This document shows positions 1-64,000 of a DNA stretch of 64,000 nucleotides, piece after piece. Source of the DNA: Leptolyngbya sp. FACHB-60 (GTDB lineage: Bacteria > Cyanobacteriota > Cyanobacteriia > Phormidesmidales > Phormidesmidaceae); the NCBI RefSeq assembly GCF_014695775.1, contig NZ_JACJOX010000014.1, positions 1 through 64,000 of the forward strand, in the 5' to 3' direction. Every line of letters begins with the position of its first letter. Position 1 is the first letter of the stretch. The notes under the pieces are model-generated. The model was not told the DNA's origin. It worked only from the letters and a program-made list of their open reading frames with translations, and did no database searches. Position numbers and translations under genes: made by a program.

Positions 1-3838
<3,838 letters not shown>

Positions 3839-4036
3839 CTAGCCCTAGCTCTGCGTAGATACACCAAAGATAACGGGCATTTTCCGGAAAGCTTTGCATC
3901 TGACCCTCCAGTTGCCCAATTCAAAACCCAAAACCTCCTGCCGCGTCTCACGACACTCCGAAAAAATGCAGATTCTCCTAACCTTATTGGTAAGCTGGAG
4001 GTTTGTTCTTCGATCGCAGAGTTGGGGCAGTAAGGC

Positions 4037-5185
4037 ATGGATAACAAGTTGATGCTGATGATTCCGGGGCCGACCCCGGTACCCGAGCAGGTGCTGTTGG
4101 CCATGGCCAAGCACCCCATGGGCCACCGTAGCGGCGAGTTTAGCGCCCTGATGGGCGAGGTGACTGAAAACCTCAAGTGGCTGCACCAAACCCAAAACGA
4201 CGTGCTGGTGCTCTGCTCCAGCGGCACCGGGGCCATGGAAGCGGGCATTATCAACTTTCTCAGCGCGGGCGATAAAGTGCTGGTGGGCAACAACGGCAAG
4301 TTTGGCGAACGCTGGGGCGAAGTGGCCCGCGCCTACGGCCTCGATACCCACGAGATTACCGCTGAGTGGGGCAAACCCCTCAACCCCGACGACTTCAAGG
4401 CTGCTTTAGACGCCGACACCGCTAAAGATATTAAAGCGGTGATCATTACCCACAGCGAAACCTCTACCGGGGTGCTCAACGATGTGGAGACCATCAACCG
4501 CCATGTCAAAGCCCACGGCGCGCTGATCATGCTGGATGCGGTGACTAGCCTAGGAGCTATCTCGGTACCGGTGGATGAGTGGGGTCTGGATGTGGTGGCC
4601 TCAGGTTCCCAAAAGGGCTACATGATTCCGCCGGGGCTGGCCTTTGTCAGCGTCAGCGCCAAGGCCTGGGAGGCTTACGAAACGGCTACCTTGCCCAAGT
4701 TTTACCTCGACCTCAAGCCCTACAGCAAAGGGGCGGCCAAGAATACGACCCCCTTCACCCCCCCAGTTAACTTGTTCTTTGCCCTGCACGCGGCACTGCA
4801 AATGATGCAGAAAGAGGGGCTAGAGGCGATCTTTGCCCGTCACGATCGCCAGAAGCGAGCCACCCGCGCCGCCATGGCCGCCCTCAACCTGCCGCTGTTT
4901 GGGGCCGACGACTGCGCTAGCCCGGCCATCACCGCCGTTATGCCCCAAGGAGTCGATGCCGAGCAAATTCGCTCGGTGATGAAGAAGCAGTTTGACATTG
5001 TCTTAGCCGGGGGCCAAGACCACCTGAAGGGCAAGATCTTTCGGATTGGGCACCTGGGCTTTGTGGGCGATCGCGACGTGCTGACCGCCGTTGCTTCCCT
5101 AGAGGCCACCCTGACCAAGCTCGGCTATGACCAGTTCACCCCTGGGGCTGGGGTCAACGCTGCGGGCCAAATTCTGCTGGCTTAG
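4037..5185 (+). CDS. Alanine/serine-glyoxylate aminotransferase family protein (class V PLP enzyme)
   Basis: A 382-residue class V aminotransferase. It begins with the family's IPGPTPVPEQVL signature, continues with a PLP-phosphate loop (CSSGTGAMEAG), the pyridine-binding Asp in MLDAVTSLG, and the Schiff-base Lys in SGSQKGYMIPPGL. Cyanobacterial members transaminate glyoxylate, probably in the photorespiratory glyoxylate-to-glycine route, with Ser or Ala as amino donor; the donor cannot be read from sequence. Full length for the family (about 380). The ATG follows GGGGCAGTAAGGC. Single-gene unit, convergent with the helicase gene downstream. Confidence 0.92.
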   Translation: MDNKLMLMIPGPTPVPEQVLLAMAKHPMGHRSGEFSALMGEVTENLKWLHQTQNDVLVLCSSGTGAMEAGIINFLSAGDKVLVGNNGKFGERWGEVARAYGLDTHEITAEWGKPLNPDDFKAALDADTAKDIKAVIITHSETSTGVLNDVETINRHVKAHGALIMLDAVTSLGAISVPVDEWGLDVVASGSQKGYMIPPGLAFVSVSAKAWEAYETATLPKFYLDLKPYSKGAAKNTTPFTPPVNLFFALHAALQMMQKEGLEAIFARHDRQKRATRAAMAALNLPLFGADDCASPAITAVMPQGVDAEQIRSVMKKQFDIVLAGGQDHLKGKIFRIGHLGFVGDRDVLTAVASLEATLTKLGYDQFTPGAGVNAAGQILLA

Positions 5186-5206
5186 GCTCACACCTAAAGG
5201 CCCTGG

Positions 5207-6781
5207 CTAGATCGCTTGACGCAGGTTAGCCATCCGCTGAAAGCTGCCGGGGCCGCACTCTTTCTCAAACTCCAGCACAATCCAGTCCTGGCGCTTGCCG
5301 ATGCGCTTGGCGCTTTTTTGCAAGTATTCGAAGTACTCCAGCATTTGCGTAGGCGTGGGCCGGGGGCCAAGGATGGAGCCTAAGCACCAGACATCCTTGG
5401 GTCGGCGACCGCAGTGCTCCCAAAACGATCGCTCGGCCCAGGTTGGCGCATTGCCACGCATGTAGGCGCGGCGGCGGTGGCTGTGGAACAACTCCATCAG
5501 GGTGGGAATGTCGTTGATCTGGTGGGCTTGGTCGGCGGAGTAAATTTCCACCATATCCTCCAGATTGAGCGGGCGCTCGGTGATCCACTGGTGACCGCAG
5601 TCGGGGCATTTGGCGATGAACGAGAGCACAATGCGCCCGCACTGGGGGCAGGGCTTCGTCGGCGGTGGATTGCCCCCCTCGTCGTCTTTTTGCTCTTGGA
5701 CAGGCAAGTGGTAGTCCTTAATATCTTCAGGAAAGCCCAGGCGCTCTAGGTTGCCCGCCTGATCGAGAATAATGCCGTACTGCTTGCCCGACTGGGGCGA
5801 GATTCGCATCACCCGGCCAATCTGTTGCAGGTGTAGGGCGCTCGACTGGGTGGGTCGCAGCATCAGCCCTACCTCTACGCTGGGCTCGTCAAAGCCGATG
5901 CTGATCACATTGCAGGAGGTCAGTACCAGAATCTTTTCTTCCCGCAGCTCGCTGTACATGCGCTTGCGGTCTTTAATCGGGGTGCCGCCTTCTACCGTGT
6001 CGGCGGTGATACCCACCGCACGAAAGGCCTCGGCAACGTGGCGGGCGTGCTCGATATCCACACAAAAGGCGATGGTGCGCTTGCCGGGGCAGAGGCGCTG
6101 CCACTCGCGGACGATTTTTTCGATCAGCTCGGGGCGATCGCAGGCATTCTTCAGCCCGATCTCGTCGTAGTCGCCTCGCACGGTCTTCACTTCTTTCAAG
6201 TTGGCGACTCCATCCGGCGGCATGCTGTAGTACTTCATGGGGGCTAAAAAGCCCCGCTGTTGCAGGTCGCTGGGCACGGGCGAGGCCACCAGAGTATCCA
6301 TAAAGTCGCCGAGCTGCTCTTTGCCCAGACGCTTGGGGGTGGCGGTCATCACCAGGTGCCAGGCATCGGGAAACGTTTTGAGCACTTTTTTGCCCACCTG
6401 ACTAAACAGGGTAATGTGACCCTCGTCGTAGAACACCACATCCGCAGGCCACTGCTTCCACCACTGCCGCTTTGACATGGTTTGAATGCTGGCGATCTGA
6501 ATGGGGGCATCGCGGTTCTCTTCCCAGCCCGCTTTGATAAATCCGCAGTTGAGCCCAAAGGATTCCATCTTTTCGTAGGTCTGGCCCACTAGCACATCCA
6601 GATGCACCAAAAACATTAGCCGCTTGCCCGCCCGCTCGGCATGGGCGCAGATTTGCCCGCTGATCACGGTCTTGCCTGCCCCGGTGCCGGCGACGATCGC
6701 TACCCGCTTGTGCCCTTCGTTGAGCTTGCGGTAGAGATCGTTAATTAGGTCAACCTGGTAGGGGCGCAGTTGGGGCGGCAT
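5207..6781 (-). CDS. DEAD/DEAH-box superfamily 2 helicase with zinc ribbon
   Basis: A 524-residue SF2 helicase of the SSL2/type III restriction-subunit-like class. Visible motifs: LRPYQVDLI (Q-like), Walker A AGTGAGKT, motif II YDEGH, motif III MTATP, and motif VI QQIGRVMRI. After residue about 375 a four-Cys zinc ribbon (CPQCGR...CPDCGH) is inserted before a C-terminal region of unknown role. Probable ATP-dependent DNA or RNA remodelling enzyme; substrate unknown. No nuclease or methylase partner is adjacent, so it is not part of an obvious restriction system. Confidence 0.88.
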   Translation of the reverse strand: MPPQLRPYQVDLINDLYRKLNEGHKRVAIVAGTGAGKTVISGQICAHAERAGKRLMFLVHLDVLVGQTYEKMESFGLNCGFIKAGWEENRDAPIQIASIQTMSKRQWWKQWPADVVFYDEGHITLFSQVGKKVLKTFPDAWHLVMTATPKRLGKEQLGDFMDTLVASPVPSDLQQRGFLAPMKYYSMPPDGVANLKEVKTVRGDYDEIGLKNACDRPELIEKIVREWQRLCPGKRTIAFCVDIEHARHVAEAFRAVGITADTVEGGTPIKDRKRMYSELREEKILVLTSCNVISIGFDEPSVEVGLMLRPTQSSALHLQQIGRVMRISPQSGKQYGIILDQAGNLERLGFPEDIKDYHLPVQEQKDDEGGNPPPTKPCPQCGRIVLSFIAKCPDCGHQWITERPLNLEDMVEIYSADQAHQINDIPTLMELFHSHRRRAYMRGNAPTWAERSFWEHCGRRPKDVWCLGSILGPRPTPTQMLEYFEYLQKSAKRIGKRQDWIVLEFEKECGPGSFQRMANLRQAI

Positions 6782-7009
6782 GGGGGAGTGGGCGGGTGAA
6801 TGGGTGGATGGGTCGATGGGTGGCGGGCGACGGGTGGTGGTTCAAGGTTTACGGTGTAAGGCAGAGACGTAAACTCTCTTCCCCTGATACCCGATACCCA
6901 ACACCTTATAGATAATAAACGGGTACTACCTTCTGTCCTCGCGATCAAGAGCGCCAATGGCAACGGCGCTACCATGCAGGTAGCTAAATCCAGGGACGGG
7001 CGCTTGAGC

Positions 7010-7972
7010 ATGGAAACTCGCAAGTTGGGCAACACCGATATCGAGATCACGCCGTTGATTTTTGGCACTTGGCAGGCGGGTAAGAGCGGCTGGGTCGGGA
7101 TAGAAGACCAGGATGTGATTGACGCGATGCGGGCGGCCCTAGAGGCGGGGATAACCACCTTCGATACGGCAGAGGTCTACGGCAACGGCTGTTCTGAGGA
7201 ACTGGTGGGCAAGGCGCTGGGGGATCGACGCGACCAAGTGGTGCTCGCCACCAAAGTTTTCGCCAACCACCTCAAGGCCGACCAGGTGATTGAGGCCTGC
7301 GAGCAGTCTCTCCAGCGCATGCAGACCGATGTGATCGACCTCTACCAGATTCACTGGCCGTCGGGGGCGTTTAAGAGCGAGGTCGTGCCCATTGGCGAAA
7401 CCATGGGGGCGCTAAACCAGCTGAAGGAGCAAGGCAAAATTCGCGCGATCGGGGTGTCGAACTTTTCGAAGGCACAGATTGAGGAGGCCACGCAGTATGG
7501 CCAAATCGATAGCCTCCAGCCGCCCTATTCTCTCTTTTGGCGTGGGGTAGAGACTGAGCTATTGCCCTACTGCGTAGAAAACAACCTGACGATCCTTTCC
7601 TATTCATCCCTAGCCCAAGGGCTGCTCACCGGTAAGTTTGGCCCCGACCATCACTTTCCCAAGGAAGACATTCGCAGCAAAAACAAGCTGTTTCAGCCGC
7701 CAATTTACGGCAAAGCCCAAGCGGCCTTAGAGAAGCTGCGCCCCATTGCCGAGCGTTACAACACCACGTTGGGGAATTTGGCTCTGGCCTGGCTGATTGC
7801 CCAGCCTCAGACCACTTCGATCGTCGGGGCGCGTAACACTGAGCAAGCTGTAGAAAATGCCAAGGCCGCAGCGCTTTCGCTCTCTGCGGACGACTTGGCG
7901 GCGATCGACGGCATCAGCCGCACCGTAACCGATCACCTGCCCGCCGATCCAGTAATGTGGGCTTTTGGGTAA
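7010..7972 (+). CDS. Aldo/keto reductase
   Basis: A 320-residue AKR from the ATG at 7010, chosen because the family starts METRKLGNTDIEITPL; an in-frame ATG at 6974 would add 12 unsupported residues. The catalytic tetrad is visible: Asp and Tyr in FDTAEVYGNG, Lys in LATKVF, His in YQIHWP. The C-terminal NADPH-binding segment includes IVGARNTEQ. It probably reduces small aldehydes or ketones with NADPH in the cytoplasm; the physiological substrate cannot be inferred. Divergent from the upstream helicase gene. Confidence 0.92.
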   Translation: METRKLGNTDIEITPLIFGTWQAGKSGWVGIEDQDVIDAMRAALEAGITTFDTAEVYGNGCSEELVGKALGDRRDQVVLATKVFANHLKADQVIEACEQSLQRMQTDVIDLYQIHWPSGAFKSEVVPIGETMGALNQLKEQGKIRAIGVSNFSKAQIEEATQYGQIDSLQPPYSLFWRGVETELLPYCVENNLTILSYSSLAQGLLTGKFGPDHHFPKEDIRSKNKLFQPPIYGKAQAALEKLRPIAERYNTTLGNLALAWLIAQPQTTSIVGARNTEQAVENAKAAALSLSADDLAAIDGISRTVTDHLPADPVMWAFG

Positions 7973-8167
7973 AGTACTTCCTTTACGTTGGTGCTCCCTG
8001 TGCCTGTTCTCCTTTGTCTTTCTTAAATGGCTGGCTGTTCATTCTCCTGGTCAACTTTCTGTTTTCCCATAGCCAGACTTGCCCTCAGAAAACGCCTAGG
8101 CGATCGCCTGAGAGAGTGTATTACAGTAGTCGGTGATGAGTTCCAAACGTTCTCTCCTTGTCAACCC

Positions 8168-8452
8168 ATGAAAGTTCCGTTCTTTAGTCGTCTCTACAAC
8201 GGCCTGCTGAAGCATCCCCGCTACCGCTGGGTCGTTATGGGCGCCTCGCTCATCTACCTGGTGAGCCCTATCGACATTTCTCCCGACTTTATTCCCGTAG
8301 CGGGCTGGATTGACGATGGTGTAGTCGCGACTCTGCTGGCCACTGGCATTACTCAGGTCTTGCTCGATCGCCGTCAGACTCTAAAAGACCAAAAAATTCT
8401 GGCTAAAGATCCCAAAGCCATTGCCCTTTCTACCGATTCTGAGAACGCTTGA
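8168..8452 (+). CDS. DUF1232 (YkvA-like) small membrane protein
   Basis: About 95 residues from the ATG at 8168. It contains the DUF1232 signature, a hydrophobic segment YLVSPIDISPDFIPVAGWIDD, where the conserved PID..PDFIP..G..DD motif is clear. Function of the family is unknown; members are small membrane proteins. An in-frame ORF extends upstream to 8027, but that part looks non-coding and lacks homology to the family. The TGA stop overlaps the ATG of the following ABC permease, suggesting translational coupling. Confidence 0.8.
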   Translation: MKVPFFSRLYNGLLKHPRYRWVVMGASLIYLVSPIDISPDFIPVAGWIDDGVVATLLATGITQVLLDRRQTLKDQKILAKDPKAIALSTDSENA

Positions 8453-9291
8453 TGGACTGGCTGCTCGACCCGCTGAACTACGACTTTATGCGTCAGGCGC
8501 TGCTGGCCAGCCTGCTGGTGGGCATTCTCTGCCCAGTTGTTGGCACCTATCTAATTGTGCAGCGCATGGCCATGCTGGGGGATGTGGTAGCCCACGGAGT
8601 GCTGCCAGGACTGGCGATCGCCAGCTTTTTTAACCTCCCCATCCTGCTGGGAGCCTTTACCATGGGCCTATTTAGCACCGCCGTCATCGACTGGATTCGC
8701 AGCCAGTCGCGCATTAAAGTTGATACGGCGATGGCCATCACCTTCTCTACCTTTTTCTCCCTAGGCATTACCCTGCTGACAGTGTTTCGCAGCCGCGTTT
8801 CCCTAGAACAGCTGTTGTTTGGCGACATTCTTAGCATTAATCCCAGCGATGTCTGGCAAATCGCCCTAATTGCTGGACTAGTGCTCATGGGAGTGGCACT
8901 ATTTTACAAAGAACTGCTGTTCTTCACCTTCGACCCCCTAGGGGCCGAAGCTTTAGGTTTACCCGTTAACACCATTAACCTGGGCCTAATGGCAAGCATT
9001 ACCCTAGCCATCATCGCTGGCATGAAAACCGTAGGCGTCATCCTTGTCGTTGCCCTTATGGTAGGCCCCGCCGCCACGGCTTACCTGCTGGTCAAGGAAC
9101 TCCACTGGATGATGATCCTAGGCGCAGCCCTAGGCGTACTTTTTGGGATCGTGGGCATGTACAGCAGCTACTATTTGGATATTCCGTCGGGGCCTGCGAT
9201 CGGTCTGACCGTGTTTGCAGGGTTCTTGCTGGCGCTGCTGTTTAGCCCTCGCCAGGGAATTGTAGGGCGATGGGTTAGCGGCAATACCTAA
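8452..9291 (+). CDS. Zinc/manganese ABC transporter permease (ABC-3 family)
   Basis: A roughly 279-residue polytopic protein of the ZnuB/MntB family. Typical segments are RMAMLGDVVAHGVLPGLA near the N-terminus, LLFGDIL in the middle, and GMKTVGVILVVALMVGPAATAYLL, the ABC-3 signature. It forms the inner-membrane channel of a divalent-metal importer. The cognate ATPase and solute-binding protein are not adjacent, which is unusual; they must lie elsewhere. Start taken as the ATG overlapping the stop of the DUF1232 gene; a TTG one codon earlier is also possible. Confidence 0.9.
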   Translation: MDWLLDPLNYDFMRQALLASLLVGILCPVVGTYLIVQRMAMLGDVVAHGVLPGLAIASFFNLPILLGAFTMGLFSTAVIDWIRSQSRIKVDTAMAITFSTFFSLGITLLTVFRSRVSLEQLLFGDILSINPSDVWQIALIAGLVLMGVALFYKELLFFTFDPLGAEALGLPVNTINLGLMASITLAIIAGMKTVGVILVVALMVGPAATAYLLVKELHWMMILGAALGVLFGIVGMYSSYYLDIPSGPAIGLTVFAGFLLALLFSPRQGIVGRWVSGNT

Positions 9292-9320
9292 GCAGTCACC
9301 GGGTACCTAAACCACCCCGA

Positions 9321-10274
9321 TTGGTGTCCACCTCTGCTAGCTGGGTAAGAGCCAAGTTGCGGTATGGTGTCTGTGGTTTAAGTCTTATTGTTAAGGTAGC
9401 TACGGTGGCGATTGTCCTGACCCCCCTGAAAGCCCTATGGCGCAAGAAAACTTTAATCAAGCGTTGGCTGCCGCTGGATGATACCCAATGGGCAAAGCTC
9501 AATTTACTCAAAACCTTAGTTCAGCGAGACTTAGAGGCGCGCTATAAAGGCTCTATTTTAGGCAAGCTTTGGCCCTTGCTCAACCAAGTGTCCCAGCTGC
9601 TGATCTATACCTACGTGTTTGGGGTCGTGCTTCAGCTTAGGCTCAGTTTGGCGGGATTACCGGAAGACAATTCTTTCGTCTTTGGGCTATGGCTGTTTGC
9701 CGGTTTGCTTCCCTGGCTAGCCTTTAGCGGCGGACTATCCCAAGCGGCTACGTCAGTTATTAACCAATCTAATCTGGTCAAGAAGGTTGTCTTTCCTCTT
9801 ACCCTGCTGCCCCTAGTGCCAATTCTCTCTAGCTTTATTGAAAGCACCTTGGGCCTCATGGCGCTGATCACCTTCGTGGTGCTAGCCACCCAAAAGCTGC
9901 ATCCAACCCTACTCTTGTTGCCTCTAGTATGGCTACCCCAGCTCTGTCTGACCGCTGGCCTGGGGTTTTTAACTGCCGGGCTGTCAGTATTCTTACGCGA
10001 TATTCCTCAAACCCTAGGGGTTATTCTCAACCTATGGTTCTATGCCACACCTCTCATTTATCCAGCTAACATGATTCCCCAGCCATTTCAAAGCTGGGTA
10101 TTTTGGCTGAACCCTATGGCAGCTATAGGCGAGCTATACCGGGATATGATTTTAACGGGCACTGTGACCCACTGGAACGAGTGGGCTGTAGCGACAATTG
10201 TATCCATACTGATTTTGCTAGGGGGCTTCTGGTGTTATCGAAAACTGCGACCCGCTTTTGCTGATGTACTGTAG
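9321..10274 (+). CDS. wzm: ABC-2 type polysaccharide exporter permease (Wzm-like)
   Basis: A 317-residue membrane protein. It has the TagG/Wzm architecture: a cytoplasmic N-terminus with LLKTLVQRDLEARYKGSILG, six predicted membrane segments, and WFYATPLIYPANMIP plus LNPMAAIGELYRDM near the C-terminus. With the Wzt homologue downstream it should export undecaprenyl-linked polysaccharide across the inner membrane. The assigned GTG start gives about 45 extra N-terminal residues; the true start may be further in. First gene of the polysaccharide cluster. Confidence 0.88.
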   Translation: MVSTSASWVRAKLRYGVCGLSLIVKVATVAIVLTPLKALWRKKTLIKRWLPLDDTQWAKLNLLKTLVQRDLEARYKGSILGKLWPLLNQVSQLLIYTYVFGVVLQLRLSLAGLPEDNSFVFGLWLFAGLLPWLAFSGGLSQAATSVINQSNLVKKVVFPLTLLPLVPILSSFIESTLGLMALITFVVLATQKLHPTLLLLPLVWLPQLCLTAGLGFLTAGLSVFLRDIPQTLGVILNLWFYATPLIYPANMIPQPFQSWVFWLNPMAAIGELYRDMILTGTVTHWNEWAVATIVSILILLGGFWCYRKLRPAFADVL

Positions 10275-10535
10275 TGCGATCGCAAAAAACACGATCTGGG
10301 AGAATTAGCCGTGCTTTTTGTAAGCATTGTGGTCTGTGATCTTGCCAGAGCGTGACAACTCCAACATTGAGGTTTGGCTGATCTCACCTTCTATCAAGAT
10401 AAAGCAACCAGAGGCAGAGAAACTAACATAACAGAGCCTCAGCCGAGAGAACTAAAGGCACCGCCGAATGTTCACGGCATGAATAAGGTAGGCGTTAGCG
10501 GTAATTGGACTACATAGGAAGGACTTTGAGGAGCA

Positions 10536-12521
10536 ATGACTAAGGAGATTGTGATTTCGCTACAAAATGTATCCAAGGTGTATAAGCGATATCATCAGCC
10601 TGTAGATCGTTTGAAGGAAATTTTGCTGCCTGGAAAGCCCAGAGCAGAAGAGTTTTGGGCACTGCAAAATGTCAACCTGGAAATCGCTCAGGGCGAGTCG
10701 TTGGGCATCATTGGCCGAAATGGGTCGGGCAAAAGTACCTTGCTGCAAATTATTGCAGGCACCCTCACCCCAACAACGGGGGAGATGAAGGTCAACGGAC
10801 GAATGTCAGCGCTACTGGAGTTGGGCAGCGGGTTTAATCCAGAATTCACAGGACGGCAAAACGTATTTTTTAATGGCCGCCTTTTGGGATTAACCCAGGA
10901 AGAAGTTGAGGGTAAGTTTGATGAAATTGCTGCCTTTGCTGACATCGGTGATTTTCTTGATCAGCCAGTCAAAACTTACTCTAGTGGTATGTTTATCCGC
11001 TTGGCCTTTTCGGTAGCGGTTAACGTTGATCCTCAGATCCTGATTGTAGACGAAGCTCTAGCCGTAGGAGATGTTTTTTTTCAGCAAAAGTGCTTTGGCA
11101 AAATGCGGCAGCTAAAGGCATCGGGTAGCAACTTACTATTTGTCTCTCATGATTCCTCGGCAATCTACAAACTCTGTAGTCGGGCAATACTTTTAGAAAA
11201 TGGGCACCTAATTCTAGATAGTCAGCCGAGGCAAGTGATCGATTTATACGAAGCCAAAGTCTTGAAAGAAGCAGATCAAGACTCTGGCTCCCTAGACATC
11301 AACGTGATTTTTGAAACGAATCAACCCAAAGATAATCCTGACCTACAGGATGTAATTGAGGGAATGCCAGAGAACGTAGAAGAGATAAAACTTCATCGAT
11401 CAGACGTTACTATCCGCTCGGTTCAGCTTTTGGATGCTGACGGAAAAACCATTCAAACCCCTGCTATTGACCAGCCTGTTAGGCTGGCGATAAATCTACA
11501 GTTTCACAAAGCCTTTGAAGATCCGCACGTTGGATTTAAGGTTCGAGATCGCACAGGCTTAGACTTGTTTATGACGAACACCTACATCATGAACAAATCA
11601 TTAGGGGCAGTTACAGCTGGTGAAATTATAGAAATAAGCTTTAGCTTTTCTGTCTCTATAGCTGAAGGCGATTATACAGTAACCATTGGCGTAGCTGATG
11701 GTGGCTACGGTGAAGGCTCATTTCGCACGACTCTTATTTATGCACACAACGCCCTGTCCTTTAAAGTGCTACGAAACCCTGAGGAACCAGTATGGTTTGG
11801 AATTGCTAACCTACGGCCAAAGTTGACATTAAAGCGGAGTCAATCAACAATTTCTCATTCGAATGAGATCCCATCACTAGAAATAATTACCCCATTGTCG
11901 TCAGCTAGGACTTATATAGACGATCAGCTGTTCGCCTTACTTCAGCCATACACGCTGTGTAGCCGTGGTCGCCTTGAAAATATGGCCCAACTTTCCGCGC
12001 AACTCAACAACCAAAATATACCTGGCGACTTTGTTGAATGTGGAACGTATAAAGGTGGTTCTGCGGCTCTACTTTCAAAATTTTTGAATTTGGGGCGGCA
12101 GCTTTGGTTATACGACAGCTTCCAGGGAATGCCATCAACCTCTGCCAAAGATGGAAAAGATGCCGCCGATTGGGTCGGAAAATGTGTGGCTGAGATCAGT
12201 GATGTCAAAGAAATCTTAGGCTATGTATCTGCGCCCTTAGAGAAATGTCATATCAAGCCAGGTTGGTTTCAAGAAACGTTCCAGCAGCCTTTACCAGAAC
12301 AGGTTGCACTGCTACACTGCGATGCTGATTGGTATGAGTCAGTTATTCTTGTTTTGAACACGTTCTATGATCGCATTCCAAGGGGGGGATGCATTGTTCT
12401 CGATGACTTTGGCTATTGGGAGGGATGCCGGGAAGCCTTCTATGAGTTTTGCAAGCAGCGAGATGAGAAACCCCTGTTAGAGCGTGTTGGCTCAACTCAA
12501 GCATACTGGATTAAAACTTAA
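10536..12521 (+). CDS. wzt: Wzt-like ABC exporter ATPase fused to a TylF/MycF-type methyltransferase
   Basis: A 661-residue three-part protein. Residues 1-245 are the ABC ATPase: Walker A GRNGSGKST, signature YSSGMFIRLAFS, Walker B ILIVDEALAVGD, H-loop SHD. Residues about 290-410 are the Wzt C-terminal beta-sandwich that recognises the capped non-reducing end of the glycan. Residues about 460-661 are a TylF/macrocin-O-methyltransferase-like domain: GDFVECGTYKGGSAALL for SAM binding, LYDSFQGMP, HCDADWY, VLDDFGYWEG with metal-binding Asp residues. In E. coli O8/O9a capping methyltransferase and exporter ATPase are separate proteins. Here a candidate capping enzyme is joined to the exporter. Confidence 0.92.
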   Translation: MTKEIVISLQNVSKVYKRYHQPVDRLKEILLPGKPRAEEFWALQNVNLEIAQGESLGIIGRNGSGKSTLLQIIAGTLTPTTGEMKVNGRMSALLELGSGFNPEFTGRQNVFFNGRLLGLTQEEVEGKFDEIAAFADIGDFLDQPVKTYSSGMFIRLAFSVAVNVDPQILIVDEALAVGDVFFQQKCFGKMRQLKASGSNLLFVSHDSSAIYKLCSRAILLENGHLILDSQPRQVIDLYEAKVLKEADQDSGSLDINVIFETNQPKDNPDLQDVIEGMPENVEEIKLHRSDVTIRSVQLLDADGKTIQTPAIDQPVRLAINLQFHKAFEDPHVGFKVRDRTGLDLFMTNTYIMNKSLGAVTAGEIIEISFSFSVSIAEGDYTVTIGVADGGYGEGSFRTTLIYAHNALSFKVLRNPEEPVWFGIANLRPKLTLKRSQSTISHSNEIPSLEIITPLSSARTYIDDQLFALLQPYTLCSRGRLENMAQLSAQLNNQNIPGDFVECGTYKGGSAALLSKFLNLGRQLWLYDSFQGMPSTSAKDGKDAADWVGKCVAEISDVKEILGYVSAPLEKCHIKPGWFQETFQQPLPEQVALLHCDADWYESVILVLNTFYDRIPRGGCIVLDDFGYWEGCREAFYEFCKQRDEKPLLERVGSTQAYWIKT

Positions 12522-12593
12522 TTACGCGATTGTTAAGCGCCATATTGAGACTCTCCTTATCATATTCTTGAAACTGTTACTTAGTATAGGTCA

Positions 12594-13502
12594 ATGGTAG
12601 TTAAGAGCCCCCTAACTAATTGCGGTAATGTGACTCTCTTGAACAAGTTCTCAAGGGAAAAGATTATCAGCGACTGGCAAGATTTTTTTCAAATAGATGT
12701 TAGTGCGGATCTCAAAGCTTATCCAGCCTTTCAACTGTATCGATGTAATATCACCGACCTACGTTTTTTCTACCCTTTGGATATTTTCGGTTCAGCTCAG
12801 TTGTACGAGAATCTTATGAAATTTGAGTGGTACTACATGGCTGAAAAGTGGGAGTACCAAGTCGCCCTTCAGGACTTACAAGAGAACAGCAGAATCCTAG
12901 AAATAGGTTGTGGACATGGTCATTTCGTGCGTCAGGCAGAAAATAAGGGCTTTCAAATTGGAGGAATTGACTCTAACCAGAAAGCTGTGCTTAATGCTCA
13001 GAAAAACGGCCTCAATATTCGTCAGTTATCAGTTCCAGATATTTTGGTTGAAGGAAAATCTCAATACGATTGTCTCTGTGCCTTCCAGGTTCTGGAACAC
13101 TTACCCAATCCGTTAAAGTTTCTTACAGATTGTATTGACCTTTTGAAATCAAATGGTTTGTTATTGCTAAGCGTACCTAACGCGAATAGCTTTCTAAAGT
13201 ACCAGTATAACTTACTTGATATGCCTCCTCACCACATGACTCAGTGGTCTGTTAAATCTTTCCGCGCTTTAGAAAAGTTGTTACCGCTAAAACTTGAAGC
13301 TGCCCGTTATGAACCCCTAGCTGATTATCATATTACTGGCTACGTTCAAACAAAGGAAAATCGACTTAAGGGAGTATTATCTCGACTACCAAACTCCTTA
13401 ACTGGCTTAATAATAAATAACTATGAGAAAGCTTTAAGAAGAGGATTAAATAGATATACAAGAGGGCAAAGTCTGTACGTTAAACTTCGGAAGCAGAAAT
13501 GA
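12594..13502 (+). CDS. Class I SAM-dependent methyltransferase
   Basis: A 302-residue enzyme with a UbiG-like Rossmann core starting around residue 100: ILEIGCGHGHFVRQAENKG (motif I), GGIDSNQKAV (motif II), CAFQVLEHLPNP (motif IV region) and LLLLSVPNANS. Probably methylates a sugar or a lipid-linked intermediate of the polysaccharide made by this cluster; acceptor unknown. Its TGA overlaps the ATG of the next gene (ATGA), so the two are probably co-translated. Confidence 0.85.
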   Translation: MVVKSPLTNCGNVTLLNKFSREKIISDWQDFFQIDVSADLKAYPAFQLYRCNITDLRFFYPLDIFGSAQLYENLMKFEWYYMAEKWEYQVALQDLQENSRILEIGCGHGHFVRQAENKGFQIGGIDSNQKAVLNAQKNGLNIRQLSVPDILVEGKSQYDCLCAFQVLEHLPNPLKFLTDCIDLLKSNGLLLLSVPNANSFLKYQYNLLDMPPHHMTQWSVKSFRALEKLLPLKLEAARYEPLADYHITGYVQTKENRLKGVLSRLPNSLTGLIINNYEKALRRGLNRYTRGQSLYVKLRKQK

Positions 13503-16018
13503 GATATCTAAATTTAGGATGTGGCAATCACTTTCATCCAGACTGGGTTAACATAGACTTCCAGTCAACTGGAACTGATGTTATTGCTCATGATCTGCGT
13601 AAACCGATCCCTTTTGCAGACGATACTTTTGATGCCGTTTACCATTCTCATCTTCTAGAACACTTTTCTCGATCTCAAGCTAAGCCTTTTCTTCAAGAGT
13701 GCTTACGAGTTCTTCGTCCGGGTGGTGTGCTTAGGGTTGTTGTACCAGATCTAGAGCAAATAGCCCGCGAATATCTACGAATCTTGGAAGAAACAGAAAA
13801 TGGTTCTGAGAAGACCGCCCATGATTACGACTGGATTTTGTTAGAAATGTATGACCAGGCTGTTCGTCATCAATCTGGAGGCGACATGGCCAAGTATCTC
13901 TCGAAAGACCAGATTCCTAACGAAGATTACGTCATCAAGCGTTTTGGCTATGAAGGGCAGACGCTTATAGAAAACTTAAAAGGCAAAAATTTAGAAGATT
14001 CTCAAAACCAAGCGATTTCAGAAAATACGGATGAAGCTGCATTGGCAATCGGGCATTTTCGTTTAGGTGGTGAAGTTCATCAATGGATGTATGATGGCTA
14101 TTCTCTACGGCGATTATTAAGAGAGTCTGGATTCAACGATGTTAAAGTTAACGATCCATCAGAATCACGAATTTTAAACTTCTCTAATTATTATTTAGAT
14201 GTTCTGGAGAATGGTCAGATTAGGAAACCTGACTCCTTATTTGTAGAAGCTAGTAAACCCAATAGTGTTATAGATTCCTGGATTTTTGAGACTGGGAACT
14301 CTCAAGAGATACTAAAAACAATACAGATCGTGACTTACGACATACAAGGAGGAGCAGCTCGGTCTGCATATCGACTACATCAAGGATTACGCCTGATTGG
14401 TCAAGACTCTTTGATGTTAACCAGATATCGAAAGTCAGAAGATCAGTTTGTATGCTCAGCATCAGATTTAAGTTCGGTAGACGTTCTTTCAGACGAATAC
14501 AGTCTCTACGCAGAAATTCAGCCTAACTACATAGATAATAACCGTACTGACCTTTCAAACACTTTATTTTCGTATCCTTATCCAGCTATTGACCTAGCGA
14601 ATGTTGAGCAGGTTAAGCAGGCTGACATTTTAAATTTACACTGGGTTGCTTGGTTTCAATCTGCTAAAACTATCGCTTCACTTTTAGCTTTAGGAAAACC
14701 TATCGTGTGGACTCTGCATGATATGGCTGCCTTTACAGGTGGCTGTCATTATTCTGCTAGATGCCATCAGTATCAAACCGATTGTAGTAAATGCCCTCAA
14801 TTAAAAGCAGATAAACATGATTTACCTGCTTTGATTTTAGAAGATAAGCTTAAAAATTTATCGCCTTATTCAAATTTGACTATTGTGACACCTAGTAAAT
14901 GGTTAGCAGAGTGTGCTCGCAAAAGCTCCTTATTTCAGAATAATCGTATTGAAGTGATACCTTATGGTTTAGACACTGAAGTGTTCAAACCCATTCCTAA
15001 AGAAATAGCTAAACGTCAATTAGACCTACCTAGCGATTCAATAGTATTGCTTTTTGGTGCTGACTCTAATGGGGAAAAACGAAAGGGATTTGAGCTTCTA
15101 TTTAAAGCACTATGTCAATGCTTTGAAAACTCTCTAGTTCAGCAAAAGCTCCAAGAGGGTCAAATTAGGATCTTGAACTTTGGTTATGGTTGTTCTAGTT
15201 TAGATAGCCTAGGATTGCCTATCACGTCTCTTGGCCATATAACTTCAGACAAAGAACTAAGCTATATTTATTCTGCCTCAAACGTTTTACTACTTCCTTC
15301 TCTAGAAGATAATCTGCCGAATCTTATGTTAGAAGCGATGAGTTGTGGAACACCTGTTTTTGCATTTTCAACAGGTGGAATGAAAAGCTTTATAAAAGAT
15401 AAAAAGACAGGGAGTCTAGTACCTCTTGAAGACATTTTCAGCTTTTCCGAAGCAATTTTAGATATATTACTTGATCCTGAAAAATATTTACGGATGGGTT
15501 TGAAAGCACGTTCGGAAATCGAGGAAAATAATTCCTTAAAACACCAAGCAAATCTATATACGGAGCTTTATCTAGACTTATTAAATAATTATCAAAAATC
15601 AGACATGCACAAACAACAAGAATCTGAAAGATCTATTTATAGTAAAAGCTCGGGCCTACGTGATGTTGCTATTGAGGCAGGGCGCATCGCTTTATTAAAA
15701 GAGCGTCAGCTTACTCATGATCTCCGACAAGAAGTTATAGATGCTCAAATTAAACTTCAGCAAGCCAAAGAGACTCTTCAGCAAACTCAAACTCACCTCC
15801 AGCAAACTCAGGCTGATCTCCAGCAAACTCAAACTCACCTCCAGCAAACTCAGGCTGATCTCCAGCAAACTCGGGCTGATCTCCAGCAAACTCGGGCTGA
15901 TCTCCAACAGGTTCAAACTGCCATAGTAAATATGGAAATGAGCAAGTTTTGGCAAATGCGAAAAATTTGGATTTTAGTGAAAACCTCAATACGTGAAAAG
16001 TTCTTTAAGTCTGATTAG
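13499..16018 (+). CDS. Bifunctional methyltransferase / GT4 glycosyltransferase with coiled-coil tail
   Basis: An 839-residue fusion. Residues 1-240 form a methyltransferase: MRYLNLGCGNHFHPDWVNID, then HLLEHFS and LRVLRPGGVLRVVVPD. Residues about 275-690 form a family GT4 glycosyltransferase: DIQGGAARSAYRLHQGLR, WTLHDMAAFTGGC, a Cys-rich YTG/SARC..C..CP loop, and a nucleotide-sugar site ending NLMLEAMSCGTPVFAF. A long coiled coil of seven near-identical heptads follows, then a tail SKFWQMRKIWILVK. The same SKFW..R tail ends the unrelated methyltransferase at 19548-20498. Likely transfers and modifies a sugar of the exported glycan. Confidence 0.88.
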   Translation: MRYLNLGCGNHFHPDWVNIDFQSTGTDVIAHDLRKPIPFADDTFDAVYHSHLLEHFSRSQAKPFLQECLRVLRPGGVLRVVVPDLEQIAREYLRILEETENGSEKTAHDYDWILLEMYDQAVRHQSGGDMAKYLSKDQIPNEDYVIKRFGYEGQTLIENLKGKNLEDSQNQAISENTDEAALAIGHFRLGGEVHQWMYDGYSLRRLLRESGFNDVKVNDPSESRILNFSNYYLDVLENGQIRKPDSLFVEASKPNSVIDSWIFETGNSQEILKTIQIVTYDIQGGAARSAYRLHQGLRLIGQDSLMLTRYRKSEDQFVCSASDLSSVDVLSDEYSLYAEIQPNYIDNNRTDLSNTLFSYPYPAIDLANVEQVKQADILNLHWVAWFQSAKTIASLLALGKPIVWTLHDMAAFTGGCHYSARCHQYQTDCSKCPQLKADKHDLPALILEDKLKNLSPYSNLTIVTPSKWLAECARKSSLFQNNRIEVIPYGLDTEVFKPIPKEIAKRQLDLPSDSIVLLFGADSNGEKRKGFELLFKALCQCFENSLVQQKLQEGQIRILNFGYGCSSLDSLGLPITSLGHITSDKELSYIYSASNVLLLPSLEDNLPNLMLEAMSCGTPVFAFSTGGMKSFIKDKKTGSLVPLEDIFSFSEAILDILLDPEKYLRMGLKARSEIEENNSLKHQANLYTELYLDLLNNYQKSDMHKQQESERSIYSKSSGLRDVAIEAGRIALLKERQLTHDLRQEVIDAQIKLQQAKETLQQTQTHLQQTQADLQQTQTHLQQTQADLQQTRADLQQTRADLQQVQTAIVNMEMSKFWQMRKIWILVKTSIREKFFKSD
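15776..15922 (+). repeat. Seven 21-bp tandem repeats encoding coiled-coil heptads
   Basis: Seven in-frame 21-bp units, each encoding LQQTQ(T/A)(H/D), LQQTRAD or LQQVQTA. Units 1/3 and 2/4 alternate as pairs, and units 5 and 6 are identical in sense. The periodicity matches a heptad, so copy number changes would lengthen or shorten the coiled coil without a frameshift. Confidence 0.95.
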
Positions 16019-16035
16019 GTAATAATTGCCATTTG

Positions 16036-16082
16036 AGATGCCCAGCTAAGAGCTGCTAACTGCGCATCCTAACTGGGCATCT
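16036..16082. terminator. Hairpin between convergent genes
   Basis: A 10-bp perfect inverted repeat (AGATGCCCAG / CTGGGCATCT, 27-nt loop) lies between the stops of the methyltransferase-GT4 gene and the VCBS-repeat gene, which converge here. The plus side is followed by only a short T run (TTAGATTTT), so termination strength is uncertain. Confidence 0.5.
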
Positions 16083-16153
16083 TAGATTTTCCAATTGACC
16101 AACACGGGTCGCAATAACTTTCATCCTGCCTTAGCCGTGTTCCTGTGTGCCCG

Positions 16154-17659
16154 TTAGACAAGAACTTCAGGAACTTCTCCAGTTGGGTTGGGCTGTGCAA
16201 AGAATCCACCGCCAATAATGTCGGGGCCATCCATAAGCCAAGCAGCCTTTGTTCCGGTACTGGATGTCCAATAGATATCAGTCTTGCCATCCCCATTTAG
16301 CTCACGGAATTCAAATTGCCAACCATTTTGTCCTGTAATTGGGGCATCGGGTAAGAAGCCACCATCGATAATAGTAGGCCCATCCATGATCCAGATGGCG
16401 AACTGGTCATCAGGGGTGTTGTTCCATAAGATATCAGTCTTGCCGTCGCCGTTAAAGTCGGCAAAGAATGAATCCCAATCTTCGCCGTTGGTGCCAGTTT
16501 TGGGCGATGTGGGCAGGAAGCCGCCATTGACAATGGCGGGGCCATCCATTATCCAAACTGCTTTAGTGCCGTTAACAGAGTTTTCCCACAGAATGTCGGT
16601 TTTGCTATCGCCATTAAAATCGCCAAAGGCAGTATCCCAATCGTTGGGGTTGCTGCCAGAAATCGGTGTTGATGGCAAAAAGCCGCCATTAACGATGTTG
16701 GGGCCATCCATTATCCAGATGGCCTTTTCTCCGGTGGTATTATTCTGCCAGAAAAAGTCAGTTTTGCTGTCGCCATTAAAGTCAGCAAATACAGAGAACC
16801 AGGAACTAGGTGGCTGCTCAGGTCTGGGGTTTGCCTGCAAAAAGCCCCCGTTTACAATGTTAGGGCCATCCATGATCCAAATTGCTTTTTGGCCAGGGCT
16901 AGTAGCTGCAGAGTTACTTTTACTCCAGAAATAGTCCGTTTTGCCATCTCCGTTAAAGTCAGCAAAGCCTTCAGACCAATCTCTAGGAGCTGAACCTGTG
17001 GGTGAGATAGGCAAAAAGCCCCCATTGGCGATGGTAGGACCATCCATAATCCAGATGGCGTTTTCTCCAGCATTAGAGTTTAACGAGAAGCTAGATTTTC
17101 GCCAAGCAAGGTCAGTTTTGCCGTCTCCATTAAAGTCAACAAGTGGTTGCACGAACCAGTCGGCAAGATTCTCCCCTAGATCAGTACGGGGAACTCCCTG
17201 CAGAAAGGCTCCATTGATAACGGTGGCACCCTGCATGTTCCAAATAGCGATTTCGCTACCACCATCCTTCCGCCAAAAAATGTCGCTAGTGCCGTTACCA
17301 TCAAAATCTAGCTTGGGGAGAGGATAGCCGAGAAAATTACCTGCATTACTGAATTCACCAAATGGAATATAGCTTTGCGTATCGCCATAGGAGGCATTAA
17401 TAGACCAAAAAGACGGATCCTCTGTACCCTTAGGCGATGCTGGTAAAAAACCACCATTTATAATGCTCGCGCCATTCACAATCCAAATGGCGACCTGTCC
17501 ACGGTTGGAGCCTATAAAAGCACTTCGTCGCCAAAGAATATCAGTTATTCCGTCTTCATTAAAATCTGAGGACGGTAATGAGGAAGTAAAAGAATCGTAG
17601 AGGTTAACCTGCCCCCAGGTAGTGGGGCCGGTTTGTACACCGTAAAATGTATTTGGCAT
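16154..17659 (-). CDS. VCBS/FG-GAP repeat protein
   Basis: A 501-residue protein built almost wholly of about nine repeats of roughly 50 residues. Each contains a calcium-loop-like DFNGDGKTD(I/F)(L/F)W segment followed by AIWIMDGP.I..GGFLP. This is the VCBS/FG-GAP type of beta-propeller-forming repeat found in secreted or surface proteins. No N-terminal signal peptide or C-terminal membrane anchor is visible, so a non-classical (for example type I) export route or cytoplasmic location is possible. A GGAG ribosome-binding site precedes the ATG. Its placement within the polysaccharide cluster suggests a cell-surface role; this is inference. Confidence 0.85.
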   Translation of the reverse strand: MPNTFYGVQTGPTTWGQVNLYDSFTSSLPSSDFNEDGITDILWRRSAFIGSNRGQVAIWIVNGASIINGGFLPASPKGTEDPSFWSINASYGDTQSYIPFGEFSNAGNFLGYPLPKLDFDGNGTSDIFWRKDGGSEIAIWNMQGATVINGAFLQGVPRTDLGENLADWFVQPLVDFNGDGKTDLAWRKSSFSLNSNAGENAIWIMDGPTIANGGFLPISPTGSAPRDWSEGFADFNGDGKTDYFWSKSNSAATSPGQKAIWIMDGPNIVNGGFLQANPRPEQPPSSWFSVFADFNGDSKTDFFWQNNTTGEKAIWIMDGPNIVNGGFLPSTPISGSNPNDWDTAFGDFNGDSKTDILWENSVNGTKAVWIMDGPAIVNGGFLPTSPKTGTNGEDWDSFFADFNGDGKTDILWNNTPDDQFAIWIMDGPTIIDGGFLPDAPITGQNGWQFEFRELNGDGKTDIYWTSSTGTKAAWLMDGPDIIGGGFFAQPNPTGEVPEVLV

Positions 17660-18129
17660 GGGCTTTCTCCAAAGTTAAGCATTTACACACATGACATGTT
17701 GCCAGAAATGACAACATGCCTTTGAATTTTCTGAATGCGCTTTCCGTAGGATTGGACAATTTTGGCAACGCCACGTGATAAGCGTGGAGCTTATCACGCT
17801 GTAGACGTCGTCGCGTCATCGTTCCCATCACTAGGTAGAGCGAACCCGACGAAAGCATGTAATAGAAATCTTTAGAGAACACACTATGACACTGTACTAC
17901 TCTACTAATGCGCTGGGTTTTTACATCTGACAAAGTAAAACAATCTTCTCATTGCCTTACTCAAGTACATATGATATGACAGAGTTCTCGCATGCGTGTT
18001 AAGCACTGGATACCGGATGCTTTTAGGGCATCTCGAAAAATAATCCTTACTGGGAATGGCAACGAGACTTCAATGGCTTTGGGCTCTAAAATTCGCAATA
18101 ATGCAATTAACCGAGGTACGTTTTACATT
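17660..18129. other. No gene seen
   Basis: About 470 bp upstream of the VCBS gene. Only an overlapping spurious reading frame is present; I see no conserved coding sequence, RNA or repeat. It probably holds the VCBS-gene promoter. It is followed directly by a glycosyltransferase remnant. Confidence 0.5.
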
Positions 18130-18325
18130 GACAGGTTCTTAAGATAGTTTGTCCAGCGATCGCCTTGACACTTAAGTGCGCATTCTTCTCAATCAGCTTT
18201 TTCCTGACCTCCCCGTAGATTCGACCAACATCAGAATCTTCCATGAAAAGCTTTATCTCGTCAATCATTGTGTCAGCTGTAGCCTCATTGACCAGACGAG
18301 CATTGAGATCAAATAGTTTTAGGAA
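18130..18325 (-). pseudogene. Remnant of a GT4 glycosyltransferase C-terminus
   Basis: The minus strand encodes LNARLVNEATAD.MIDEIKLFM...IYGEVRKKLIEK, and then, after a shift of frame, LKCQGDRWTNYLKNLS. This matches, segment by segment, the C-terminus of the intact GT4 gene at 20555-21892 (LNARLANEATAEALIDEIEFFM...IYGEAGRKLVEKEFSLKCQGERWMNYFRKLS). The catalytic domain is absent and the frame is broken, so this is a diverged, non-functional partial copy. It indicates past duplication or recombination within the cluster. The ~210 bp between it and 18539 holds nothing recognisable. Confidence 0.8.
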
Positions 18326-18538
18326 AGGTGTTGAATGGGATTGTTCAGTTCATCAGAGATCTACCTTATAGAAAGTACACCAACCGACGGAGAAAGGCAC
18401 CATCAACAGTTTAGGTACCATTCATGAGCTAAATTGCCTCCACTTGGATACTGAAATTTTTCCAATGGCATCTCTCAATAAAATTGAATTAATTGAATTT
18501 TCCTCAATTGCTCACTGAAAACCAATATATAGGAAGCA

Positions 18539-19564
18539 CTATTCTGTTTTAATTTCCATTTCAATCGTACGACGTAAATATTCCGGGTAGTCAAATTTTT
18601 CTCGTGTTCTCTGAATATCTCGAGTGTCAATAATATACAGAATATGATGGTGGTCATCCGGAGCTTTATAACGCTTTACCTTGCTCGGTGGAATCCCTAT
18701 CAAATTTAAGAAATCCATGATTAGACCATCTGACATGGTGAAGCTATGATATATCAAAGATTTACTATCGTTTGTCCAACCTGAAGACAGATTGAACCTA
18801 TGATCAGAATTATCTTGAGCGCCCGTATCAAAAATTACGGTTTCTTTTGCTAAATTTACAACACGGGCCAACCCATAAAAAGGGAACAGAAAGTGATTGT
18901 GTACCTCGGACAAAAATACAATATCGTGAGTGGGAATGGTGAAATCCATTAGCACATCAGTGTTCTGGAATTTAACATTCTGATAACCAAGAATACTCGC
19001 GGACCAAATAGCACTTTCATATTGACTCCGAATAATCTCAACACCCGTTACTTCAGAAGCTCCAAGTTCTGCAAAACGGAAACTGAAGAATCCGTTGGAG
19101 CTTCCTAATTCGAGCACCGATTTCCCAGTCAGTTCGGGTAATAGTGGTCTAAGATAATACCATTTAGGCCAAGGGCGTAAAATCGATGCTTCCTTGCTAG
19201 TTAGTCTTTTGCCTAAGGTGTTCAAGCCTCCTTCATCAATATATGCTATTGAATGATTTGATGTAGAAGTGAGATGATGATTGGGATAATCAACTCTTTG
19301 AAACCAATGAGGATAGAAGGACTCAATTTTTTGAGCAATCTCTCCTGTTAAAGCGATTTGGGTTTCGGAAGATTTGTCTTGTGCTAACATCTTCCTTAAT
19401 TCGATTACTGCTTGATCAAGAAAATCCTCATTGAACAGTGGCATAACTGAACTTTCTCGAAAAGGATCATCGTCTGTATCAATTGATCCTTTCCGATGAG
19501 TGTAGGCCCCAAGATTAACTTTATCCGAACTTAAAGTCTTGCGTATACTATTTGATAAATCCAT
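18539..19564 (-). CDS. SAM-dependent methyltransferase
   Basis: About 341 residues from the ATG at 19564 (MDLSNSIRKTLSS); a start at 19588 is also open. The SAM-binding core is in the middle: GKSVLELGSSNGFFSFRFAELG, VTGVEIIRSQYESA, then a conserved HDIVFLSEVHNHF. This resembles methyltransferases linked to tRNA-mo5U34/CmoB-like and glycan-modifying families. In this setting a sugar-modifying enzyme is most likely. It overlaps the end of the upstream gene by 17 bp (41 bp with the alternative start), so the pair is probably co-translated. Confidence 0.8.
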   Translation of the reverse strand: MDLSNSIRKTLSSDKVNLGAYTHRKGSIDTDDDPFRESSVMPLFNEDFLDQAVIELRKMLAQDKSSETQIALTGEIAQKIESFYPHWFQRVDYPNHHLTSTSNHSIAYIDEGGLNTLGKRLTSKEASILRPWPKWYYLRPLLPELTGKSVLELGSSNGFFSFRFAELGASEVTGVEIIRSQYESAIWSASILGYQNVKFQNTDVLMDFTIPTHDIVFLSEVHNHFLFPFYGLARVVNLAKETVIFDTGAQDNSDHRFNLSSGWTNDSKSLIYHSFTMSDGLIMDFLNLIGIPPSKVKRYKAPDDHHHILYIIDTRDIQRTREKFDYPEYLRRTIEMEIKTE

Positions 19565-20498
19565 TCTTATTTTTCTCCAAAACTCCAAACATTTTCTTTA
19601 CTTTGAACCAAGCTAATCTAATCTTCCAAAACTTACTAGACTCCATTGCCTGAATACGAGATTGAGCTTGCTCAAGTTCAGTCTTAACTTGCTGAATACG
19701 AAATTGAGCTTGCTCGAGTTCAGTCTTAACTTGTTGTAAATCCTGGCCTATGGCTGCATCAGGTTTAGGATTACTAGGTTTGCTCGAATCAAGGGCAGTA
19801 TTACGCTTATACGTTGATTGACCAATTTTCGAAAGAACGTCAGCTTTACATCCTGCAAATTCCTGTTCGCTCAGTCTTGGCCTAGCTACTCCACCACATT
19901 GATTTGTTGTTAGTAAGAAAGCGGAACAACCAAACGTTCCAACAAACTCAGCATAGCCTTCTCGAATAAACTCATTAACGGCCTGCCTGACTCCCATTTC
20001 ACCTGTTTCATTTTCAGGGTTAGCGTAGTCATGACACAGAATTGGGGTTCCAGCTACTAGATAATCTTTGAGCAATAGTAAGTCGCTTTTAACGCCTTCA
20101 TATCGATGATCAGCATCCACGAAAACCATTGTGGGTTGAATAGAAAATTCTTTAGCAAAACTATTGAGCGTTCCGTGAAATAAAAGGCAATAATCCGTCA
20201 AATTAAATTTTTCGAGAGTATCAGCTGTTCTCAAAACACCATTAATATCTAGGTCAATACCAAAATATTGGGGCTTGATAGAGCGATCTGGATTTGCTAG
20301 GGCACCTTCCAACTCCACAACTGCCGATCGACCACCGTAAGTCCCAATCTCCAAAATTACATCCCCGCTTCTATAGCCCATTTCGTAGAGCTTATAGGAA
20401 TCTCCAGGCTCCTGCCAGCCTGGAATATCTTTTGTCTTCTCGAAAATGTTATGATGATCTTCGTTGAGGAAGTGCTGTTGCTCAGTCCAAGTAGTCAT
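19548..20498 (-). CDS. Class I methyltransferase with C-terminal coiled coil
   Basis: A 316-residue protein. The core is of the Methyltransf_24/cephalosporin-hydroxylase-like type: VILEIGTYGGRSAVVELEGA, QYFGIDLDINGV, MVFVDADHRYEGVKSDLLLL, and PILCHDYANPE, with Asp/His residues suited to metal binding. The last ~70 residues form a coiled coil with a repeated QVKTELEQAQ.RIQ unit and end in MESSKFWKIRLAWFKVK. That tail also ends the methyltransferase-GT4 fusion at 13499-16018. Probably modifies a sugar of the exported glycan. Confidence 0.82.
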   Translation of the reverse strand: MTTWTEQQHFLNEDHHNIFEKTKDIPGWQEPGDSYKLYEMGYRSGDVILEIGTYGGRSAVVELEGALANPDRSIKPQYFGIDLDINGVLRTADTLEKFNLTDYCLLFHGTLNSFAKEFSIQPTMVFVDADHRYEGVKSDLLLLKDYLVAGTPILCHDYANPENETGEMGVRQAVNEFIREGYAEFVGTFGCSAFLLTTNQCGGVARPRLSEQEFAGCKADVLSKIGQSTYKRNTALDSSKPSNPKPDAAIGQDLQQVKTELEQAQFRIQQVKTELEQAQSRIQAMESSKFWKIRLAWFKVKKMFGVLEKNKNGFIK

Positions 20499-20554
20499 AT
20501 GCTTGCTCTAGTTTAAGACCTATAAAAAATTAAGCTCATGGTTCTGGGATACTT

Positions 20555-21892
20555 CTATTCCAGATGGGAAGGACTTTCGGCAGCCAAACGTGAACTTGTT
20601 TCTTTACAGTTCCCTACTGGCTGCGTTGATAGCTTTCTAAAATAGTTCATCCATCGCTCGCCTTGACACTTAAGGGAAAATTCTTTCTCAACTAACTTTC
20701 TTCCCGCCTCTCCATAGATTTGACATGCATTTGATGTTCCCATAAAAAACTCAATCTCGTCAATCAACGCTTCAGCTGTTGCCTCATTAGCCAGACGGGC
20801 ATTGAGCTCATGGCGGGCTATTTCTGGAATGCCATCTCTCTTGAAAGCAACAATGGGTACAGCACAGGCTGAGGCTTCACAAAAGGTTTGGCCAAAGGCT
20901 TCTTCCAAGGAGGTTCCTACAAACAAATCTACTGCACTGTAAATTAAAGGCATTCGGCGATAGTCTCGAATTAACCCTGTGCCACACACACCAGGAACTT
21001 GTGTGGATGCCATACCAAACACAACAAAGTGGGCTCTGCCTTTCAGGCGTTGGACAACTTCCTTGAAAATGTGCCCTCCCTTGCGATAATCGGTGACGTT
21101 AACCGAACCCCCTAAAATCACAAACTTATTTTGGGGAATACCGAGAATCTTGCGGGCTAAGGTTCGATTTATCGGCTGAAACAATTGCTCGTCTATCCCA
21201 TAATAGAGACAGTCAACCTGAGCCTCTCCATGAAAAGCTTTATTTGCCATGTCTGCCGTCCACCGACTATTTGCAGCCAGAGGAATAGCGTTAGCACCAC
21301 AAAAAATCTCTCGACGTAGTTGCCATTGGTCAAAGATTTTCTTAGGTTCTAAGACAGGATACTCTTGCCACGTAGGACAGGTATCATTACAGCCGGTTTG
21401 ATATAAAGTGCAGTTACCAGTGTAGGCACAACGTCCTGAGATCAGGTAACAGTCATGCATATAAGCAATCACCAGACATTTTAGTGATTGCAAGGTTTTC
21501 AGTAAATCTAGGGGCCACATGGCACTATGTAAGTTGCCTACGACAATTACATCAGGGCTCCATCGGCTCACTTCGAGAATCAACTGCTCTATGATGTAGT
21601 TTGCCCTCAAACCAAGGTAACCATCCAAATGGGGCAGTTCTGTTAACCCAAGCCAACGCCCCGAAGAGTTTTGCGTCTCTAACGGAATAGTCTTTTCCGT
21701 TTCCCCTTGGGTACAGGAAATAGCTTTGACAGCATGCCCCATGAGCAAAAAAGACTGAATCTGCCGTAGAGCAGCAATGCCAGCTCCATATTGAAAACCC
21801 AGATCATTGATGTAGAGAATACGAAGCGGTTGCTGCCTATCGAGCTTATCCTGAATGAAAGGATAGCGGCAATCTGTTGAGGAAGTATTCAT
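20555..21892 (-). CDS. GT4 glycosyltransferase
   Basis: A 445-residue enzyme with family GT4 (GT-B fold) features: FQYGAGIAALRQIQSFL near the N-terminus, YMHDCYLISGRCAYTGNCTL (acceptor-side Cys-rich loop seen in related enzymes), and DLFVGTSLEEAFGQTFCEA with the EX7E-type donor-binding motif. It probably adds one sugar in assembly of the cluster's polysaccharide. Its C-terminus has a broken partial copy at 18130-18325. A gap of 14 bp separates it from the GT2 gene upstream, suggesting one transcript for the minus-strand run. Confidence 0.88.
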   Translation of the reverse strand: MNTSSTDCRYPFIQDKLDRQQPLRILYINDLGFQYGAGIAALRQIQSFLLMGHAVKAISCTQGETEKTIPLETQNSSGRWLGLTELPHLDGYLGLRANYIIEQLILEVSRWSPDVIVVGNLHSAMWPLDLLKTLQSLKCLVIAYMHDCYLISGRCAYTGNCTLYQTGCNDTCPTWQEYPVLEPKKIFDQWQLRREIFCGANAIPLAANSRWTADMANKAFHGEAQVDCLYYGIDEQLFQPINRTLARKILGIPQNKFVILGGSVNVTDYRKGGHIFKEVVQRLKGRAHFVVFGMASTQVPGVCGTGLIRDYRRMPLIYSAVDLFVGTSLEEAFGQTFCEASACAVPIVAFKRDGIPEIARHELNARLANEATAEALIDEIEFFMGTSNACQIYGEAGRKLVEKEFSLKCQGERWMNYFRKLSTQPVGNCKETSSRLAAESPSHLE

Positions 21893-21906
21893 GCCTGGGT
21901 GTACAA

Positions 21907-23664
21907 CTAGAGATATTGACTAAACTGCTTGCTGACCCCCCGCAATTCGGGGAGGTAGGGAAGGACTTCACCATAGGTTTTTTGGGCATTGTGAACCCGA
22001 TAGTTCACAAGTACATCAGGAATGTGGATGACCTTTGCTCCTGCACGAGCCATTCGAAGCCACAGTTCATAATCCATGCTGTAAAAAAGGTCTTCCTTGA
22101 GACGAGCGCCTGAGCGTTCCCAAATATCGCGAGTCCAAAAAACTTCAGGCTGATAGAAGAAATATCCCTTTAACCAACAATTATCAATATCCAATAATTT
22201 TTCTAGCGATAAAGGAACAACCTGGCCGATCGGCATTTGATCGTGATGAATTGTAGAAAGTTCAGGACTATAATCATGGTATAGACGACAACCTCCAGTC
22301 ACAATATCACACTCGTAGATTTTAAGAGCCTGTGCTACCCGCATTAAGGTGCCGGGTAGATAGTAATCATCACTATTGAGCCATGCCAAAATATCCCCAG
22401 TGGCATGACTAAATCCTTTATTCAGCGCGTTAGCCTGACCCTGATCCGGCTCGCTGACGCAATAAGTAAGTTCATGTCTGTAGCGATCGAGAATTGCTGA
22501 GGTGTTGTCGGTAGATCCTCCATCGATGACGATATACTCCAGATTCGGATATCCTTGCATCAATACCGAACGGATTGTTTCTTCCAAGAATGCTCCCTGG
22601 TTGAGAGTCACTGTAATGATGGAAATTTTGGGAAATTTGTACCCTGATGATAATCTTTCAGGAAGTTGGGCGGTAGGATAGTTCCAAGGCCAGGCATAAC
22701 GCTTATTGAAGTCCTGATTCTCAAACGGATCAACCCAACTTTCAGCCGGAGCTTCGTAGAAATTTAGAGTTGAAGATAGTTTTTCACCGGGAACCCAATC
22801 AAATTCTGAGTTAATCATGGCAGGAAAGGTAATGATCCGAGTTTGAGGCGTAAGGTGTCCTTTTAGGAGTAGAAGACTATTTGGTGAGGTGTTACTGCTA
22901 AGGCAGAGTAAATCACAGTTCTTGAGGCTATCAGTATAGGGGTTTGCTAACCAACTTTCTAAGGTGTCAGCAATTGCACATATATTGTAGTTGGCGAGAT
23001 TTGCAATTTCCAGGAAGCTACAGTCAAGACAGGTAACCTGACCTCCGGCTTGGGTGATTGCTTGCAAGAGTGGCAAAATCTGTTGATTGGGCTTTATGCA
23101 GAGAGCGTGCTGTGTTGTGGCAATCAGTACAGATAAGTACTCTAGTATTGGCAGATCGGACTCACCGTTGACCTTAATACCCAAAGCCCTCGCTACGACT
23201 GTTGTTTTGACCAACAGTGTTTCTGTGTCAATGTTAGAGCCGATTGCCTTATTGGGGAATGTCAATCTCTGTAATGTTGGCTGAGCTTTAGATTGGGTGT
23301 CGGGAGGGCTCTCCTGCCCGAATGGAGGATCTTGAAGATCGCTAGTAAGGGTGGCTGGCCGCCATTGATCGCGGAAAAAAAAGTTGTAAAGGGGAACAAA
23401 TATTTTATGATTTCTGTAAACCAGGTCATAGACCTTAACTTTCTGTAAAGTTGTCTTGAATAATTTGCGAATAGAGGCCTTAGTTGTTGAGAGGTAAGCT
23501 AGTTCCTGTTGTAGGGTAAGGGTCTCATGGGTCAAAGCTGAGCGAGACAACTGAACAGATGCAAGTGCTTGTTGTAGGTGAATGATAATCGCTTCTTTTT
23601 CTTGCAATTGATTTTGCAATTGTTTGATATTATCCGATTTGGGTTGACTTTGACTCGGCAGCAT
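21907..23664 (-). CDS. GT2 glycosyltransferase with N-terminal extension
   Basis: The last ~250 residues form a family GT2 (GT-A) catalytic domain: ISIITVTLNQGAFLEETIRSVL, IDGGSTDNT, DQGQANALNKG, LAWLNSDDYY (metal-binding DxD-like), and MDYELWLRM. The N-terminal ~330 residues hold a Gln-rich coiled coil and a domain I cannot assign. The ATG at 23664 is preferred; a GTG at 23703 is also in frame, only 8 bp from a strong hairpin. Probably a polysaccharide glycosyltransferase acting at the inner membrane. Confidence 0.85.
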   Translation of the reverse strand: MLPSQSQPKSDNIKQLQNQLQEKEAIIIHLQQALASVQLSRSALTHETLTLQQELAYLSTTKASIRKLFKTTLQKVKVYDLVYRNHKIFVPLYNFFFRDQWRPATLTSDLQDPPFGQESPPDTQSKAQPTLQRLTFPNKAIGSNIDTETLLVKTTVVARALGIKVNGESDLPILEYLSVLIATTQHALCIKPNQQILPLLQAITQAGGQVTCLDCSFLEIANLANYNICAIADTLESWLANPYTDSLKNCDLLCLSSNTSPNSLLLLKGHLTPQTRIITFPAMINSEFDWVPGEKLSSTLNFYEAPAESWVDPFENQDFNKRYAWPWNYPTAQLPERLSSGYKFPKISIITVTLNQGAFLEETIRSVLMQGYPNLEYIVIDGGSTDNTSAILDRYRHELTYCVSEPDQGQANALNKGFSHATGDILAWLNSDDYYLPGTLMRVAQALKIYECDIVTGGCRLYHDYSPELSTIHHDQMPIGQVVPLSLEKLLDIDNCWLKGYFFYQPEVFWTRDIWERSGARLKEDLFYSMDYELWLRMARAGAKVIHIPDVLVNYRVHNAQKTYGEVLPYLPELRGVSKQFSQYL

Positions 23665-23710
23665 GTTGAATGTTAGTTTTGCTGGATAGAGAGTGACTCG
23701 CACATAGAGA

Positions 23711-23750
23711 CTTGAGTCAATAAGGATAGTATCATCCCTATTGACTCAAG
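23711..23750. repeat. 17-bp inverted repeat (hairpin) upstream of the GT2 gene
   Basis: Arms 23711-23727 and 23734-23750 (CTTGAGTCAATA.GGAT and its complement) match at 16 of 17 positions, with a 6-nt loop. No T run follows on either side, so it does not look like a standard terminator. It lies in the leader of the minus-strand GT2 gene and could be a regulator site or an IS scar. Confidence 0.7.
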
Positions 23751-24229
23751 TGGTATCGAGTCTGTCTAAGGTTCGTTTGTCTCAAGGTAACTGCTAAAGA
23801 GCTATCTGACTAGATTCGCGGGAGTTACACGGATTCGAGTTTTTTACCATACCTTTTCTAAAGTCATAGATTCGGAACCAAAATGAGTTCAGATATATGG
23901 AGTTGGCAAAGCAAGGCGAACATTGTCAGAAGTTCTTACCTTAAAATGTTTGTACTAAGTCTGAGCCTTTCTAGGGCTTCCATAATGGATTATCTCAACG
24001 TCATAATGCGGATCCTAGCCATTTGGGGTGACTGAGGTTAGTCCTTTGAACAAGAACCATTCTCATGATGAATTTTATTAGAACATTGTCTGTTCAGCAA
24101 AGTATCAAATGGTGATAGCACACCTTTACTTCCTAGAAGATTATTGATCTCTACCGCACTCCCCCTAAATGTTGTCGACCTGACTTTGGTGACTAGCTTT
24201 TCCTTCTCGGCGCACTATGGACAGAATGT
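23751..24229. other. No gene seen
   Basis: About 480 bp between divergent halves of the polysaccharide cluster. It is more AT-rich than its surroundings. I find no reading frame with recognisable homology. It borders a stretch of remnants (24230-24928), so it may be degraded mobile DNA; promoters for both directions may also be here. Confidence 0.5.
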
Positions 24230-24928
24230 ATGGATAGCGTACTAGCAAAGCGATTAAAGCTAGGGATTAAGCTCTCATTTGCAATAAGCCTTCTCAAAAT
24301 AAACCATAGTAAGCTTAGTAAGAGAATCCTAAGAAAATTTAACCCGCTAAAGTTTATTTTTGGTCAAGCGATACCAGATGTTATTGCGACTCATTGTGAG
24401 ATTAATGATAAGCAGGGCGTCGGCATTCTTATTCAAAGACTCTTCCCCAAGAGTGACAATAATTCGCCCATTCGTTCCAAAAATCTTTACGGTGGCCGTC
24501 AAAAGTTTGGATTTGCCCATGCCTGTCTCAGCTACAGCGACGGCGAGCATGTAGCTGAGACAGGCAAAGTAGAGGACGTTAGACCCTACTTTGCACAATC
24601 GGTAGCCATGTGTGCACCGCTGTCATCGGGCAGTGGAAGCAAGTACAAGCTTTTAGAGGCGTTAAGTGCTGGAGTACCTATTGTCTGTTCCAGTTTGGCT
24701 TTGGAATGGCTAAGTTTGACTCCTGAGGTCTGTCTATTGAGCACAAACACTGATCAAGATGTAGCATCAGCTCTCTTGCGACTCATGAATGACACGGCCT
24801 TAGGGGCTCGTCTAGCCCATCAAGGGAGAGCGCTTGTATCCCAGCACTACTCCTGGGATGTAAGCCTGCAAGGTATTGATCAGTGGCTTAATGTTATGGC
24901 CAGTATGCCCAAACGAATCACCCAGTAG
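24230..24928 (+). pseudogene. Composite remnant: GT4 C-terminus joined to antisense transposase fragment
   Basis: The reading frame is open, but only its last ~110 residues (from about 24590) look like a protein. There a GT4 C-terminus is seen: SGSGSKYKLLEALSAGVPIV, LLRLMND..LGARLAHQGRALVSQHYSWD. The first half makes no sense on plus. The minus strand over 24347-24520 encodes TATVKIFGTNGRIIVTLG...ADALLIINLTMSRNNI, which resembles the C-terminal part of a DDE transposase. The frame is therefore probably a chance fusion of a truncated glycosyltransferase and a transposase scrap, not a functional gene. Confidence 0.65.
24521..24595. repeat. Two adjacent perfect hairpins at a remnant junction
   Basis: The first is a perfect 16-bp inverted repeat, 24521-24536 and 24550-24565 (GCCTGTCTCAGCTACA and complement), with a 13-nt loop. 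The second, GCAAAGTAG...CTACTTTGC, begins at its 3' edge and ends near 24594. They sit exactly where the antisense transposase scrap meets the GT4 remnant, so they are probably a mobile-element or rearrangement footprint. Confidence 0.75.
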
Positions 24929-24980
24929 CAGTGGCTCTTAACTCCAGAAGACCCCGTTGAGTCATTTACTCTAAGTCATT

Positions 24981-25895
24981 ATGTCGCTTACGTTTAGTGT
25001 CGTTACTCCCTCCTATAATCAAGGGCAATTTATTGAAAGAACGATTCAAAGCGTGCTGACGCAATCTGGGGCGGCAATTGAGTACACGATTTGCGATGGT
25101 GGTAGCACTGACGCAACTGTCAATATTCTGAAGCGCTACAAAGACCGACTGAGGTGGGTTAGCGAGCTAGATGACGGCCAAGCTGATGCCGTTAATAAAG
25201 GGGTGGCCATGACTCATGGCGATATTATTGCTTGGCTAAACTCTGATGATATCTATTACCCCAATGCTCTGGCGAAGGTAGCGGCGGCATTTGAGGCAAA
25301 CCCCGCTCTAGATATTGTCTACGGTGAGGCCGACTGGATTGGAGAAAATGATGAGGTCTTAAAGGCATTTCCCACAGAGCCGTGGCGGTACAACCGCCTC
25401 AAGGAGGTATGCTTCCTTTGCCAACCGGCGGTGTTTTTTAAGCGCTCTATGGTAGATCGTTACGGTGGATTAGATAAGACTCTGCAATATTGCATGGACT
25501 ACGAATTATGGCTGCGGTACGGCCAGCATGCTGTCGTTCACTTTTTACCGGAAAAGCTAGCAGGGTCTAGAATGTATGCCTCGAATAAGACTATGAGTCA
25601 AACCCTAATTGCCCATACTGAAATCAATCAAATGCTGGAGGCTAAGTTAGGGCTGATCCCAGCTAATTGGTTGCTGGGCTATGCTTTGGTAAATGTGGAA
25701 AAAACCTACGGTATTAGCCGCTACGATCGCACTCAAACCCACCGCTTCGTACGTCTACTAGTGCAGTTTTCTTGCCAGGAGCTAATGGCACACAATCCGC
25801 TGGCTTTCTTCAAAATTGCTCCCAAGATGATTTTTTGGTTTCTGGTTCCCGACCGAGCTTGGTTTAGGCGTGAAGACATTTTGGCGCTGGTTTAA
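24981..25895 (+). CDS. GT2 glycosyltransferase
   Basis: A 304-residue family GT2 enzyme. Motifs in order: FSVVTPSYNQGQFIERTIQSVL, YTICDGGSTDAT, DDGQADAVNKG, IIAWLNSDDIYYPNA (metal-binding Asp pair), and MDYELWLRYG. It is close in plan to the C-terminal domain of the 21907-23664 protein. It likely transfers a hexose or deoxyhexose to a lipid-linked glycan. First intact gene of the plus-strand run GT2-GT4-gmd-GT4; the next gene begins 2 bp after its stop. Confidence 0.9.
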   Translation: MSLTFSVVTPSYNQGQFIERTIQSVLTQSGAAIEYTICDGGSTDATVNILKRYKDRLRWVSELDDGQADAVNKGVAMTHGDIIAWLNSDDIYYPNALAKVAAAFEANPALDIVYGEADWIGENDEVLKAFPTEPWRYNRLKEVCFLCQPAVFFKRSMVDRYGGLDKTLQYCMDYELWLRYGQHAVVHFLPEKLAGSRMYASNKTMSQTLIAHTEINQMLEAKLGLIPANWLLGYALVNVEKTYGISRYDRTQTHRFVRLLVQFSCQELMAHNPLAFFKIAPKMIFWFLVPDRAWFRREDILALV

Positions 25896-25897
25896 GT

Positions 25898-27046
25898 ATG
25901 GTCAGGGTTGTGGTAGATGCTACTCCGGTTTTGCCTAAGCCTAGTGGCGTAGGCTTATACGTGCTCAACCTGCTGTGGGCCTTGCGATCGCTGCAAGCAT
26001 CCGAAACCTTTAGCCTCGGCGTTGCCTATCAACCTAGCCTAAAGAACTGGCTACGAGGGAATTTAGCTCTGCCTGAGGCGCTTGCGGTCTATGACGATGT
26101 GGCCGTCTTACCCCTGCCGGTGCGCTTGCTCAACCTGCTGGCCAAAGTGCCTAGAAATCCGGTTTTAGGACAGCTAGAGCATCGGTTTGGTCAGCCCGAC
26201 ATCTATCACGGTACCAACTATGCGGTCTATCCGTGCCGACATAGCCAGCGAGTGATGACGATTTATGATTTGTCCTTCCTGCGCTATCCCGAATATGTGA
26301 CTGCCGTGGTGAGCACCTACAGTCAGCGAGTGCAGCAGTGTCTAGGCTGGACTGATCTGGTGGTGACTATCTCTGAAAGCTCTAAGCGTGACATCGTGGA
26401 GTATATGGGAGTTTCGCCAGAGCGGATATGGGTAACGCCTTTGGCTAGTCGCTACGCTGATGATACCCAGGCAGTTAGCCGTGCTGTAAAAGCGGTTGAT
26501 CTAGGCGATCGCCCCTATATTCTCTTTGTTAGCACCCTGGAACCCCGAAAAAATGTGGTGCGCCTGATTCAGGCTTTTGACCAGCTTAAAAATAAGCATC
26601 GAATTGATCATCAACTAGTGTTGGTGGGCCAAAAAGGATGGCAGTTTGAGCCAATTTTCGAGGCGATCGCAGCTTCTCCCTGGAAGCATCACATTCGCCA
26701 TCTCGACTATCTCTCTGATGCTGAAGTGGCTTATTGCTACAAAAATGCTGATGTCTTTGCCTACCCCTCTCTCTACGAAGGTTTTGGCCTGCCAGTGCTG
26801 GAAGCCATGACTCTGGGCTGCCCAGTGGTTACTGCCAATACGTCGTCTTTACCCGAGGTAGCCGGTGATGCAGCGCTGTTGGTAGACCCTACCAGTGTAG
26901 AAGACCTGGCTGAGGCACTGGGGCGGGTGATCGGCGATCGCTCCCTACGCCAGGCCATGATTGCCCAAGGCTATCAGCAGGCGGCTCAGTTTTCCTGGAC
27001 TCGTACGGCCAAATTAACGCTGGCGGCCTATCGTTCACTACTATAG
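25898..27046 (+). CDS. GT4 glycosyltransferase (mannosyltransferase-like)
   Basis: A 382-residue GT4 enzyme: N-terminal PKPSGVGLYVLNLLWAL, MTIYDLSFLRYPEYV, VTISESSKRDIVEYMGV, then the donor site LEPRKNVVRLIQAF and [18 protein letters not shown] (EX7E). The pattern is that of WbaZ/MtfB-type mannosyltransferases. Adjacent gmd argues for GDP-linked donors (mannose or GDP-6-deoxy sugars). Specificity is inference. It is tightly packed behind the GT2 gene. Confidence 0.9.
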   Translation: MVRVVVDATPVLPKPSGVGLYVLNLLWALRSLQASETFSLGVAYQPSLKNWLRGNLALPEALAVYDDVAVLPLPVRLLNLLAKVPRNPVLGQLEHRFGQPDIYHGTNYAVYPCRHSQRVMTIYDLSFLRYPEYVTAVVSTYSQRVQQCLGWTDLVVTISESSKRDIVEYMGVSPERIWVTPLASRYADDTQAVSRAVKAVDLGDRPYILFVSTLEPRKNVVRLIQAFDQLKNKHRIDHQLVLVGQKGWQFEPIFEAIAASPWKHHIRHLDYLSDAEVAYCYKNADVFAYPSLYEGFGLPVLEAMTLGCPVVTANTSSLPEVAGDAALLVDPTSVEDLAEALGRVIGDRSLRQAMIAQGYQQAAQFSWTRTAKLTLAAYRSLL

Positions 27047-27082
27047 GTAAGCCCAGCCCTATGGATCTAACAAGTAGTTTCA

Positions 27083-28045
27083 ATGGCAAAAAAAGCGTTG
27101 ATTACAGGCCTCACTGGCCAAGACGGCTCTTACCTGGCTGAGCTTTTGTTGTCGCAGGGGTACGAGGTCTGCGGCATGGTCAGGCGCTCTAGTTCCAGTA
27201 GTTTTGAGCGCATCAGCCATTTTTCGAATCAAATTGAAGTTATATCTGGCGATCTGCTAGATCAATTCTCACTGATTGACGCGATCGAGCAGACACAGCC
27301 CGACGAAATTTATAACTTGGCCTCCCAAAGCTACGTGCCCCTGTCTTGGACACAGCCAGCCTTGACCGCTGAGTACACAGCCCTAGGGGTATCTCGCCTG
27401 CTGGAGGCAATTCGGCGCTGCAAGCCCAGCACTCGCTTTTATCAAGCTTCAAGCAGTGAGGTGTTTGGTCAACCCGATGAATCTCCTCAGACCGAGCGCA
27501 CGGCCTTTCGGCCCCGGAATCCCTATGGGGTGGCCAAAGCCTATGCACACTGGATGACGGTCAACTATCGACAAAAGTATGACCTGTACGCCTGCTGTGG
27601 CATTACCTACACCCACGAGTCACCGCGTCGGGGCGCTGAGTTTGTCTTTCGTAAAATTACCCTGGGGGCGGTGCAGATTAAACTCGGCTTAGCCAAGGAA
27701 CTGCGGCTGGGCAATCTAGATGCCCGGCGAGACTGGTGCCATGCCGAGGATGTGGTGATGGCGATGTGGCTGATGCTGCAGCCTGAGAGCCCCGACGACT
27801 ACATTATTGCCAGCGGTGAGACCCATTCTGTGCGTGAATTGGTGGACTGTGCGTTTAGCTACCTGGGTTTGGACTACCAGCAGTATGTCAGCGTTGATCC
27901 AACGTTTTATCGCCCCGATGAGGATGTGCAGCTGGTGGGGTCGATTGACAAGATTAAAACTCAGCTCAACTGGCAGCCGAAGTATTCATTTCAGCGTCTA
28001 GTCGAATCGATGGTTGATCACGACTTGAAAACGTTGAATGGGTAA
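27083..28045 (+). CDS. gmd: GDP-mannose 4,6-dehydratase
   Basis: A 320-residue extended SDR enzyme. It has the NAD(P)-binding GLTGQDGSYLAELLL, the Gmd-type VRRSSSSS..RI, the catalytic Ser/Thr region YQASSSEVFGQ and YxxxK (YGVAKAYAHW), and the family hallmark THESPRRG.EFVFRKI. It converts GDP-mannose to GDP-4-keto-6-deoxymannose, precursor of GDP-fucose, GDP-rhamnose and related sugars. No GDP-fucose synthase or Rmd reductase is adjacent. Slightly shorter than the 340-370 residues usual for Gmd. Confidence 0.92.
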   Translation: MAKKALITGLTGQDGSYLAELLLSQGYEVCGMVRRSSSSSFERISHFSNQIEVISGDLLDQFSLIDAIEQTQPDEIYNLASQSYVPLSWTQPALTAEYTALGVSRLLEAIRRCKPSTRFYQASSSEVFGQPDESPQTERTAFRPRNPYGVAKAYAHWMTVNYRQKYDLYACCGITYTHESPRRGAEFVFRKITLGAVQIKLGLAKELRLGNLDARRDWCHAEDVVMAMWLMLQPESPDDYIIASGETHSVRELVDCAFSYLGLDYQQYVSVDPTFYRPDEDVQLVGSIDKIKTQLNWQPKYSFQRLVESMVDHDLKTLNG

Positions 28046-28095
28046 GCGCGGCCAGCTGATCGTAGGCACAAAATACACGACTGAACGGCTCTTAC

Positions 28096-29169
28096 ATGAC
28101 TGAGGCTTCGCTGCTGATTAATCTGGCGTTTATCCCCGCCAAGCCGACGGGGCTAGGGGTCTATGCGCTCAATCTGATTCAGCATCTTCCGAAGGAAGAC
28201 AGCTGGATTCTCAGCGATCGCCCCATCATCGGGCACCGCCATCTTCCCTCACCCTCAGGGGCGACCACTGATTCAGGCAAGCAGGGCCATGCACGGCGGC
28301 TGTGGTGGACACAGTTTCAGGTGCCGAGGTTGTATCGGCAGGTCGGCGCAAAACTGCTGTTTTCGCCCATACCCGAAACGCCGCTCTGGTCATCGTGCCG
28401 AACGGTGGTGACGGTGCACGACCTAATTCCCCTGCACTTTCCCCAAAAAGGGTCGCCGCTGACGCTGTATTTTCGGCACTATCTGCCCCAGGTCATTCGT
28501 CAAGCTGAGCACGTTGTTTGCGATTCTGAGTCGACCCTGCGCGATATCCACCATTTTTTTGGTCAACTACCCAAGGCAGCAACGGTCGTGCCTCTGGCCT
28601 ACGATGCTGATCACTATCGCTGGCTAGATCTGCCGCGTCAGCCCTATTTTCTCTACGTGGGTAGCCATTATACCTACAAGAACCTGAGCCGTCTGATTGA
28701 GGCCTTTGCCCAGACTACGCTGCCCGACTTTAAGCTGTTGATTGCTGGAGTGCCTGACTCCCGCTATACGCCAGCGCTGCAAGCTCAGGTAGAGGCGATG
28801 GGGCTGGGTGATCGCGTTCAGTTTTTGGCCTACGTGCCCTACGACGAACTGCCTCGATTGATTAACCAGGCGATCGCGCTGGTGTTTCCCAGTCTGTGGG
28901 AAGGGTTTGGCCTGCCCGTCCTAGAGGCAATGGCCTGCGGCACCCCAGTGATTACGTCCAACGTTTCTTCGCTGCCCGAGGTGGTTGGGGATGCGGCGCT
29001 GTCAATCGACCCCTACAACGTCGGTGAACTGGCCGAGGCGATGACCGCTGTGGCCAATGACCCCACGCTTTGGGCGACGCTTCACCAAGCTGGGCTAGCA
29101 CGGGTGAAGGCCTTTAGCTGGAAGCAGACCGGACATCAGACTAGCGAGATTCTTCAGCATTATTTATGA
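28096..29169 (+). CDS. GT4 glycosyltransferase
   Basis: A 357-residue GT4 enzyme resembling the one at 25898-27046: [70 protein letters not shown], and [23 protein letters not shown]. It is the last gene of the polysaccharide cluster and is likely also a mannosyl- or deoxyhexosyl-transferase. Confidence 0.9.
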
Positions 29170-29222
29170 GTAAGTTTTAAGTTTTAGTTATTCAAAACTC
29201 AGAACTCGACATTCAGAACTAA

Positions 29223-29672
29223 TTAACGGTGGCTGACCCGCACGAGCCAGTAGCTAATAGCCAGGGCAAAGATAGCGATCGCCAGCCCAATCAGGGTCGT
29301 ACCCGACACCTTGGTCAGGTCGAGAATAATGAACTTGCGGCCTACCGCCGTCAGGGCCGTAGCAATGACCAGCTCGACCTGCACCACGTGCTTTTGAATA
29401 TAGGCGGTGATATTTTCTAAAATCTCCAGGGCGATCAGCACCGTTAAAAAGAGGCCAAAAATATCGATTACGGTCTGGCCCAAAAACGCGCCGGGGGCGG
29501 TGGTGAAAATGGCTTGGATCAGCACTACTACCAGATCAAACACGATCGCCAAAATAACGACGACCATGCCCAGAGAAAGCACCTTCGAGATGCTGCCCTC
29601 AAACTGGTGCAGGCGACTTAAAAAAGTGTCGTTTTCGAGTTGCTTGATCAACCGTTTGGCCCAGTTTGCCAT
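29223..29672 (-). CDS. PsiE family membrane protein (phosphate-starvation-inducible type)
   Basis: About 149 residues from the ATG at 29672. A longer start at 29765 would overlap narB by 80 bp and is not favoured. Four hydrophobic segments and EILENITAYIQKHVVQVELVIATALTAVGRKFI identify the PsiE family. Role unknown; some members respond to phosphate limitation. It follows narB by 13 bp and may be cotranscribed with it. Confidence 0.82.
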   Translation of the reverse strand: MANWAKRLIKQLENDTFLSRLHQFEGSISKVLSLGMVVVILAIVFDLVVVLIQAIFTTAPGAFLGQTVIDIFGLFLTVLIALEILENITAYIQKHVVQVELVIATALTAVGRKFIILDLTKVSGTTLIGLAIAIFALAISYWLVRVSHR

Positions 29673-29685
29673 CGATGCTGACTGC

Positions 29686-31920
29686 TCAAGAAGTGGGTGC
29701 TGCTGAGAGAATAGACGATTCTGTAGTCTTTGGTAAAGTTTCTGCGGCGACAGTTGCCGCTTCAAGACACTTCAGCGGCACGACTTGTACCGCGCAGGCT
29801 TTGAGTTCGGGCTGGCCTGAGATCGGGCAGACGACCGGGTGAGTGAGGGCGTTGCACTCGGCATCTTCGGCCCACAGATTGCCCCAGTGCATGGGCACGA
29901 ACAGAGTGCCCCGGCGAATGTTTTGGGTGACCAGCAGTGGCAGCCGGACCCTACCTCGGGGCGATCGCACCTCTACCCATTCGCCCCCCTGCACCTGGAG
30001 CTGCTGGGCATCGCGGGGGTTAATCTCTAGAAACGGGGCGGGGTGCATTTTCTGAATTTTTTCGATGCGCCCGGTGCGGGTTTGAGTGTGCCAGTGGCCG
30101 TAGAGCCGCCCGGTGGTTAGCACAAAGGGGTACTGGTCGTCGGGCGGTTCCGCTAACCCGTTGGAATGGAGGGCGGCAAAGCGGGCCCGGCGATCGGCGG
30201 TGTTGAAAATACCTCGGGTGTAGAGGCGCTTGTCGTAGCGGGTAGCGGCGGTGGCGGCCGTCTCGGGGTCGGGACAGGGCCACTGAATGGGGCCCTGTTC
30301 TCGCAGGCGCTCGTGGCTGAGGCCAGTGATATCGCAGGGTTGCCCTCGGGTGCTTTGGGCAAACTCGCGGTAGACCTCGGCGCTGGTGACGAAGTTAAAC
30401 TGATCGGCAAATCCCAGGCGACGGCCCACCTCGGCAAAAATCTTCCAGTCGGGGCGGGCCTCACCGGGGGGCAAGCGAAAGGCGGCGCAGAGGGTGACTA
30501 CCCGCTCTGAGTTGGTCATGGTGCCGGTTTTTTCGCCCCACTGGGCGGCGGGCAGCAGCAGGTGGGCAAACGCGGCGGTCTCGGTAGGGTAGTAGGCGTC
30601 TTGGTAGACAGTAAAGGGCGACTGGCGCAGCGCCGCCTTGGTGCGGTTGAGGTCGGGCAGACTGACCGCCGGGTTGGTGGCGGCGATCCACAACAGACCT
30701 ACCTGCTGCTGCTCCAGGGCCAGCATCATTTCGCCCACGGCCAGGCCGGGGGTGGCTGAAATCTGCCCAGCGGGCAGCCCCCAGAACTCCTCCATCTGGC
30801 GGCGATGGTCGGGGTTTTTCACCAGACGATAGCCCGGCAAAATGTGGGATAGTCCCCCGGCCTCGCGTCCGCCCATGGCGTTTGGCTGCCCAGTGAGGGA
30901 AAATGGCCCCGCCCCTGGCCGGCCAATATTGCCAGTCATCAAGTGGAGGTTGATCAGCGATCGCACCTTCGCCGTCCCCTCCGACGACTGGTTGAGCCCC
31001 ATTGACCACAGCGACAACACTGCCTTGGCATCGGCCCAGGCGTGGGCGGCGGTTTCTAAATCGGCGACGGTAATGTCGCAGCGCTCGGCCACAATGGTCG
31101 GCTCGTAGTGGCGCAGCACCTCGGTGTAGGCGGCAAACCCTTGGGTGCAACCGTCGATAAACTCGGGGTCAAGGCTGCCCCAGCGCAGCAGCAGGTGGCC
31201 AATGCCGTTGAGCAGGGTAATGTCGCTGCCGGGGCGAATGGCGAGGTGCAGGTCGGCGGCCTTGGCCGTGTCGGTGCGGCGGGGGTCAACCACGATGAGC
31301 TTGACGTGACCGTGGCGCTTATGGTGCTTGCGCAGGCGGTTAAAGACGATGGGGTGGCACTCTGCAGTGTTGGTGCCGATCAAAAAGGCGCAGTCAGTAG
31401 CCTCCAGATCGGCGTAGCAGCAGGGCGGGCCGTCGCTGCCGAAGCTCTGGATGTAGCCCGCCACCGCCGACGACATGCACAGCCGGGAGTTGGCGTCAAA
31501 GTTGTTGGTGCCCAGACAGCCCTTCACCAGTTTTTGGGCGACGTAGTAGTCTTCGGTTTGAAATTGCCCCGAGCCATAGACACAGATGCCGTCGGAGCCC
31601 ATCGTGTCGCGCACGGCCTGAATGCGGTTGACGATCGCATCCAGCGCCACTTCCCACGACACCCGCTGGAAGGGATCGTCGAGGGAGGTCCGCATCATGG
31701 GGTACTTGAGCCGATCGCGATCGAGGGATTCGGCCACGGTGGCTCCCTTGACGCACACCATGCCCTGGCTGGAGGGGTGGGCGCGATCGCCCCGCGTTTG
31801 CCACAGCGGATTGCCTGCTGCGTCGCGGTTAGTGGGCTTGTTGGGCTGGGCCGGAGGTAAGACTTCCAGGCCGCAACCCACGCCGCAGTAAGGACACAAG
31901 GTTTTAGCCGGATCGGTCAT
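29686..31920 (-). CDS. narB: Ferredoxin-nitrate reductase
   Basis: A 744-residue molybdopterin oxidoreductase, the usual length for cyanobacterial NarB. The N-terminal CPYCGVGC...GMVCVKG gives the four Cys of the [4Fe-4S] cluster. [31 protein letters not shown] (with the Mo-ligand Cys), and [10 protein letters not shown] follow. The C-terminal molydopterin-dinucleotide-binding domain is present ([17 protein letters not shown]). It reduces nitrate to nitrite with ferredoxin. It lies downstream of nirA on the same strand, without nitrate-transporter genes between. Confidence 0.95.
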
Positions 31921-32336
31921 AAGCTCAATGGGTAAACAGCAATAGATGTGGATTGGAGGGATGGCGAAAGCGTGGTTGGAGATCCCTCCTCCCCCTTAAA
32001 AGGGATGGTGGTTAGGTGCTTGCTCAGAGAGACCTAGGGTACGGAGATAGCCAATGATGCATTTGTTGTGGAGTTATCTACAATCCCTGAAAAATGCTGT
32101 ACCCCTCTTAGCCAGGTAAATTTTCCCTCTTTTTAAGGGGGCTACCGACAAAGCTCCTACAGCAGAGACTTAGAGGATCGATTCAGATCTTTAAAAACAC
32201 CTCACTCCAAAATCTTCCAAAAACACAAGGTTGTGAAAACCTAATATTCGCTATCGCCACTGAGCTCTGGACTGTGCTACGTTTGCCTCAAATGCAAACT
32301 GTGTGTCCTGGGGCCGTTGGCCCACAGGACATTTTT
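31921..32336. other. Intergenic region between nirA and narB
   Basis: A 416-bp gap where many cyanobacteria carry nitrate-transport genes. It holds no coding sequence. It contains an NtcA-like site (32068-32081) and a plus-strand terminator hairpin (32305-32338) that no plus-strand gene explains. A small RNA read on plus is possible. Confidence 0.6.
32068..32081. promoter_or_regulatory. NtcA-like site upstream of narB
   Basis: GTGGAGTTATCTAC is one base off the NtcA consensus GTA-N8-TAC; read on minus it is GTA-N8-CAC. It lies about 150 bp before the narB start. I do not see a clear -10 box (TAN3T) at the usual spacing, so support is modest. Confidence 0.35.
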
Positions 32337-32338
32337 TT
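32305..32338 (+). terminator. Rho-independent terminator, plus orientation
   Basis: The stem GTCCTG-GGGCC / GGCCC-A-CAGGAC with a GTT loop is followed by seven T on the plus strand. It lies directly behind the nirA stop, but the T run is on the wrong side for nirA. A second small inverted repeat (GTTTGC...GCAAAC, 32281-32299) precedes it. Confidence 0.7.
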
Positions 32339-33929
32339 AGTCTGCCGTCACCATCACGCTATTGTTAGTTTCAGCGGTGCTACTGGGCTGGGCACCGAAG
32401 TTGTCGATTAGCAGCGATCGCAGCACCTCGTGCAGCTCATCGCAGGGAATGCCCTGCTGCACCTTTTCGCCCAGGTGAGCCTCCTTGCCCACCTTGCCGC
32501 CCATGAAAATATCCACCCCTTCCACGGTTTTGCCGTCCTTGCGCACCTTGGTACCCATCAGGCCAATGTCGGCCACCTGGGGCTGACCGCAGGAGTTGGG
32601 GCAGCCCGTCCAGTGAATGCGCACCGGCTGCGACAGGGTGAGTTCTGCGTCTAGCGTCTCAGCCAGGGCTAGGGCGCGCTGCTTAGTCTCTATCAGGGCA
32701 AAGTTACAGAACTGCGACCCGGTGCAGGAGACCAGCGATCGCGTCAGCGCCGAGGGGGCGATCGAAAATTTATCCAGCAGCGGCTCTTGCCGCAGCACCG
32801 CCAGCCGCGAGTCGGGCACGTTCGGAATAATCACATTCTGCTCAACCGTCAGGCGCAGTTCGCCGCTGCCATAGACCTCTGCCAGCCGGGCCAGGTCAAA
32901 GAGATCGGCTGCCTGCAATCGCCCCACCGGAATGTGCAGCCCTACGTAGTTGAGCCCCACCTGCTTTTGGGGGTAAACGCCAATGTGGTCGCGCTTATCC
33001 CAGTCCATCTCGTCTTTGGGGGCGGCAGACAGCAGCGGCTGCCCGTAGGTGGTCTCCACGGCGGCCCGAAATTGATCCATGCCCCATTCGTCAATTAGCC
33101 ACATCAGGCGGGCCTTTTGCCGATTCACCCGCGGGCCGTGGTCACGGTACACCTCCAGAATGGCGCGGCACAGCTCCACTACGCTGTCGTCGGGGGTGAC
33201 CCAGGCATTGAGCGGAATCGCGGCCTCACAGCGGCGAGCGGAGAAAAAGCCCCCCACCACGACGTTAAAGCCCAGCACGTCCTCTCGGTAAGCGGGCACA
33301 AAGGCAATATCGTTAATCTCCGCGTGGATAGAATTGTCGCGGCCGCCCTCAATGGCGATATTGAATTTGCGGGGCAGATTGCTAAAGGCCGCATTGCCTT
33401 CGCCGTTAGCGGTAATCATGTCTTGAACTTTGCGCACCAGCCCCTGGGTGTCGATCAGCTCGTCGGCGTCAAGGCCCGCCACGGGTGATCCGGTGATGTT
33501 GCGCACGTTGTCCATACCCGACTGAACGGAGGTCAGACCCGCCGCGTGCATGCGCCGAAAAATATCGGGAATGTCTTCGAGCAGAATGCCTCGCAGCTGA
33601 AGGTTTTGCCGAGTGGTGATGTCGGCGCTGCCATCTTCGCCGTAGCGCTGGATAATCTCAGCCAGGGTGCGGGCCTTGTAGCCGTTGAGCAACCCGTTGG
33701 GCAACCGCAGCCGCAGCATAAACTTGCCGGGCGTCACCGGGCGAAAGAAAATGCCCAGCCACTTGAGCCGATGGGTGAGGTCGGTGTCGTCCACGGCTTC
33801 CCACCCTAGCTGGGCAAACTGCTCCAGCTCGTGCTTGACTAGCAGGCCGTCTTTATCAGCCTTAAACTGTTCAAACTTGTTGAGTTTGGCGGTGGCCGCT
33901 GTGCTGGCCGTGTTTATAGAAGTGGTCAC
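32337..33929 (-). CDS. nirA: Ferredoxin-nitrite reductase
   Basis: A 530-residue siroheme/[4Fe-4S] enzyme. Two half-repeats of the NiR/SiR ferredoxin-like domain are visible; the cluster/siroheme Cys ligands are in SCTGSQFC and GCPNSC near residues 410-460. N-terminal LNKFEQFKADKDGL and DITTRQNLQLRGI are typical of plant-type NirA. It reduces nitrite to ammonium with six electrons from ferredoxin. Start is GTG at 33929. Transcription is probably NtcA-activated from a promoter near 34070. Confidence 0.95.
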   Translation of the reverse strand: MTTSINTASTAATAKLNKFEQFKADKDGLLVKHELEQFAQLGWEAVDDTDLTHRLKWLGIFFRPVTPGKFMLRLRLPNGLLNGYKARTLAEIIQRYGEDGSADITTRQNLQLRGILLEDIPDIFRRMHAAGLTSVQSGMDNVRNITGSPVAGLDADELIDTQGLVRKVQDMITANGEGNAAFSNLPRKFNIAIEGGRDNSIHAEINDIAFVPAYREDVLGFNVVVGGFFSARRCEAAIPLNAWVTPDDSVVELCRAILEVYRDHGPRVNRQKARLMWLIDEWGMDQFRAAVETTYGQPLLSAAPKDEMDWDKRDHIGVYPQKQVGLNYVGLHIPVGRLQAADLFDLARLAEVYGSGELRLTVEQNVIIPNVPDSRLAVLRQEPLLDKFSIAPSALTRSLVSCTGSQFCNFALIETKQRALALAETLDAELTLSQPVRIHWTGCPNSCGQPQVADIGLMGTKVRKDGKTVEGVDIFMGGKVGKEAHLGEKVQQGIPCDELHEVLRSLLIDNFGAQPSSTAETNNSVMVTAD

Positions 33930-34070
33930 TGGTACACCGTTGTAGCAAGACGTTTACCGACGTATTCCCTATCTGAGGCTCTAACTGGTGAAAGTCTCCC
34001 AGTCTCCCCCGGACGCTACTGCCTCAATCGCTACAGAACGATCGGGATCAGCCTAGGGTTAGGTGTGGCT

Positions 34071-34112
34071 AGCCTAGGACCGCTCTAAACAGGCTTTTGT
34101 ATAGACTCATAC
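34071..34112 (-). promoter_or_regulatory. NtcA-activated nirA promoter
   Basis: A perfect NtcA box GTA-N8-TAC (34099-34112) is followed on the minus strand by exactly 22 bases and then a -10 element TAGGCT (34076-34071, TAN3T). This is the canonical class II NtcA promoter layout. The predicted start point is near 34064, giving an nirA leader of about 135 nt. No matching -10 is present in the plus direction, so it serves nirA only. Confidence 0.85.
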
Positions 34113-34128
34113 GTTTTTGGCAGCACCA

Positions 34129-34163
34129 TGCAGGCTCCGCAAGAGGCGGCTGCGCGAACTGCA
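34129..34163. promoter_or_regulatory. Two NtcB-like sites upstream of the NtcA box
   Basis: TGCA-N5-CGCA (34129-34141) and TGCG-N5-TGCA (34151-34163) each differ by one base from the TGCA-N5-TGCA motif described for the LysR regulator NtcB at nirA promoters. They lie 16-50 bp upstream of the NtcA box, where a co-activator would bind. ntcB itself is two genes away. Confidence 0.5.
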
Positions 34164-34255
34164 TAGTCAACCCTTGGGTTTCCCAAGGTCAGGCCCTATG
34201 GTGTAGAAAGCCGGTGCCCGCTGCTGCCAGTTTCAAAGTCAACTAGGAGCAATCT

Positions 34256-35356
34256 GTGTCCTCTTTTGATCAGTTTGCGGTTTCATCATTTCCGTCAGAG
34301 GCGGCCCGAACTGCGGTGGCCAAGCTGGGTGCCGGAGACTTTCACGATCGCTGGGAGCAGTCGCGCCAGGTCGCTGATCTGGGCGACGCGGCCTTAGACG
34401 ATCTGCTGGCCATGCTTCAAAACAGCGAGTGCGATTGGGAAGCCCGCTGGTTTGCGGCTCGCGCCCTGGGGGAATTTGATCGACCCGAGGTAATTGCTGC
34501 CCTGGTCAACACCTTTGCCACCACGACCGATGAAGACCTGCGCCAGGCCATGGCGGCGGCCCTGACCCAGATTGGCCCGGCGGCGATCGCTGCTCTGGGC
34601 GAGCAGCTCGCTCAACCCGCAGCGGTACAGGCTCTAGCCCGCATTCACCACCCCGCCACTATTCCCTGGCTGAAATTGGCGATGGCCGATGGGCGATCGC
34701 CTGTACGGGCCACCGCCCTCGATGCCCTTAGCGCCTTTGCCGACCCCACCCTGCTGCCCTTAGTGCAGCAAAGCTTAGCGGATCCGGCGGTGGCGGTGCG
34801 GACGGCAGCAGTACGAGGCCTACTAGGACTACGATTTTGCCTGTCTGCCCAACAGCTGATCGACGCCCTCACGCCACTACTCAGAGACGCGGATGAACGA
34901 GTGGCCCAGCAAGCCGCCTACGCCCTGGGACGACTGTCGAGTGCGGCGGCAACAACGCCTCTGCTACAGCTGCTGCAAACCCCCGACATCCCTGAGGCCC
35001 GCCAAATTTTTATTGTGCAAGCCCTGAGCTGGCAGAATACTGCCACAGCCCTAGAAGGTCTGATTCAGTCCTGGGATCGGTTGAAGGAGCCCGCTCGACT
35101 GGCTCTGGTGCAAGGAATGGCTGCCGTGGCCCCTGACCATCGTTCCCAGGCCACCTCGGCCTTAGCGAACTGGCTGCAGCTGTTGCCGCCCACGGCTGAA
35201 AACGGCACTCTGCGTCGCCACCTGGTTCTGGCTTTAGGGCAGATGGGCGACCCAAAACTAGAGGCCGTTCTGCGATCGCTGCTGCACGACCCAGACCCTG
35301 GGGTGCAGCTCCATGCTGAGGCAGCCCTACGTCAGCTCCAGCCCCAATCTGCCTAA
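34256..35356 (+). CDS. HEAT-repeat protein of the nitrate cluster
   Basis: A 366-residue protein made of HEAT/PBS-lyase-type helical repeats: DWEARWFAARALGEF, DEDLRQAMAAALTQIG, VRATALDALSAFADP, DERVAQQAAYALGRL, and DPGVQLHAEAALRQL. Such proteins serve as scaffolds or lyases (CpcE-like). Its position, divergent from nirA and followed by ntcB and cnaT, suggests a link to nitrite reductase maturation or activity, as for the gene called nirB in Synechococcus. I cannot confirm orthology. Start codon is GTG, after AGGAGCAATCT. Confidence 0.8.
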   Translation: MSSFDQFAVSSFPSEAARTAVAKLGAGDFHDRWEQSRQVADLGDAALDDLLAMLQNSECDWEARWFAARALGEFDRPEVIAALVNTFATTTDEDLRQAMAAALTQIGPAAIAALGEQLAQPAAVQALARIHHPATIPWLKLAMADGRSPVRATALDALSAFADPTLLPLVQQSLADPAVAVRTAAVRGLLGLRFCLSAQQLIDALTPLLRDADERVAQQAAYALGRLSSAAATTPLLQLLQTPDIPEARQIFIVQALSWQNTATALEGLIQSWDRLKEPARLALVQGMAAVAPDHRSQATSALANWLQLLPPTAENGTLRRHLVLALGQMGDPKLEAVLRSLLHDPDPGVQLHAEAALRQLQPQSA

Positions 35357-35595
35357 TCAATTCTCGCCCGCTGCTGGGGAAGACTGAAGGATGAAGTATT
35401 GAGCCGGCATGGGGCTGAGGTAAACTGGCCCAGCCCGCGACTCGCTGCTGTTGGTCGAAAACCCCAGCGGCCTAAACCAGGTATCGCTACTTTCGATACC
35501 AAGTGCGGGGGTACGATCTGCTAATCAAGACAAGGGCGGTCTAACGAAACTCCGTTGGGCCAATTTTCTAGCAGCGGTGTGGATACCTGTCTAAA

Positions 35596-36522
35596 ATGCG
35601 CATAGAGCAGCTCCAGGCGTTTTTATCGGTGGCTGAAACCGGCAGCTTTCAGGCGGCGGCGCAGCAGTGCGCGGTGACGCAATCCACTGTCAGCCGCCAG
35701 GTACAGGCCCTGGAGGCCGAACTGGATGCGCCGTTGTTTCACCGGGGGGCCCAGGCCAAACTCACGGTGGCCGGAGAGCGCCTGCTGCCCAAGGCCCGGC
35801 GCATCTACCAAGACTGGATGCAGGTTTCTAAAGATATTGCCGACCTGATGGCCGGTAAGCAGCCTGAGCTTTGCGTGGCGGCAATTCAGTCGGTGTGTGC
35901 CACGGTGCTGCCGCCAGTTCTCCAGCAGTTTTGCTCAGAGTATCCTCAGGTGCAGCTGCGGGTGACGGCTCTGGGCAGCGATCGCTCTCTCAAAGTGCTG
36001 CGCGATGGTCTAGTTGACCTGGCCATTGTGATGGATAATCCCCGCCTCACCACCCAGCCCGAAATGGTGGTCACGCCTCTCTTTGAGGAGTCGATTGAGG
36101 TGTTAATGGCGGGCAACCACGACCTAGCCCGGCAGCCTGCGATCTCTTGGGAAATGCTGGCTCGGTTTCCGCAGATTATTTTTAAAGACGGCTACGGCAT
36201 GGCGCGGCTGGTGCAGCAGCAGTTTCAAGACCGAGGCGAGGTGTTTAACCCAGCCATGGAACTCAATACCCTCGATGCCTTTCGCGGCGTCATTCGCCAG
36301 GGTAACTTTGTCGCGCTACTGCCCCAGTCGGCTCTATCCGACTGCCACGATGACCCCACCCTGGCGGTGCGCCCCACCGAAGCGCCGGTGTTGACCCGCT
36401 CGGTGGTGCTGGTGACCACCCGCGATCGCCTAGTGATTCCCCCCATTCAGCGATTTCACGATCTGGTGCAGAGCCTGGCCACCCCCATTCGCTCTAGACC
36501 CGCAGCGGTGTCTTACAGTTAG
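35596..36522 (+). CDS. ntcB: LysR-type regulator NtcB
   Basis: A 308-residue LysR-family regulator. The N-terminal winged helix (MRIEQLQAFLSVAETGSFQAAAQQ...TQSTVSRQVQALE) is followed by a periplasmic-binding-like effector domain. The length, and position between nirA and cnaT, identify it as NtcB. NtcB enhances expression of nitrate assimilation genes, sensing nitrite, together with NtcA. The assignment as NtcB rather than another LysR protein rests mainly on context. Confidence 0.85.
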   Translation: MRIEQLQAFLSVAETGSFQAAAQQCAVTQSTVSRQVQALEAELDAPLFHRGAQAKLTVAGERLLPKARRIYQDWMQVSKDIADLMAGKQPELCVAAIQSVCATVLPPVLQQFCSEYPQVQLRVTALGSDRSLKVLRDGLVDLAIVMDNPRLTTQPEMVVTPLFEESIEVLMAGNHDLARQPAISWEMLARFPQIIFKDGYGMARLVQQQFQDRGEVFNPAMELNTLDAFRGVIRQGNFVALLPQSALSDCHDDPTLAVRPTEAPVLTRSVVLVTTRDRLVIPPIQRFHDLVQSLATPIRSRPAAVSYS

Positions 36523-36568
36523 GTAATCATCCTTTACGAACCCCTTTTTCCCAGGGTTAGCAGTCTCT

Positions 36569-37651
36569 ATGAGCCACGAGTTTCGGGATTTGCTCAAGCA
36601 AGTTGGCAGCGGCAGTCACACCTCTAGGGCGCTGACCCGCGCCGAGGCCGAAGCCGCCACCCGCATGATGCTGACCCAGACAGCTACCCCGGCCCAGATC
36701 GGTGCGTTTATGATTGCCCACCGCATCAAGCGCCCCACCGCTGATGAACTGGCGGGCACCCTAGATGCCTACGCTGCCCTGGGGCCGACCCTGCCCGCGA
36801 TCGCCCCCAACAGCGCCTACAACCGCCCGGCCCTGGTGCTGAGCTGCCCCTACGACGGTCGCTCGCGTACTGCCCCCGTCACCCTCATCACTGCTCTGGT
36901 GGTGGCGGCAGCCGGGGTGCCAGTGGTAATGCATGGCGGCGATCGCATGCCCACCAAAGAAGGGATTCCACTAGTCGAGCTGTGGGAACAGTTGGGTGTT
37001 GAGCTGCGCTCCCATAGCCTAGAGCAGGCCCACACCCTGCTCAACCGCACTGGCATCGGCTTTGTCTACCTGCCCCAACACTTTCCGCTGGCCCACGGGC
37101 TGGTGTCCTACCGCGAGCAAATTGGCAAACGCCCTCCCTTTGCCACGGTAGAGCTGCTGTGGTCGCCCTACGCTGGTCCCCACACCCTGGTGATGGGGTT
37201 TGTGCACCCGCCCACCGAGGAGTTTGCTAAGGGCACTTTTGCCCTGCGAGGCCAGACCGACTGGATTACGGTTAAGGGGCTAGAGGGCAGCTGCGATCTA
37301 GCGCGGGGCAGAACGGCAATAGTTGGGGTCAACCACCCTGGTCAGACTGATCGCCTGCTGCTGCACCCCCGCGACTACGGCCTAGAAGGCGACGATGTGG
37401 AACTGGGGGATGAGGTGACGCTGGGCGATCGCCTGCTGGATGTCATCTTGGGTAACCCTTCAGAACTCGCCAAAACCGCTCTGTGGAATGCCGGTTTTTA
37501 TCTGTGGCAGGGGGGAGCAGCAGACTCGTTAGAGGCGGGGCTGGCTCAAGCCCAAGACATCATCGCCACAGGCGGCGCAATAGCCAAGCTAAATGAGTTG
37601 CAGCTCCAGGCTGCCAGCTTAAATCAACCGCTGGCCTACAGCCGCAGTTAG
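36569..37651 (+). CDS. cnaT: CnaT, anthranilate phosphoribosyltransferase-like protein
   Basis: A 360-residue protein of the TrpD/glycosyltransferase family 3 fold: N-terminal ALTRAEAEAATRMML and IGAFMIAHRIKRPTADEL, then SCPYDGRSRTAPVTLI in place of the TrpD GTGGD loop and VMHGGDRMPTKEG. The altered loop means it is not a tryptophan enzyme. In Anabaena cnaT, next to ntcB, is needed for expression of nitrate assimilation genes; biochemical role unknown. Its last ~85 residues have a diverged, broken copy at 40037-40309. Confidence 0.85.
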   Translation: MSHEFRDLLKQVGSGSHTSRALTRAEAEAATRMMLTQTATPAQIGAFMIAHRIKRPTADELAGTLDAYAALGPTLPAIAPNSAYNRPALVLSCPYDGRSRTAPVTLITALVVAAAGVPVVMHGGDRMPTKEGIPLVELWEQLGVELRSHSLEQAHTLLNRTGIGFVYLPQHFPLAHGLVSYREQIGKRPPFATVELLWSPYAGPHTLVMGFVHPPTEEFAKGTFALRGQTDWITVKGLEGSCDLARGRTAIVGVNHPGQTDRLLLHPRDYGLEGDDVELGDEVTLGDRLLDVILGNPSELAKTALWNAGFYLWQGGAADSLEAGLAQAQDIIATGGAIAKLNELQLQAASLNQPLAYSRS

Positions 37652-37704
37652 TTCAGCAGAGGTGGCACCGCCCATCGCCGGAGAGAATGTCTTTAGGCAT
37701 GACC

Positions 37705-38385
37705 TCAAGCGGCGGCTAGCAACTCCACCAAGTCAGCCTTTTTGAGCTTAGACAGGCCCTTGACATCCCGTTTTTTGGCCATGTCTTTGAGCTGCTGAGT
37801 GGTCAGAGTCTCTAGAATCTTGCGGTCTGTAATCACCTCTGGCATCGGTTCAGGCGTCAAATAAAACACTTCTTCTAGCGCCTTGAGTTTCGCCTTAGTA
37901 GTGATGCCACAACCTAGTTTTTTGACTGGTTCGAAGTTTTTCCAATATTGCCGGGGGGCTTCATCAAGCCTAGCTATAAGCGAAACGGGTTTTACCCCTT
38001 TAAGCGGAGTCGCAGGCTGGCTCAACAAATAATCTATAGCAACAGAAATTTCTTCACGACTGGCGGTAGATAGATTGGTTTTGGGCAAAACCTCTTGAGT
38101 TAACGCCTGGGTAGCTACTACTGTCTCTGGCGCGTCATCCGCAATAATGCACCAAACCTTAGATAGGCCGGCCTCAGCCGCTACGGCATATACAAAACTG
38201 TTACCAATTACCTGGTACTGCTCAGGAGAAATTTCTTTAACGATCACTGGAACCCAGTTGCGACCATTCGAACCCAATTGATTTGCTGCTGACTGAATTA
38301 AATATTCATGAATTTCAGCAGGTTTGCCAGGCTCAATTTCATCAAAGGGCAGATACATTAAGTTTCCAATATCTGAGAAGCTCAT
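37705..38385 (-). CDS. ParB-like / Rho_N-domain partner protein
   Basis: A 226-residue protein. The first half has a ParB/sulfiredoxin-like look (WVPVIVKEISPEQYQVIGNSFVYAVAAEAG; position and length fit a ParB N-domain). The last ~35 residues form a Rho_N/SAP-like helical nucleic-acid-binding unit (TTQQLKDMAKKRDVKGLSKLKKADLVELL). The start ATG overlaps the stop of the nuclease-ParA gene, so the two are coupled. It probably binds DNA or RNA and partners the ATPase. No parS-like repeats were seen nearby. Confidence 0.7.
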   Translation of the reverse strand: MSFSDIGNLMYLPFDEIEPGKPAEIHEYLIQSAANQLGSNGRNWVPVIVKEISPEQYQVIGNSFVYAVAAEAGLSKVWCIIADDAPETVVATQALTQEVLPKTNLSTASREEISVAIDYLLSQPATPLKGVKPVSLIARLDEAPRQYWKNFEPVKKLGCGITTKAKLKALEEVFYLTPEPMPEVITDRKILETLTTQQLKDMAKKRDVKGLSKLKKADLVELLAAA

Positions 38386-39728
38386 TATAGAAAATACTCC
38401 TTAACAAGGTTTTGGTATTGTTCACGGGCTTGCTTAAAAGCAAATGCAGCTGGCATGTGCATAAAATCAGCCCTAGAAATAAAAGCCATATAGGGAATGC
38501 CAATCATTTTTCGGTTGCTGTGGGCTTGCGTATCCTTGGGATAGAAATAGGGCTTCAAGTCAAATCCTGAACAATTTTTTTTAGCATCTTTGATGATGCC
38601 ATCGATTGCCTGATGCATTAGTTCTACCTGTGCAGGTGTCACCCGAAAAGCATTATTCAGAAAAATTGGCAACGCTATCGGCCCTGCATCTCCAAACTTT
38701 CTCCGCTCAACCTGGGTTTCCGGGATAAACTGTGTGATTGCCGTCCCAGCGTTCTGCAACGAGTGCAGATTGTCATGGCGTGCGGGAATCAAAACAACAT
38801 CAGCGGCATAAAGAGCCTTTTGGGCAAAAATACGCCAGTTGGGTGGAGCATCAATCAAAATATAGTCATAATCGTTCTGAACAGATTCTAAGAGGCGACG
38901 GAGAGCATAAAATTTTATCTGCTGCCGCAGATCTTTTTCCTCTTTTTCACTTACCAATTGTTCATCAGCCAGAATAACATCAAATTCCGGTGGTTCTTTG
39001 ACGCGGGGATGCTCAAATTTGTAAGTAGATATAATACTTCTGACGTCACATTCTTTATTGGAAAGTGCCTCAAAAACCTTACCGTTCAAAGGCTTAAGAT
39101 TGAGAGCATCACCTAAGTCGCTTTGATTGGGATCAAAATCGACTATCAGAACTCGCTTTCTATATAGTGCTAGTGTGGCAGCAATGTTTAGAGTTGTAGT
39201 GGTTTTTCCCACACCACCCTTGTTATTGTAAACTGCCACCATCAACGCTCTACTTGGGGCTTCTATCCGACGTTTAATTTCACTTACAGTATGCTCAAAG
39301 TCTTCCTTAAGAGAAAGACATGGCGTAATTGGATGAATAACTTTCCCGTGCTTGCGAAACAGCTGAACGTGATTGGCATTGGTGAGAATTCCCCACTTAA
39401 CCGTTTTTGAGTCTGGGTGTAAGAGATATTGCTTTAATTGAAAAGCAGCCTTACGATAATTTGGATGTTTTTCATCAGATAGATTTTCACACCGGCCCTT
39501 AACTTCCATATAAAGATATGGATTTTTTCTAGTGCTTAAAAAAATATCTTCTTCGCCAGGATTTTTCCGGGCGGCTTGATCTACAAATCTTTTGCCTACA
39601 GGAAATTGAGGTAGAATTTCCAAATTCTCGAACCCCAAAGCATTTAGAAAGACTTTAGAAAAGTTGTGTTCCACGACTGCTTCTGGTGCGTCGCCGGGAA
39701 GATCTCTTAGAACTTGTGCTAGGCTCAT
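38385..39728 (-). CDS. Fusion of PD-(D/E)xK-type nuclease domain and ParA ATPase
   Basis: A 447-residue protein. Residues 1-150 resemble the N-terminal nuclease domain of type I restriction R subunits: VVEHNFSKVFLNALG, then EEDIFLSTRKNPYLYMEVKGR with the D...ExK arrangement, then KWGILTNANHVQLFRK. Residues about 160-440 are a ParA/MinD ATPase: deviant Walker A NNKGGVGKTTTT, VDFDPNQSDLG, and DYILIDAPPNW. ParA domains normally pattern DNA cargo; a joined nuclease domain suggests a defence or plasmid-control role. With the downstream gene it forms a two-gene cassette. Confidence 0.82.
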   Translation of the reverse strand: MSLAQVLRDLPGDAPEAVVEHNFSKVFLNALGFENLEILPQFPVGKRFVDQAARKNPGEEDIFLSTRKNPYLYMEVKGRCENLSDEKHPNYRKAAFQLKQYLLHPDSKTVKWGILTNANHVQLFRKHGKVIHPITPCLSLKEDFEHTVSEIKRRIEAPSRALMVAVYNNKGGVGKTTTTLNIAATLALYRKRVLIVDFDPNQSDLGDALNLKPLNGKVFEALSNKECDVRSIISTYKFEHPRVKEPPEFDVILADEQLVSEKEEKDLRQQIKFYALRRLLESVQNDYDYILIDAPPNWRIFAQKALYAADVVLIPARHDNLHSLQNAGTAITQFIPETQVERRKFGDAGPIALPIFLNNAFRVTPAQVELMHQAIDGIIKDAKKNCSGFDLKPYFYPKDTQAHSNRKMIGIPYMAFISRADFMHMPAAFAFKQAREQYQNLVKEYFL

Positions 39729-40036
39729 GGTTATTTTTGGGGCTTTACCCTAGTCGTAACGAATGTGACTGAAGGTATCCGCAGATTTTCTGCTGATTTC
39801 ATCGAAGCTTTATGTAATGCGGTAGTTAGCGATGGCTGCCCATTATCTTTTAGTCCCGCCAGATCCGCATATTCAACATACCCAGCCGACCACGATCGCC
39901 ATCACCTAATTCTTGAGCCTTGCTAATTATTCTTGTGTAAAGAATATTTTTTTATTAGCAAACCAGCTATAGGGCCTGCACTTCTAAATTTCAATCACGA
40001 CGGAGCACTAAGTCTCTATATTCAAAACAGAATGTT
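39729..40036. other. No gene seen
   Basis: About 310 bp between the start of the nuclease-ParA gene and the cnaT remnant. It presumably holds the cassette promoter. No repeats or RNA features were recognised. Confidence 0.5.
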
Positions 40037-40309
40037 TTGCGTAGAGCTGGGCGATGATGCAGTTCTGGGCGATCACCTGCTAGACATTCTCACGGGCACC
40101 CCTTCAGAACTCGCCAAAACTGCCCTGTGGAATGCCGGGTTTTGCCTGTAGCAGGGCAGCATTGCCGATTCTCTCGCAGGGGGCTTGGCCGAGGCTCAGA
40201 CGCTACTGGCGACTGGCAAAGCGCTGGCCAAACTAGAAGAATTTTGCCAGCAGTCCGCCGACTTGACCCAGGCTCTCACCTACAACCACAGTTCAATCCC
40301 CGCCGGGTG
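40037..40309 (+). pseudogene. Diverged remnant of cnaT 3' end
   Basis: The frame encodes VELGDDAVLGDHLLDIL.G.PSELAKTALWNAGFCL, an in-frame TAG at 40149-40151, then QGSIADSLAGGLAEAQTLLATGKALAKLEEF. This aligns along its length with the last ~85 residues of CnaT (36569-37651); the stop replaces the Trp of the intact gene. It is far from identical to the intact copy, so it is not a recent duplication. It lies beyond the nuclease-ParA cassette and is followed by about 370 bp without recognisable genes. Confidence 0.88.
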
Positions 40310-40682
40310 AACCAATACTGCCCGCTGGCGGTTTCAAGATCAGGGCAACAAGACCAACCCGGCACTCACCACGATAAATCAAGGGAAAACTCAGTTGACA
40401 GGAGCATTCTCGATCAAGTAGCGAAAAAATCTCGGATAGAGGCAAAATTTCGCCGTTTATCAAAGAATTGTGAAGGTCACATAGGATTTCTATAAAGTGC
40501 CTCTGGCCCTGCAACCTCAGGGTTTCGGGCGCGTCATAGAAGCTCAGCAATGAGGAGCATTGTGATTTCGACTGATGAGATGGGCAGACTGCGGGAGTCG
40601 GCTAAATTCAGGCCGCACTACGGAAGTGTCTATCTACCTCATCAACATTACACTTCAAAGACTCTACGGGGAATGAACGAGA
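40310..40682. other. No gene seen
   Basis: About 370 bp between the cnaT remnant and the SLH-domain gene. Nothing coding was recognised. It probably holds the SLH-gene promoter. Confidence 0.5.
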
Positions 40683-41834
40683 ATGACTCAAACTAACTGG
40701 GCTAAGCTACTGCGGTTAGCACCGCTTTCGGCAATTTTGGCGACTTTAACTATTGGCAGTGGGGCGGCGATCGCCCTGGCCGCTGAAGGCCCCATTCAAA
40801 ATTTTAACTGGCTCAAAGACGAAGCCCTGCTCGACCAGGCCCTCGATGCGGCCCACACCAAAGATGATGACGACGATGACGATGATGATGACGACGACGT
40901 AGAATCGGGCGAGGTTATTTACCAGCAGCGTCGCACCACGACCACGACCACGACCACCAACGTCAACCAGGTCAGCTTTAGCGATATTTCCACCAATTAC
41001 TGGGCGAGCAGCTTTGTCTATCGCCTCTCCGCTATTAAAGTTGTCAGCGGATTCCCCAGCGGAAATTTCTTGCCGAGCAACAATCTCACCAAAGCCCAGT
41101 ATGCGGCGATGATTGCCCAGGCCTTTGATATGCCTGCTTCGCGTCAAACCGTCACCCTGCGCAACGTCAACCGCAGCTATTGGGCCTACAGCGCTATTCA
41201 AAAAGCCTACTCCATGGGCTTTTTGGAGGTTTCCAATGGGATGTTTGACACCAACGGCACTATGACCCGTCTCGACATGTTGGTGATGCTAGCCCGAGGG
41301 CTGAACATTACCCAAGTCACCTCTGGGCAGTCGGTCGATAGCCTGTTGAGCATCTTCAGCGACGCCAACCAAATCCCCAGTGAGTATCGCGTCATTATCG
41401 CGGCTCTGGTGGAGCGCGGCATTTTGGTGAACTATCCCACCATCACCCAGCTAAACCTGTTTGGGGTGGTTTCTCGCGCTGAAGCTTGTAGCTTTGTCTA
41501 CCAGGCCCTGGCCTACATGGGCAAGGTCGAAACCGTTGAGTCGGCCTACATCGTCAACAGCAGCAACTTCTCTAGTCTGACCGAAACTATCACCACCACC
41601 ACCGAAACTACCACCGAAACCGGCGGAACGAACGTGGACAATGATGATGACGACGATGATGATGACGACGATGATGATGATGATGATGACGATGATGATG
41701 ATGACGATAACGATGGCCGCAGACAGAACTGCAACCAGGGCATTGGCAATGGTGCTGAGGGCTGCGACCCCGGCAACTCTCGCCCCCGCGGCGGCAGCAA
41801 TGACGAGGGTGGTCGCACCCCCGGCAATCGCTAA
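40683..41834 (+). CDS. Secreted SLH-domain protein with two poly-Asp tracts
   Basis: A 383-residue protein. Residues 1-34 are a signal peptide (LLRLAPLSAILATLTIGSG...ALAAE). A run of 12 Asp follows near residue 62, then a Thr-rich stretch. Three SLH repeats span about residues 95-280 (FSDISTNYWASSFVYRL, LRNVNRSYWAYSAIQ, FSDANQIPSEYRVIIAAL), then a Thr/Glu-rich linker, about 22 consecutive Asp, and a Gly/Arg-rich tail. SLH domains bind cell-wall polymers; the Asp runs should bind calcium or other cations. A strong terminator follows. Confidence 0.88.
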   Translation: MTQTNWAKLLRLAPLSAILATLTIGSGAAIALAAEGPIQNFNWLKDEALLDQALDAAHTKDDDDDDDDDDDDVESGEVIYQQRRTTTTTTTTNVNQVSFSDISTNYWASSFVYRLSAIKVVSGFPSGNFLPSNNLTKAQYAAMIAQAFDMPASRQTVTLRNVNRSYWAYSAIQKAYSMGFLEVSNGMFDTNGTMTRLDMLVMLARGLNITQVTSGQSVDSLLSIFSDANQIPSEYRVIIAALVERGILVNYPTITQLNLFGVVSRAEACSFVYQALAYMGKVETVESAYIVNSSNFSSLTETITTTTETTTETGGTNVDNDDDDDDDDDDDDDDDDDDDDDDNDGRRQNCNQGIGNGAEGCDPGNSRPRGGSNDEGGRTPGNR

Positions 41835-41865
41835 TCTACGTTCTCTGTCCTGATAAGTGTTACAA

Positions 41866-41890
41866 GACGCCCTGCGGGGCGTCTTTTTTT
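41866..41890 (+). terminator. Rho-independent terminator of the SLH gene
   Basis: A 7-bp GC-rich stem (GACGCCC / GGGCGTC, loop TGCG) followed by seven T. It lies 32 bp after the SLH gene stop and 5 bp before the end of the convergent MarC gene. Confidence 0.9.
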
Positions 41891-41894
41891 GCGC

Positions 41895-42566
41895 TTAAGA
41901 ATCAGGAGTGGGGGTGTCGATGCCAAAGGCTTGAGCGGGGGGCAGCTGGAGCAGGCTGAGCAAGCCATCGAGCATGTATTGAACGGCTAGGGCAGCCAGC
42001 AGCACCCCCAACACTCGGGTAACCACGTTAATGCCGATTTGGCCCAGCACCTTAGCCAACGGCCTTGACAGCAGCAAAAACAGATAGCACAGCAGCAAGA
42101 CCACCGCCGCCGCCCCTAGCACTACGCTCAACCCCAGGTAATAGTTGGTTGACTCCCGCGATAGCACTAAAATGCTGGCCAAACTGCCCGGCCCTGCAAT
42201 CAGCGGAATTGCCAACGGAAATACGCTGACATCTTGCTTGGTGCCCGCTTCCTGCACCTCAGCCTCGGTCTCGCGCTCCTGTTGCACAAAGATCATGTCG
42301 AGAGCAATCTTAAACAGCAAAAACCCCGCCGCAATTTGAAAGGCTTGCAGACTAATGCCCAAATTGTGTAGCACGTAAGCCCCAGTAAGCCCAAATGCGA
42401 GCAGAATACCGGCTGAAACTGCCACCGCTCGCGTGGCGATCTGGGTTTGCTCGGCCTCGGTGCGATCGCTTACCAAAGCCAGGTACAAGGGCGCTAACCC
42501 CACCGGGTCAATTACCACAAACAGGGTCAGAAAGGCTTTAGCAAACAGCGGCAGAATGATCGGCAT
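41895..42566 (-). CDS. MarC family integral membrane protein
   Basis: A 223-residue protein with six predicted membrane helices. The MarC signature is clear: FVVIDPVGLAPLYLALV near the N-terminus, FQIAAGFLLFKIALDMI, FPLAIPLIAGPGSLASIL, and VTRVLGVLLAALAVQYMLDGL. The family has no established transport substrate despite the historical name. Monocistronic; convergent with the SLH gene. Confidence 0.92.
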   Translation of the reverse strand: MPIILPLFAKAFLTLFVVIDPVGLAPLYLALVSDRTEAEQTQIATRAVAVSAGILLAFGLTGAYVLHNLGISLQAFQIAAGFLLFKIALDMIFVQQERETEAEVQEAGTKQDVSVFPLAIPLIAGPGSLASILVLSRESTNYYLGLSVVLGAAAVVLLLCYLFLLLSRPLAKVLGQIGINVVTRVLGVLLAALAVQYMLDGLLSLLQLPPAQAFGIDTPTPDS

Positions 42567-42675
42567 AGGGTTGCTTAGGAGACTGCCTCAAATCTACCGC
42601 TGTTCGGCCCAAACGGTCGCCTCCCCCTGTGTTAGACCAAAGATATAGATCACTAGTCCAGACAGGTTTCAGCTA

Positions 42676-43326
42676 TTGCAGTCAAGACTCGGCGCTTTTT
42701 CTGAAGGATTAACCAGCTACCAGATCAAAGTTTTAGCGGCTGTGACCATGCTGGTAGATCACATCGGCGTGGTGTTTTTTCCTGAGGCGATCGGATTTCG
42801 CATTGTTGGGCGGATCAGCTTTCCGCTGTTTGTTTGGCTGCTAGTGCAGGGCGAGGCTCACACTAAGCATGTGGGGCGTTACGGTCTGCGGTTGGCAGTG
42901 TTAGGCGTGGTGTCTCAGCCGATCTACCAACTCACCTTTGATACGGCTCGGCCCAATATTTTGTTTGAGCTGCTTTTGGGGCTGATCTGTCTGCGATTAG
43001 CGCGGGGGTTTCCCCGCTTTCAGCTGCCCATTTGGATTGGAGGGGCGGGTCTAAGTGAACTGCTGGCTATGGGTTACAGCAGCTATGGCATTGGGCTAAT
43101 CGCTCTTACCCGCTACTACCGCCCCACTGTGCTGTGGGGGTTAGCCTGGGTTGGTTTTCACCTGTTTTGGGCCTGGCGAGAAGGGCCGTTTCAACTGCCG
43201 GCGATCGCCGTCTCGCTGATCTTTTGGCTGGCCAGTAGGGAGCGGGGAGCCAAGGCGCGATGGTTTTATGCCTTTTATCCTGGCCATCTAGCCCTGCTGT
43301 GGCTCATTCGGCAGGGTTTGAATTAG
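42676..43326 (+). CDS. TraX family membrane protein
   Basis: A 216-residue polytopic protein: LTSYQIKVLAAVTMLVDHIGVVFFPE, RIVGRISFPLFVWLLVQGEAHTKH, NILFELLLGL, and YAFYPGHLALLWLIR. These are TraX/acyltransferase-like signatures (TraX acetylates F-pilin in E. coli). In cyanobacteria such genes are chromosomal and unlinked to conjugation; target unknown. Start is TTG at 42676, preceded by AGGTTTCAGCTA. Confidence 0.85.
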   Translation: MQSRLGAFSEGLTSYQIKVLAAVTMLVDHIGVVFFPEAIGFRIVGRISFPLFVWLLVQGEAHTKHVGRYGLRLAVLGVVSQPIYQLTFDTARPNILFELLLGLICLRLARGFPRFQLPIWIGGAGLSELLAMGYSSYGIGLIALTRYYRPTVLWGLAWVGFHLFWAWREGPFQLPAIAVSLIFWLASRERGAKARWFYAFYPGHLALLWLIRQGLN

Positions 43327-43392
43327 CGGCAGGTGGCAAGCTCTTACTACCCGAGGGCTAGGGGAATTCACGTCTGCGGCACCGCTTAGCAA

Positions 43393-43435
43393 TACCCCCG
43401 ACAGTCAGCAGTCGTTCTGCTAACCGTCGGGGGTA
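43393..43435. terminator. Long hairpin between TraX and a small membrane gene
   Basis: Outer arms TACCCCCGAC and GTCGGGGGTA (10 bp, perfect) enclose an inner GCAG...CTGC stem. It lies between the convergent TraX gene and the 54-residue gene. No T run follows on either strand, so it may be a weak bidirectional terminator or a repeat element. Confidence 0.5.
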
Positions 43436-43469
43436 CTGGTTCGGGATGGAGACGCGGTTTAAGCCGAGC

Positions 43470-43634
43470 TTACAAAAAATGGTCGATCGCCACTGCCGAA
43501 ACAGCAGCAAAAACGGTGATTGACAGGCCCACCAGTGGGTTCTGCCCCTGAGCAACCGCAAAGCTTGTAATCACGCCAGCCCCTAGAGCCGCGATCGCAA
43601 CAGAGCCAATCCAGTCTTTTTGTAGGTTATGCAT
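43470..43634 (-). CDS. Small predicted membrane protein (54 aa)
   Basis: A 54-codon frame from ATG at 43634 to TAA at 43470. It encodes a short polar N-terminus (MHNLQKDW) and two hydrophobic helices (IGSVAIAALGAGVITSFAVA and LVGLSITVFAAVSAVAI) ending in DHFL. GC-rich third positions match the neighbours. I do not recognise the family. Confidence 0.6.
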   Translation of the reverse strand: MHNLQKDWIGSVAIAALGAGVITSFAVAQGQNPLVGLSITVFAAVSAVAIDHFL

Positions 43635-43865
43635 GGGTTCTTAAAAGTGGGGTATGACGCCGAAGAACGGGGCAGCAGTTGTGTATGGAAACTACGTACC
43701 TAACCCTAGGGCTGTTCAGACCTCACGCTACCACCCTGACCGGGGTCAAATGAAACCGCAGCGGGGAACTGATACCAAGCTTAAGGCTTAGTTAAATTAG
43801 TTAACATTCTTCCCATAGAAGGAGCAAGCCCAACGGAAAAACCAGCCTCAAGTGAGAGGTTGAGG

Positions 43866-44327
43866 CTATTCGACGCGACGGGTATTGCCTGCTTTGACCC
43901 AGCCTTCCTGGCCGTTAGACACCACTCGTACCTTGACCCACGACTGGTTGGCGGGTTCTTCGAGCACCACCACTGCTTCGTTGACATCCACGCCCCCCAC
44001 CTGGGGAAACTCGACCCCAGGACCTTCGCGCATGACCAGGCCAATGGGCTGCACGACCGTGGCGTTGTAGGTACCGGGTTCAAGAGCGGCCTCTGCCGGC
44101 GGCTCCGCTGGGGCCGGTGGGGCTTCGACCACAGGCTCGGCAGGGGCTTCTGGGGCTGCTTCTGGGGCTGGGGTCGGCATTTCATCGCCGTACAGGGGCT
44201 TGGGCGGTAGCACCGACAGGCGACCCATGAAGTAGCGGGCAGTGGCCACCCCTGCCATCGACAGCAGGATGAGGGCGATCGCCATGCCCAAAATTAATTT
44301 TGATAGGCCAATGAAAAATCCTTTCAT
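43866..44327 (-). CDS. Membrane-anchored SH3-domain protein
   Basis: About 153 residues from the ATG at 44327; the open frame extends further up, but MKGFFIGLSKLILGMAIALILLSMAG is a natural start with a membrane anchor or signal. A Pro/Ala/Glu-rich linker (about residues 50-85) leads to a bacterial SH3 domain: VVQPIGLVMREGPGVEFPQVGGV...SWVKVRVVSNGQEGWVKAGN. Such proteins usually bind peptidoglycan peptides in the periplasm. Exact role unknown. Confidence 0.8.
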   Translation of the reverse strand: MKGFFIGLSKLILGMAIALILLSMAGVATARYFMGRLSVLPPKPLYGDEMPTPAPEAAPEAPAEPVVEAPPAPAEPPAEAALEPGTYNATVVQPIGLVMREGPGVEFPQVGGVDVNEAVVVLEEPANQSWVKVRVVSNGQEGWVKAGNTRRVE

Positions 44328-44401
44328 GGAGGCAGCGGGCCGGAGGTAGGGTCTACAGCTTGCTAATGGTACAGCACCTCTTGGCAATCGGCATGGGGAA
44401 A

Positions 44402-45922
44402 CTAATCGCCACTGGGGAGAGTGGGGCGAAATCGGGGGTCGATGCCGCTGCGGGAGGCCATGCGGGCTTTACCCGCCGCTGCCCAGGCTTGCAGCGCCTC
44501 AATTTGCTCCTGGGCGGTGCGAGCCAGGGGCACCATTTCGCTGGCGGCAGTGAGAATATCGTCGGTGGTAAAATCGCGGTTTTGGCTAAAGCCCAGGTGC
44601 ATTGCCTCGACAATCGCCTGCTCGATCTCAGCCCCCGAGAAGTCGGGGGTTTCGTAGGCCAGCCGGGCGGTGTCGAAGGTCTTGAGGGTGTGGGGCCGCA
44701 GGCGCGAGAGGTGAACCTCAAAAATAGCCTGGCGATCGCTCTGGCTGGGCAGACCAACAAAGAAAATTTCGTCAAAGCGACCCCGACGCAGCATCTCTGG
44801 CGGCAGAGCCTGAATATTGTTGGCCGTGGCCACCACAAACACCGGGGAGGTTTTCTCCGCCATCCAGGTGATAAAGGTGCCAAAGACCCGACTGGCGGTG
44901 CCTGAGTCGCCCCGGCCATCCATGCCCGCAAAGGCCTTATCGATTTCGTCAATCCACAGCACGCAGGGGGCCAGGGCTTCTGCCAGCTGAATCATTTGGC
45001 GGGTGCGGGCCTCTGACTCGCCCACCAGGCCACCAAACAGCCGGCCCACATCGAGGCGCAGCAGGGGCAGGTGCCAGTGGTGGGCGATCGCCTTGGCAGT
45101 CAGCGACTTGCCTGTACCCTGAATGCCTAGCAGCAGAAGCCCGCGCGGATGGGGCAGGCCGTACTGGCGGGCTTTTTCGGAGAAGGCGGTACCTCGCTTT
45201 AGCAACCAGTCTTTGAGGTTGTCGAGGCCACCAATGTCAGAGATCTGCTCCCTGGCCGGGTAGTAGTCGAGAATTTGGGTCTGACGAATGCTCTGGCGCT
45301 TTTCGTCGAGAATTAGGTCGAGGTCGTTGGGGTCAAAAGCTCCATGGGCCGCGATCGCCCGCGACAGCACCCGCCGAATGCGCTCCAGTGACAGCCCCTG
45401 GCAGGTGCGCACGACCTCTTCCAACGTAGCCATCGGCAGGTTAGTGCCGGTCGAGCCCAAGAGCTGCTGCACCTCGTGCCGAATGGCAGCGGCATCAGGC
45501 AGGGTAAACTCCAGCACCGTCACGGTCTCGCTCAGCTCGTCGGGGATAGTGAGCTGGGCTGAGAGAATGATCAGCGTCTTAGGTTGAGCCTTCAGCCGTC
45601 GGGCCAGGTTGCGCAGCTTGCGAGAGATCGCCACGTCGTCTAGAAAGCGGTGAAAGTCGCGCAGCACGAAGATGGCTGGAGCCGTGGCGGGCAGCTTTTC
45701 CACCAGTTCTAGCGCTTGCAGGGGGTTGCGTTTGCCAAAGCCCGCGTCGTTGAGGTTGCCCTGGTAGCCATCGACAAAATCCCAGGTGTAGAGGGCGCGG
45801 TTGCCCTGCTGGGTGGCGCAGGCGGCAATGTCGGCCTCGGCCCGCTCTTCCTCGGCGGTGGCGATATAGATAATCGGGTAGCGGGCGCGAATCAGTAAAC
45901 CCAGTTCGTCGGTAAAACCCAT
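44402..45922 (-). CDS. Ycf46-like AAA ATPase
   Basis: A 506-residue AAA protein. An N-terminal ~230-residue domain ([32 protein letters not shown]) lacks a clear Walker A. The AAA module follows: [13 protein letters not shown], Walker [14 protein letters not shown], Walker [12 protein letters not shown], sensor 1 FVVATANN, and Arg finger region [14 protein letters not shown]. This is the plan of Ycf46, found in cyanobacteria and algal plastids, which has been linked to photosynthesis regulation. Substrate unknown. Confidence 0.88.
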
Positions 45923-46030
45923 GTCAGCGCGACTCAGTTATCCCACAGTGCTCGGTTGATGTTTCCAGCCTATCGGATTTTAAGGAGTCCCTGCCCCCCT
46001 CGTGAGCATGAAGCTATAAATTCATGCTCT

Positions 46031-46546
46031 TTAGCGATCGGGCTGGTTTAGCTGCTGCTGAAGCTGAGTTAAGGCTGCCCAGCGGTGATCTACGGGTTTA
46101 GCGGCAGCTGTCCCCTGTCCTCGCAGCTCAATGCCGGGGCAGTCTTCATCGCAGATCTGAGGCATGGGCAGCGCCAGGCAGATTTGCTCGTAGACCCAGG
46201 TTTCGGGGTAAAAGTGGCCGTTGGGGGGCAGGGTCTCAAACAGATCCTCCACCGCCACCTCCCGTTCTAGCGGTAGGGTGGCGGGGTCAGGCTCATGCTC
46301 AAGCCAAATTAGCTCCTGAGCCGACAGCGCTACGCGGTGATTGTAGGCCTGCAAACAGCGATCGCAGGTCAGCGTCACAATCGTATCGGCTCTGGCCTTG
46401 ACCTCCAAGTAGGTGCCCTGGTGGGTAATTGTCATCTCGCCCCGCACGGGGGTTAGGGTTTCCAGCTCCGCTAGGTGCTGGTCAAGCTCAACGGTGAGAG
46501 TCTTCTCAGGCCGCTGTAGCAGGTTGGGGATATAAACTTTCTCCAT
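46031..46546 (-). CDS. YceD/DUF177 family protein
   Basis: A 171-residue protein with the DUF177 pattern: LTVELDQHLAELETLTPVRGEMTITHQGTYLEVKARADTIVTL, CDRCL, and a C-terminal CDEDCPGI motif, together a likely zinc site. In bacteria and plastids family members aid accumulation of 23S rRNA, often encoded next to rpmF. It is 39 bp after the jag-like gene, at the end of the rpmH-yidC run. Confidence 0.85.
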   Translation of the reverse strand: MEKVYIPNLLQRPEKTLTVELDQHLAELETLTPVRGEMTITHQGTYLEVKARADTIVTLTCDRCLQAYNHRVALSAQELIWLEHEPDPATLPLEREVAVEDLFETLPPNGHFYPETWVYEQICLALPMPQICDEDCPGIELRGQGTAAAKPVDHRWAALTQLQQQLNQPDR

Positions 46547-46585
46547 TGTTTTTGCCTCCCATGGCTCGCGCTGTCTGTGTGCGAC

Positions 46586-47101
46586 TTAGCCGTCTGTAGC
46601 CTCGTCGTCCTGCTGTCCGGCTAGACAGACCACGAGGCGGCGATCGGGCTCGCGACCGCGACTAAAGGTAGAAAGCCCATCCTGGGCGGCTAAGAAATGG
46701 TGCATTTGCCGCCGCTCGGCGGATGAAAGCCCCTGCATTTCGTACTTCTCACCGCTGGCCAAGACGCGTTCAGCGGCCTCGGCAGCCATGGCCTTAAGCT
46801 CTTCAAGCCGTTTAGCTCGGTAGCCCGCTAGCTCGATGGTAAAGGCCTGCTGATCCGCTTGCTCTTTGCCCAAATTGAGGGTGGTGTTGGCCAAATACTG
46901 AATCGAGTCGAGCACCGTGCCGCCATCGCCGATCAGCGCCTGCACCTGCTCGGGCGACAGAGGCTCTTCGGCAATGGTGAGCCAGCAGCTCTCCCCAGAC
47001 TCGTCTTCGACCGGGTGAGCGGTGACAGTGCTGGTCAGCCCCTGCATGGTGAGCAGGGTGGTTAACCAGTTGACGCCAGCGGTGGCAGCATCGGTGGCCA
47101 T
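46586..47101 (-). CDS. Jag/KhpB-type RNA-binding protein (R3H domain)
   Basis: A 171-residue protein: N-terminal TLLTMQGLTSTV, a KH-like middle with ALIGDGGTVLDSIQYLANTTLN, and a C-terminal R3H domain (KAMAAEAAERVLASGEKYEMQGLSSAERRQMHHFLA). Homologous to Jag/SpoIIIJ-associated/KhpB proteins, which bind RNA. The start lies 3 bp after the yidC stop, the conserved yidC-jag arrangement. Confidence 0.88.
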   Translation of the reverse strand: MATDAATAGVNWLTTLLTMQGLTSTVTAHPVEDESGESCWLTIAEEPLSPEQVQALIGDGGTVLDSIQYLANTTLNLGKEQADQQAFTIELAGYRAKRLEELKAMAAEAAERVLASGEKYEMQGLSSAERRQMHHFLAAQDGLSTFSRGREPDRRLVVCLAGQQDDEATDG

Positions 47102-47104
47102 GGG

Positions 47105-48256
47105 CTACGCCTTTTTCTTCTTGCTACGTCCGGGTTCAAAGGGCAGGGTCTGCCGATTTTCCTCAACCTTGGTTTCGGCATCGACGATTTTTTGCAGATT
47201 CTCAGGCAGAGGCTCTCGCGAAAGAATAAACGTTTGCAAGGTCTGAAAGATGTTAGCAATTAGCATGTACATCAGCACCCCGGCAGGCAGGGGAAAGAAC
47301 AGGAACATGCCGGAGAAGATGATCGGCGTGAACTTGTTAACGGCGGCCTGTTGAGAGTTTTCGCTACTTGTGGAGCCCTGGCCGGAGAGCACCTGGTTGA
47401 GGTACAGGCTGGCCCCAAAGCCCAGAATCATGATCAAAATATCCCAGTGGATGGCACCGTCTTCACCGGTTACACCGATGCGGCCCAGGGCTTTGATAAA
47501 CAAAAACCCTTTGTTGGCCGCTAAACCTGGAGCCTGCACTCGCACGGTCGCTTCACCTGGGGCTAGCGCGGTGATATGGCCTTCGGCATCGATCGCAACG
47601 ACATCCTCACCCTTGGTAATTTCCCACTTGGGCTGGAAGCTGTCTACGTCTTCGTTGTACTCGGCAACAAGGGTCTCGATAGATTCGCCTTCAGCGGTTT
47701 GCAGGCGCACGTCGGTTTTTTCGCCCACCACGAGCTTGTTGCCACCGGGCATCACCGCCGAGATGGGGAAGTGAGACCCGTCAGAGACGTAGATGGCCTT
47801 GGGGGGCGTGGTAAACACCTGGAGCTGAATCTGCTCAATCTTTTCTTGGGGAAAGACCTGAACGTTAACGTCGTAGTTGATGTCAGAAAACGGCGACCCC
47901 CGCAGGGTGGCGAATAGGGCAAAGAGAATGGGCATTTGCAGCAGCACCGGAAAGCAACCTGCCAGGGGGTTGCCAAACTCTTTGTAAACCCCGCTCATCT
48001 CCTCTTGCAGCTTGGTGGGGTTATCTTTGTAACGCTCTTGAATCTCTTTGACGCGCTTTTGCATTAGAGGCTGGGCCACCTTCATACGCCGCATGTTGCG
48101 AATTGAGCCGGCGTTGAGGGGGTACAAGGCAAAGCGAATTACCAGAGTGAGGGCCACAATGGCTAACCCGTAGCTGGGCACGATTCCATAGAAAAAATCT
48201 AGGATCGGCAACATGATGTTGTTAGTCAGAAATCCAATTCCAAAATCCATGGGCAC
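47105..48256 (-). CDS. yidC: YidC/Oxa1/Alb3 membrane protein insertase
   Basis: A 383-residue insertase of cyanobacterial length. The first helix and [18 protein letters not shown] begin the 60KD_IMP domain; [23 protein letters not shown] is the conserved cytoplasmic loop; [25 protein letters not shown] follows. The large translocated loop (about residues 150-260) holds an Ig-like Big_2-type stretch ([24 protein letters not shown]). Inserts proteins into plasma and thylakoid membranes. A Lys-rich tail ends the protein. Confidence 0.95.
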
Positions 48257-48357
48257 CTGAACCCTGCTACAGGGGATACGACGTTAACTGCTTAGTTACC
48301 TAATCTACCCCATCGTTGGGGAGACAAGCCGCCCCAGCGGGTTGGGATTGCCGTAAG

Positions 48358-48753
48358 TTAGCTCTTGCCAAGGGAGCCGCTGACGGCCTGGGCTGCGGGA
48401 GAGATGCGCTCGTTCATGTATTCGTATACTTCGCGAAACCGGGGCATAGAGCGCAATTCTAGGCGGCTGCCATCCTTGAGGGTGACGACCATGTCGCCCC
48501 AAAGGCCCAGCCCGCGAGGCACCGTGACAATTTTACTGATTTCGTTGTAGATCAAGTCGGTGCGCTCGCGCCCCAGCCAGCCGCCGGTCACCGAAAGCCG
48601 CCGACTGGTAATGCGGTAGCGCAGCCACAGGGCGCGGGTGATGGCTCCAACCGTGAGGGGAAGGCAGATAATCGTGAAACCCAGCAAAATATTGATGATT
48701 AAATCGCCAATGTGGGGGCCGCCTTCGTAGAACACATCCTCACGAATGCCCAT
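48358..48753 (-). CDS. PH-domain (DUF304-like) membrane protein
   Basis: A 131-residue protein with two N-terminal hydrophobic segments (DLIINILLGFTIICLPLTVGAI) and a bacterial PH domain: YRITSRRLSVTGGWLGRERTDLIYNEISKIVTVPRGLGLWGDMVVTLKDGSRLELRSMPRF. In cyanobacteria it stands between rnpA and yidC. Function unknown. Its start overlaps the end of rnpA by 14 bp. Confidence 0.85.
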   Translation of the reverse strand: MGIREDVFYEGGPHIGDLIINILLGFTIICLPLTVGAITRALWLRYRITSRRLSVTGGWLGRERTDLIYNEISKIVTVPRGLGLWGDMVVTLKDGSRLELRSMPRFREVYEYMNERISPAAQAVSGSLGKS

Positions 48754-49120
48754 GGAATACCTCTAGCTTGGTAAACAACTGCTCTAATTCTCGCAAAAAT
48801 TCGCCATATTCGCACTCAGCCGCCCCGGGCTTCAGGCTGATGACGATCCACTGAGAAGGACGCAGGCGGGGCAGTAGGATGCGCAGGGCAGCGCGCACTC
48901 GTCGCTTGAGGCGGTTGCGCACCACGGCTCGCTTGTGCACCTTGAGGCTCACAACAATGCCAATGCGTGAATCATGGGCGTTAGGGGTCACGGGTTTGGC
49001 CTGGGCTGGAGGTAGCGACCACGCCCGCATCAACAGGTGGGCAGAGGCCACTTTTCTGCCCTGCCGATAGACCTGGGAAAAATCTCGCGATCGCCGCAGC
49101 CGATGGTGTTTGGGCAGCAC
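48740..49120 (-). CDS. rnpA: Ribonuclease P protein component
   Basis: A 126-residue basic protein. LPKHHRLRRSRDFSQVYRQGRK at the N-terminus and VVRNRLKRRVRAALR, the RNR signature, identify RnpA. It binds the RNase P RNA and assists 5' processing of pre-tRNA. It lies about 100 bp downstream of rpmH, the universal arrangement. Confidence 0.95.
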   Translation of the reverse strand: MLPKHHRLRRSRDFSQVYRQGRKVASAHLLMRAWSLPPAQAKPVTPNAHDSRIGIVVSLKVHKRAVVRNRLKRRVRAALRILLPRLRPSQWIVISLKPGAAECEYGEFLRELEQLFTKLEVFHGHS

Positions 49121-49218
49121 TACCGATCCTCAACGCGCAACAATAGTCCTGGAGCTTAAGGCAGCCCCAGGACTTTGCAATGATCTACGAACGGTGAAGG
49201 GAGTAACCCCAGCTCGAG

Positions 49219-49356
49219 CTAGACGGCGAGCTTGGCCCGGCCCTTGCGGCGGCGAGCTTTAATCACCTCCTGACCGGTGTGGGAGCGCATACGAGCGCGA
49301 AACCCGGAGGTTCGCTTTTGCTTTCGGTTGGTGCCCTCTAGGGTGCGCTTGCTCAT
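49219..49356 (-). CDS. rpmH: 50S ribosomal protein L34
   Basis: A 45-residue, strongly basic protein from ATG 49356 to TAG 49219: [18 protein letters not shown], then [26 protein letters not shown] in overlapping order. This is L34. First gene of the rpmH-rnpA-PH-yidC-jag-yceD run. No dnaA or origin is adjacent here. Confidence 0.96.
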
Positions 49357-49418
49357 GGCTTAGTCTCTGCCTGTTTCTGCTAAAAATCACGGTCTCATAT
49401 AATAGCACCCACTGGCCC

Positions 49419-49994
49419 CTAGCGGTCGTGGTTGCTCTCAGAGGCAATCTCCATCGGCCAGGTGCCGACGTACTGGTTGACTACATCACCCTGGTACATC
49501 ATTCTCAGGTTGAAGTAGTGGTAGCCATAGCGGCGGGTATTGCGCACATTGGAGAGCACCACCACCAGGTCGGTGTTGGCCTCAATCGGCTGCTCAGGAA
49601 TGATTTCAATGCGGTTCTCGTCCTGAATCCAGTCGATGGCTTTGACCGGAATCACTTCACCACCGCGCCAGTCGCCCTTGCGTAACTCGATGGCGTTGGG
49701 GTCAAACCGACCGCCAATTTCGGTAAAGCTATCGGGATAGTCAATTTCTAGTGAAATGACATCGCGCGGCAGCTTGTTGCGCATGATGTTGAGGTAGTAG
49801 CGGGAGTTGGTGCTACGCGGATAGTTGAAATCAATCATGTATCTGAGTCGATACTCAATTTCAACACCGCCAAAGATGGTCAACCCGGTCTGAGCCTGGG
49901 TGGGTTGGGGCAGCGCGGTGCTAAGGCCAACCGCTGTGGCCACAGCGACCAGCCCCAGGGCGGCCAACTTAAGCAATTTCTTAAGGGATGTCAT
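49419..49994 (-). CDS. DUF2808 exported protein
   Basis: About 191 residues from the ATG at 49994, preceded by a good GGAGG site. Residues 1-34 form a signal peptide (LLKLAALGLVAVATAVGLSTA...TQA). The rest is DUF2808, a cyanobacteria-specific periplasmic family of unknown function: YYLNIMRNKLPRDVISLEI, YPDSFTEIGGRFDP, NTDLVVVLSNVRNTR, and YQGDVVNQYVGTW. An upstream extension to 50060 is open but would hide the signal peptide. Confidence 0.88.
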   Translation of the reverse strand: MTSLKKLLKLAALGLVAVATAVGLSTALPQPTQAQTGLTIFGGVEIEYRLRYMIDFNYPRSTNSRYYLNIMRNKLPRDVISLEIDYPDSFTEIGGRFDPNAIELRKGDWRGGEVIPVKAIDWIQDENRIEIIPEQPIEANTDLVVVLSNVRNTRRYGYHYFNLRMMYQGDVVNQYVGTWPMEIASESNHDR

Positions 49995-50207
49995 GGTGTA
50001 CCTCCAATGAAAACTATCTGGCCGGGTAGCTTGGGGCAACCAATCTAGGCCACCCATCACAATAGCTCTAGCGGCCTAAGGGCGTGCTCCGATCTGTGCC
50101 AGTGATGCAACCGGGCTTTTGATATCGGGGAATTCTCAGGGAATTAGCTCCCAAACCTGCCCCAATCCTACCATTTAGCCTCTGTTCCTCAGGGCTTGGC
50201 GGTGCGG

Positions 50208-53200
50208 CTACTCGCCGTCGTCGTCGATAATGGCGTTGCGATCGAGCAGCAGCAGGTTGCGCAGCTGGTCGGTGTCGAACTCGGTGAGCCAGCCTTCGCC
50301 TGCGCTGACTACCTGCTCGGAGAGGGCTTTTTTGCTCTCAATCATCTCGTGGATGCGCTCCTCTAGAGTGCCGGTGGTGACAAATTTGTGCACCTGCACG
50401 TTGCGGGTTTGGCCAATGCGAAAGGCGCGGTCGGTGGCCTGGTTTTCGATCGCCGGGTTCCACCAGCGATCGTAATGGAACACGTGGTTGGCGCGGGTGA
50501 GGTTGAGGCCTACTCCCCCGGCCTTGAGGGAGAGAATAAACAGACGCGGCGCAGCGGGGTCATTTTGAAACCGCTCGACCATGGCCTCTCGCTGGTTTTT
50601 GGTGGAGCTGCCGTAGAGAAACAGCGCTTCTTGGCCCAGATAGGACTGGAGGTGTCGCTGGAGTAGTTTGCCCCACTCGGCAAACTGGGTGAAGATGAGG
50701 GCGCGATCGCCCTCAGCAATCACTTCCTCCAGCATTTCATCGAGCCGCTGAAGCTTGCCCGATCGCCCCTTCAGCCCCAGGCTCGACTCCTGCAAAAACT
50801 GGGCCGGGTGGTTACAGATCTGCTTCAGTCGGGTTAAGAGAGCAAGAATTTGCCCCTTGCGCTGCACCCCGGTGGTGTCATCCAGGGTTTTTAGGGCCGC
50901 ATCGACGGTCTGCTGGTAGAGGTTGGCCTGCTCGGCCGACAAACCGCAGTACACGCTCATTTCCTGCTTTTCGGGCAGGTCTTGAATGATGCTGCGATCG
51001 GTCTTGAGGCGGCGTAAAATAAACGGCTGCACCAGACCCTTTAGCGCCTTGAGGGAAGCCACATCGCCATAGCGCTCGATGGGGGTAGCAAAGCGCCGCT
51101 GAAAGAAATTTTTCGGCCCTAGGTAGCCGGGGTTGAGAAAGTCCATGATCGACCACAGCTCGCCCAGGCGGTTTTCCACTGGCGTGCCGGTGAGGGCAAC
51201 GCGGAACTGGGCCTCGATCTGGCGGGCCGCTTTAGACTGCTTGGCGTCGGAGTTTTTAATGTTTTGAGCTTCGTCAAGGACTAGGCAGGGCCAACTCACC
51301 GACTGGAGAGGTTTGAGATCTCGGTAAATTAGCGCATAGCTAGTGATTACCAGGTGCTTGCCCTGCACGGCTTTGGCAAAGCTGGCCCCCTTGGGGCGGC
51401 GATCGCCGTGGTGCATCAGGGTTTTGAGCTGGGGAGCAAACCGTTTGACCTCCTTTTCCCAGTTGCCCAGCACCGAGGTGGGGCACACCAACAGCACCGG
51501 GGTCTCAAGCCAGCCGTTGTCTTGCAGGTAGAGCAAAAAGGCAATTAGCTGAATGGTCTTGCCCAGACCCATGTCGTCGGCCAGGCAGGCCCCTAGGCCC
51601 CACTGTTCTAAAAATGCCAGCCACGATACCCCGCGCGCCTGGTACGGCCGTAGGGTGCCTTTAAAGCCGCTGGGGGCCTCCATTTCTTCGAGGGTTTGGT
51701 TGCCGGTGGTGAGGGTTTCAATCAGGGTTTGCAGTGCCCCGGTGGCCTCAAAGCTGACCACCGGAAGCCGATCGATCAGCTGAGTGTCGCCGGTGCTAAT
51801 TCGCAGGGCATCTTCCACCGAGAGGGGCGTGGCGGTCTTTTGCCCCGCCAAAAACTGCCGAGCCGCTTTCACATCTTGGGGCTTCAGCTCAACCCAGCGT
51901 CCGTTGATTTCGACCAGCGGTGAGCCCTGGTTAATCAACTGCTCAAACTCGGCGGTGGAGAGGGTTTCCCCTGCGATCGATAGCTCCCAGCGAAAGTTGA
52001 GCAGGCTTTTGAGGCCGAGCCGCTGCCGCTGGTTTTGGGGCGGCACCTCCGCCTGCACCTTGAGGCCCAAGCGTCCGGCTCCGTCTTCGGTAGTTTGGGC
52101 TAGACCAGGGGGAAGTTGTACCTCGACGCCGTTGTCTTGCAGTTGCCAGGCCGATGCCTTAATAAACTGGTAGGCCTGGATCGGATCGAGATCGCAGTGG
52201 GCCGGATGCTGCTGACGCAGACTCTCGCGAATTGGGTCGTACAGCCGAGCGGCGCGACCCAAGGCTCCGAGCAGGGTCTCTTGAGGTGACTTGAGGGTCG
52301 CCCCCTGGTGGTGCAGCTCGTCTACGGGATGCTGCCAGATCTGATCTGCTCCCATCTGCCAGTCGGGATTAGCGGCTGACTGAAGCTGGTACAGAAGTTG
52401 CCAGGGCTGTTCGAGTTCGGCGGGTGGCTGTAACACTAGCCGCAGGCGAAACTGGGTGGCAGGGTCTTCTGCCAGGGTCTGCAGCGGCGTGGTCCAGGTA
52501 GTGAGAGCCTCTTGCAGACGGGCGCTGGCGGCGGCGCTGGCCTCTAGGGTTCCCCCTGGCTGGCTTAGAGCCTGGAGCCAGGGCTGAATCGGCAGCTCTT
52601 TGCTGAGATTGCCCAGGCCGTTGAAGGACTGGGCCTGGGCCGCCTGTCGCACTTGGTGGTCGACTACAGCGGCTAAAAAAGTGAGTAGCAGCGGCTGAGG
52701 GTCGAGTAGGGGCACCCCACAGCCCAAGGGGGCTTCACCTTTGGCAACGGTTGGCAGATGGGTGCGGCAGATCACGGGCATAGCCCGCGAAAAATTGCGC
52801 AGGCGCTCTTGGTCGGGCGCGCTGTCGAGTAGGGGATGCCAGCCTGCTGCCAGGGTTTGGCTAGTGAGTTCTAAGCCCGGCAGAAACTTGCCCCGAGCTA
52901 GGAGGTTGAGGCCCCAGCGAGCAATGTGACCCCAGTAGCGCAGGTCGGCCCCGATCTCGCCGGGACCAGTGAGAGTTTGCTGCCCCAGAGGTAGGGCAAG
53001 CAGCATAGGCAAAAAGTCGGCTATGCCTAGGTGCCAGCCCTGAATTTGCCAGGGGTGAAGCACTGTGTTGGCCTGGACCGAATCGTCGGTCTGAGCATCG
53101 ACTCGGGCTGAATGGACTGGTATAAGAGCTGATGGCGTAATCTGGGCGGGCAGCGGCAGGGCCAATTCTCCCCAGACCGGGCCGATGGCGCGCGTCGCTG

Positions 53201-53501
53201 CTTTTGGCCCACGCGACGCCCCTCGTCGACCGCTGCTCTCCGGTGCTTTTTTAGCACCTTTGCCAGTGCCTGCCGCTTGGGTCAACGCCGGTGGAAATAG
53301 CTCTCCGGTCGCAGAACGGCCCACCAGCTGCTTTTGCATGGCGGTGAGCACTTGGGCCAGGTCGGTTTGGGCAAGGGAATAGGGATGGGGGTGCAGGCCG
53401 TCCCAGGGGGCGAGCCCCTCTGGCGGCAAGGGCTGCCAGGCCTCGGCCCAGAGAAAGAACTGCTGCGCCTGAGGAACCCAACTGACGTGTAGTATTGCCA
53501 T
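50208..53501 (-). CDS. SNF2-family DEAD/DEAH helicase
   Basis: A 1097-residue Swi2/Snf2 ATPase. The N-terminal ~550 residues match the SNF2-associated domain found in bacterial HepA/HelZ-type proteins. The motor includes GTLRPYQARGVSWLAFL, Walker A LADDMGLGKTIQ, motif II VLDEAQNIKN, ALTGTPVENRLGELWSI, and GGVGLNLTRANHVFHYDRWWNP with motif VI QATDRAFRIGQTR. It translocates on double-stranded DNA; possible roles are transcription recycling or repair. A poly-Lys/Arg linker lies near residue 100. Confidence 0.92.
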   Translation of the reverse strand: MAILHVSWVPQAQQFFLWAEAWQPLPPEGLAPWDGLHPHPYSLAQTDLAQVLTAMQKQLVGRSATGELFPPALTQAAGTGKGAKKAPESSGRRGASRGPKAATRAIGPVWGELALPLPAQITPSALIPVHSARVDAQTDDSVQANTVLHPWQIQGWHLGIADFLPMLLALPLGQQTLTGPGEIGADLRYWGHIARWGLNLLARGKFLPGLELTSQTLAAGWHPLLDSAPDQERLRNFSRAMPVICRTHLPTVAKGEAPLGCGVPLLDPQPLLLTFLAAVVDHQVRQAAQAQSFNGLGNLSKELPIQPWLQALSQPGGTLEASAAASARLQEALTTWTTPLQTLAEDPATQFRLRLVLQPPAELEQPWQLLYQLQSAANPDWQMGADQIWQHPVDELHHQGATLKSPQETLLGALGRAARLYDPIRESLRQQHPAHCDLDPIQAYQFIKASAWQLQDNGVEVQLPPGLAQTTEDGAGRLGLKVQAEVPPQNQRQRLGLKSLLNFRWELSIAGETLSTAEFEQLINQGSPLVEINGRWVELKPQDVKAARQFLAGQKTATPLSVEDALRISTGDTQLIDRLPVVSFEATGALQTLIETLTTGNQTLEEMEAPSGFKGTLRPYQARGVSWLAFLEQWGLGACLADDMGLGKTIQLIAFLLYLQDNGWLETPVLLVCPTSVLGNWEKEVKRFAPQLKTLMHHGDRRPKGASFAKAVQGKHLVITSYALIYRDLKPLQSVSWPCLVLDEAQNIKNSDAKQSKAARQIEAQFRVALTGTPVENRLGELWSIMDFLNPGYLGPKNFFQRRFATPIERYGDVASLKALKGLVQPFILRRLKTDRSIIQDLPEKQEMSVYCGLSAEQANLYQQTVDAALKTLDDTTGVQRKGQILALLTRLKQICNHPAQFLQESSLGLKGRSGKLQRLDEMLEEVIAEGDRALIFTQFAEWGKLLQRHLQSYLGQEALFLYGSSTKNQREAMVERFQNDPAAPRLFILSLKAGGVGLNLTRANHVFHYDRWWNPAIENQATDRAFRIGQTRNVQVHKFVTTGTLEERIHEMIESKKALSEQVVSAGEGWLTEFDTDQLRNLLLLDRNAIIDDDGE

Positions 53502-53722
53502 TAGCCCTGTATCTACGACTCGCTCAAAAGTTTGGCATGGGTTGGGAGCAGGTAGATAGGGCCAGTTGCCCCCCAGTTGCGGGTAAAACGCCAGTGAGTA
53601 CCCCGGCGGGTAAGCCCATCCCTAAAGCCCCGTCCTCGGTTACACCGGGTGTGCAGAAAACCTGCTTAATTTGCCTATCTTACTCTCTTCGGCTGGCCCT
53701 GACGGGGCATCCTCGATAACCT

Positions 53723-54511
53723 TTAGGCATATTCCATAGTGACTGGGGTGTGGTCGCTGGGTTTTTCCCAGCGACGAGGTTCGAGGTCAATGGTGCAGCT
53801 GAGGGCGCGATCGCTCAACCCTGCCGACAGATAATGGTGGTCAATGCGCCAGCCCATGTTTCGCTGAAACGCGGCGGTTCGGTAGTCCCACCAGCTAAAG
53901 TGCCCCCCCTCATCGTTGAATAGGCGAAAGCCATCCTTAAGCCCTACCGCTATCACCTCCTTGAGTGCCTCTCGTTCGGTGGGCGAGGACATAATGTGTT
54001 TCTCTTTGCCTTCAGGGTTATAGATATCTTTGTCCTCGAGGGCGATATTGAAATCACCGCAGACATTCAGGTTGGGATATTCGGCGAGCAGGGCAGCTAA
54101 ATAGTCTTTTAGGCAGGCTAGCCAACGCAGCTTGTACGCGTACTTTTCGCTGCCAATAGAACTGCCGTTGGGCACGTAGAGGTTCACTATATAGATGTCG
54201 TCCCATAGCCCGGCGACCACCCGCTTTTGGTCATCTAAGTCGCCAACGCGGTCTTCCCCCAGCACTGGGGCGAAGCCGTATTGCACCTTCTCTAGGGGCT
54301 GACGACTGAGCAAGGCTACTCCGTTATAAGACTTTTGGCCGTGGATATAGGCGGTATAGCCCAGCTCTGAAAAGGCTGCGGTGGGAAACGTCTCGTTAAC
54401 CACCTTGGTTTCTTGCAGGCACAGCACATCCACTGGATTGGTTTGCAGCCACTGGGTCGCATGGTCGAGGCGCGATCGAATGGAGTTGACGTTCCAGGTG
54501 GCAACTTTCAT
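53723..54511 (-). CDS. xth: Exodeoxyribonuclease III
   Basis: A 262-residue AP endonuclease/exonuclease of the EEP family: MKVATWNVNSIRSRL, CLQETKV with the metal-binding Glu, NLYVPNG, NVCGDFNIALEDKDI, WWDYR, and C-terminal SDHTPVTM with the catalytic His. It incises at abasic sites and degrades duplex DNA 3' to 5' in base excision repair. Full length. Confidence 0.94.
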   Translation of the reverse strand: MKVATWNVNSIRSRLDHATQWLQTNPVDVLCLQETKVVNETFPTAAFSELGYTAYIHGQKSYNGVALLSRQPLEKVQYGFAPVLGEDRVGDLDDQKRVVAGLWDDIYIVNLYVPNGSSIGSEKYAYKLRWLACLKDYLAALLAEYPNLNVCGDFNIALEDKDIYNPEGKEKHIMSSPTEREALKEVIAVGLKDGFRLFNDEGGHFSWWDYRTAAFQRNMGWRIDHHYLSAGLSDRALSCTIDLEPRRWEKPSDHTPVTMEYA

Positions 54512-54561
54512 AGCGGGGGTTAAGCTAAACGGGTAGGGTCACAACGTTCTAGCTTAAGGGG

Positions 54562-54894
54562 TTGACCGCCCAAAAAGATCGCGCCCAAAGGATCGCAACC
54601 GTGTCACCAGAACCCCCCTCAAATTCACAACCAGAGGGCAAAGCTCTGGTCAAGGAAGTGTGTCGTCGCATTCGGCTGGCTCGCAGCTACTGGGATGCCC
54701 ACAACAATGCCGCTTGCCGGGGCGAGCGAGAAAAGGCGCTAGCCCTCTACAACACTCTCGCCAAGGAGCAAAAAGACCAGATTCCCCAGACCCTGCGGGT
54801 GTGGCTGCGCTACCGCAGCGAGAAATATTTTGGCGCGCATCAGACGCAGCCGGGGAATAAGAGGCGATCTGCCAAGGGCCGAAGTAAGAAGTAG
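54562..54894 (+). CDS. Small basic hypothetical protein
   Basis: Up to 110 residues from a TTG at 54562; a GTG at 54601 would give 97-98. It contains VKEVCRRIRLARSYWDAHNNAACRGEREKALALYNTL and a Lys/Arg-rich C-terminus (GNKRRSAKGRSKK). Probably a conserved cyanobacterial protein that binds nucleic acid; family not recognised. It lies just upstream of tRNA-Ala on the same strand. Confidence 0.65.
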   Translation: MTAQKDRAQRIATVSPEPPSNSQPEGKALVKEVCRRIRLARSYWDAHNNAACRGEREKALALYNTLAKEQKDQIPQTLRVWLRYRSEKYFGAHQTQPGNKRRSAKGRSKK

Positions 54895-54926
54895 ACAGGG
54901 GTTTTGGTAGAATACTGACAAGTTTA

Positions 54927-54999
54927 GGGGAATTAGCTCAGTTGGTAGAGCGCTGCGATCGCACCGCAGAGGTCAGGAGTTCGAATCTCCTATTCTCCA
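54927..54999 (+). tRNA. tRNA-Ala(CGC)
   Basis: A 73-nt cloverleaf. The acceptor stem is GGGGAAT/ATTCTCC with the alanine identity pair G3-U70. D arm GCTC/GAGC, anticodon stem CTGCG/CGCAG with loop ATCGCAC (T33, anticodon CGC), and T arm AGGAG-TTCGAAT-CTCCT. CCA is not encoded. The anticodon loop contains a HIP1 octamer (54955-54962). It is the attachment gene of the adjacent CAST. Confidence 0.95.
54944..54965 (+). other. CAST target: GTA PAM and protospacer inside tRNA-Ala
   Basis: GGTA at 54944-54947 fits the GTN (NGTN) PAM known for Cas12k. The following bases, GAGCGCTGCGATCGCACC (54948-54965), match the displaced spacer at 17 of 18 positions. The transposon end begins at 55013, 65 bp from the PAM edge, within the 60-66 bp expected for type V-K integration. 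Confidence 0.9.
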
Positions 55000-55012
55000 T
55001 TCTCTCAAACGC

Positions 55013-55134
55013 TGTACGTTCGCACGCTAAATGTCGCGGTTCGCAGATTAGTGTCGTTTTTCGCAGATTAGTGTCGCTTTTGCTTAAATAAGAGATTTAC
55101 ACAGGTGAATATGCTGTTCGCAAGTTAGATGTCG
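55013..55134. mobile_element. Type V-K CAST right end with four TnsB-type sites
   Basis: The element begins with TGTACGTTCGC at 55013, comparable to the TGTAC-type termini of known V-K CASTs. Four repeats of the form TTCGCA-N-(A/T)TTAG/AA-TGTCG follow at 55019-55036, 55040-55056, 55060-55076 and 55117-55134. Spacings of 21 and 20 bp for the first three suit TnsB binding. The 5 bp before it (AACGC) would be the target duplication. No partner copy of these sites with the opposite orientation is seen up to 64000. Confidence 0.88.
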
Positions 55135-55163
55135 TAAACACTCAATTCTGAGTTTCCTCCGCT

Positions 55164-55218
55164 GGTGCAATCGCAGCGCTCCTTTCAACCCTCCCAAAGG
55201 CTCTTGAATGCAGGATCC
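55164..55218 (-). ncRNA. Displaced homing crRNA (atypical repeat plus tRNA-matching spacer)
   Basis: An isolated, degenerate repeat lies between the array and the right end. On minus it keeps TGCAT and ends GGGAGGGTTGAAAG, against GGGTGGGTTGAAAG in the array. The next bases, from 55181 down, are GAGCGCTGCGATTGCACC, matching tRNA-Ala positions 54948-54965 except at base 13; similarity stops after base 18. This is the delocalised, short-match guide by which V-K CASTs home to tRNA genes. Its 5' boundary is approximate. Confidence 0.88.
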
Positions 55219-55235
55219 ACCTAACCGAAAAACTT

Positions 55236-55482
55236 CTCTCATCCACCCATAGCTGGGGAACTGATGCAATGGTCAGCACCGCCCGGCTGCGGTAAGGCTT
55301 TCAACCCACCCATAGCTGGGAGGGCTGATGCAACTGCGGGGCGTGCCCTGAGCGTTGAACCCGTCAAGGATCATCTTTCAACCCACCCATAGCTGGGAGG
55401 GCTGATGCAACAGGGAGTGCGCCGAGCCTACGAGGGCAGGCAATACTTTCAACCCACCCATAGCTGGGAGGGCTGATGCAAC
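55236..55482 (-). CRISPR. Type V-K CRISPR array, 3 intact and 1 degenerate repeat
   Basis: Three identical 37-nt repeats lie at 55446-55482, 55375-55411 and 55298-55334. On minus they start GTTGCATCAGCCC and end ATGGGTGGGTTGAAAG, the V-K type. Spacers are 55412-55445 (34 nt), 55335-55374 (40 nt) and 55271-55297 (27 nt). A fourth, decayed repeat is at about 55236-55270. The array is read in the same direction as cas12k and the tracrRNA. No Cas1/Cas2 adaptation genes are nearby, as is normal for V-K. Spacer origins cannot be told here. Confidence 0.95.
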
Positions 55483-55680
55483 TCCGCAGCGCGTAATCCT
55501 TGCAGGGAAAAGGTTCTAGGCCTTGGTTTGGCAAACCTACTCCCTATGACTTTACTCTGAGTGCTTAGAGATTCCCGAAGAACAACCAAGAATCTCGAAA
55601 ATAGCTTTCAGGCAAGCGTTTCAGGATTTTGGCAAACCCCCTAGGGATTTAACCCTTGCTTGGGTTTGCCAAAGAATATT

Positions 55681-56025
55681 GGGGGAGGGTTCCTCCTTGC
55701 TCGGAGGCGATTCGGTAGCCACCTATCCAGTCTCGCTCTACAACACAAAGGCTGTAAAGGTCCCTGTACCCTCACAATGTGAAGGCTTGACTTCCTTTGC
55801 CGGGTGCGCACCTACGCTATATTACAAAGAGAGAACTCAAGTAAAAATAGCGAACCACCTTTTGTCAGCTTGCTGAACTCAGGCGGCGACTTCAGAGCTT
55901 GTTCAAAGAACAAATTCATTGGAAGCAGACAGCTACCAGGGCCGGAAAGAAAAGCTGTCGTACAACAGCCAAACTGACCCTCATTTTTCACAGTTCAGCG
56001 GCTCAAAAGCATGAACTGCGGCGCT
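55681..56025 (-). ncRNA. Type V-K tracrRNA
   Basis: Downstream of cas12k the minus strand carries blocks like those of the Scytonema hofmannii V-K tracrRNA: AGCGCCGCAGTTCATGCT at the 5' side, ATGAGGGTCAGTTTGGCTGT, CCCTGGTAGCTG, TAGGTGCGCACCC, then GGTGGCTACCGAATCGCC and GGAGGAACCCTCC. AACCCTCC can pair with GGTGGGTT of the repeat. Between the third and fourth blocks there is an extra ~100 nt, making the RNA about 345 nt long, longer than the ~220 nt of the known one. Ends are approximate. Confidence 0.85.
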
Positions 56026-56070
56026 AGAGACTAATTATATTCTCTTTTCAAGGTACAAGGGTTTAACAAC

Positions 56071-58050
56071 CTATTTTGACGCAGACTGGCGACGATAATA
56101 AGCTGAAAAGGCTATATCACGAGCTGTAGCCTGGGGACTATCCGAAACCAGCCCTGGTACAATCTCTACTGGAATACCGAGTTTGGCAGCCCGGTTTTTT
56201 ATCGACTCCGCGAGCTGGTTGTAGCTCCAGTGGTGCAGGCGTAGGCTTGCAGTTCGGGCATAACGTTTTTGAGCGGCGACGGAACCAACAATTTTGCTGG
56301 CCGCTTTCGCTCGCAGTTGAGCCTCAAGCTTATCCCTTAGCCCCTTGGTGTCTGGTAGCACAATGCTTGATACTCGAAATTGGAGGGCGATATCAACGAC
56401 CCGCTTTGCCAGAACTTGATTAAGGTAGGTTCCTAGGTCGTCCTCCTTGTAAGGGGCATAGTTACCCTTTTTAAGGGCTTTGTGGCGCTCATAGTCATGG
56501 TGTTGCTGCTGGGCTTTTTGCCGCCGGAGAAGATGAGACTGATCAGTTTTGGGATCAGACGTTGACAGAAGCTGGCGTGAAGAGTGGTATTTGACAACCT
56601 CTTGAGACTGCACATCGACTACCGCTACGGTGACAGGATGCTTGAGGTCGAAACTAACCCCCAGAATCATTTGAGGTTGGCCTTCGTAAGGGGGGCGACT
56701 GGGCAAAGGAATAGGATGCTGGTCAGGGCACTGGAGACGGGCAAGGTTCCCCTGTCGTCTAGTAGCCTGCGTAGGCGTGGCATGGCGAGTCTGCTCAGAT
56801 GCTTGAGCGCTAGTGAGTTTCTTCTGCCGTTTCTCTTCAACGCCCTCTTGAGTTAAAAGCTGGGTATTAATCTGACAGTGCAGGTAAAGGTAATGATCGT
56901 TCCAAGGTTCTCCTGTAGCTCTACGCCCAGATTGCTGTACGGGCTTCCATAAGATGCTGGCAGTACGCAGCAAGAACAGGCTGCCGGAAATAGGGCCTTT
57001 GCCCCGGTCGTAAATAACCCAGTCCTGTACAAAGCGTTGGAAATAGTGATGCTGCCTAGCATCGCACTGTACTTTAAACACATGCCTACTCGATCCATTG
57101 AACTTGACGCAGATCTGCTGTTTGGGTTTCTGAGACTTTCCCCTAGGCACCTCCTCCACAAACCAAGTTAGGTCAAGATTGCTGCTATATAAAATAGGGT
57201 AAGGCAGGGGATTGGGTTCTCTCAGGAGTTGAGACTTCCATTGGGCAAACTCTTCTGTGCTGGTAGGTATTTGATGAGTTAGCAGTTCTAGGGCATTCAA
57301 AAAGTTCTCATTTGTTAGATCGCGCCCTTTGGGTAGACGGCTTAGGAGTTCTTCTTCCATACGCCTGACTGCAATCTGTTTGGCCAGCAGCATACGCTGA
57401 TAGCGTTCGGGCTGCTCTGCTCGCTCTGGCACTGTACAGCCATTTTTGAGTAGAAGTGCAATAGCGCAGCGATTTAGGGGTTCGGGTAATTCGTCATACA
57501 GATGAAAAAGTCGGTTGACTAGTAGCCGCCGAGATACGACGTTGTCGCTTTGCTCCCGCTGTTGTCCACTACCTCGTCTAACTGGTTGTGGAGTAGGCTG
57601 TTCAGCCTGAATTTGATTTGTTGCTGTCTGTAAAATGGCCTTAGCCCTTTCTTGAAACGATTCCCAAGAGACACCACACAGCTCCAACATTTCGGTGTCA
57701 CTTTGGAGAATGCTTAGCCAGCGTCTCATTCCGTCTAACCGGCGCTGGCGGGAAGCTTGTAAGGCAAACCATGCATCGTAGGTATTAGCCACTATAGTGC
57801 TGGCTGAGCTATAGAAACGGCCTGGCTGACCGATAAATCGTTCATCTTCTTTGAGGGATGCACAGAGATTACAAATTGCCCTACCAGGAATCTTGCCAGC
57901 TTGTCTCCAATTCTCGAAGTCGGGCTGGAGAGGGATAACCTGCATTAATTCTGAAACCAATGGTGTGTTGGAACAAGCCATCAAATTCCAAAAATGTTGC
58001 CGAGTGGCCTCTGAAGCCGTCAACCGACCCTGGATTGTAATAATACCCAT
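56071..58050 (-). CDS. cas12k: Cas12k, nuclease-inactive type V-K effector
   Basis: A 659-residue protein, close in length to ShCas12k (about 640). N-terminal ITIQGRLTASEATRQHFWNLM, LCASLKEDERFIGQPGRFYSSA, RLPKGRDLTNENFL, and GEPWNDHYLYLHCQINTQLLTQEGVEE align with the family. In the RuvC region the usual catalytic Asp is replaced (ILGVSFDLKHPVTVAVVD) and the Glu motif reads SIVLPDTKG, so DNA cleavage is not expected. C-terminal LRLHHWSYNQLAESIKNRAAKLGI is conserved. With tracrRNA and crRNA it marks the target for TnsC/TniQ/TnsB-directed insertion. It appears full length and undamaged. Confidence 0.96.
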   Translation of the reverse strand: MGIITIQGRLTASEATRQHFWNLMACSNTPLVSELMQVIPLQPDFENWRQAGKIPGRAICNLCASLKEDERFIGQPGRFYSSASTIVANTYDAWFALQASRQRRLDGMRRWLSILQSDTEMLELCGVSWESFQERAKAILQTATNQIQAEQPTPQPVRRGSGQQREQSDNVVSRRLLVNRLFHLYDELPEPLNRCAIALLLKNGCTVPERAEQPERYQRMLLAKQIAVRRMEEELLSRLPKGRDLTNENFLNALELLTHQIPTSTEEFAQWKSQLLREPNPLPYPILYSSNLDLTWFVEEVPRGKSQKPKQQICVKFNGSSRHVFKVQCDARQHHYFQRFVQDWVIYDRGKGPISGSLFLLRTASILWKPVQQSGRRATGEPWNDHYLYLHCQINTQLLTQEGVEEKRQKKLTSAQASEQTRHATPTQATRRQGNLARLQCPDQHPIPLPSRPPYEGQPQMILGVSFDLKHPVTVAVVDVQSQEVVKYHSSRQLLSTSDPKTDQSHLLRRQKAQQQHHDYERHKALKKGNYAPYKEDDLGTYLNQVLAKRVVDIALQFRVSSIVLPDTKGLRDKLEAQLRAKAASKIVGSVAAQKRYARTASLRLHHWSYNQLAESIKNRAAKLGIPVEIVPGLVSDSPQATARDIAFSAYYRRQSASK

Positions 58051-58301
58051 GAAGCCTTATCGCAAAGAAGGGTTGCCTCAATAGCGCTTTGTAGTTGAGC
58101 AGATGCTTTTCTCTTTGAAACTCAGAAAGCTCAACTCTTCGCTGAAATTTGGAGAATAGATATTTCGAGGCAAAATACTCTTGGATGTCGTCAAGAACCT
58201 TGCATATAGACAATTAATCGACCACGGCAAAACCGAAGATGTTGATTTTTTATATAACTCCAAAAGTCTATGTAGAGAATTGGGGTCAGCCATTACTCTT
58301 G

Positions 58302-59051
58302 CTATTCAGGTACGTTGGGTGGCAAAATCTGGTTAGCTTCCCATCGTTGTAAGCGAGTCTGATCCTTTCGCCTTGGATGAATTTGCCAGTTATAGTGGTT
58401 GACAATGTATTTGACAATCTCCTTTTTAAACTCTTCAACAGTAAAGCAGGCGTATTTTTGAGCATCTTTAGAGGGTTTCTGAACATTTGAACATTCATAT
58501 CCAGGAATATGAGATAAAAATTCCTTGTTAAACTTGTCGAATATCGATTCGACTAAACCTCCTTGAGATGGATACGCTCTATGAAGTATCTGGAAGTCAA
58601 GTTCAGTGGCAATCCGTCTTAAGTGTAGAGAATCGAAATCTTTGGCTTGATCTATTATTAAGTATTTTGGGATACCTCTGCAATTCCAATTGTGCTTCAA
58701 ATTGTAATCTGGTCCGTACTGCTTAGGCAAAATTGCGTGGCGCAATGCTAGAGCAAATTCATGTGATTTGGGGTGGCGAAGCCCAAGATGGAAGCCAGCG
58801 ATACAACTCGATGTACATTCAATAATCAGTACTAGGAAAGGATGTCCAATTTCATTGCCATCCTTATCCACCAGAAGCAAGTCCAGGCACGTGTGAGCAG
58901 CTTGGAAAACATCGTTGGTGTGCACGCAGAGTACATTTAGAGTTTTATCACCAAGTTTATCTGGAGTTGGTTGGGACGACAGATCACTCATGACAGAACC
59001 TAAATCAGCAGTTTTGCTGGATTCTACACTAGCTGAACAATTGATTCTCAA
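58302..59051 (-). pseudogene. tnsB: Degenerate tnsB transposase fragment
   Basis: A 249-codon frame matching only the catalytic core of V-K TnsB: LDLLLVDKDGNEIGHPFLVLII, FALALRHAILPKQYG, IDQAKDF, YPSQGGLVESIFDKFN, LPGYECSNVQ, and RYIV-like VKYIVNHYNW...DQTRLQRWEA. The first catalytic Asp is missing: QADHT of active TnsB reads QAAHT. The second Asp and the Glu remain. The N-terminal DNA-binding domains and the C-terminal beta-barrel/TnsC-binding tail (about 300 residues) are absent; it stops after NVPE and the 250 bp to cas12k has only broken frames. It is most likely inactive. Confidence 0.88.
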
Positions 59052-59567
59052 CGATTTCAGGAATCATCAGGTATGCTAAAGAGAGCAGGTTCCAGGGTAA
59101 GTGGCTTAAGCCAACTGACCTTGATTATTTTGGATCAACAAGCCTGAAAAGCCTGTAAATAAAGAATATTCTCTATAGATAGGTGCACAAAATTAATAGA
59201 TAGGTATACAAGATTAGAAGACTTTTTGGCTGCCCAAAAGGGCCAGTCATCGTTTCATTTTTAGCTTACTAATATATACTCTGGCCTGAGATAACTGCCG
59301 CTCTAAAATCATTAACTGTTAGGTGAAATTGGATGATGGATATTGAAGATCCTATGGCCTAAGCCTTAGATCAGAAGCTTTTTGAACGATATTGAAGGGA
59401 TTCGCTATGCCAGGGGCCTAACACGGCTTGAAAACTCTCATAGATACGCGCTGATAAACAAAACTTATAGTAAGGCATGGCAATGTTCTAGCCCCTTGGA
59501 CAGAAGGAAAGCGTTTCCTGTGTGTAGTCTTATGCCACAAGCCTGGAAGAGCACTCTTAGCCATCAA
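59052..59567. other. Non-coding stretch with a 21-bp-spaced repeat pair
   Basis: About 515 bp with no supported gene. Upstream of the tnsB remnant are two 16-bp direct repeats, ATAGATAGGTGCACAA (59175-59190) and ATAGATAGGTATACAA (59196-59211), matching at 14 of 16 and 21 bp apart. The spacing resembles TnsB-site arrays at Tn7-like ends, but the sequence differs from the sites at 55019-55134. Confidence 0.55.
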
Positions 59568-60215
59568 TCAAGCAGGCCTCAAGTAGTCCATTATTTCGAT
59601 CAACTGGTCTTTCGCTTTAGGCCAGTGGTCATTCGATAGATTGCTTAGGTTCACCAGAATTGAGCTGTAGTCCACGATAAACAGGAAGTCATTCTTGAAA
59701 ATTGTTGCTGGGAACCAGTCTCCTTCGACTGGGTACTTCTTCTGAAGAGCTTCCAGGTCAAATGTCGCTGTCTCTACAGCAAAGGCATGCAGCCCATTGA
59801 ACTGGCTCCCCATTCTCAGGGACTGAAGCTGAAACGGAATACCCTGGGCCGACACTAGGGGCTCAGGCACCTGCCGGTGATTCTCGTCTCCGTGTGCGGC
59901 AGCGGCAAGGCTTGCTATCTCCTTAGCCGCGAACTTTAGCCGGTTCTGAGCGTCCTTACTGTAAGAGCTGAAATCAACCTCAACCCCCCTGGCCTTCAGC
60001 TCTGAGTCGAGGTTCTGAGTCACCAGATCTAAGGAAGCACTGAGCAGCGCTACGTCTGTCAGCCTCTCAAATTGAGCCTTTTCCAGCATGGTCTCTTTGA
60101 CCAACTCATTGAAGGTTGCATCGACAACCAAGTTGTTATGCCGCTCCTGGTTACGGAGTAGGTCAATCAGGTTGTCAAACAAGTAAGCCCCATTGGGGGA
60201 GTACAGAAATTTCAT
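59568..60215 (-). CDS. Hypothetical protein, last gene of a five-gene operon
   Basis: A 215-residue, apparently soluble protein: FLYSPNGAYLFDNLIDLLRNQERHNNLV, LVKETMLEKAQFERLTDVALLSAS, then FSSYSKDAQNRLKFAAKEIASLAAAAHGDENH and ATIFKNDFLFIVDYSSILVNLSN. No family recognised. Its start overlaps the stop of the nuclease-like gene by 4 bp, so the two are co-translated and probably function together. Confidence 0.7.
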   Translation of the reverse strand: MKFLYSPNGAYLFDNLIDLLRNQERHNNLVVDATFNELVKETMLEKAQFERLTDVALLSASLDLVTQNLDSELKARGVEVDFSSYSKDAQNRLKFAAKEIASLAAAAHGDENHRQVPEPLVSAQGIPFQLQSLRMGSQFNGLHAFAVETATFDLEALQKKYPVEGDWFPATIFKNDFLFIVDYSSILVNLSNLSNDHWPKAKDQLIEIMDYLRPA

Positions 60216-60880
60216 AACAAAATCTCCGTCAGGTAGGCTTGATACTCGTTAGTGCCCAGACAGGCTGTCGCCACCAAAAGCCCCCTGATAGGCCGCGTAT
60301 TTAGCTCTGAGCAGGCAGAGGCATACGAAGCTAAGCGGATTACCTCTTCGTCTATGGTTCGCTGGAGGGCTTCTGGAGAGCCTGTCGAGGCTTTGGACTC
60401 CACCAGGTAGATCGCGCCGCTATCGGTCGCGTTCATTACGATGTCTGGATAGTCTTGGATGGGCCGGGCTAGCTTACGGCAGCGATACAGCTGCTGAGCC
60501 AGAAATCCAGAAACCCCTTCCCCAATGCTCGCCACGGCTGTCTTGCTTGGGGATACAGAATGATTTTCACTACGACTGTAGAAAAGAGGCGGGTAACCCG
60601 GTGCCAAAAAATGCCCGCCGCGATAGGTAAACCAGATGTTGAGTTCCTCCAAAGGGTCAAATACAACCTGTTCGGAGTACTGCCAAACACACCATCGCAA
60701 CACATCCTCGTGAAGTTCTAGGGCCTCCAAGGATCTGTAGTCCACCAGACATTGACTAAGTTGTTGCTGGAACCGTAGCTGTAGTCCCCGACGACTAGCA
60801 GAGGCTTTAGCAATGGCTTGCAGTGTGGGAGATAACGAAATCTGTCGCCGTGAAATTGAGAGGCTAATCACCAGGAGCAA
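60212..60880 (-). CDS. PD-(D/E)xK nuclease-like protein
   Basis: A 222-residue protein. The middle holds PLEELNIWFTYRGGHFLAPGYPPLFYS. Then DYPDIVMNATDSGAIYLVESKAS gives the PD...ExK layout of restriction-type nucleases, followed by a helix rich in charged residues and RPIRGLLVATACLGTNEY. This suggests a DNA nuclease, but the fold is not proven. It sits upstream of and overlaps the 59568-60215 gene. Confidence 0.65.
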   Translation of the reverse strand: MLLVISLSISRRQISLSPTLQAIAKASASRRGLQLRFQQQLSQCLVDYRSLEALELHEDVLRWCVWQYSEQVVFDPLEELNIWFTYRGGHFLAPGYPPLFYSRSENHSVSPSKTAVASIGEGVSGFLAQQLYRCRKLARPIQDYPDIVMNATDSGAIYLVESKASTGSPEALQRTIDEEVIRLASYASACSELNTRPIRGLLVATACLGTNEYQAYLTEILL

Positions 60881-60937
60881 CCCTATAGACCTAGCCTCAA
60901 GTTACTGAGGTCTACAGCATTTGAGTCCGTTTAACTA

Positions 60938-61267
60938 TCACCGTGATAGGTCATCATCCTGAGCCACTGGTGAACATATGAATTCTTTGTACCGTCTGAA
61001 CCCAGGAGGCAGTTTGTCGTAGTGCTTCCATAAGAAATGCATTTCCGCTAACCGACGCTGATATAACGGTTCTGCCTCCCTACGTCCTTCTCCTTGAGCA
61101 AACCATCGATCTACAGTCGGAAGTGAACATCCGCAAATCTGAGCCATTTGGGCATGAGTGACAGCCCATCGGCTATAAAACTCCTGAGGAGACATTCTTA
61201 GCGTGCATCTCGAGTAGAACTTCAGTAGAGCGCGCTCTTGCTCTCCAAGGCTCCGTGGATGCCTCAT
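60938..61267 (-). CDS. Helix-turn-helix protein
   Basis: A 109-residue protein. RTLSLGEQ-like basic start (MRHPRSLGEQERALLKFYSRC), then VTHAQMAQICGCSLPTVDRWFAQGEGRREAEPLYQRRLAEMHFLWKHYDKLP; the HTH is AQMAQICGCSLPTVDRWF. Probably a DNA-binding regulator or recognition factor. Its start overlaps the stop of the upstream gene (ATGA), so it belongs to the same operon. Confidence 0.75.
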   Translation of the reverse strand: MRHPRSLGEQERALLKFYSRCTLRMSPQEFYSRWAVTHAQMAQICGCSLPTVDRWFAQGEGRREAEPLYQRRLAEMHFLWKHYDKLPPGFRRYKEFICSPVAQDDDLSR

Positions 61268-61632
61268 GACTCGGCTGCCTTCAGGAGACGAACACGCCGA
61301 TTAGAGAGCCGTATCAACCGAGTATCGATTAAATCAGCCTGCCAAACGACAGCATACTGTTCCTGGCTCTGAAGGGATTTAGTCCCCGATAGCACAGCGA
61401 TATAACACCAATCCCCTGGCCCACCCTCGCTTCTAGGGATATAACCCCAGTGGATGACCCGTCCCCACTGTCTACCCTTTCTAGCCTGTGCCCGAGTCAT
61501 ATACCAGCACAGCTGATCACCCACATCAAATTTCCTCTGATCGCAAGTAGGTGTCTTTCCACTTTGCGGCAGGTAGTCAGTAGGATTCCTGAAGGCAATA
61601 ATTGCGGCTTCATAATCACGAAATACAGTCAT
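61264..61632 (-). CDS. Hypothetical protein, paralogue of the 61705-62070 product
   Basis: A 122-residue protein. Its middle, RKFDVGDQLCWYMTRAQARKGRQWGRVIHWGYIP...WCYIAVLSG...YAVVWQADLI, corresponds to FDQDDQVCWKARA...VIDHGGVRGYGIRP...WNYLVELDE...YALLWQDDILGP in the neighbour. The shared fold looks like a small beta-barrel (SH3-like). Function unknown. Translationally coupled to the HTH gene. Confidence 0.7.
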   Translation of the reverse strand: MTVFRDYEAAIIAFRNPTDYLPQSGKTPTCDQRKFDVGDQLCWYMTRAQARKGRQWGRVIHWGYIPRSEGGPGDWCYIAVLSGTKSLQSQEQYAVVWQADLIDTRLIRLSNRRVRLLKAAES

Positions 61633-61704
61633 AGGTTGGATTTGAGTAATTTTCTAGGGTTCATCGTCATAACTCAGGTAACTGGCATGGGCTCAGGGGG
61701 ACAG

Positions 61705-62070
61705 TCAGGGAAGACAGTTCCTCTTTTCCACACAGGCAGGGACGCTCCACGGCCCAAGAATGTCGTCCTGCCATAGCAGCGCATACCGCATTCGTTCTAG
61801 TGAAGGACTGGCTTCATCCAGCTCAACCAGGTAGTTCCAACGCCATTGCCCAGAATGCTTCACCGGACGAATGCCGTATCCCCTGACACCACCGTGGTCA
61901 ATGACTTCTCTTCCATCAGAGGCCCGCGCTTTCCAGCAAACCTGGTCATCTTGATCAAACTGCTGCTGGGGCCATTCCTGGGGATACGTGTCGCGCCAGG
62001 ACTCTGGAAATGGCTCCAGCAGCGCATCCAGTGCATCCTGATGGGCTAAAAATCCTCGCATAGGCAACAC
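61705..62070 (-). CDS. Hypothetical protein, first gene of the operon
   Basis: A 121-residue protein: FLAHQDALDALLEPFPESWRDTYPQEWPQQQFDQDDQVCWKA, then a segment paralogous to the 61264-61632 product and ILGPWSVPACVE. No family recognised. It is the promoter-proximal gene of the minus-strand run 62070-59568 and is divergent from the XRE regulator gene, 84 bp away. Confidence 0.68.
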   Translation of the reverse strand: MLPMRGFLAHQDALDALLEPFPESWRDTYPQEWPQQQFDQDDQVCWKARASDGREVIDHGGVRGYGIRPVKHSGQWRWNYLVELDEASPSLERMRYALLWQDDILGPWSVPACVEKRNCLP

Positions 62071-62133
62071 TGCAAAATCGAATGTACTCCATAGAATACA
62101 TTATGTACCTGGTTAGGTGTAGACTTATGAGAT

Positions 62134-62156
62134 ACAACTCATGAATATTGAGTTGT
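62134..62156. promoter_or_regulatory. Palindromic operator at the XRE gene start
   Basis: A perfect 8-bp inverted repeat with 7-bp spacer: ACAACTCA (62134-62141), TGAATAT, TGAGTTGT (62149-62156). It overlaps the GTG start of the XRE gene (62155), a typical autorepressor site. A second, weaker inverted repeat AATGTA...TACATT lies at 62081-62102, nearer the divergent operon. Confidence 0.7.
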
Positions 62157-62400
62157 GGAAAACAGCAGTCGAGCCGATATTAAAGTCCTTTTCGGCAAAG
62201 CCGTTCGTCGTCGCCGAAGAGAGTTGGATATTTCTCAAGAAGAGCTGGCCGAAAGAGCCGGTACGAATCGAACTTACGTTTCGAGCGTCGAGCGGGGTAA
62301 GCGCAATCCGACCCTTGAATCGATTGACCACTTTGCCAGAGCCTTGAACATCACGGTCTCAAGGCTGTTTGTTGATTATGGAATTGAGGATGCGGATTAA
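62155..62400 (+). CDS. XRE-family transcriptional regulator
   Basis: An 81-residue HTH_3 protein: FGKAVRRRRRELDISQEELAERAGTNRTYVSSVERGKRNPTLESIDHFARALNITVSRLF. This is the short Cro/C1-type regulator often seen as a controller (C) protein of restriction-modification and mobile defence loci. It is divergent from the five-gene operon, with an operator at its start and another inverted repeat between. It likely controls itself and the operon. Confidence 0.88.
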   Translation: MENSSRADIKVLFGKAVRRRRRELDISQEELAERAGTNRTYVSSVERGKRNPTLESIDHFARALNITVSRLFVDYGIEDAD

Positions 62401-62627
62401 ACCGGGCGCATCCAGCCGATGGGAGAGGGCATGAGTACTAATTCTGAAACAGCGATTCTTCGTTCCTGAACGGCGGCATCCTCGCTACCAAAGCCCTACT
62501 TCAGGTGGCCTGTAAAAGCTAATCTTCGGGCGTTGCTGATTCGGGGTATGAAGCAAGGGCTAGACGCATTGAGGACTCATTTAGAATTCCACAAATTCAT
62601 CCTGCTATTCAGCACCGCCGTTTTGAC

Positions 62628-63179
62628 ATGCCAAAACCAACTCTGGGGAGATATTTGACGCTGGAGGAGTTCTGTACCTGTACGCAGACCTACAAGCGGC
62701 ATGCAGACCAGATTGACCCGTTTCCCAAAAATCTGGCTGACACATTGCCTGCTTTGGATGCAATGTGTCAGCACATCATTGATCCTGTGATTGATGAGTT
62801 TGGACGTGATCACTTTCAACTCACTTATGGCTTTTGCTCGGTGGATCTGAAGCGGTGGCTGGCAAAGAAAGATCCAGTAACAGGGAAGAAGCACGGCATC
62901 GCTAGCCCAAGTCTGGATCAGCACATGGCCCACGAGGTGAACCGGAACGGGCGGTATTTTTGCGTTCGCCTCGGGGCTGCCTGTGATTTTCGTATCCTTG
63001 ACCTGCCCAGCGATGCCTTGGTGGATTGGATTGTGGCTCAGGGACTGCCGTTTGATTCGCTCTACTTTTATGGAAACAATCGCCCCATCCATATTAGCTA
63101 CGGCCCCGAACACAAGCGCGATATTTGGGCATTTACAGCAAAGGGAACGCCCACTCCTATGAGGGATCGGGATACCTGA
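62628..63179 (+). CDS. Conserved protein linked to the phosphorothioation-associated gene
   Basis: A 183-residue protein: TLGRYLTLEEFCTCTQTYKRHADQIDPFPKN, HFQLTYGFCSVDLKRWLAKKDPVTGKKHG, DQHMAHEVNRNGRYFCVRLGAACDFRIL, LPFDSLYFYGNNRPIHISYGPEHKR. From memory this family occurs beside the DNA phosphorothioation-associated methyltransferase in cyanobacteria. HMAHE/HISYG and Asp residues hint at a peptidase M15-like metal site, but this is not certain. Its stop lies 6 bp from the convergent gene's stop. The ~225 bp before it (62401-62627) holds no clear gene, only an IS-like GGGCGTTGCTGATTC stretch at about 62528. Confidence 0.65.
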   Translation: MPKPTLGRYLTLEEFCTCTQTYKRHADQIDPFPKNLADTLPALDAMCQHIIDPVIDEFGRDHFQLTYGFCSVDLKRWLAKKDPVTGKKHGIASPSLDQHMAHEVNRNGRYFCVRLGAACDFRILDLPSDALVDWIVAQGLPFDSLYFYGNNRPIHISYGPEHKRDIWAFTAKGTPTPMRDRDT

Positions 63180-63185
63180 GTAGAC

Positions 63186-64000
63186 TCAATCTTTGCGTCG
63201 CACCACCCGATGCCCTCGCAACTCGGCTCCATGGTCCAGCAAACACCGCTCCCAGCCCCGGCGATCAAAAATTGTTTTTACATCGTCGAGTAGTCCCCAC
63301 TTTTGCTCTTGCTGGCTGAGCTTGGCAAACTTGGCATAGCCCGGATAGTCGGGTGCGACCACCTGTTCTTTTTGGTGCAGTAGCGGCGGGTTATCGGGGT
63401 CATAGTCGCGGTAGCGGACATGGAGATCGCGCAGGGAGATCGCCATACTAGTCTTAAGCGCCGGGTGCGGCTCTTTATCGAACCCAGGGAAGACCAAATA
63501 GGTGATCTGAGGTTTCTGGACGTGGAACTTCACCACCGTCGCCTCCTCAGGTCGCCCAATGGTGCGGGAAGCACAGCCCTCGTAGAGGCGCAGTAGCGGG
63601 TCGAGCTGGTCTAGGGCGGAGACATTCACCCAGAGGGAGTTAGGGCGCTGCTGACCAATGGGGCTCTGACGACAGCGTTCTTCAATCAGATCTGTGCGGC
63701 CCAGGCTCATCAGCATCAGGTCGGCAGCGGTGCAGGCCTGTTGGTAGCTGCCGAAGAGGGCTTTGATATCTTGCTGAAGCTCGGGAGAGAGGTCCTTAAA
63801 TTTGGGGCGCTTGCCGAAGTGGCTGAGGGCTAGGTAGACCAGCAGGTCTTTGCGGCGCTTGTCTGAGATCGCATCCCATTCCCCCACATCGGTCGCTTGT
63901 AGAACGACCGTAAAGGCTCGTTTGATGCTGCCAAAGGTCTCTTGCAGACATGTCAGCTCCTGCGCTCCTAGTTCTTCCACCGAAGGCAGCCGCCCGCGAT
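63186..64000 (-). CDS. DNA phosphorothioation-associated putative methyltransferase, partial
   Basis: The frame is open to the window edge (a GTG at 63980 is internal), so about 271 residues of the C-terminal part are seen. It shows the family's features: SHFGKRPKFKDLSPELQQDIKALFGSY, LYEGCASRTIGRPEEATVVKFH, KPQITYLVFPGFDKEPHPALKTSM, VRYRDYDPDNPPLLHQKE, and DDVKTIFDRRGWERCLLDHGA. This family accompanies Dnd phosphorothioation modules. No dnd genes are visible in the window; they may lie beyond 64000. The SAM-binding part, if present, is outside the window. Confidence 0.7.
   Translation of the reverse strand, partial: RGRLPSVEELGAQELTCLQETFGSIKRAFTVVLQATDVGEWDAISDKRRKDLLVYLALSHFGKRPKFKDLSPELQQDIKALFGSYQQACTAADLMLMSLGRTDLIEERCRQSPIGQQRPNSLWVNVSALDQLDPLLRLYEGCASRTIGRPEEATVVKFHVQKPQITYLVFPGFDKEPHPALKTSMAISLRDLHVRYRDYDPDNPPLLHQKEQVVAPDYPGYAKFAKLSQQEQKWGLLDDVKTIFDRRGWERCLLDHGAELRGHRVVRRKD

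Follow-up and report, generated by a model that had tools for sequence, protein, structure and literature searches.

The locus described here raises two connected questions: whether an isolated CRISPR repeat lying outside its array carries a guide that directs a type V-K CAST to the tRNA-Ala gene beside it, and how that guide came to differ from the gene at a single base. Homing of type V-K CASTs by a delocalised crRNA was reportedly described by Saito et al. in 2021. Our analysis covered a 64-kb stretch of DNA from Leptolyngbya sp. FACHB-60 (NZ_JACJOX010000014.1, positions 1 to 64,000), hereafter the window, which lies on contig C6 of a 5.9-Mb assembly (G000). The window contains one tRNA gene, tRNA-Ala(CGC), at 54927-54999 on the plus strand (ARAGORN; Rfam RF00005, 67.8 bits). 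This gene is the attachment site and was left intact by the insertion. Thirteen bases past it, at 55013, the transposon begins. Its tRNA-side end (55013-55140, plus strand) starts with TGTACGTTCGCACG..., contains repeated TTCGCA...ATTAGTGTCG motifs and matches the ends of related elements. A first-pass annotation of this DNA had named it the right end; by published naming, however, the tRNA-side end of a V-K CAST is the left end (PMC9938897), and we use that name here.

All other components are encoded on the minus strand, where, reading away from cas12k, the order is cas12k, tracrRNA, array, degenerate repeat, R* and spacer. Cas12k (56071-58050, 659 aa) was recognized over its full length by NCBIfam NF038191 (734 bits; cut-off 150 bits) and aligned along its full length with solved Cas12k chains. 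The tracrRNA region (55600-56070) folds strongly (z -4.6), and its conserved part is 98% identical to that of an element in Phormidium tenue discussed below. Its anti-repeat, AACCCTCCC, lies at 55683-55691, 3′ of the hairpin CTCC-GAGCAA-GGAGG. The array (55298-55482) has three 37-nt repeats, at 55298-55334, 55375-55411 and 55446-55482, and a degenerate fourth repeat is found near 55240-55275. The isolated atypical repeat, R*, occupies 55182-55218, and its core, GGGAGGGTTGAAAG at 55182-55195, forms nine of nine pairs with the anti-repeat. It is followed by the anchor, or homing, spacer GAGCGCTGCGATTGCACC (55164-55181, read 55181-55164). Directly upstream of cas12k is a TnsB remnant of 249 aa (58302-59051), which aligns to residues 196-401 of the 584 of a solved TnsB. 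A Pfam search returned no match for either Cas12k or the TnsB remnant.

The spacer matches a protospacer in the anticodon arm of the tRNA-Ala gene (54948-54965, plus strand), which is preceded by the PAM GTA at 54945-54947, and the distance from PAM to transposon end is exactly 65 bp. As the first-pass annotation had noted, 17 of 18 bases agree; since the stretch paired in Cas12k is 17 nt long (PMC9876797), the relevant figure is 16 of 17. The sole mismatch is at base 13, where the tRNA has C and the guide T (T13). Base 13 corresponds to wobble position 34 of the anticodon, so that the triplet CGC of the tRNA becomes TGC in the guide, and the change breaks the HIP1 octamer in the anticodon loop, also as annotated. 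The earlier statement that guide, PAM and insertion distance fit together exactly is correct for PAM and distance and slightly overstated as a whole because of this mismatch. When the 18-mer was searched with up to three mismatches, the window yielded two sites only, the tRNA and the spacer, against 0.05 expected. Across the whole 5.9-Mb assembly, GAGCGCTGCGATYGCACC likewise occurs only in these two places.

In the published homing mode of V-K CASTs, a truncated repeat (R*) precedes an anchor spacer, usually of 17 nt, whose protospacer lies next to a GTN PAM in the adjacent tRNA gene, with the element end 46-82 nt from the PAM (PMC9938897). The usual spacer length equals that of the RNA-DNA heteroduplex, 17 bp, in the Cas12k transpososome (PMC9876797). 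The window has several features of a V-K CAST (a Cas12k effector, a tracrRNA beside cas12k and an array of 37-nt repeats, in the same order and orientation as elsewhere). It also has those of the delocalised-crRNA type: a separate truncated repeat, a spacer of about 17 nt matching the flanking tRNA gene, a GTN PAM and an end distance, 65 bp, within the published range. It differs from described members in its attachment site, tRNA-Ala(CGC), in the internal mismatch at base 13 and in the TnsB remnant beside cas12k. Its Cas12k is divergent, with 37% identity to the Cas12k of a tRNA-Gly element in the same assembly. Guides of type I-F3 CASTs for their att sites (PMC11406308) are similar in being dedicated to a home site and tolerant of mismatches; those systems differ in using a multi-subunit Cascade effector and other att genes. 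Judged by these features, the window's guide is best classified as a further case of the published delocalised-crRNA ("anchor spacer") homing, a kind already known, which agrees with what had been proposed for it.

A survey of Cas12k loci of the order and class placed the window among many similar elements. Anchor spacers were recovered at more than 50 loci, in CASTs adjoining tRNA-Val, -Thr, -His, -Pro, -Gly, -Arg, -Phe, -Lys, -Asp, -Leu and -Ala. The spacers are 17 nt long in nearly all of these guides, a GTN PAM was seen at every surveyed locus, and the element ends, where recognized, lie 43-65 bp from the PAM. Three CASTs (L020, L108 and L109) have repeats that end in GAAAC, not GAAAG, and target the 3′ part of tRNAs; their PAM reads GTN only when the final C of the repeat is counted as the first base of the spacer. 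In the window's own assembly, ends of further V-K CASTs, each with a perfect anchor spacer, lie at tRNA-Gly(TCC) on contig C44, tRNA-Arg(CCG) on C16/C28 and tRNA-Thr(CGT) on C7, so several CASTs coexist in this genome, one per tRNA. It also contains a Cas12k with three stops at C76:25527-27392. Since the same coordinates, identity and stop counts recur at C47:25527-27392 of G577, a genome of a different family, contig C76 may be assembly cross-contamination.

The mechanism that we propose follows this published mode. A short RNA made of R* and the spacer would be expressed, pair with the tracrRNA and load into nuclease-dead Cas12k, R* being the best fit to the anti-repeat and its loading thereby favoured over that of array crRNAs. 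The loaded Cas12k would be directed to the tRNA-Ala(CGC) gene at the GTA PAM, and integration of the element by TniQ, TnsC and TnsB would follow, 65 bp downstream of the PAM and without damage to the tRNA gene. T13 would be an old substitution in the guide, passed on with the element, and its position in the PAM-distal half of the 17-bp R-loop would explain why it is probably tolerated. We take from the literature (PMC9938897, PMC11406308, PMC9876797) that such guides direct homing and that the R-loop measures 17 bp. We consider it very probable that this explanation, comprising R*-guided homing of Cas12k to tRNA-Ala(CGC), an old, inherited and tolerated T13 and R* as the best-fitting repeat, is correct as a whole. 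The locus would then be a clean and well-bounded example of homing at tRNA-Ala(CGC) with a dated, tolerated mismatch, and a natural gauge of how imperfect a guide may be.

The origin of T13 was approached by comparing tRNA-Ala(CGC) genes of relatives. The first-pass annotation had offered two sources for it, mutation or a host whose tRNA lacks HIP1 at this place. A single-base departure from the resident tRNA and a resemblance to a TGC anticodon, as seen here, would fit a guide captured from, or tuned to, such a foreign host. However, GAGCGCTGCGATNGCACC is present in 42 of the 65 genomes of the order, with C in every tRNA copy; within these 65 genomes the T form is confined to two anchor spacers, those of the window and of P. 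tenue FACHB-1052. None of 385 other cyanobacteria, drawn from across the phylum, contains the T 17-mer (the one hit among 386 is the window's own spacer). A search of about 85,000 species placed the T 18-mer in P. tenue FACHB-1052 and at 14 scattered non-cyanobacterial sites, with none of these occurrences in a tRNA. A copy of T13 from another host's tRNA-Ala is rejected on these counts, and we regard a foreign origin of the guide as highly improbable. The spacer-like sequence was also looked for in CAST-free relatives and was not found there.

The second carrier of T13 dates the change. P. tenue FACHB-1052 (NZ_JACJQN010000006.1) has a CAST at the orthologous site, with the same upstream gene and tRNA, the same 65-bp distance and an identical R* core and guide, T13 included. 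The R* and guide of the two elements are identical at 58 of 58 bases, amid non-coding DNA that has diverged to 87% identity in the left end, 76% in the stretch beside R* and 72% in the leader. Their Cas12k proteins are 85% identical and their array spacers are unrelated. The cas12k genes are under purifying selection (dN/dS 0.29), and their dS (0.28) is close to the 0.39 of the host gene beside the element, which suggests that both species inherited a single old insertion. Because R* and guide are unchanged while the neighbouring DNA has diverged, T13 is neither recent decay nor a copy of a foreign tRNA. It is a mutation of the guide, older than the two species and inherited with the element, and the mutational origin proposed earlier is supported to that extent. 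That no tRNA examined has the T, that T13 is shared with the P. tenue element and that mismatches are common in guides all point to a change that was apparently tolerated.

Mismatches in other guides bear on this tolerance. Of the 37 distinct guide/target pairs compared, 24 match at all 17 bases and the other 13 differ at one or two. The 15 mismatches all fall within bases 7-17, with none in the PAM-proximal bases 1-6, a placement that would have a probability of about 0.002-0.004 over these 37 pairs if mismatches were uniformly placed. Guide mismatches thus seem to be placed where they can be tolerated. Three of the four distinct guides to tRNA-Ala(CGC) carry one change each, at bases 13 (window and P. 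tenue), 14 and 15 (L203 and L172/L202), that is, in the anticodon triplet, and each change breaks HIP1; the chance that all three would fall there is about 0.02, a figure that rests on three cases. This clustering is a hint of selection, not proof of it. A selected mismatch might weaken Cas12k binding and so spare the essential tRNA-Ala from silencing, or might break the self-complementary GCGATCGC of the guide, and the retention of the T13 guide across two species fits such a view. On the other hand, the fourth tRNA-Ala(CGC) guide (L199) is perfect, as are most guides to other targets. Self-dimerisation of the guide is itself a weak reason for breaking HIP1, as 20 of the 33 possible PAM-distal changes would weaken the guide self-duplex anyway. 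Selection for the mismatch is therefore a doubtful reading in our view.

We also considered whether the window's element is still a transposon at all. It could be dead, its guide a drifting relic and T13 a product of decay: the tnsB beside cas12k is a fragment with Ala at the position of the first catalytic Asp, and neither tnsC, tniQ nor intact transposase genes were recognized among the open reading frames of C6 beyond cas12k. However, the conservation of R*, guide and tracrRNA and the selection on cas12k argue against decay, as do the intact tniQ-tnsC-tnsB set (on another contig of P. tenue) and the 5-bp target duplication, TACGC, at both ends of the P. tenue element, whose guide also has T13. 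No TnsB remnant was seen beside the cas12k of that element. The remnant in the window belongs to a TnsB lineage other than that of the P. tenue element, and this, with the intact ortholog, weakens the argument that the element is dead because its tnsB is broken. We therefore think a dead element quite unlikely. The same conservation of cas12k, tracrRNA and guide, with the transposase half not seen on C6, could instead indicate that Cas12k and its guide are kept as a regulator of tRNA-Ala and no longer serve transposition. Since the orthologous element retains intact transposition genes and many other CASTs share the arrangement at diverse tRNAs, such a role appears extremely improbable. An R*-guided homing element with an inherited guide remains our preferred reading.

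Contig C6 carries only the left end of the window's element. Contig C78 of the same assembly has both a complete tniQ-tnsC-tnsB set and a right end. Its TnsB, however, is 68% identical to that of P. tenue, with a dS of 1.36 compared with 0.28 for cas12k (about 1.3 for the gene set), and the sequence just outside the right end on C78 (TTAAATGTCG..., part of a different left end) differs from the window's left flank, AACGC. Given this excess of tnsB and tnsC divergence over that of cas12k, and the mismatch of the flanks, C78 is not established as the other half of the element. No target duplication matching the window's left end was found at the C78 right end; given this and the divergence of the C78 TnsB, the window's copy is no more than possibly autonomous. 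In favour of C78 as the other half, its right flank is similar to the sequence downstream of tRNA-Ala in relatives. From about position 5667 of C78 onward, the right end is followed directly by the left-end piece of another element, lacking the first 13-14 bases, which suggests that CASTs have inserted into one another or recombined here. A weaker partial match to the TnsB remnant lies upstream of cas12k in a related element (G033, L092:9145-9357), and this clade may therefore have carried the remnant for a long time. Past the window on C6 (L007:8387-17317 and L008), the region downstream of the CAST genes encodes a DNA-phosphorothioation-associated methyltransferase (TIGR04096), a DndC-like sulfurtransferase, a large translocase-like protein and a cysteine-desulfurase-like protein; these phosphorothioation-type genes are probable defence cargo.

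Beyond this one locus, the wider pattern linking R* to the tracrRNA matters more. A recent review notes that delocalised repeats only partly match array repeats and describes the origin of delocalised crRNAs as unclear (PMC11656645). In the window, the R* core GGGAGGGTT is fully complementary to the anti-repeat, whereas the array repeat GGGTGGGTT has one mismatch. We extended this comparison to 46 loci (41 distinct combinations), taking as anti-repeat, independently of R*, the 9 nt that begin at the AA/AG after the conserved CYCC...GGRGG hairpin. Over these 9 nt, R* matches the anti-repeat at a mean of 8.10 positions and array repeats at 6.46; R* is the better match in 34 combinations, worse in two and equal in five, counts drawn from loci that are not phylogenetically independent. 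Mean duplex energies with the anti-repeat are -13.4 kcal/mol for R* and -8.7 kcal/mol for array repeats. When anti-repeats were shuffled among loci, the mean R* score was 5.9, with a maximum of 6.7 in 5000 shuffles. The anti-repeats fall into several classes (AACCCTCCC, AACTCGCTC, AATCCACCC, AATCCATGC, AGTCCTCCA and others), and in every class R* changes accordingly. R* therefore covaries with the tracrRNA anti-repeat.

By this fit, the atypical repeat is not a decayed array repeat, and we take the homing crRNA to be the better partner of the tracrRNA. Because R* fits the anti-repeat best, its crRNA should be loaded in preference to array crRNAs, which suggests that homing guides are the ones preferentially loaded. 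Whether this holds for V-K CASTs generally, with R* as the proper, co-evolving partner of the tracrRNA, array repeats keeping at least one mismatch and array guides loaded at a low level, seems to us an evenly balanced matter. If true, it would give these elements a built-in control of pathway choice, a simple mechanism, open to test, by which homing would be chosen over jumps guided by the array, and one that bears on the origin of delocalised crRNAs. It would also be a hint for guide design in V-K genome engineering, where the R* sequence could be used instead of the array repeat. We found the match stated nowhere in the literature searched, which left out Saito 2021 and Hsieh & Peters 2021. 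What is new here is the dated, shared mismatch and, so far as that literature shows, the general match between R* and tracrRNA.

Additional insertions were seen at the same attachment site. Left ends of the same family lie at tRNA-Ala(CGC) in three further loci, L044 (G034), L052 (G042) and L029 (G008), at other distances and with no recognizable anchor spacer nearby, so this site has been used repeatedly. At L037 (G026), the tRNA-Ala gene is followed by a sequence of 33-34 bp with a left-end-like start, a right-end-like finish (TGTACGTTCGCACATTAAATGTGCGAAGGGACA) and CATAC on both sides, which resembles a CAST that has lost all but its ends, now fused. Finally, five loci of relatives (L025, L027, L038, L039 and L050) have a second tRNA-Ala-like copy downstream of the normal gene, whose anticodon arm is lengthened by an insertion of about 25 bases at the GCG|ATCGC octamer in that second copy.
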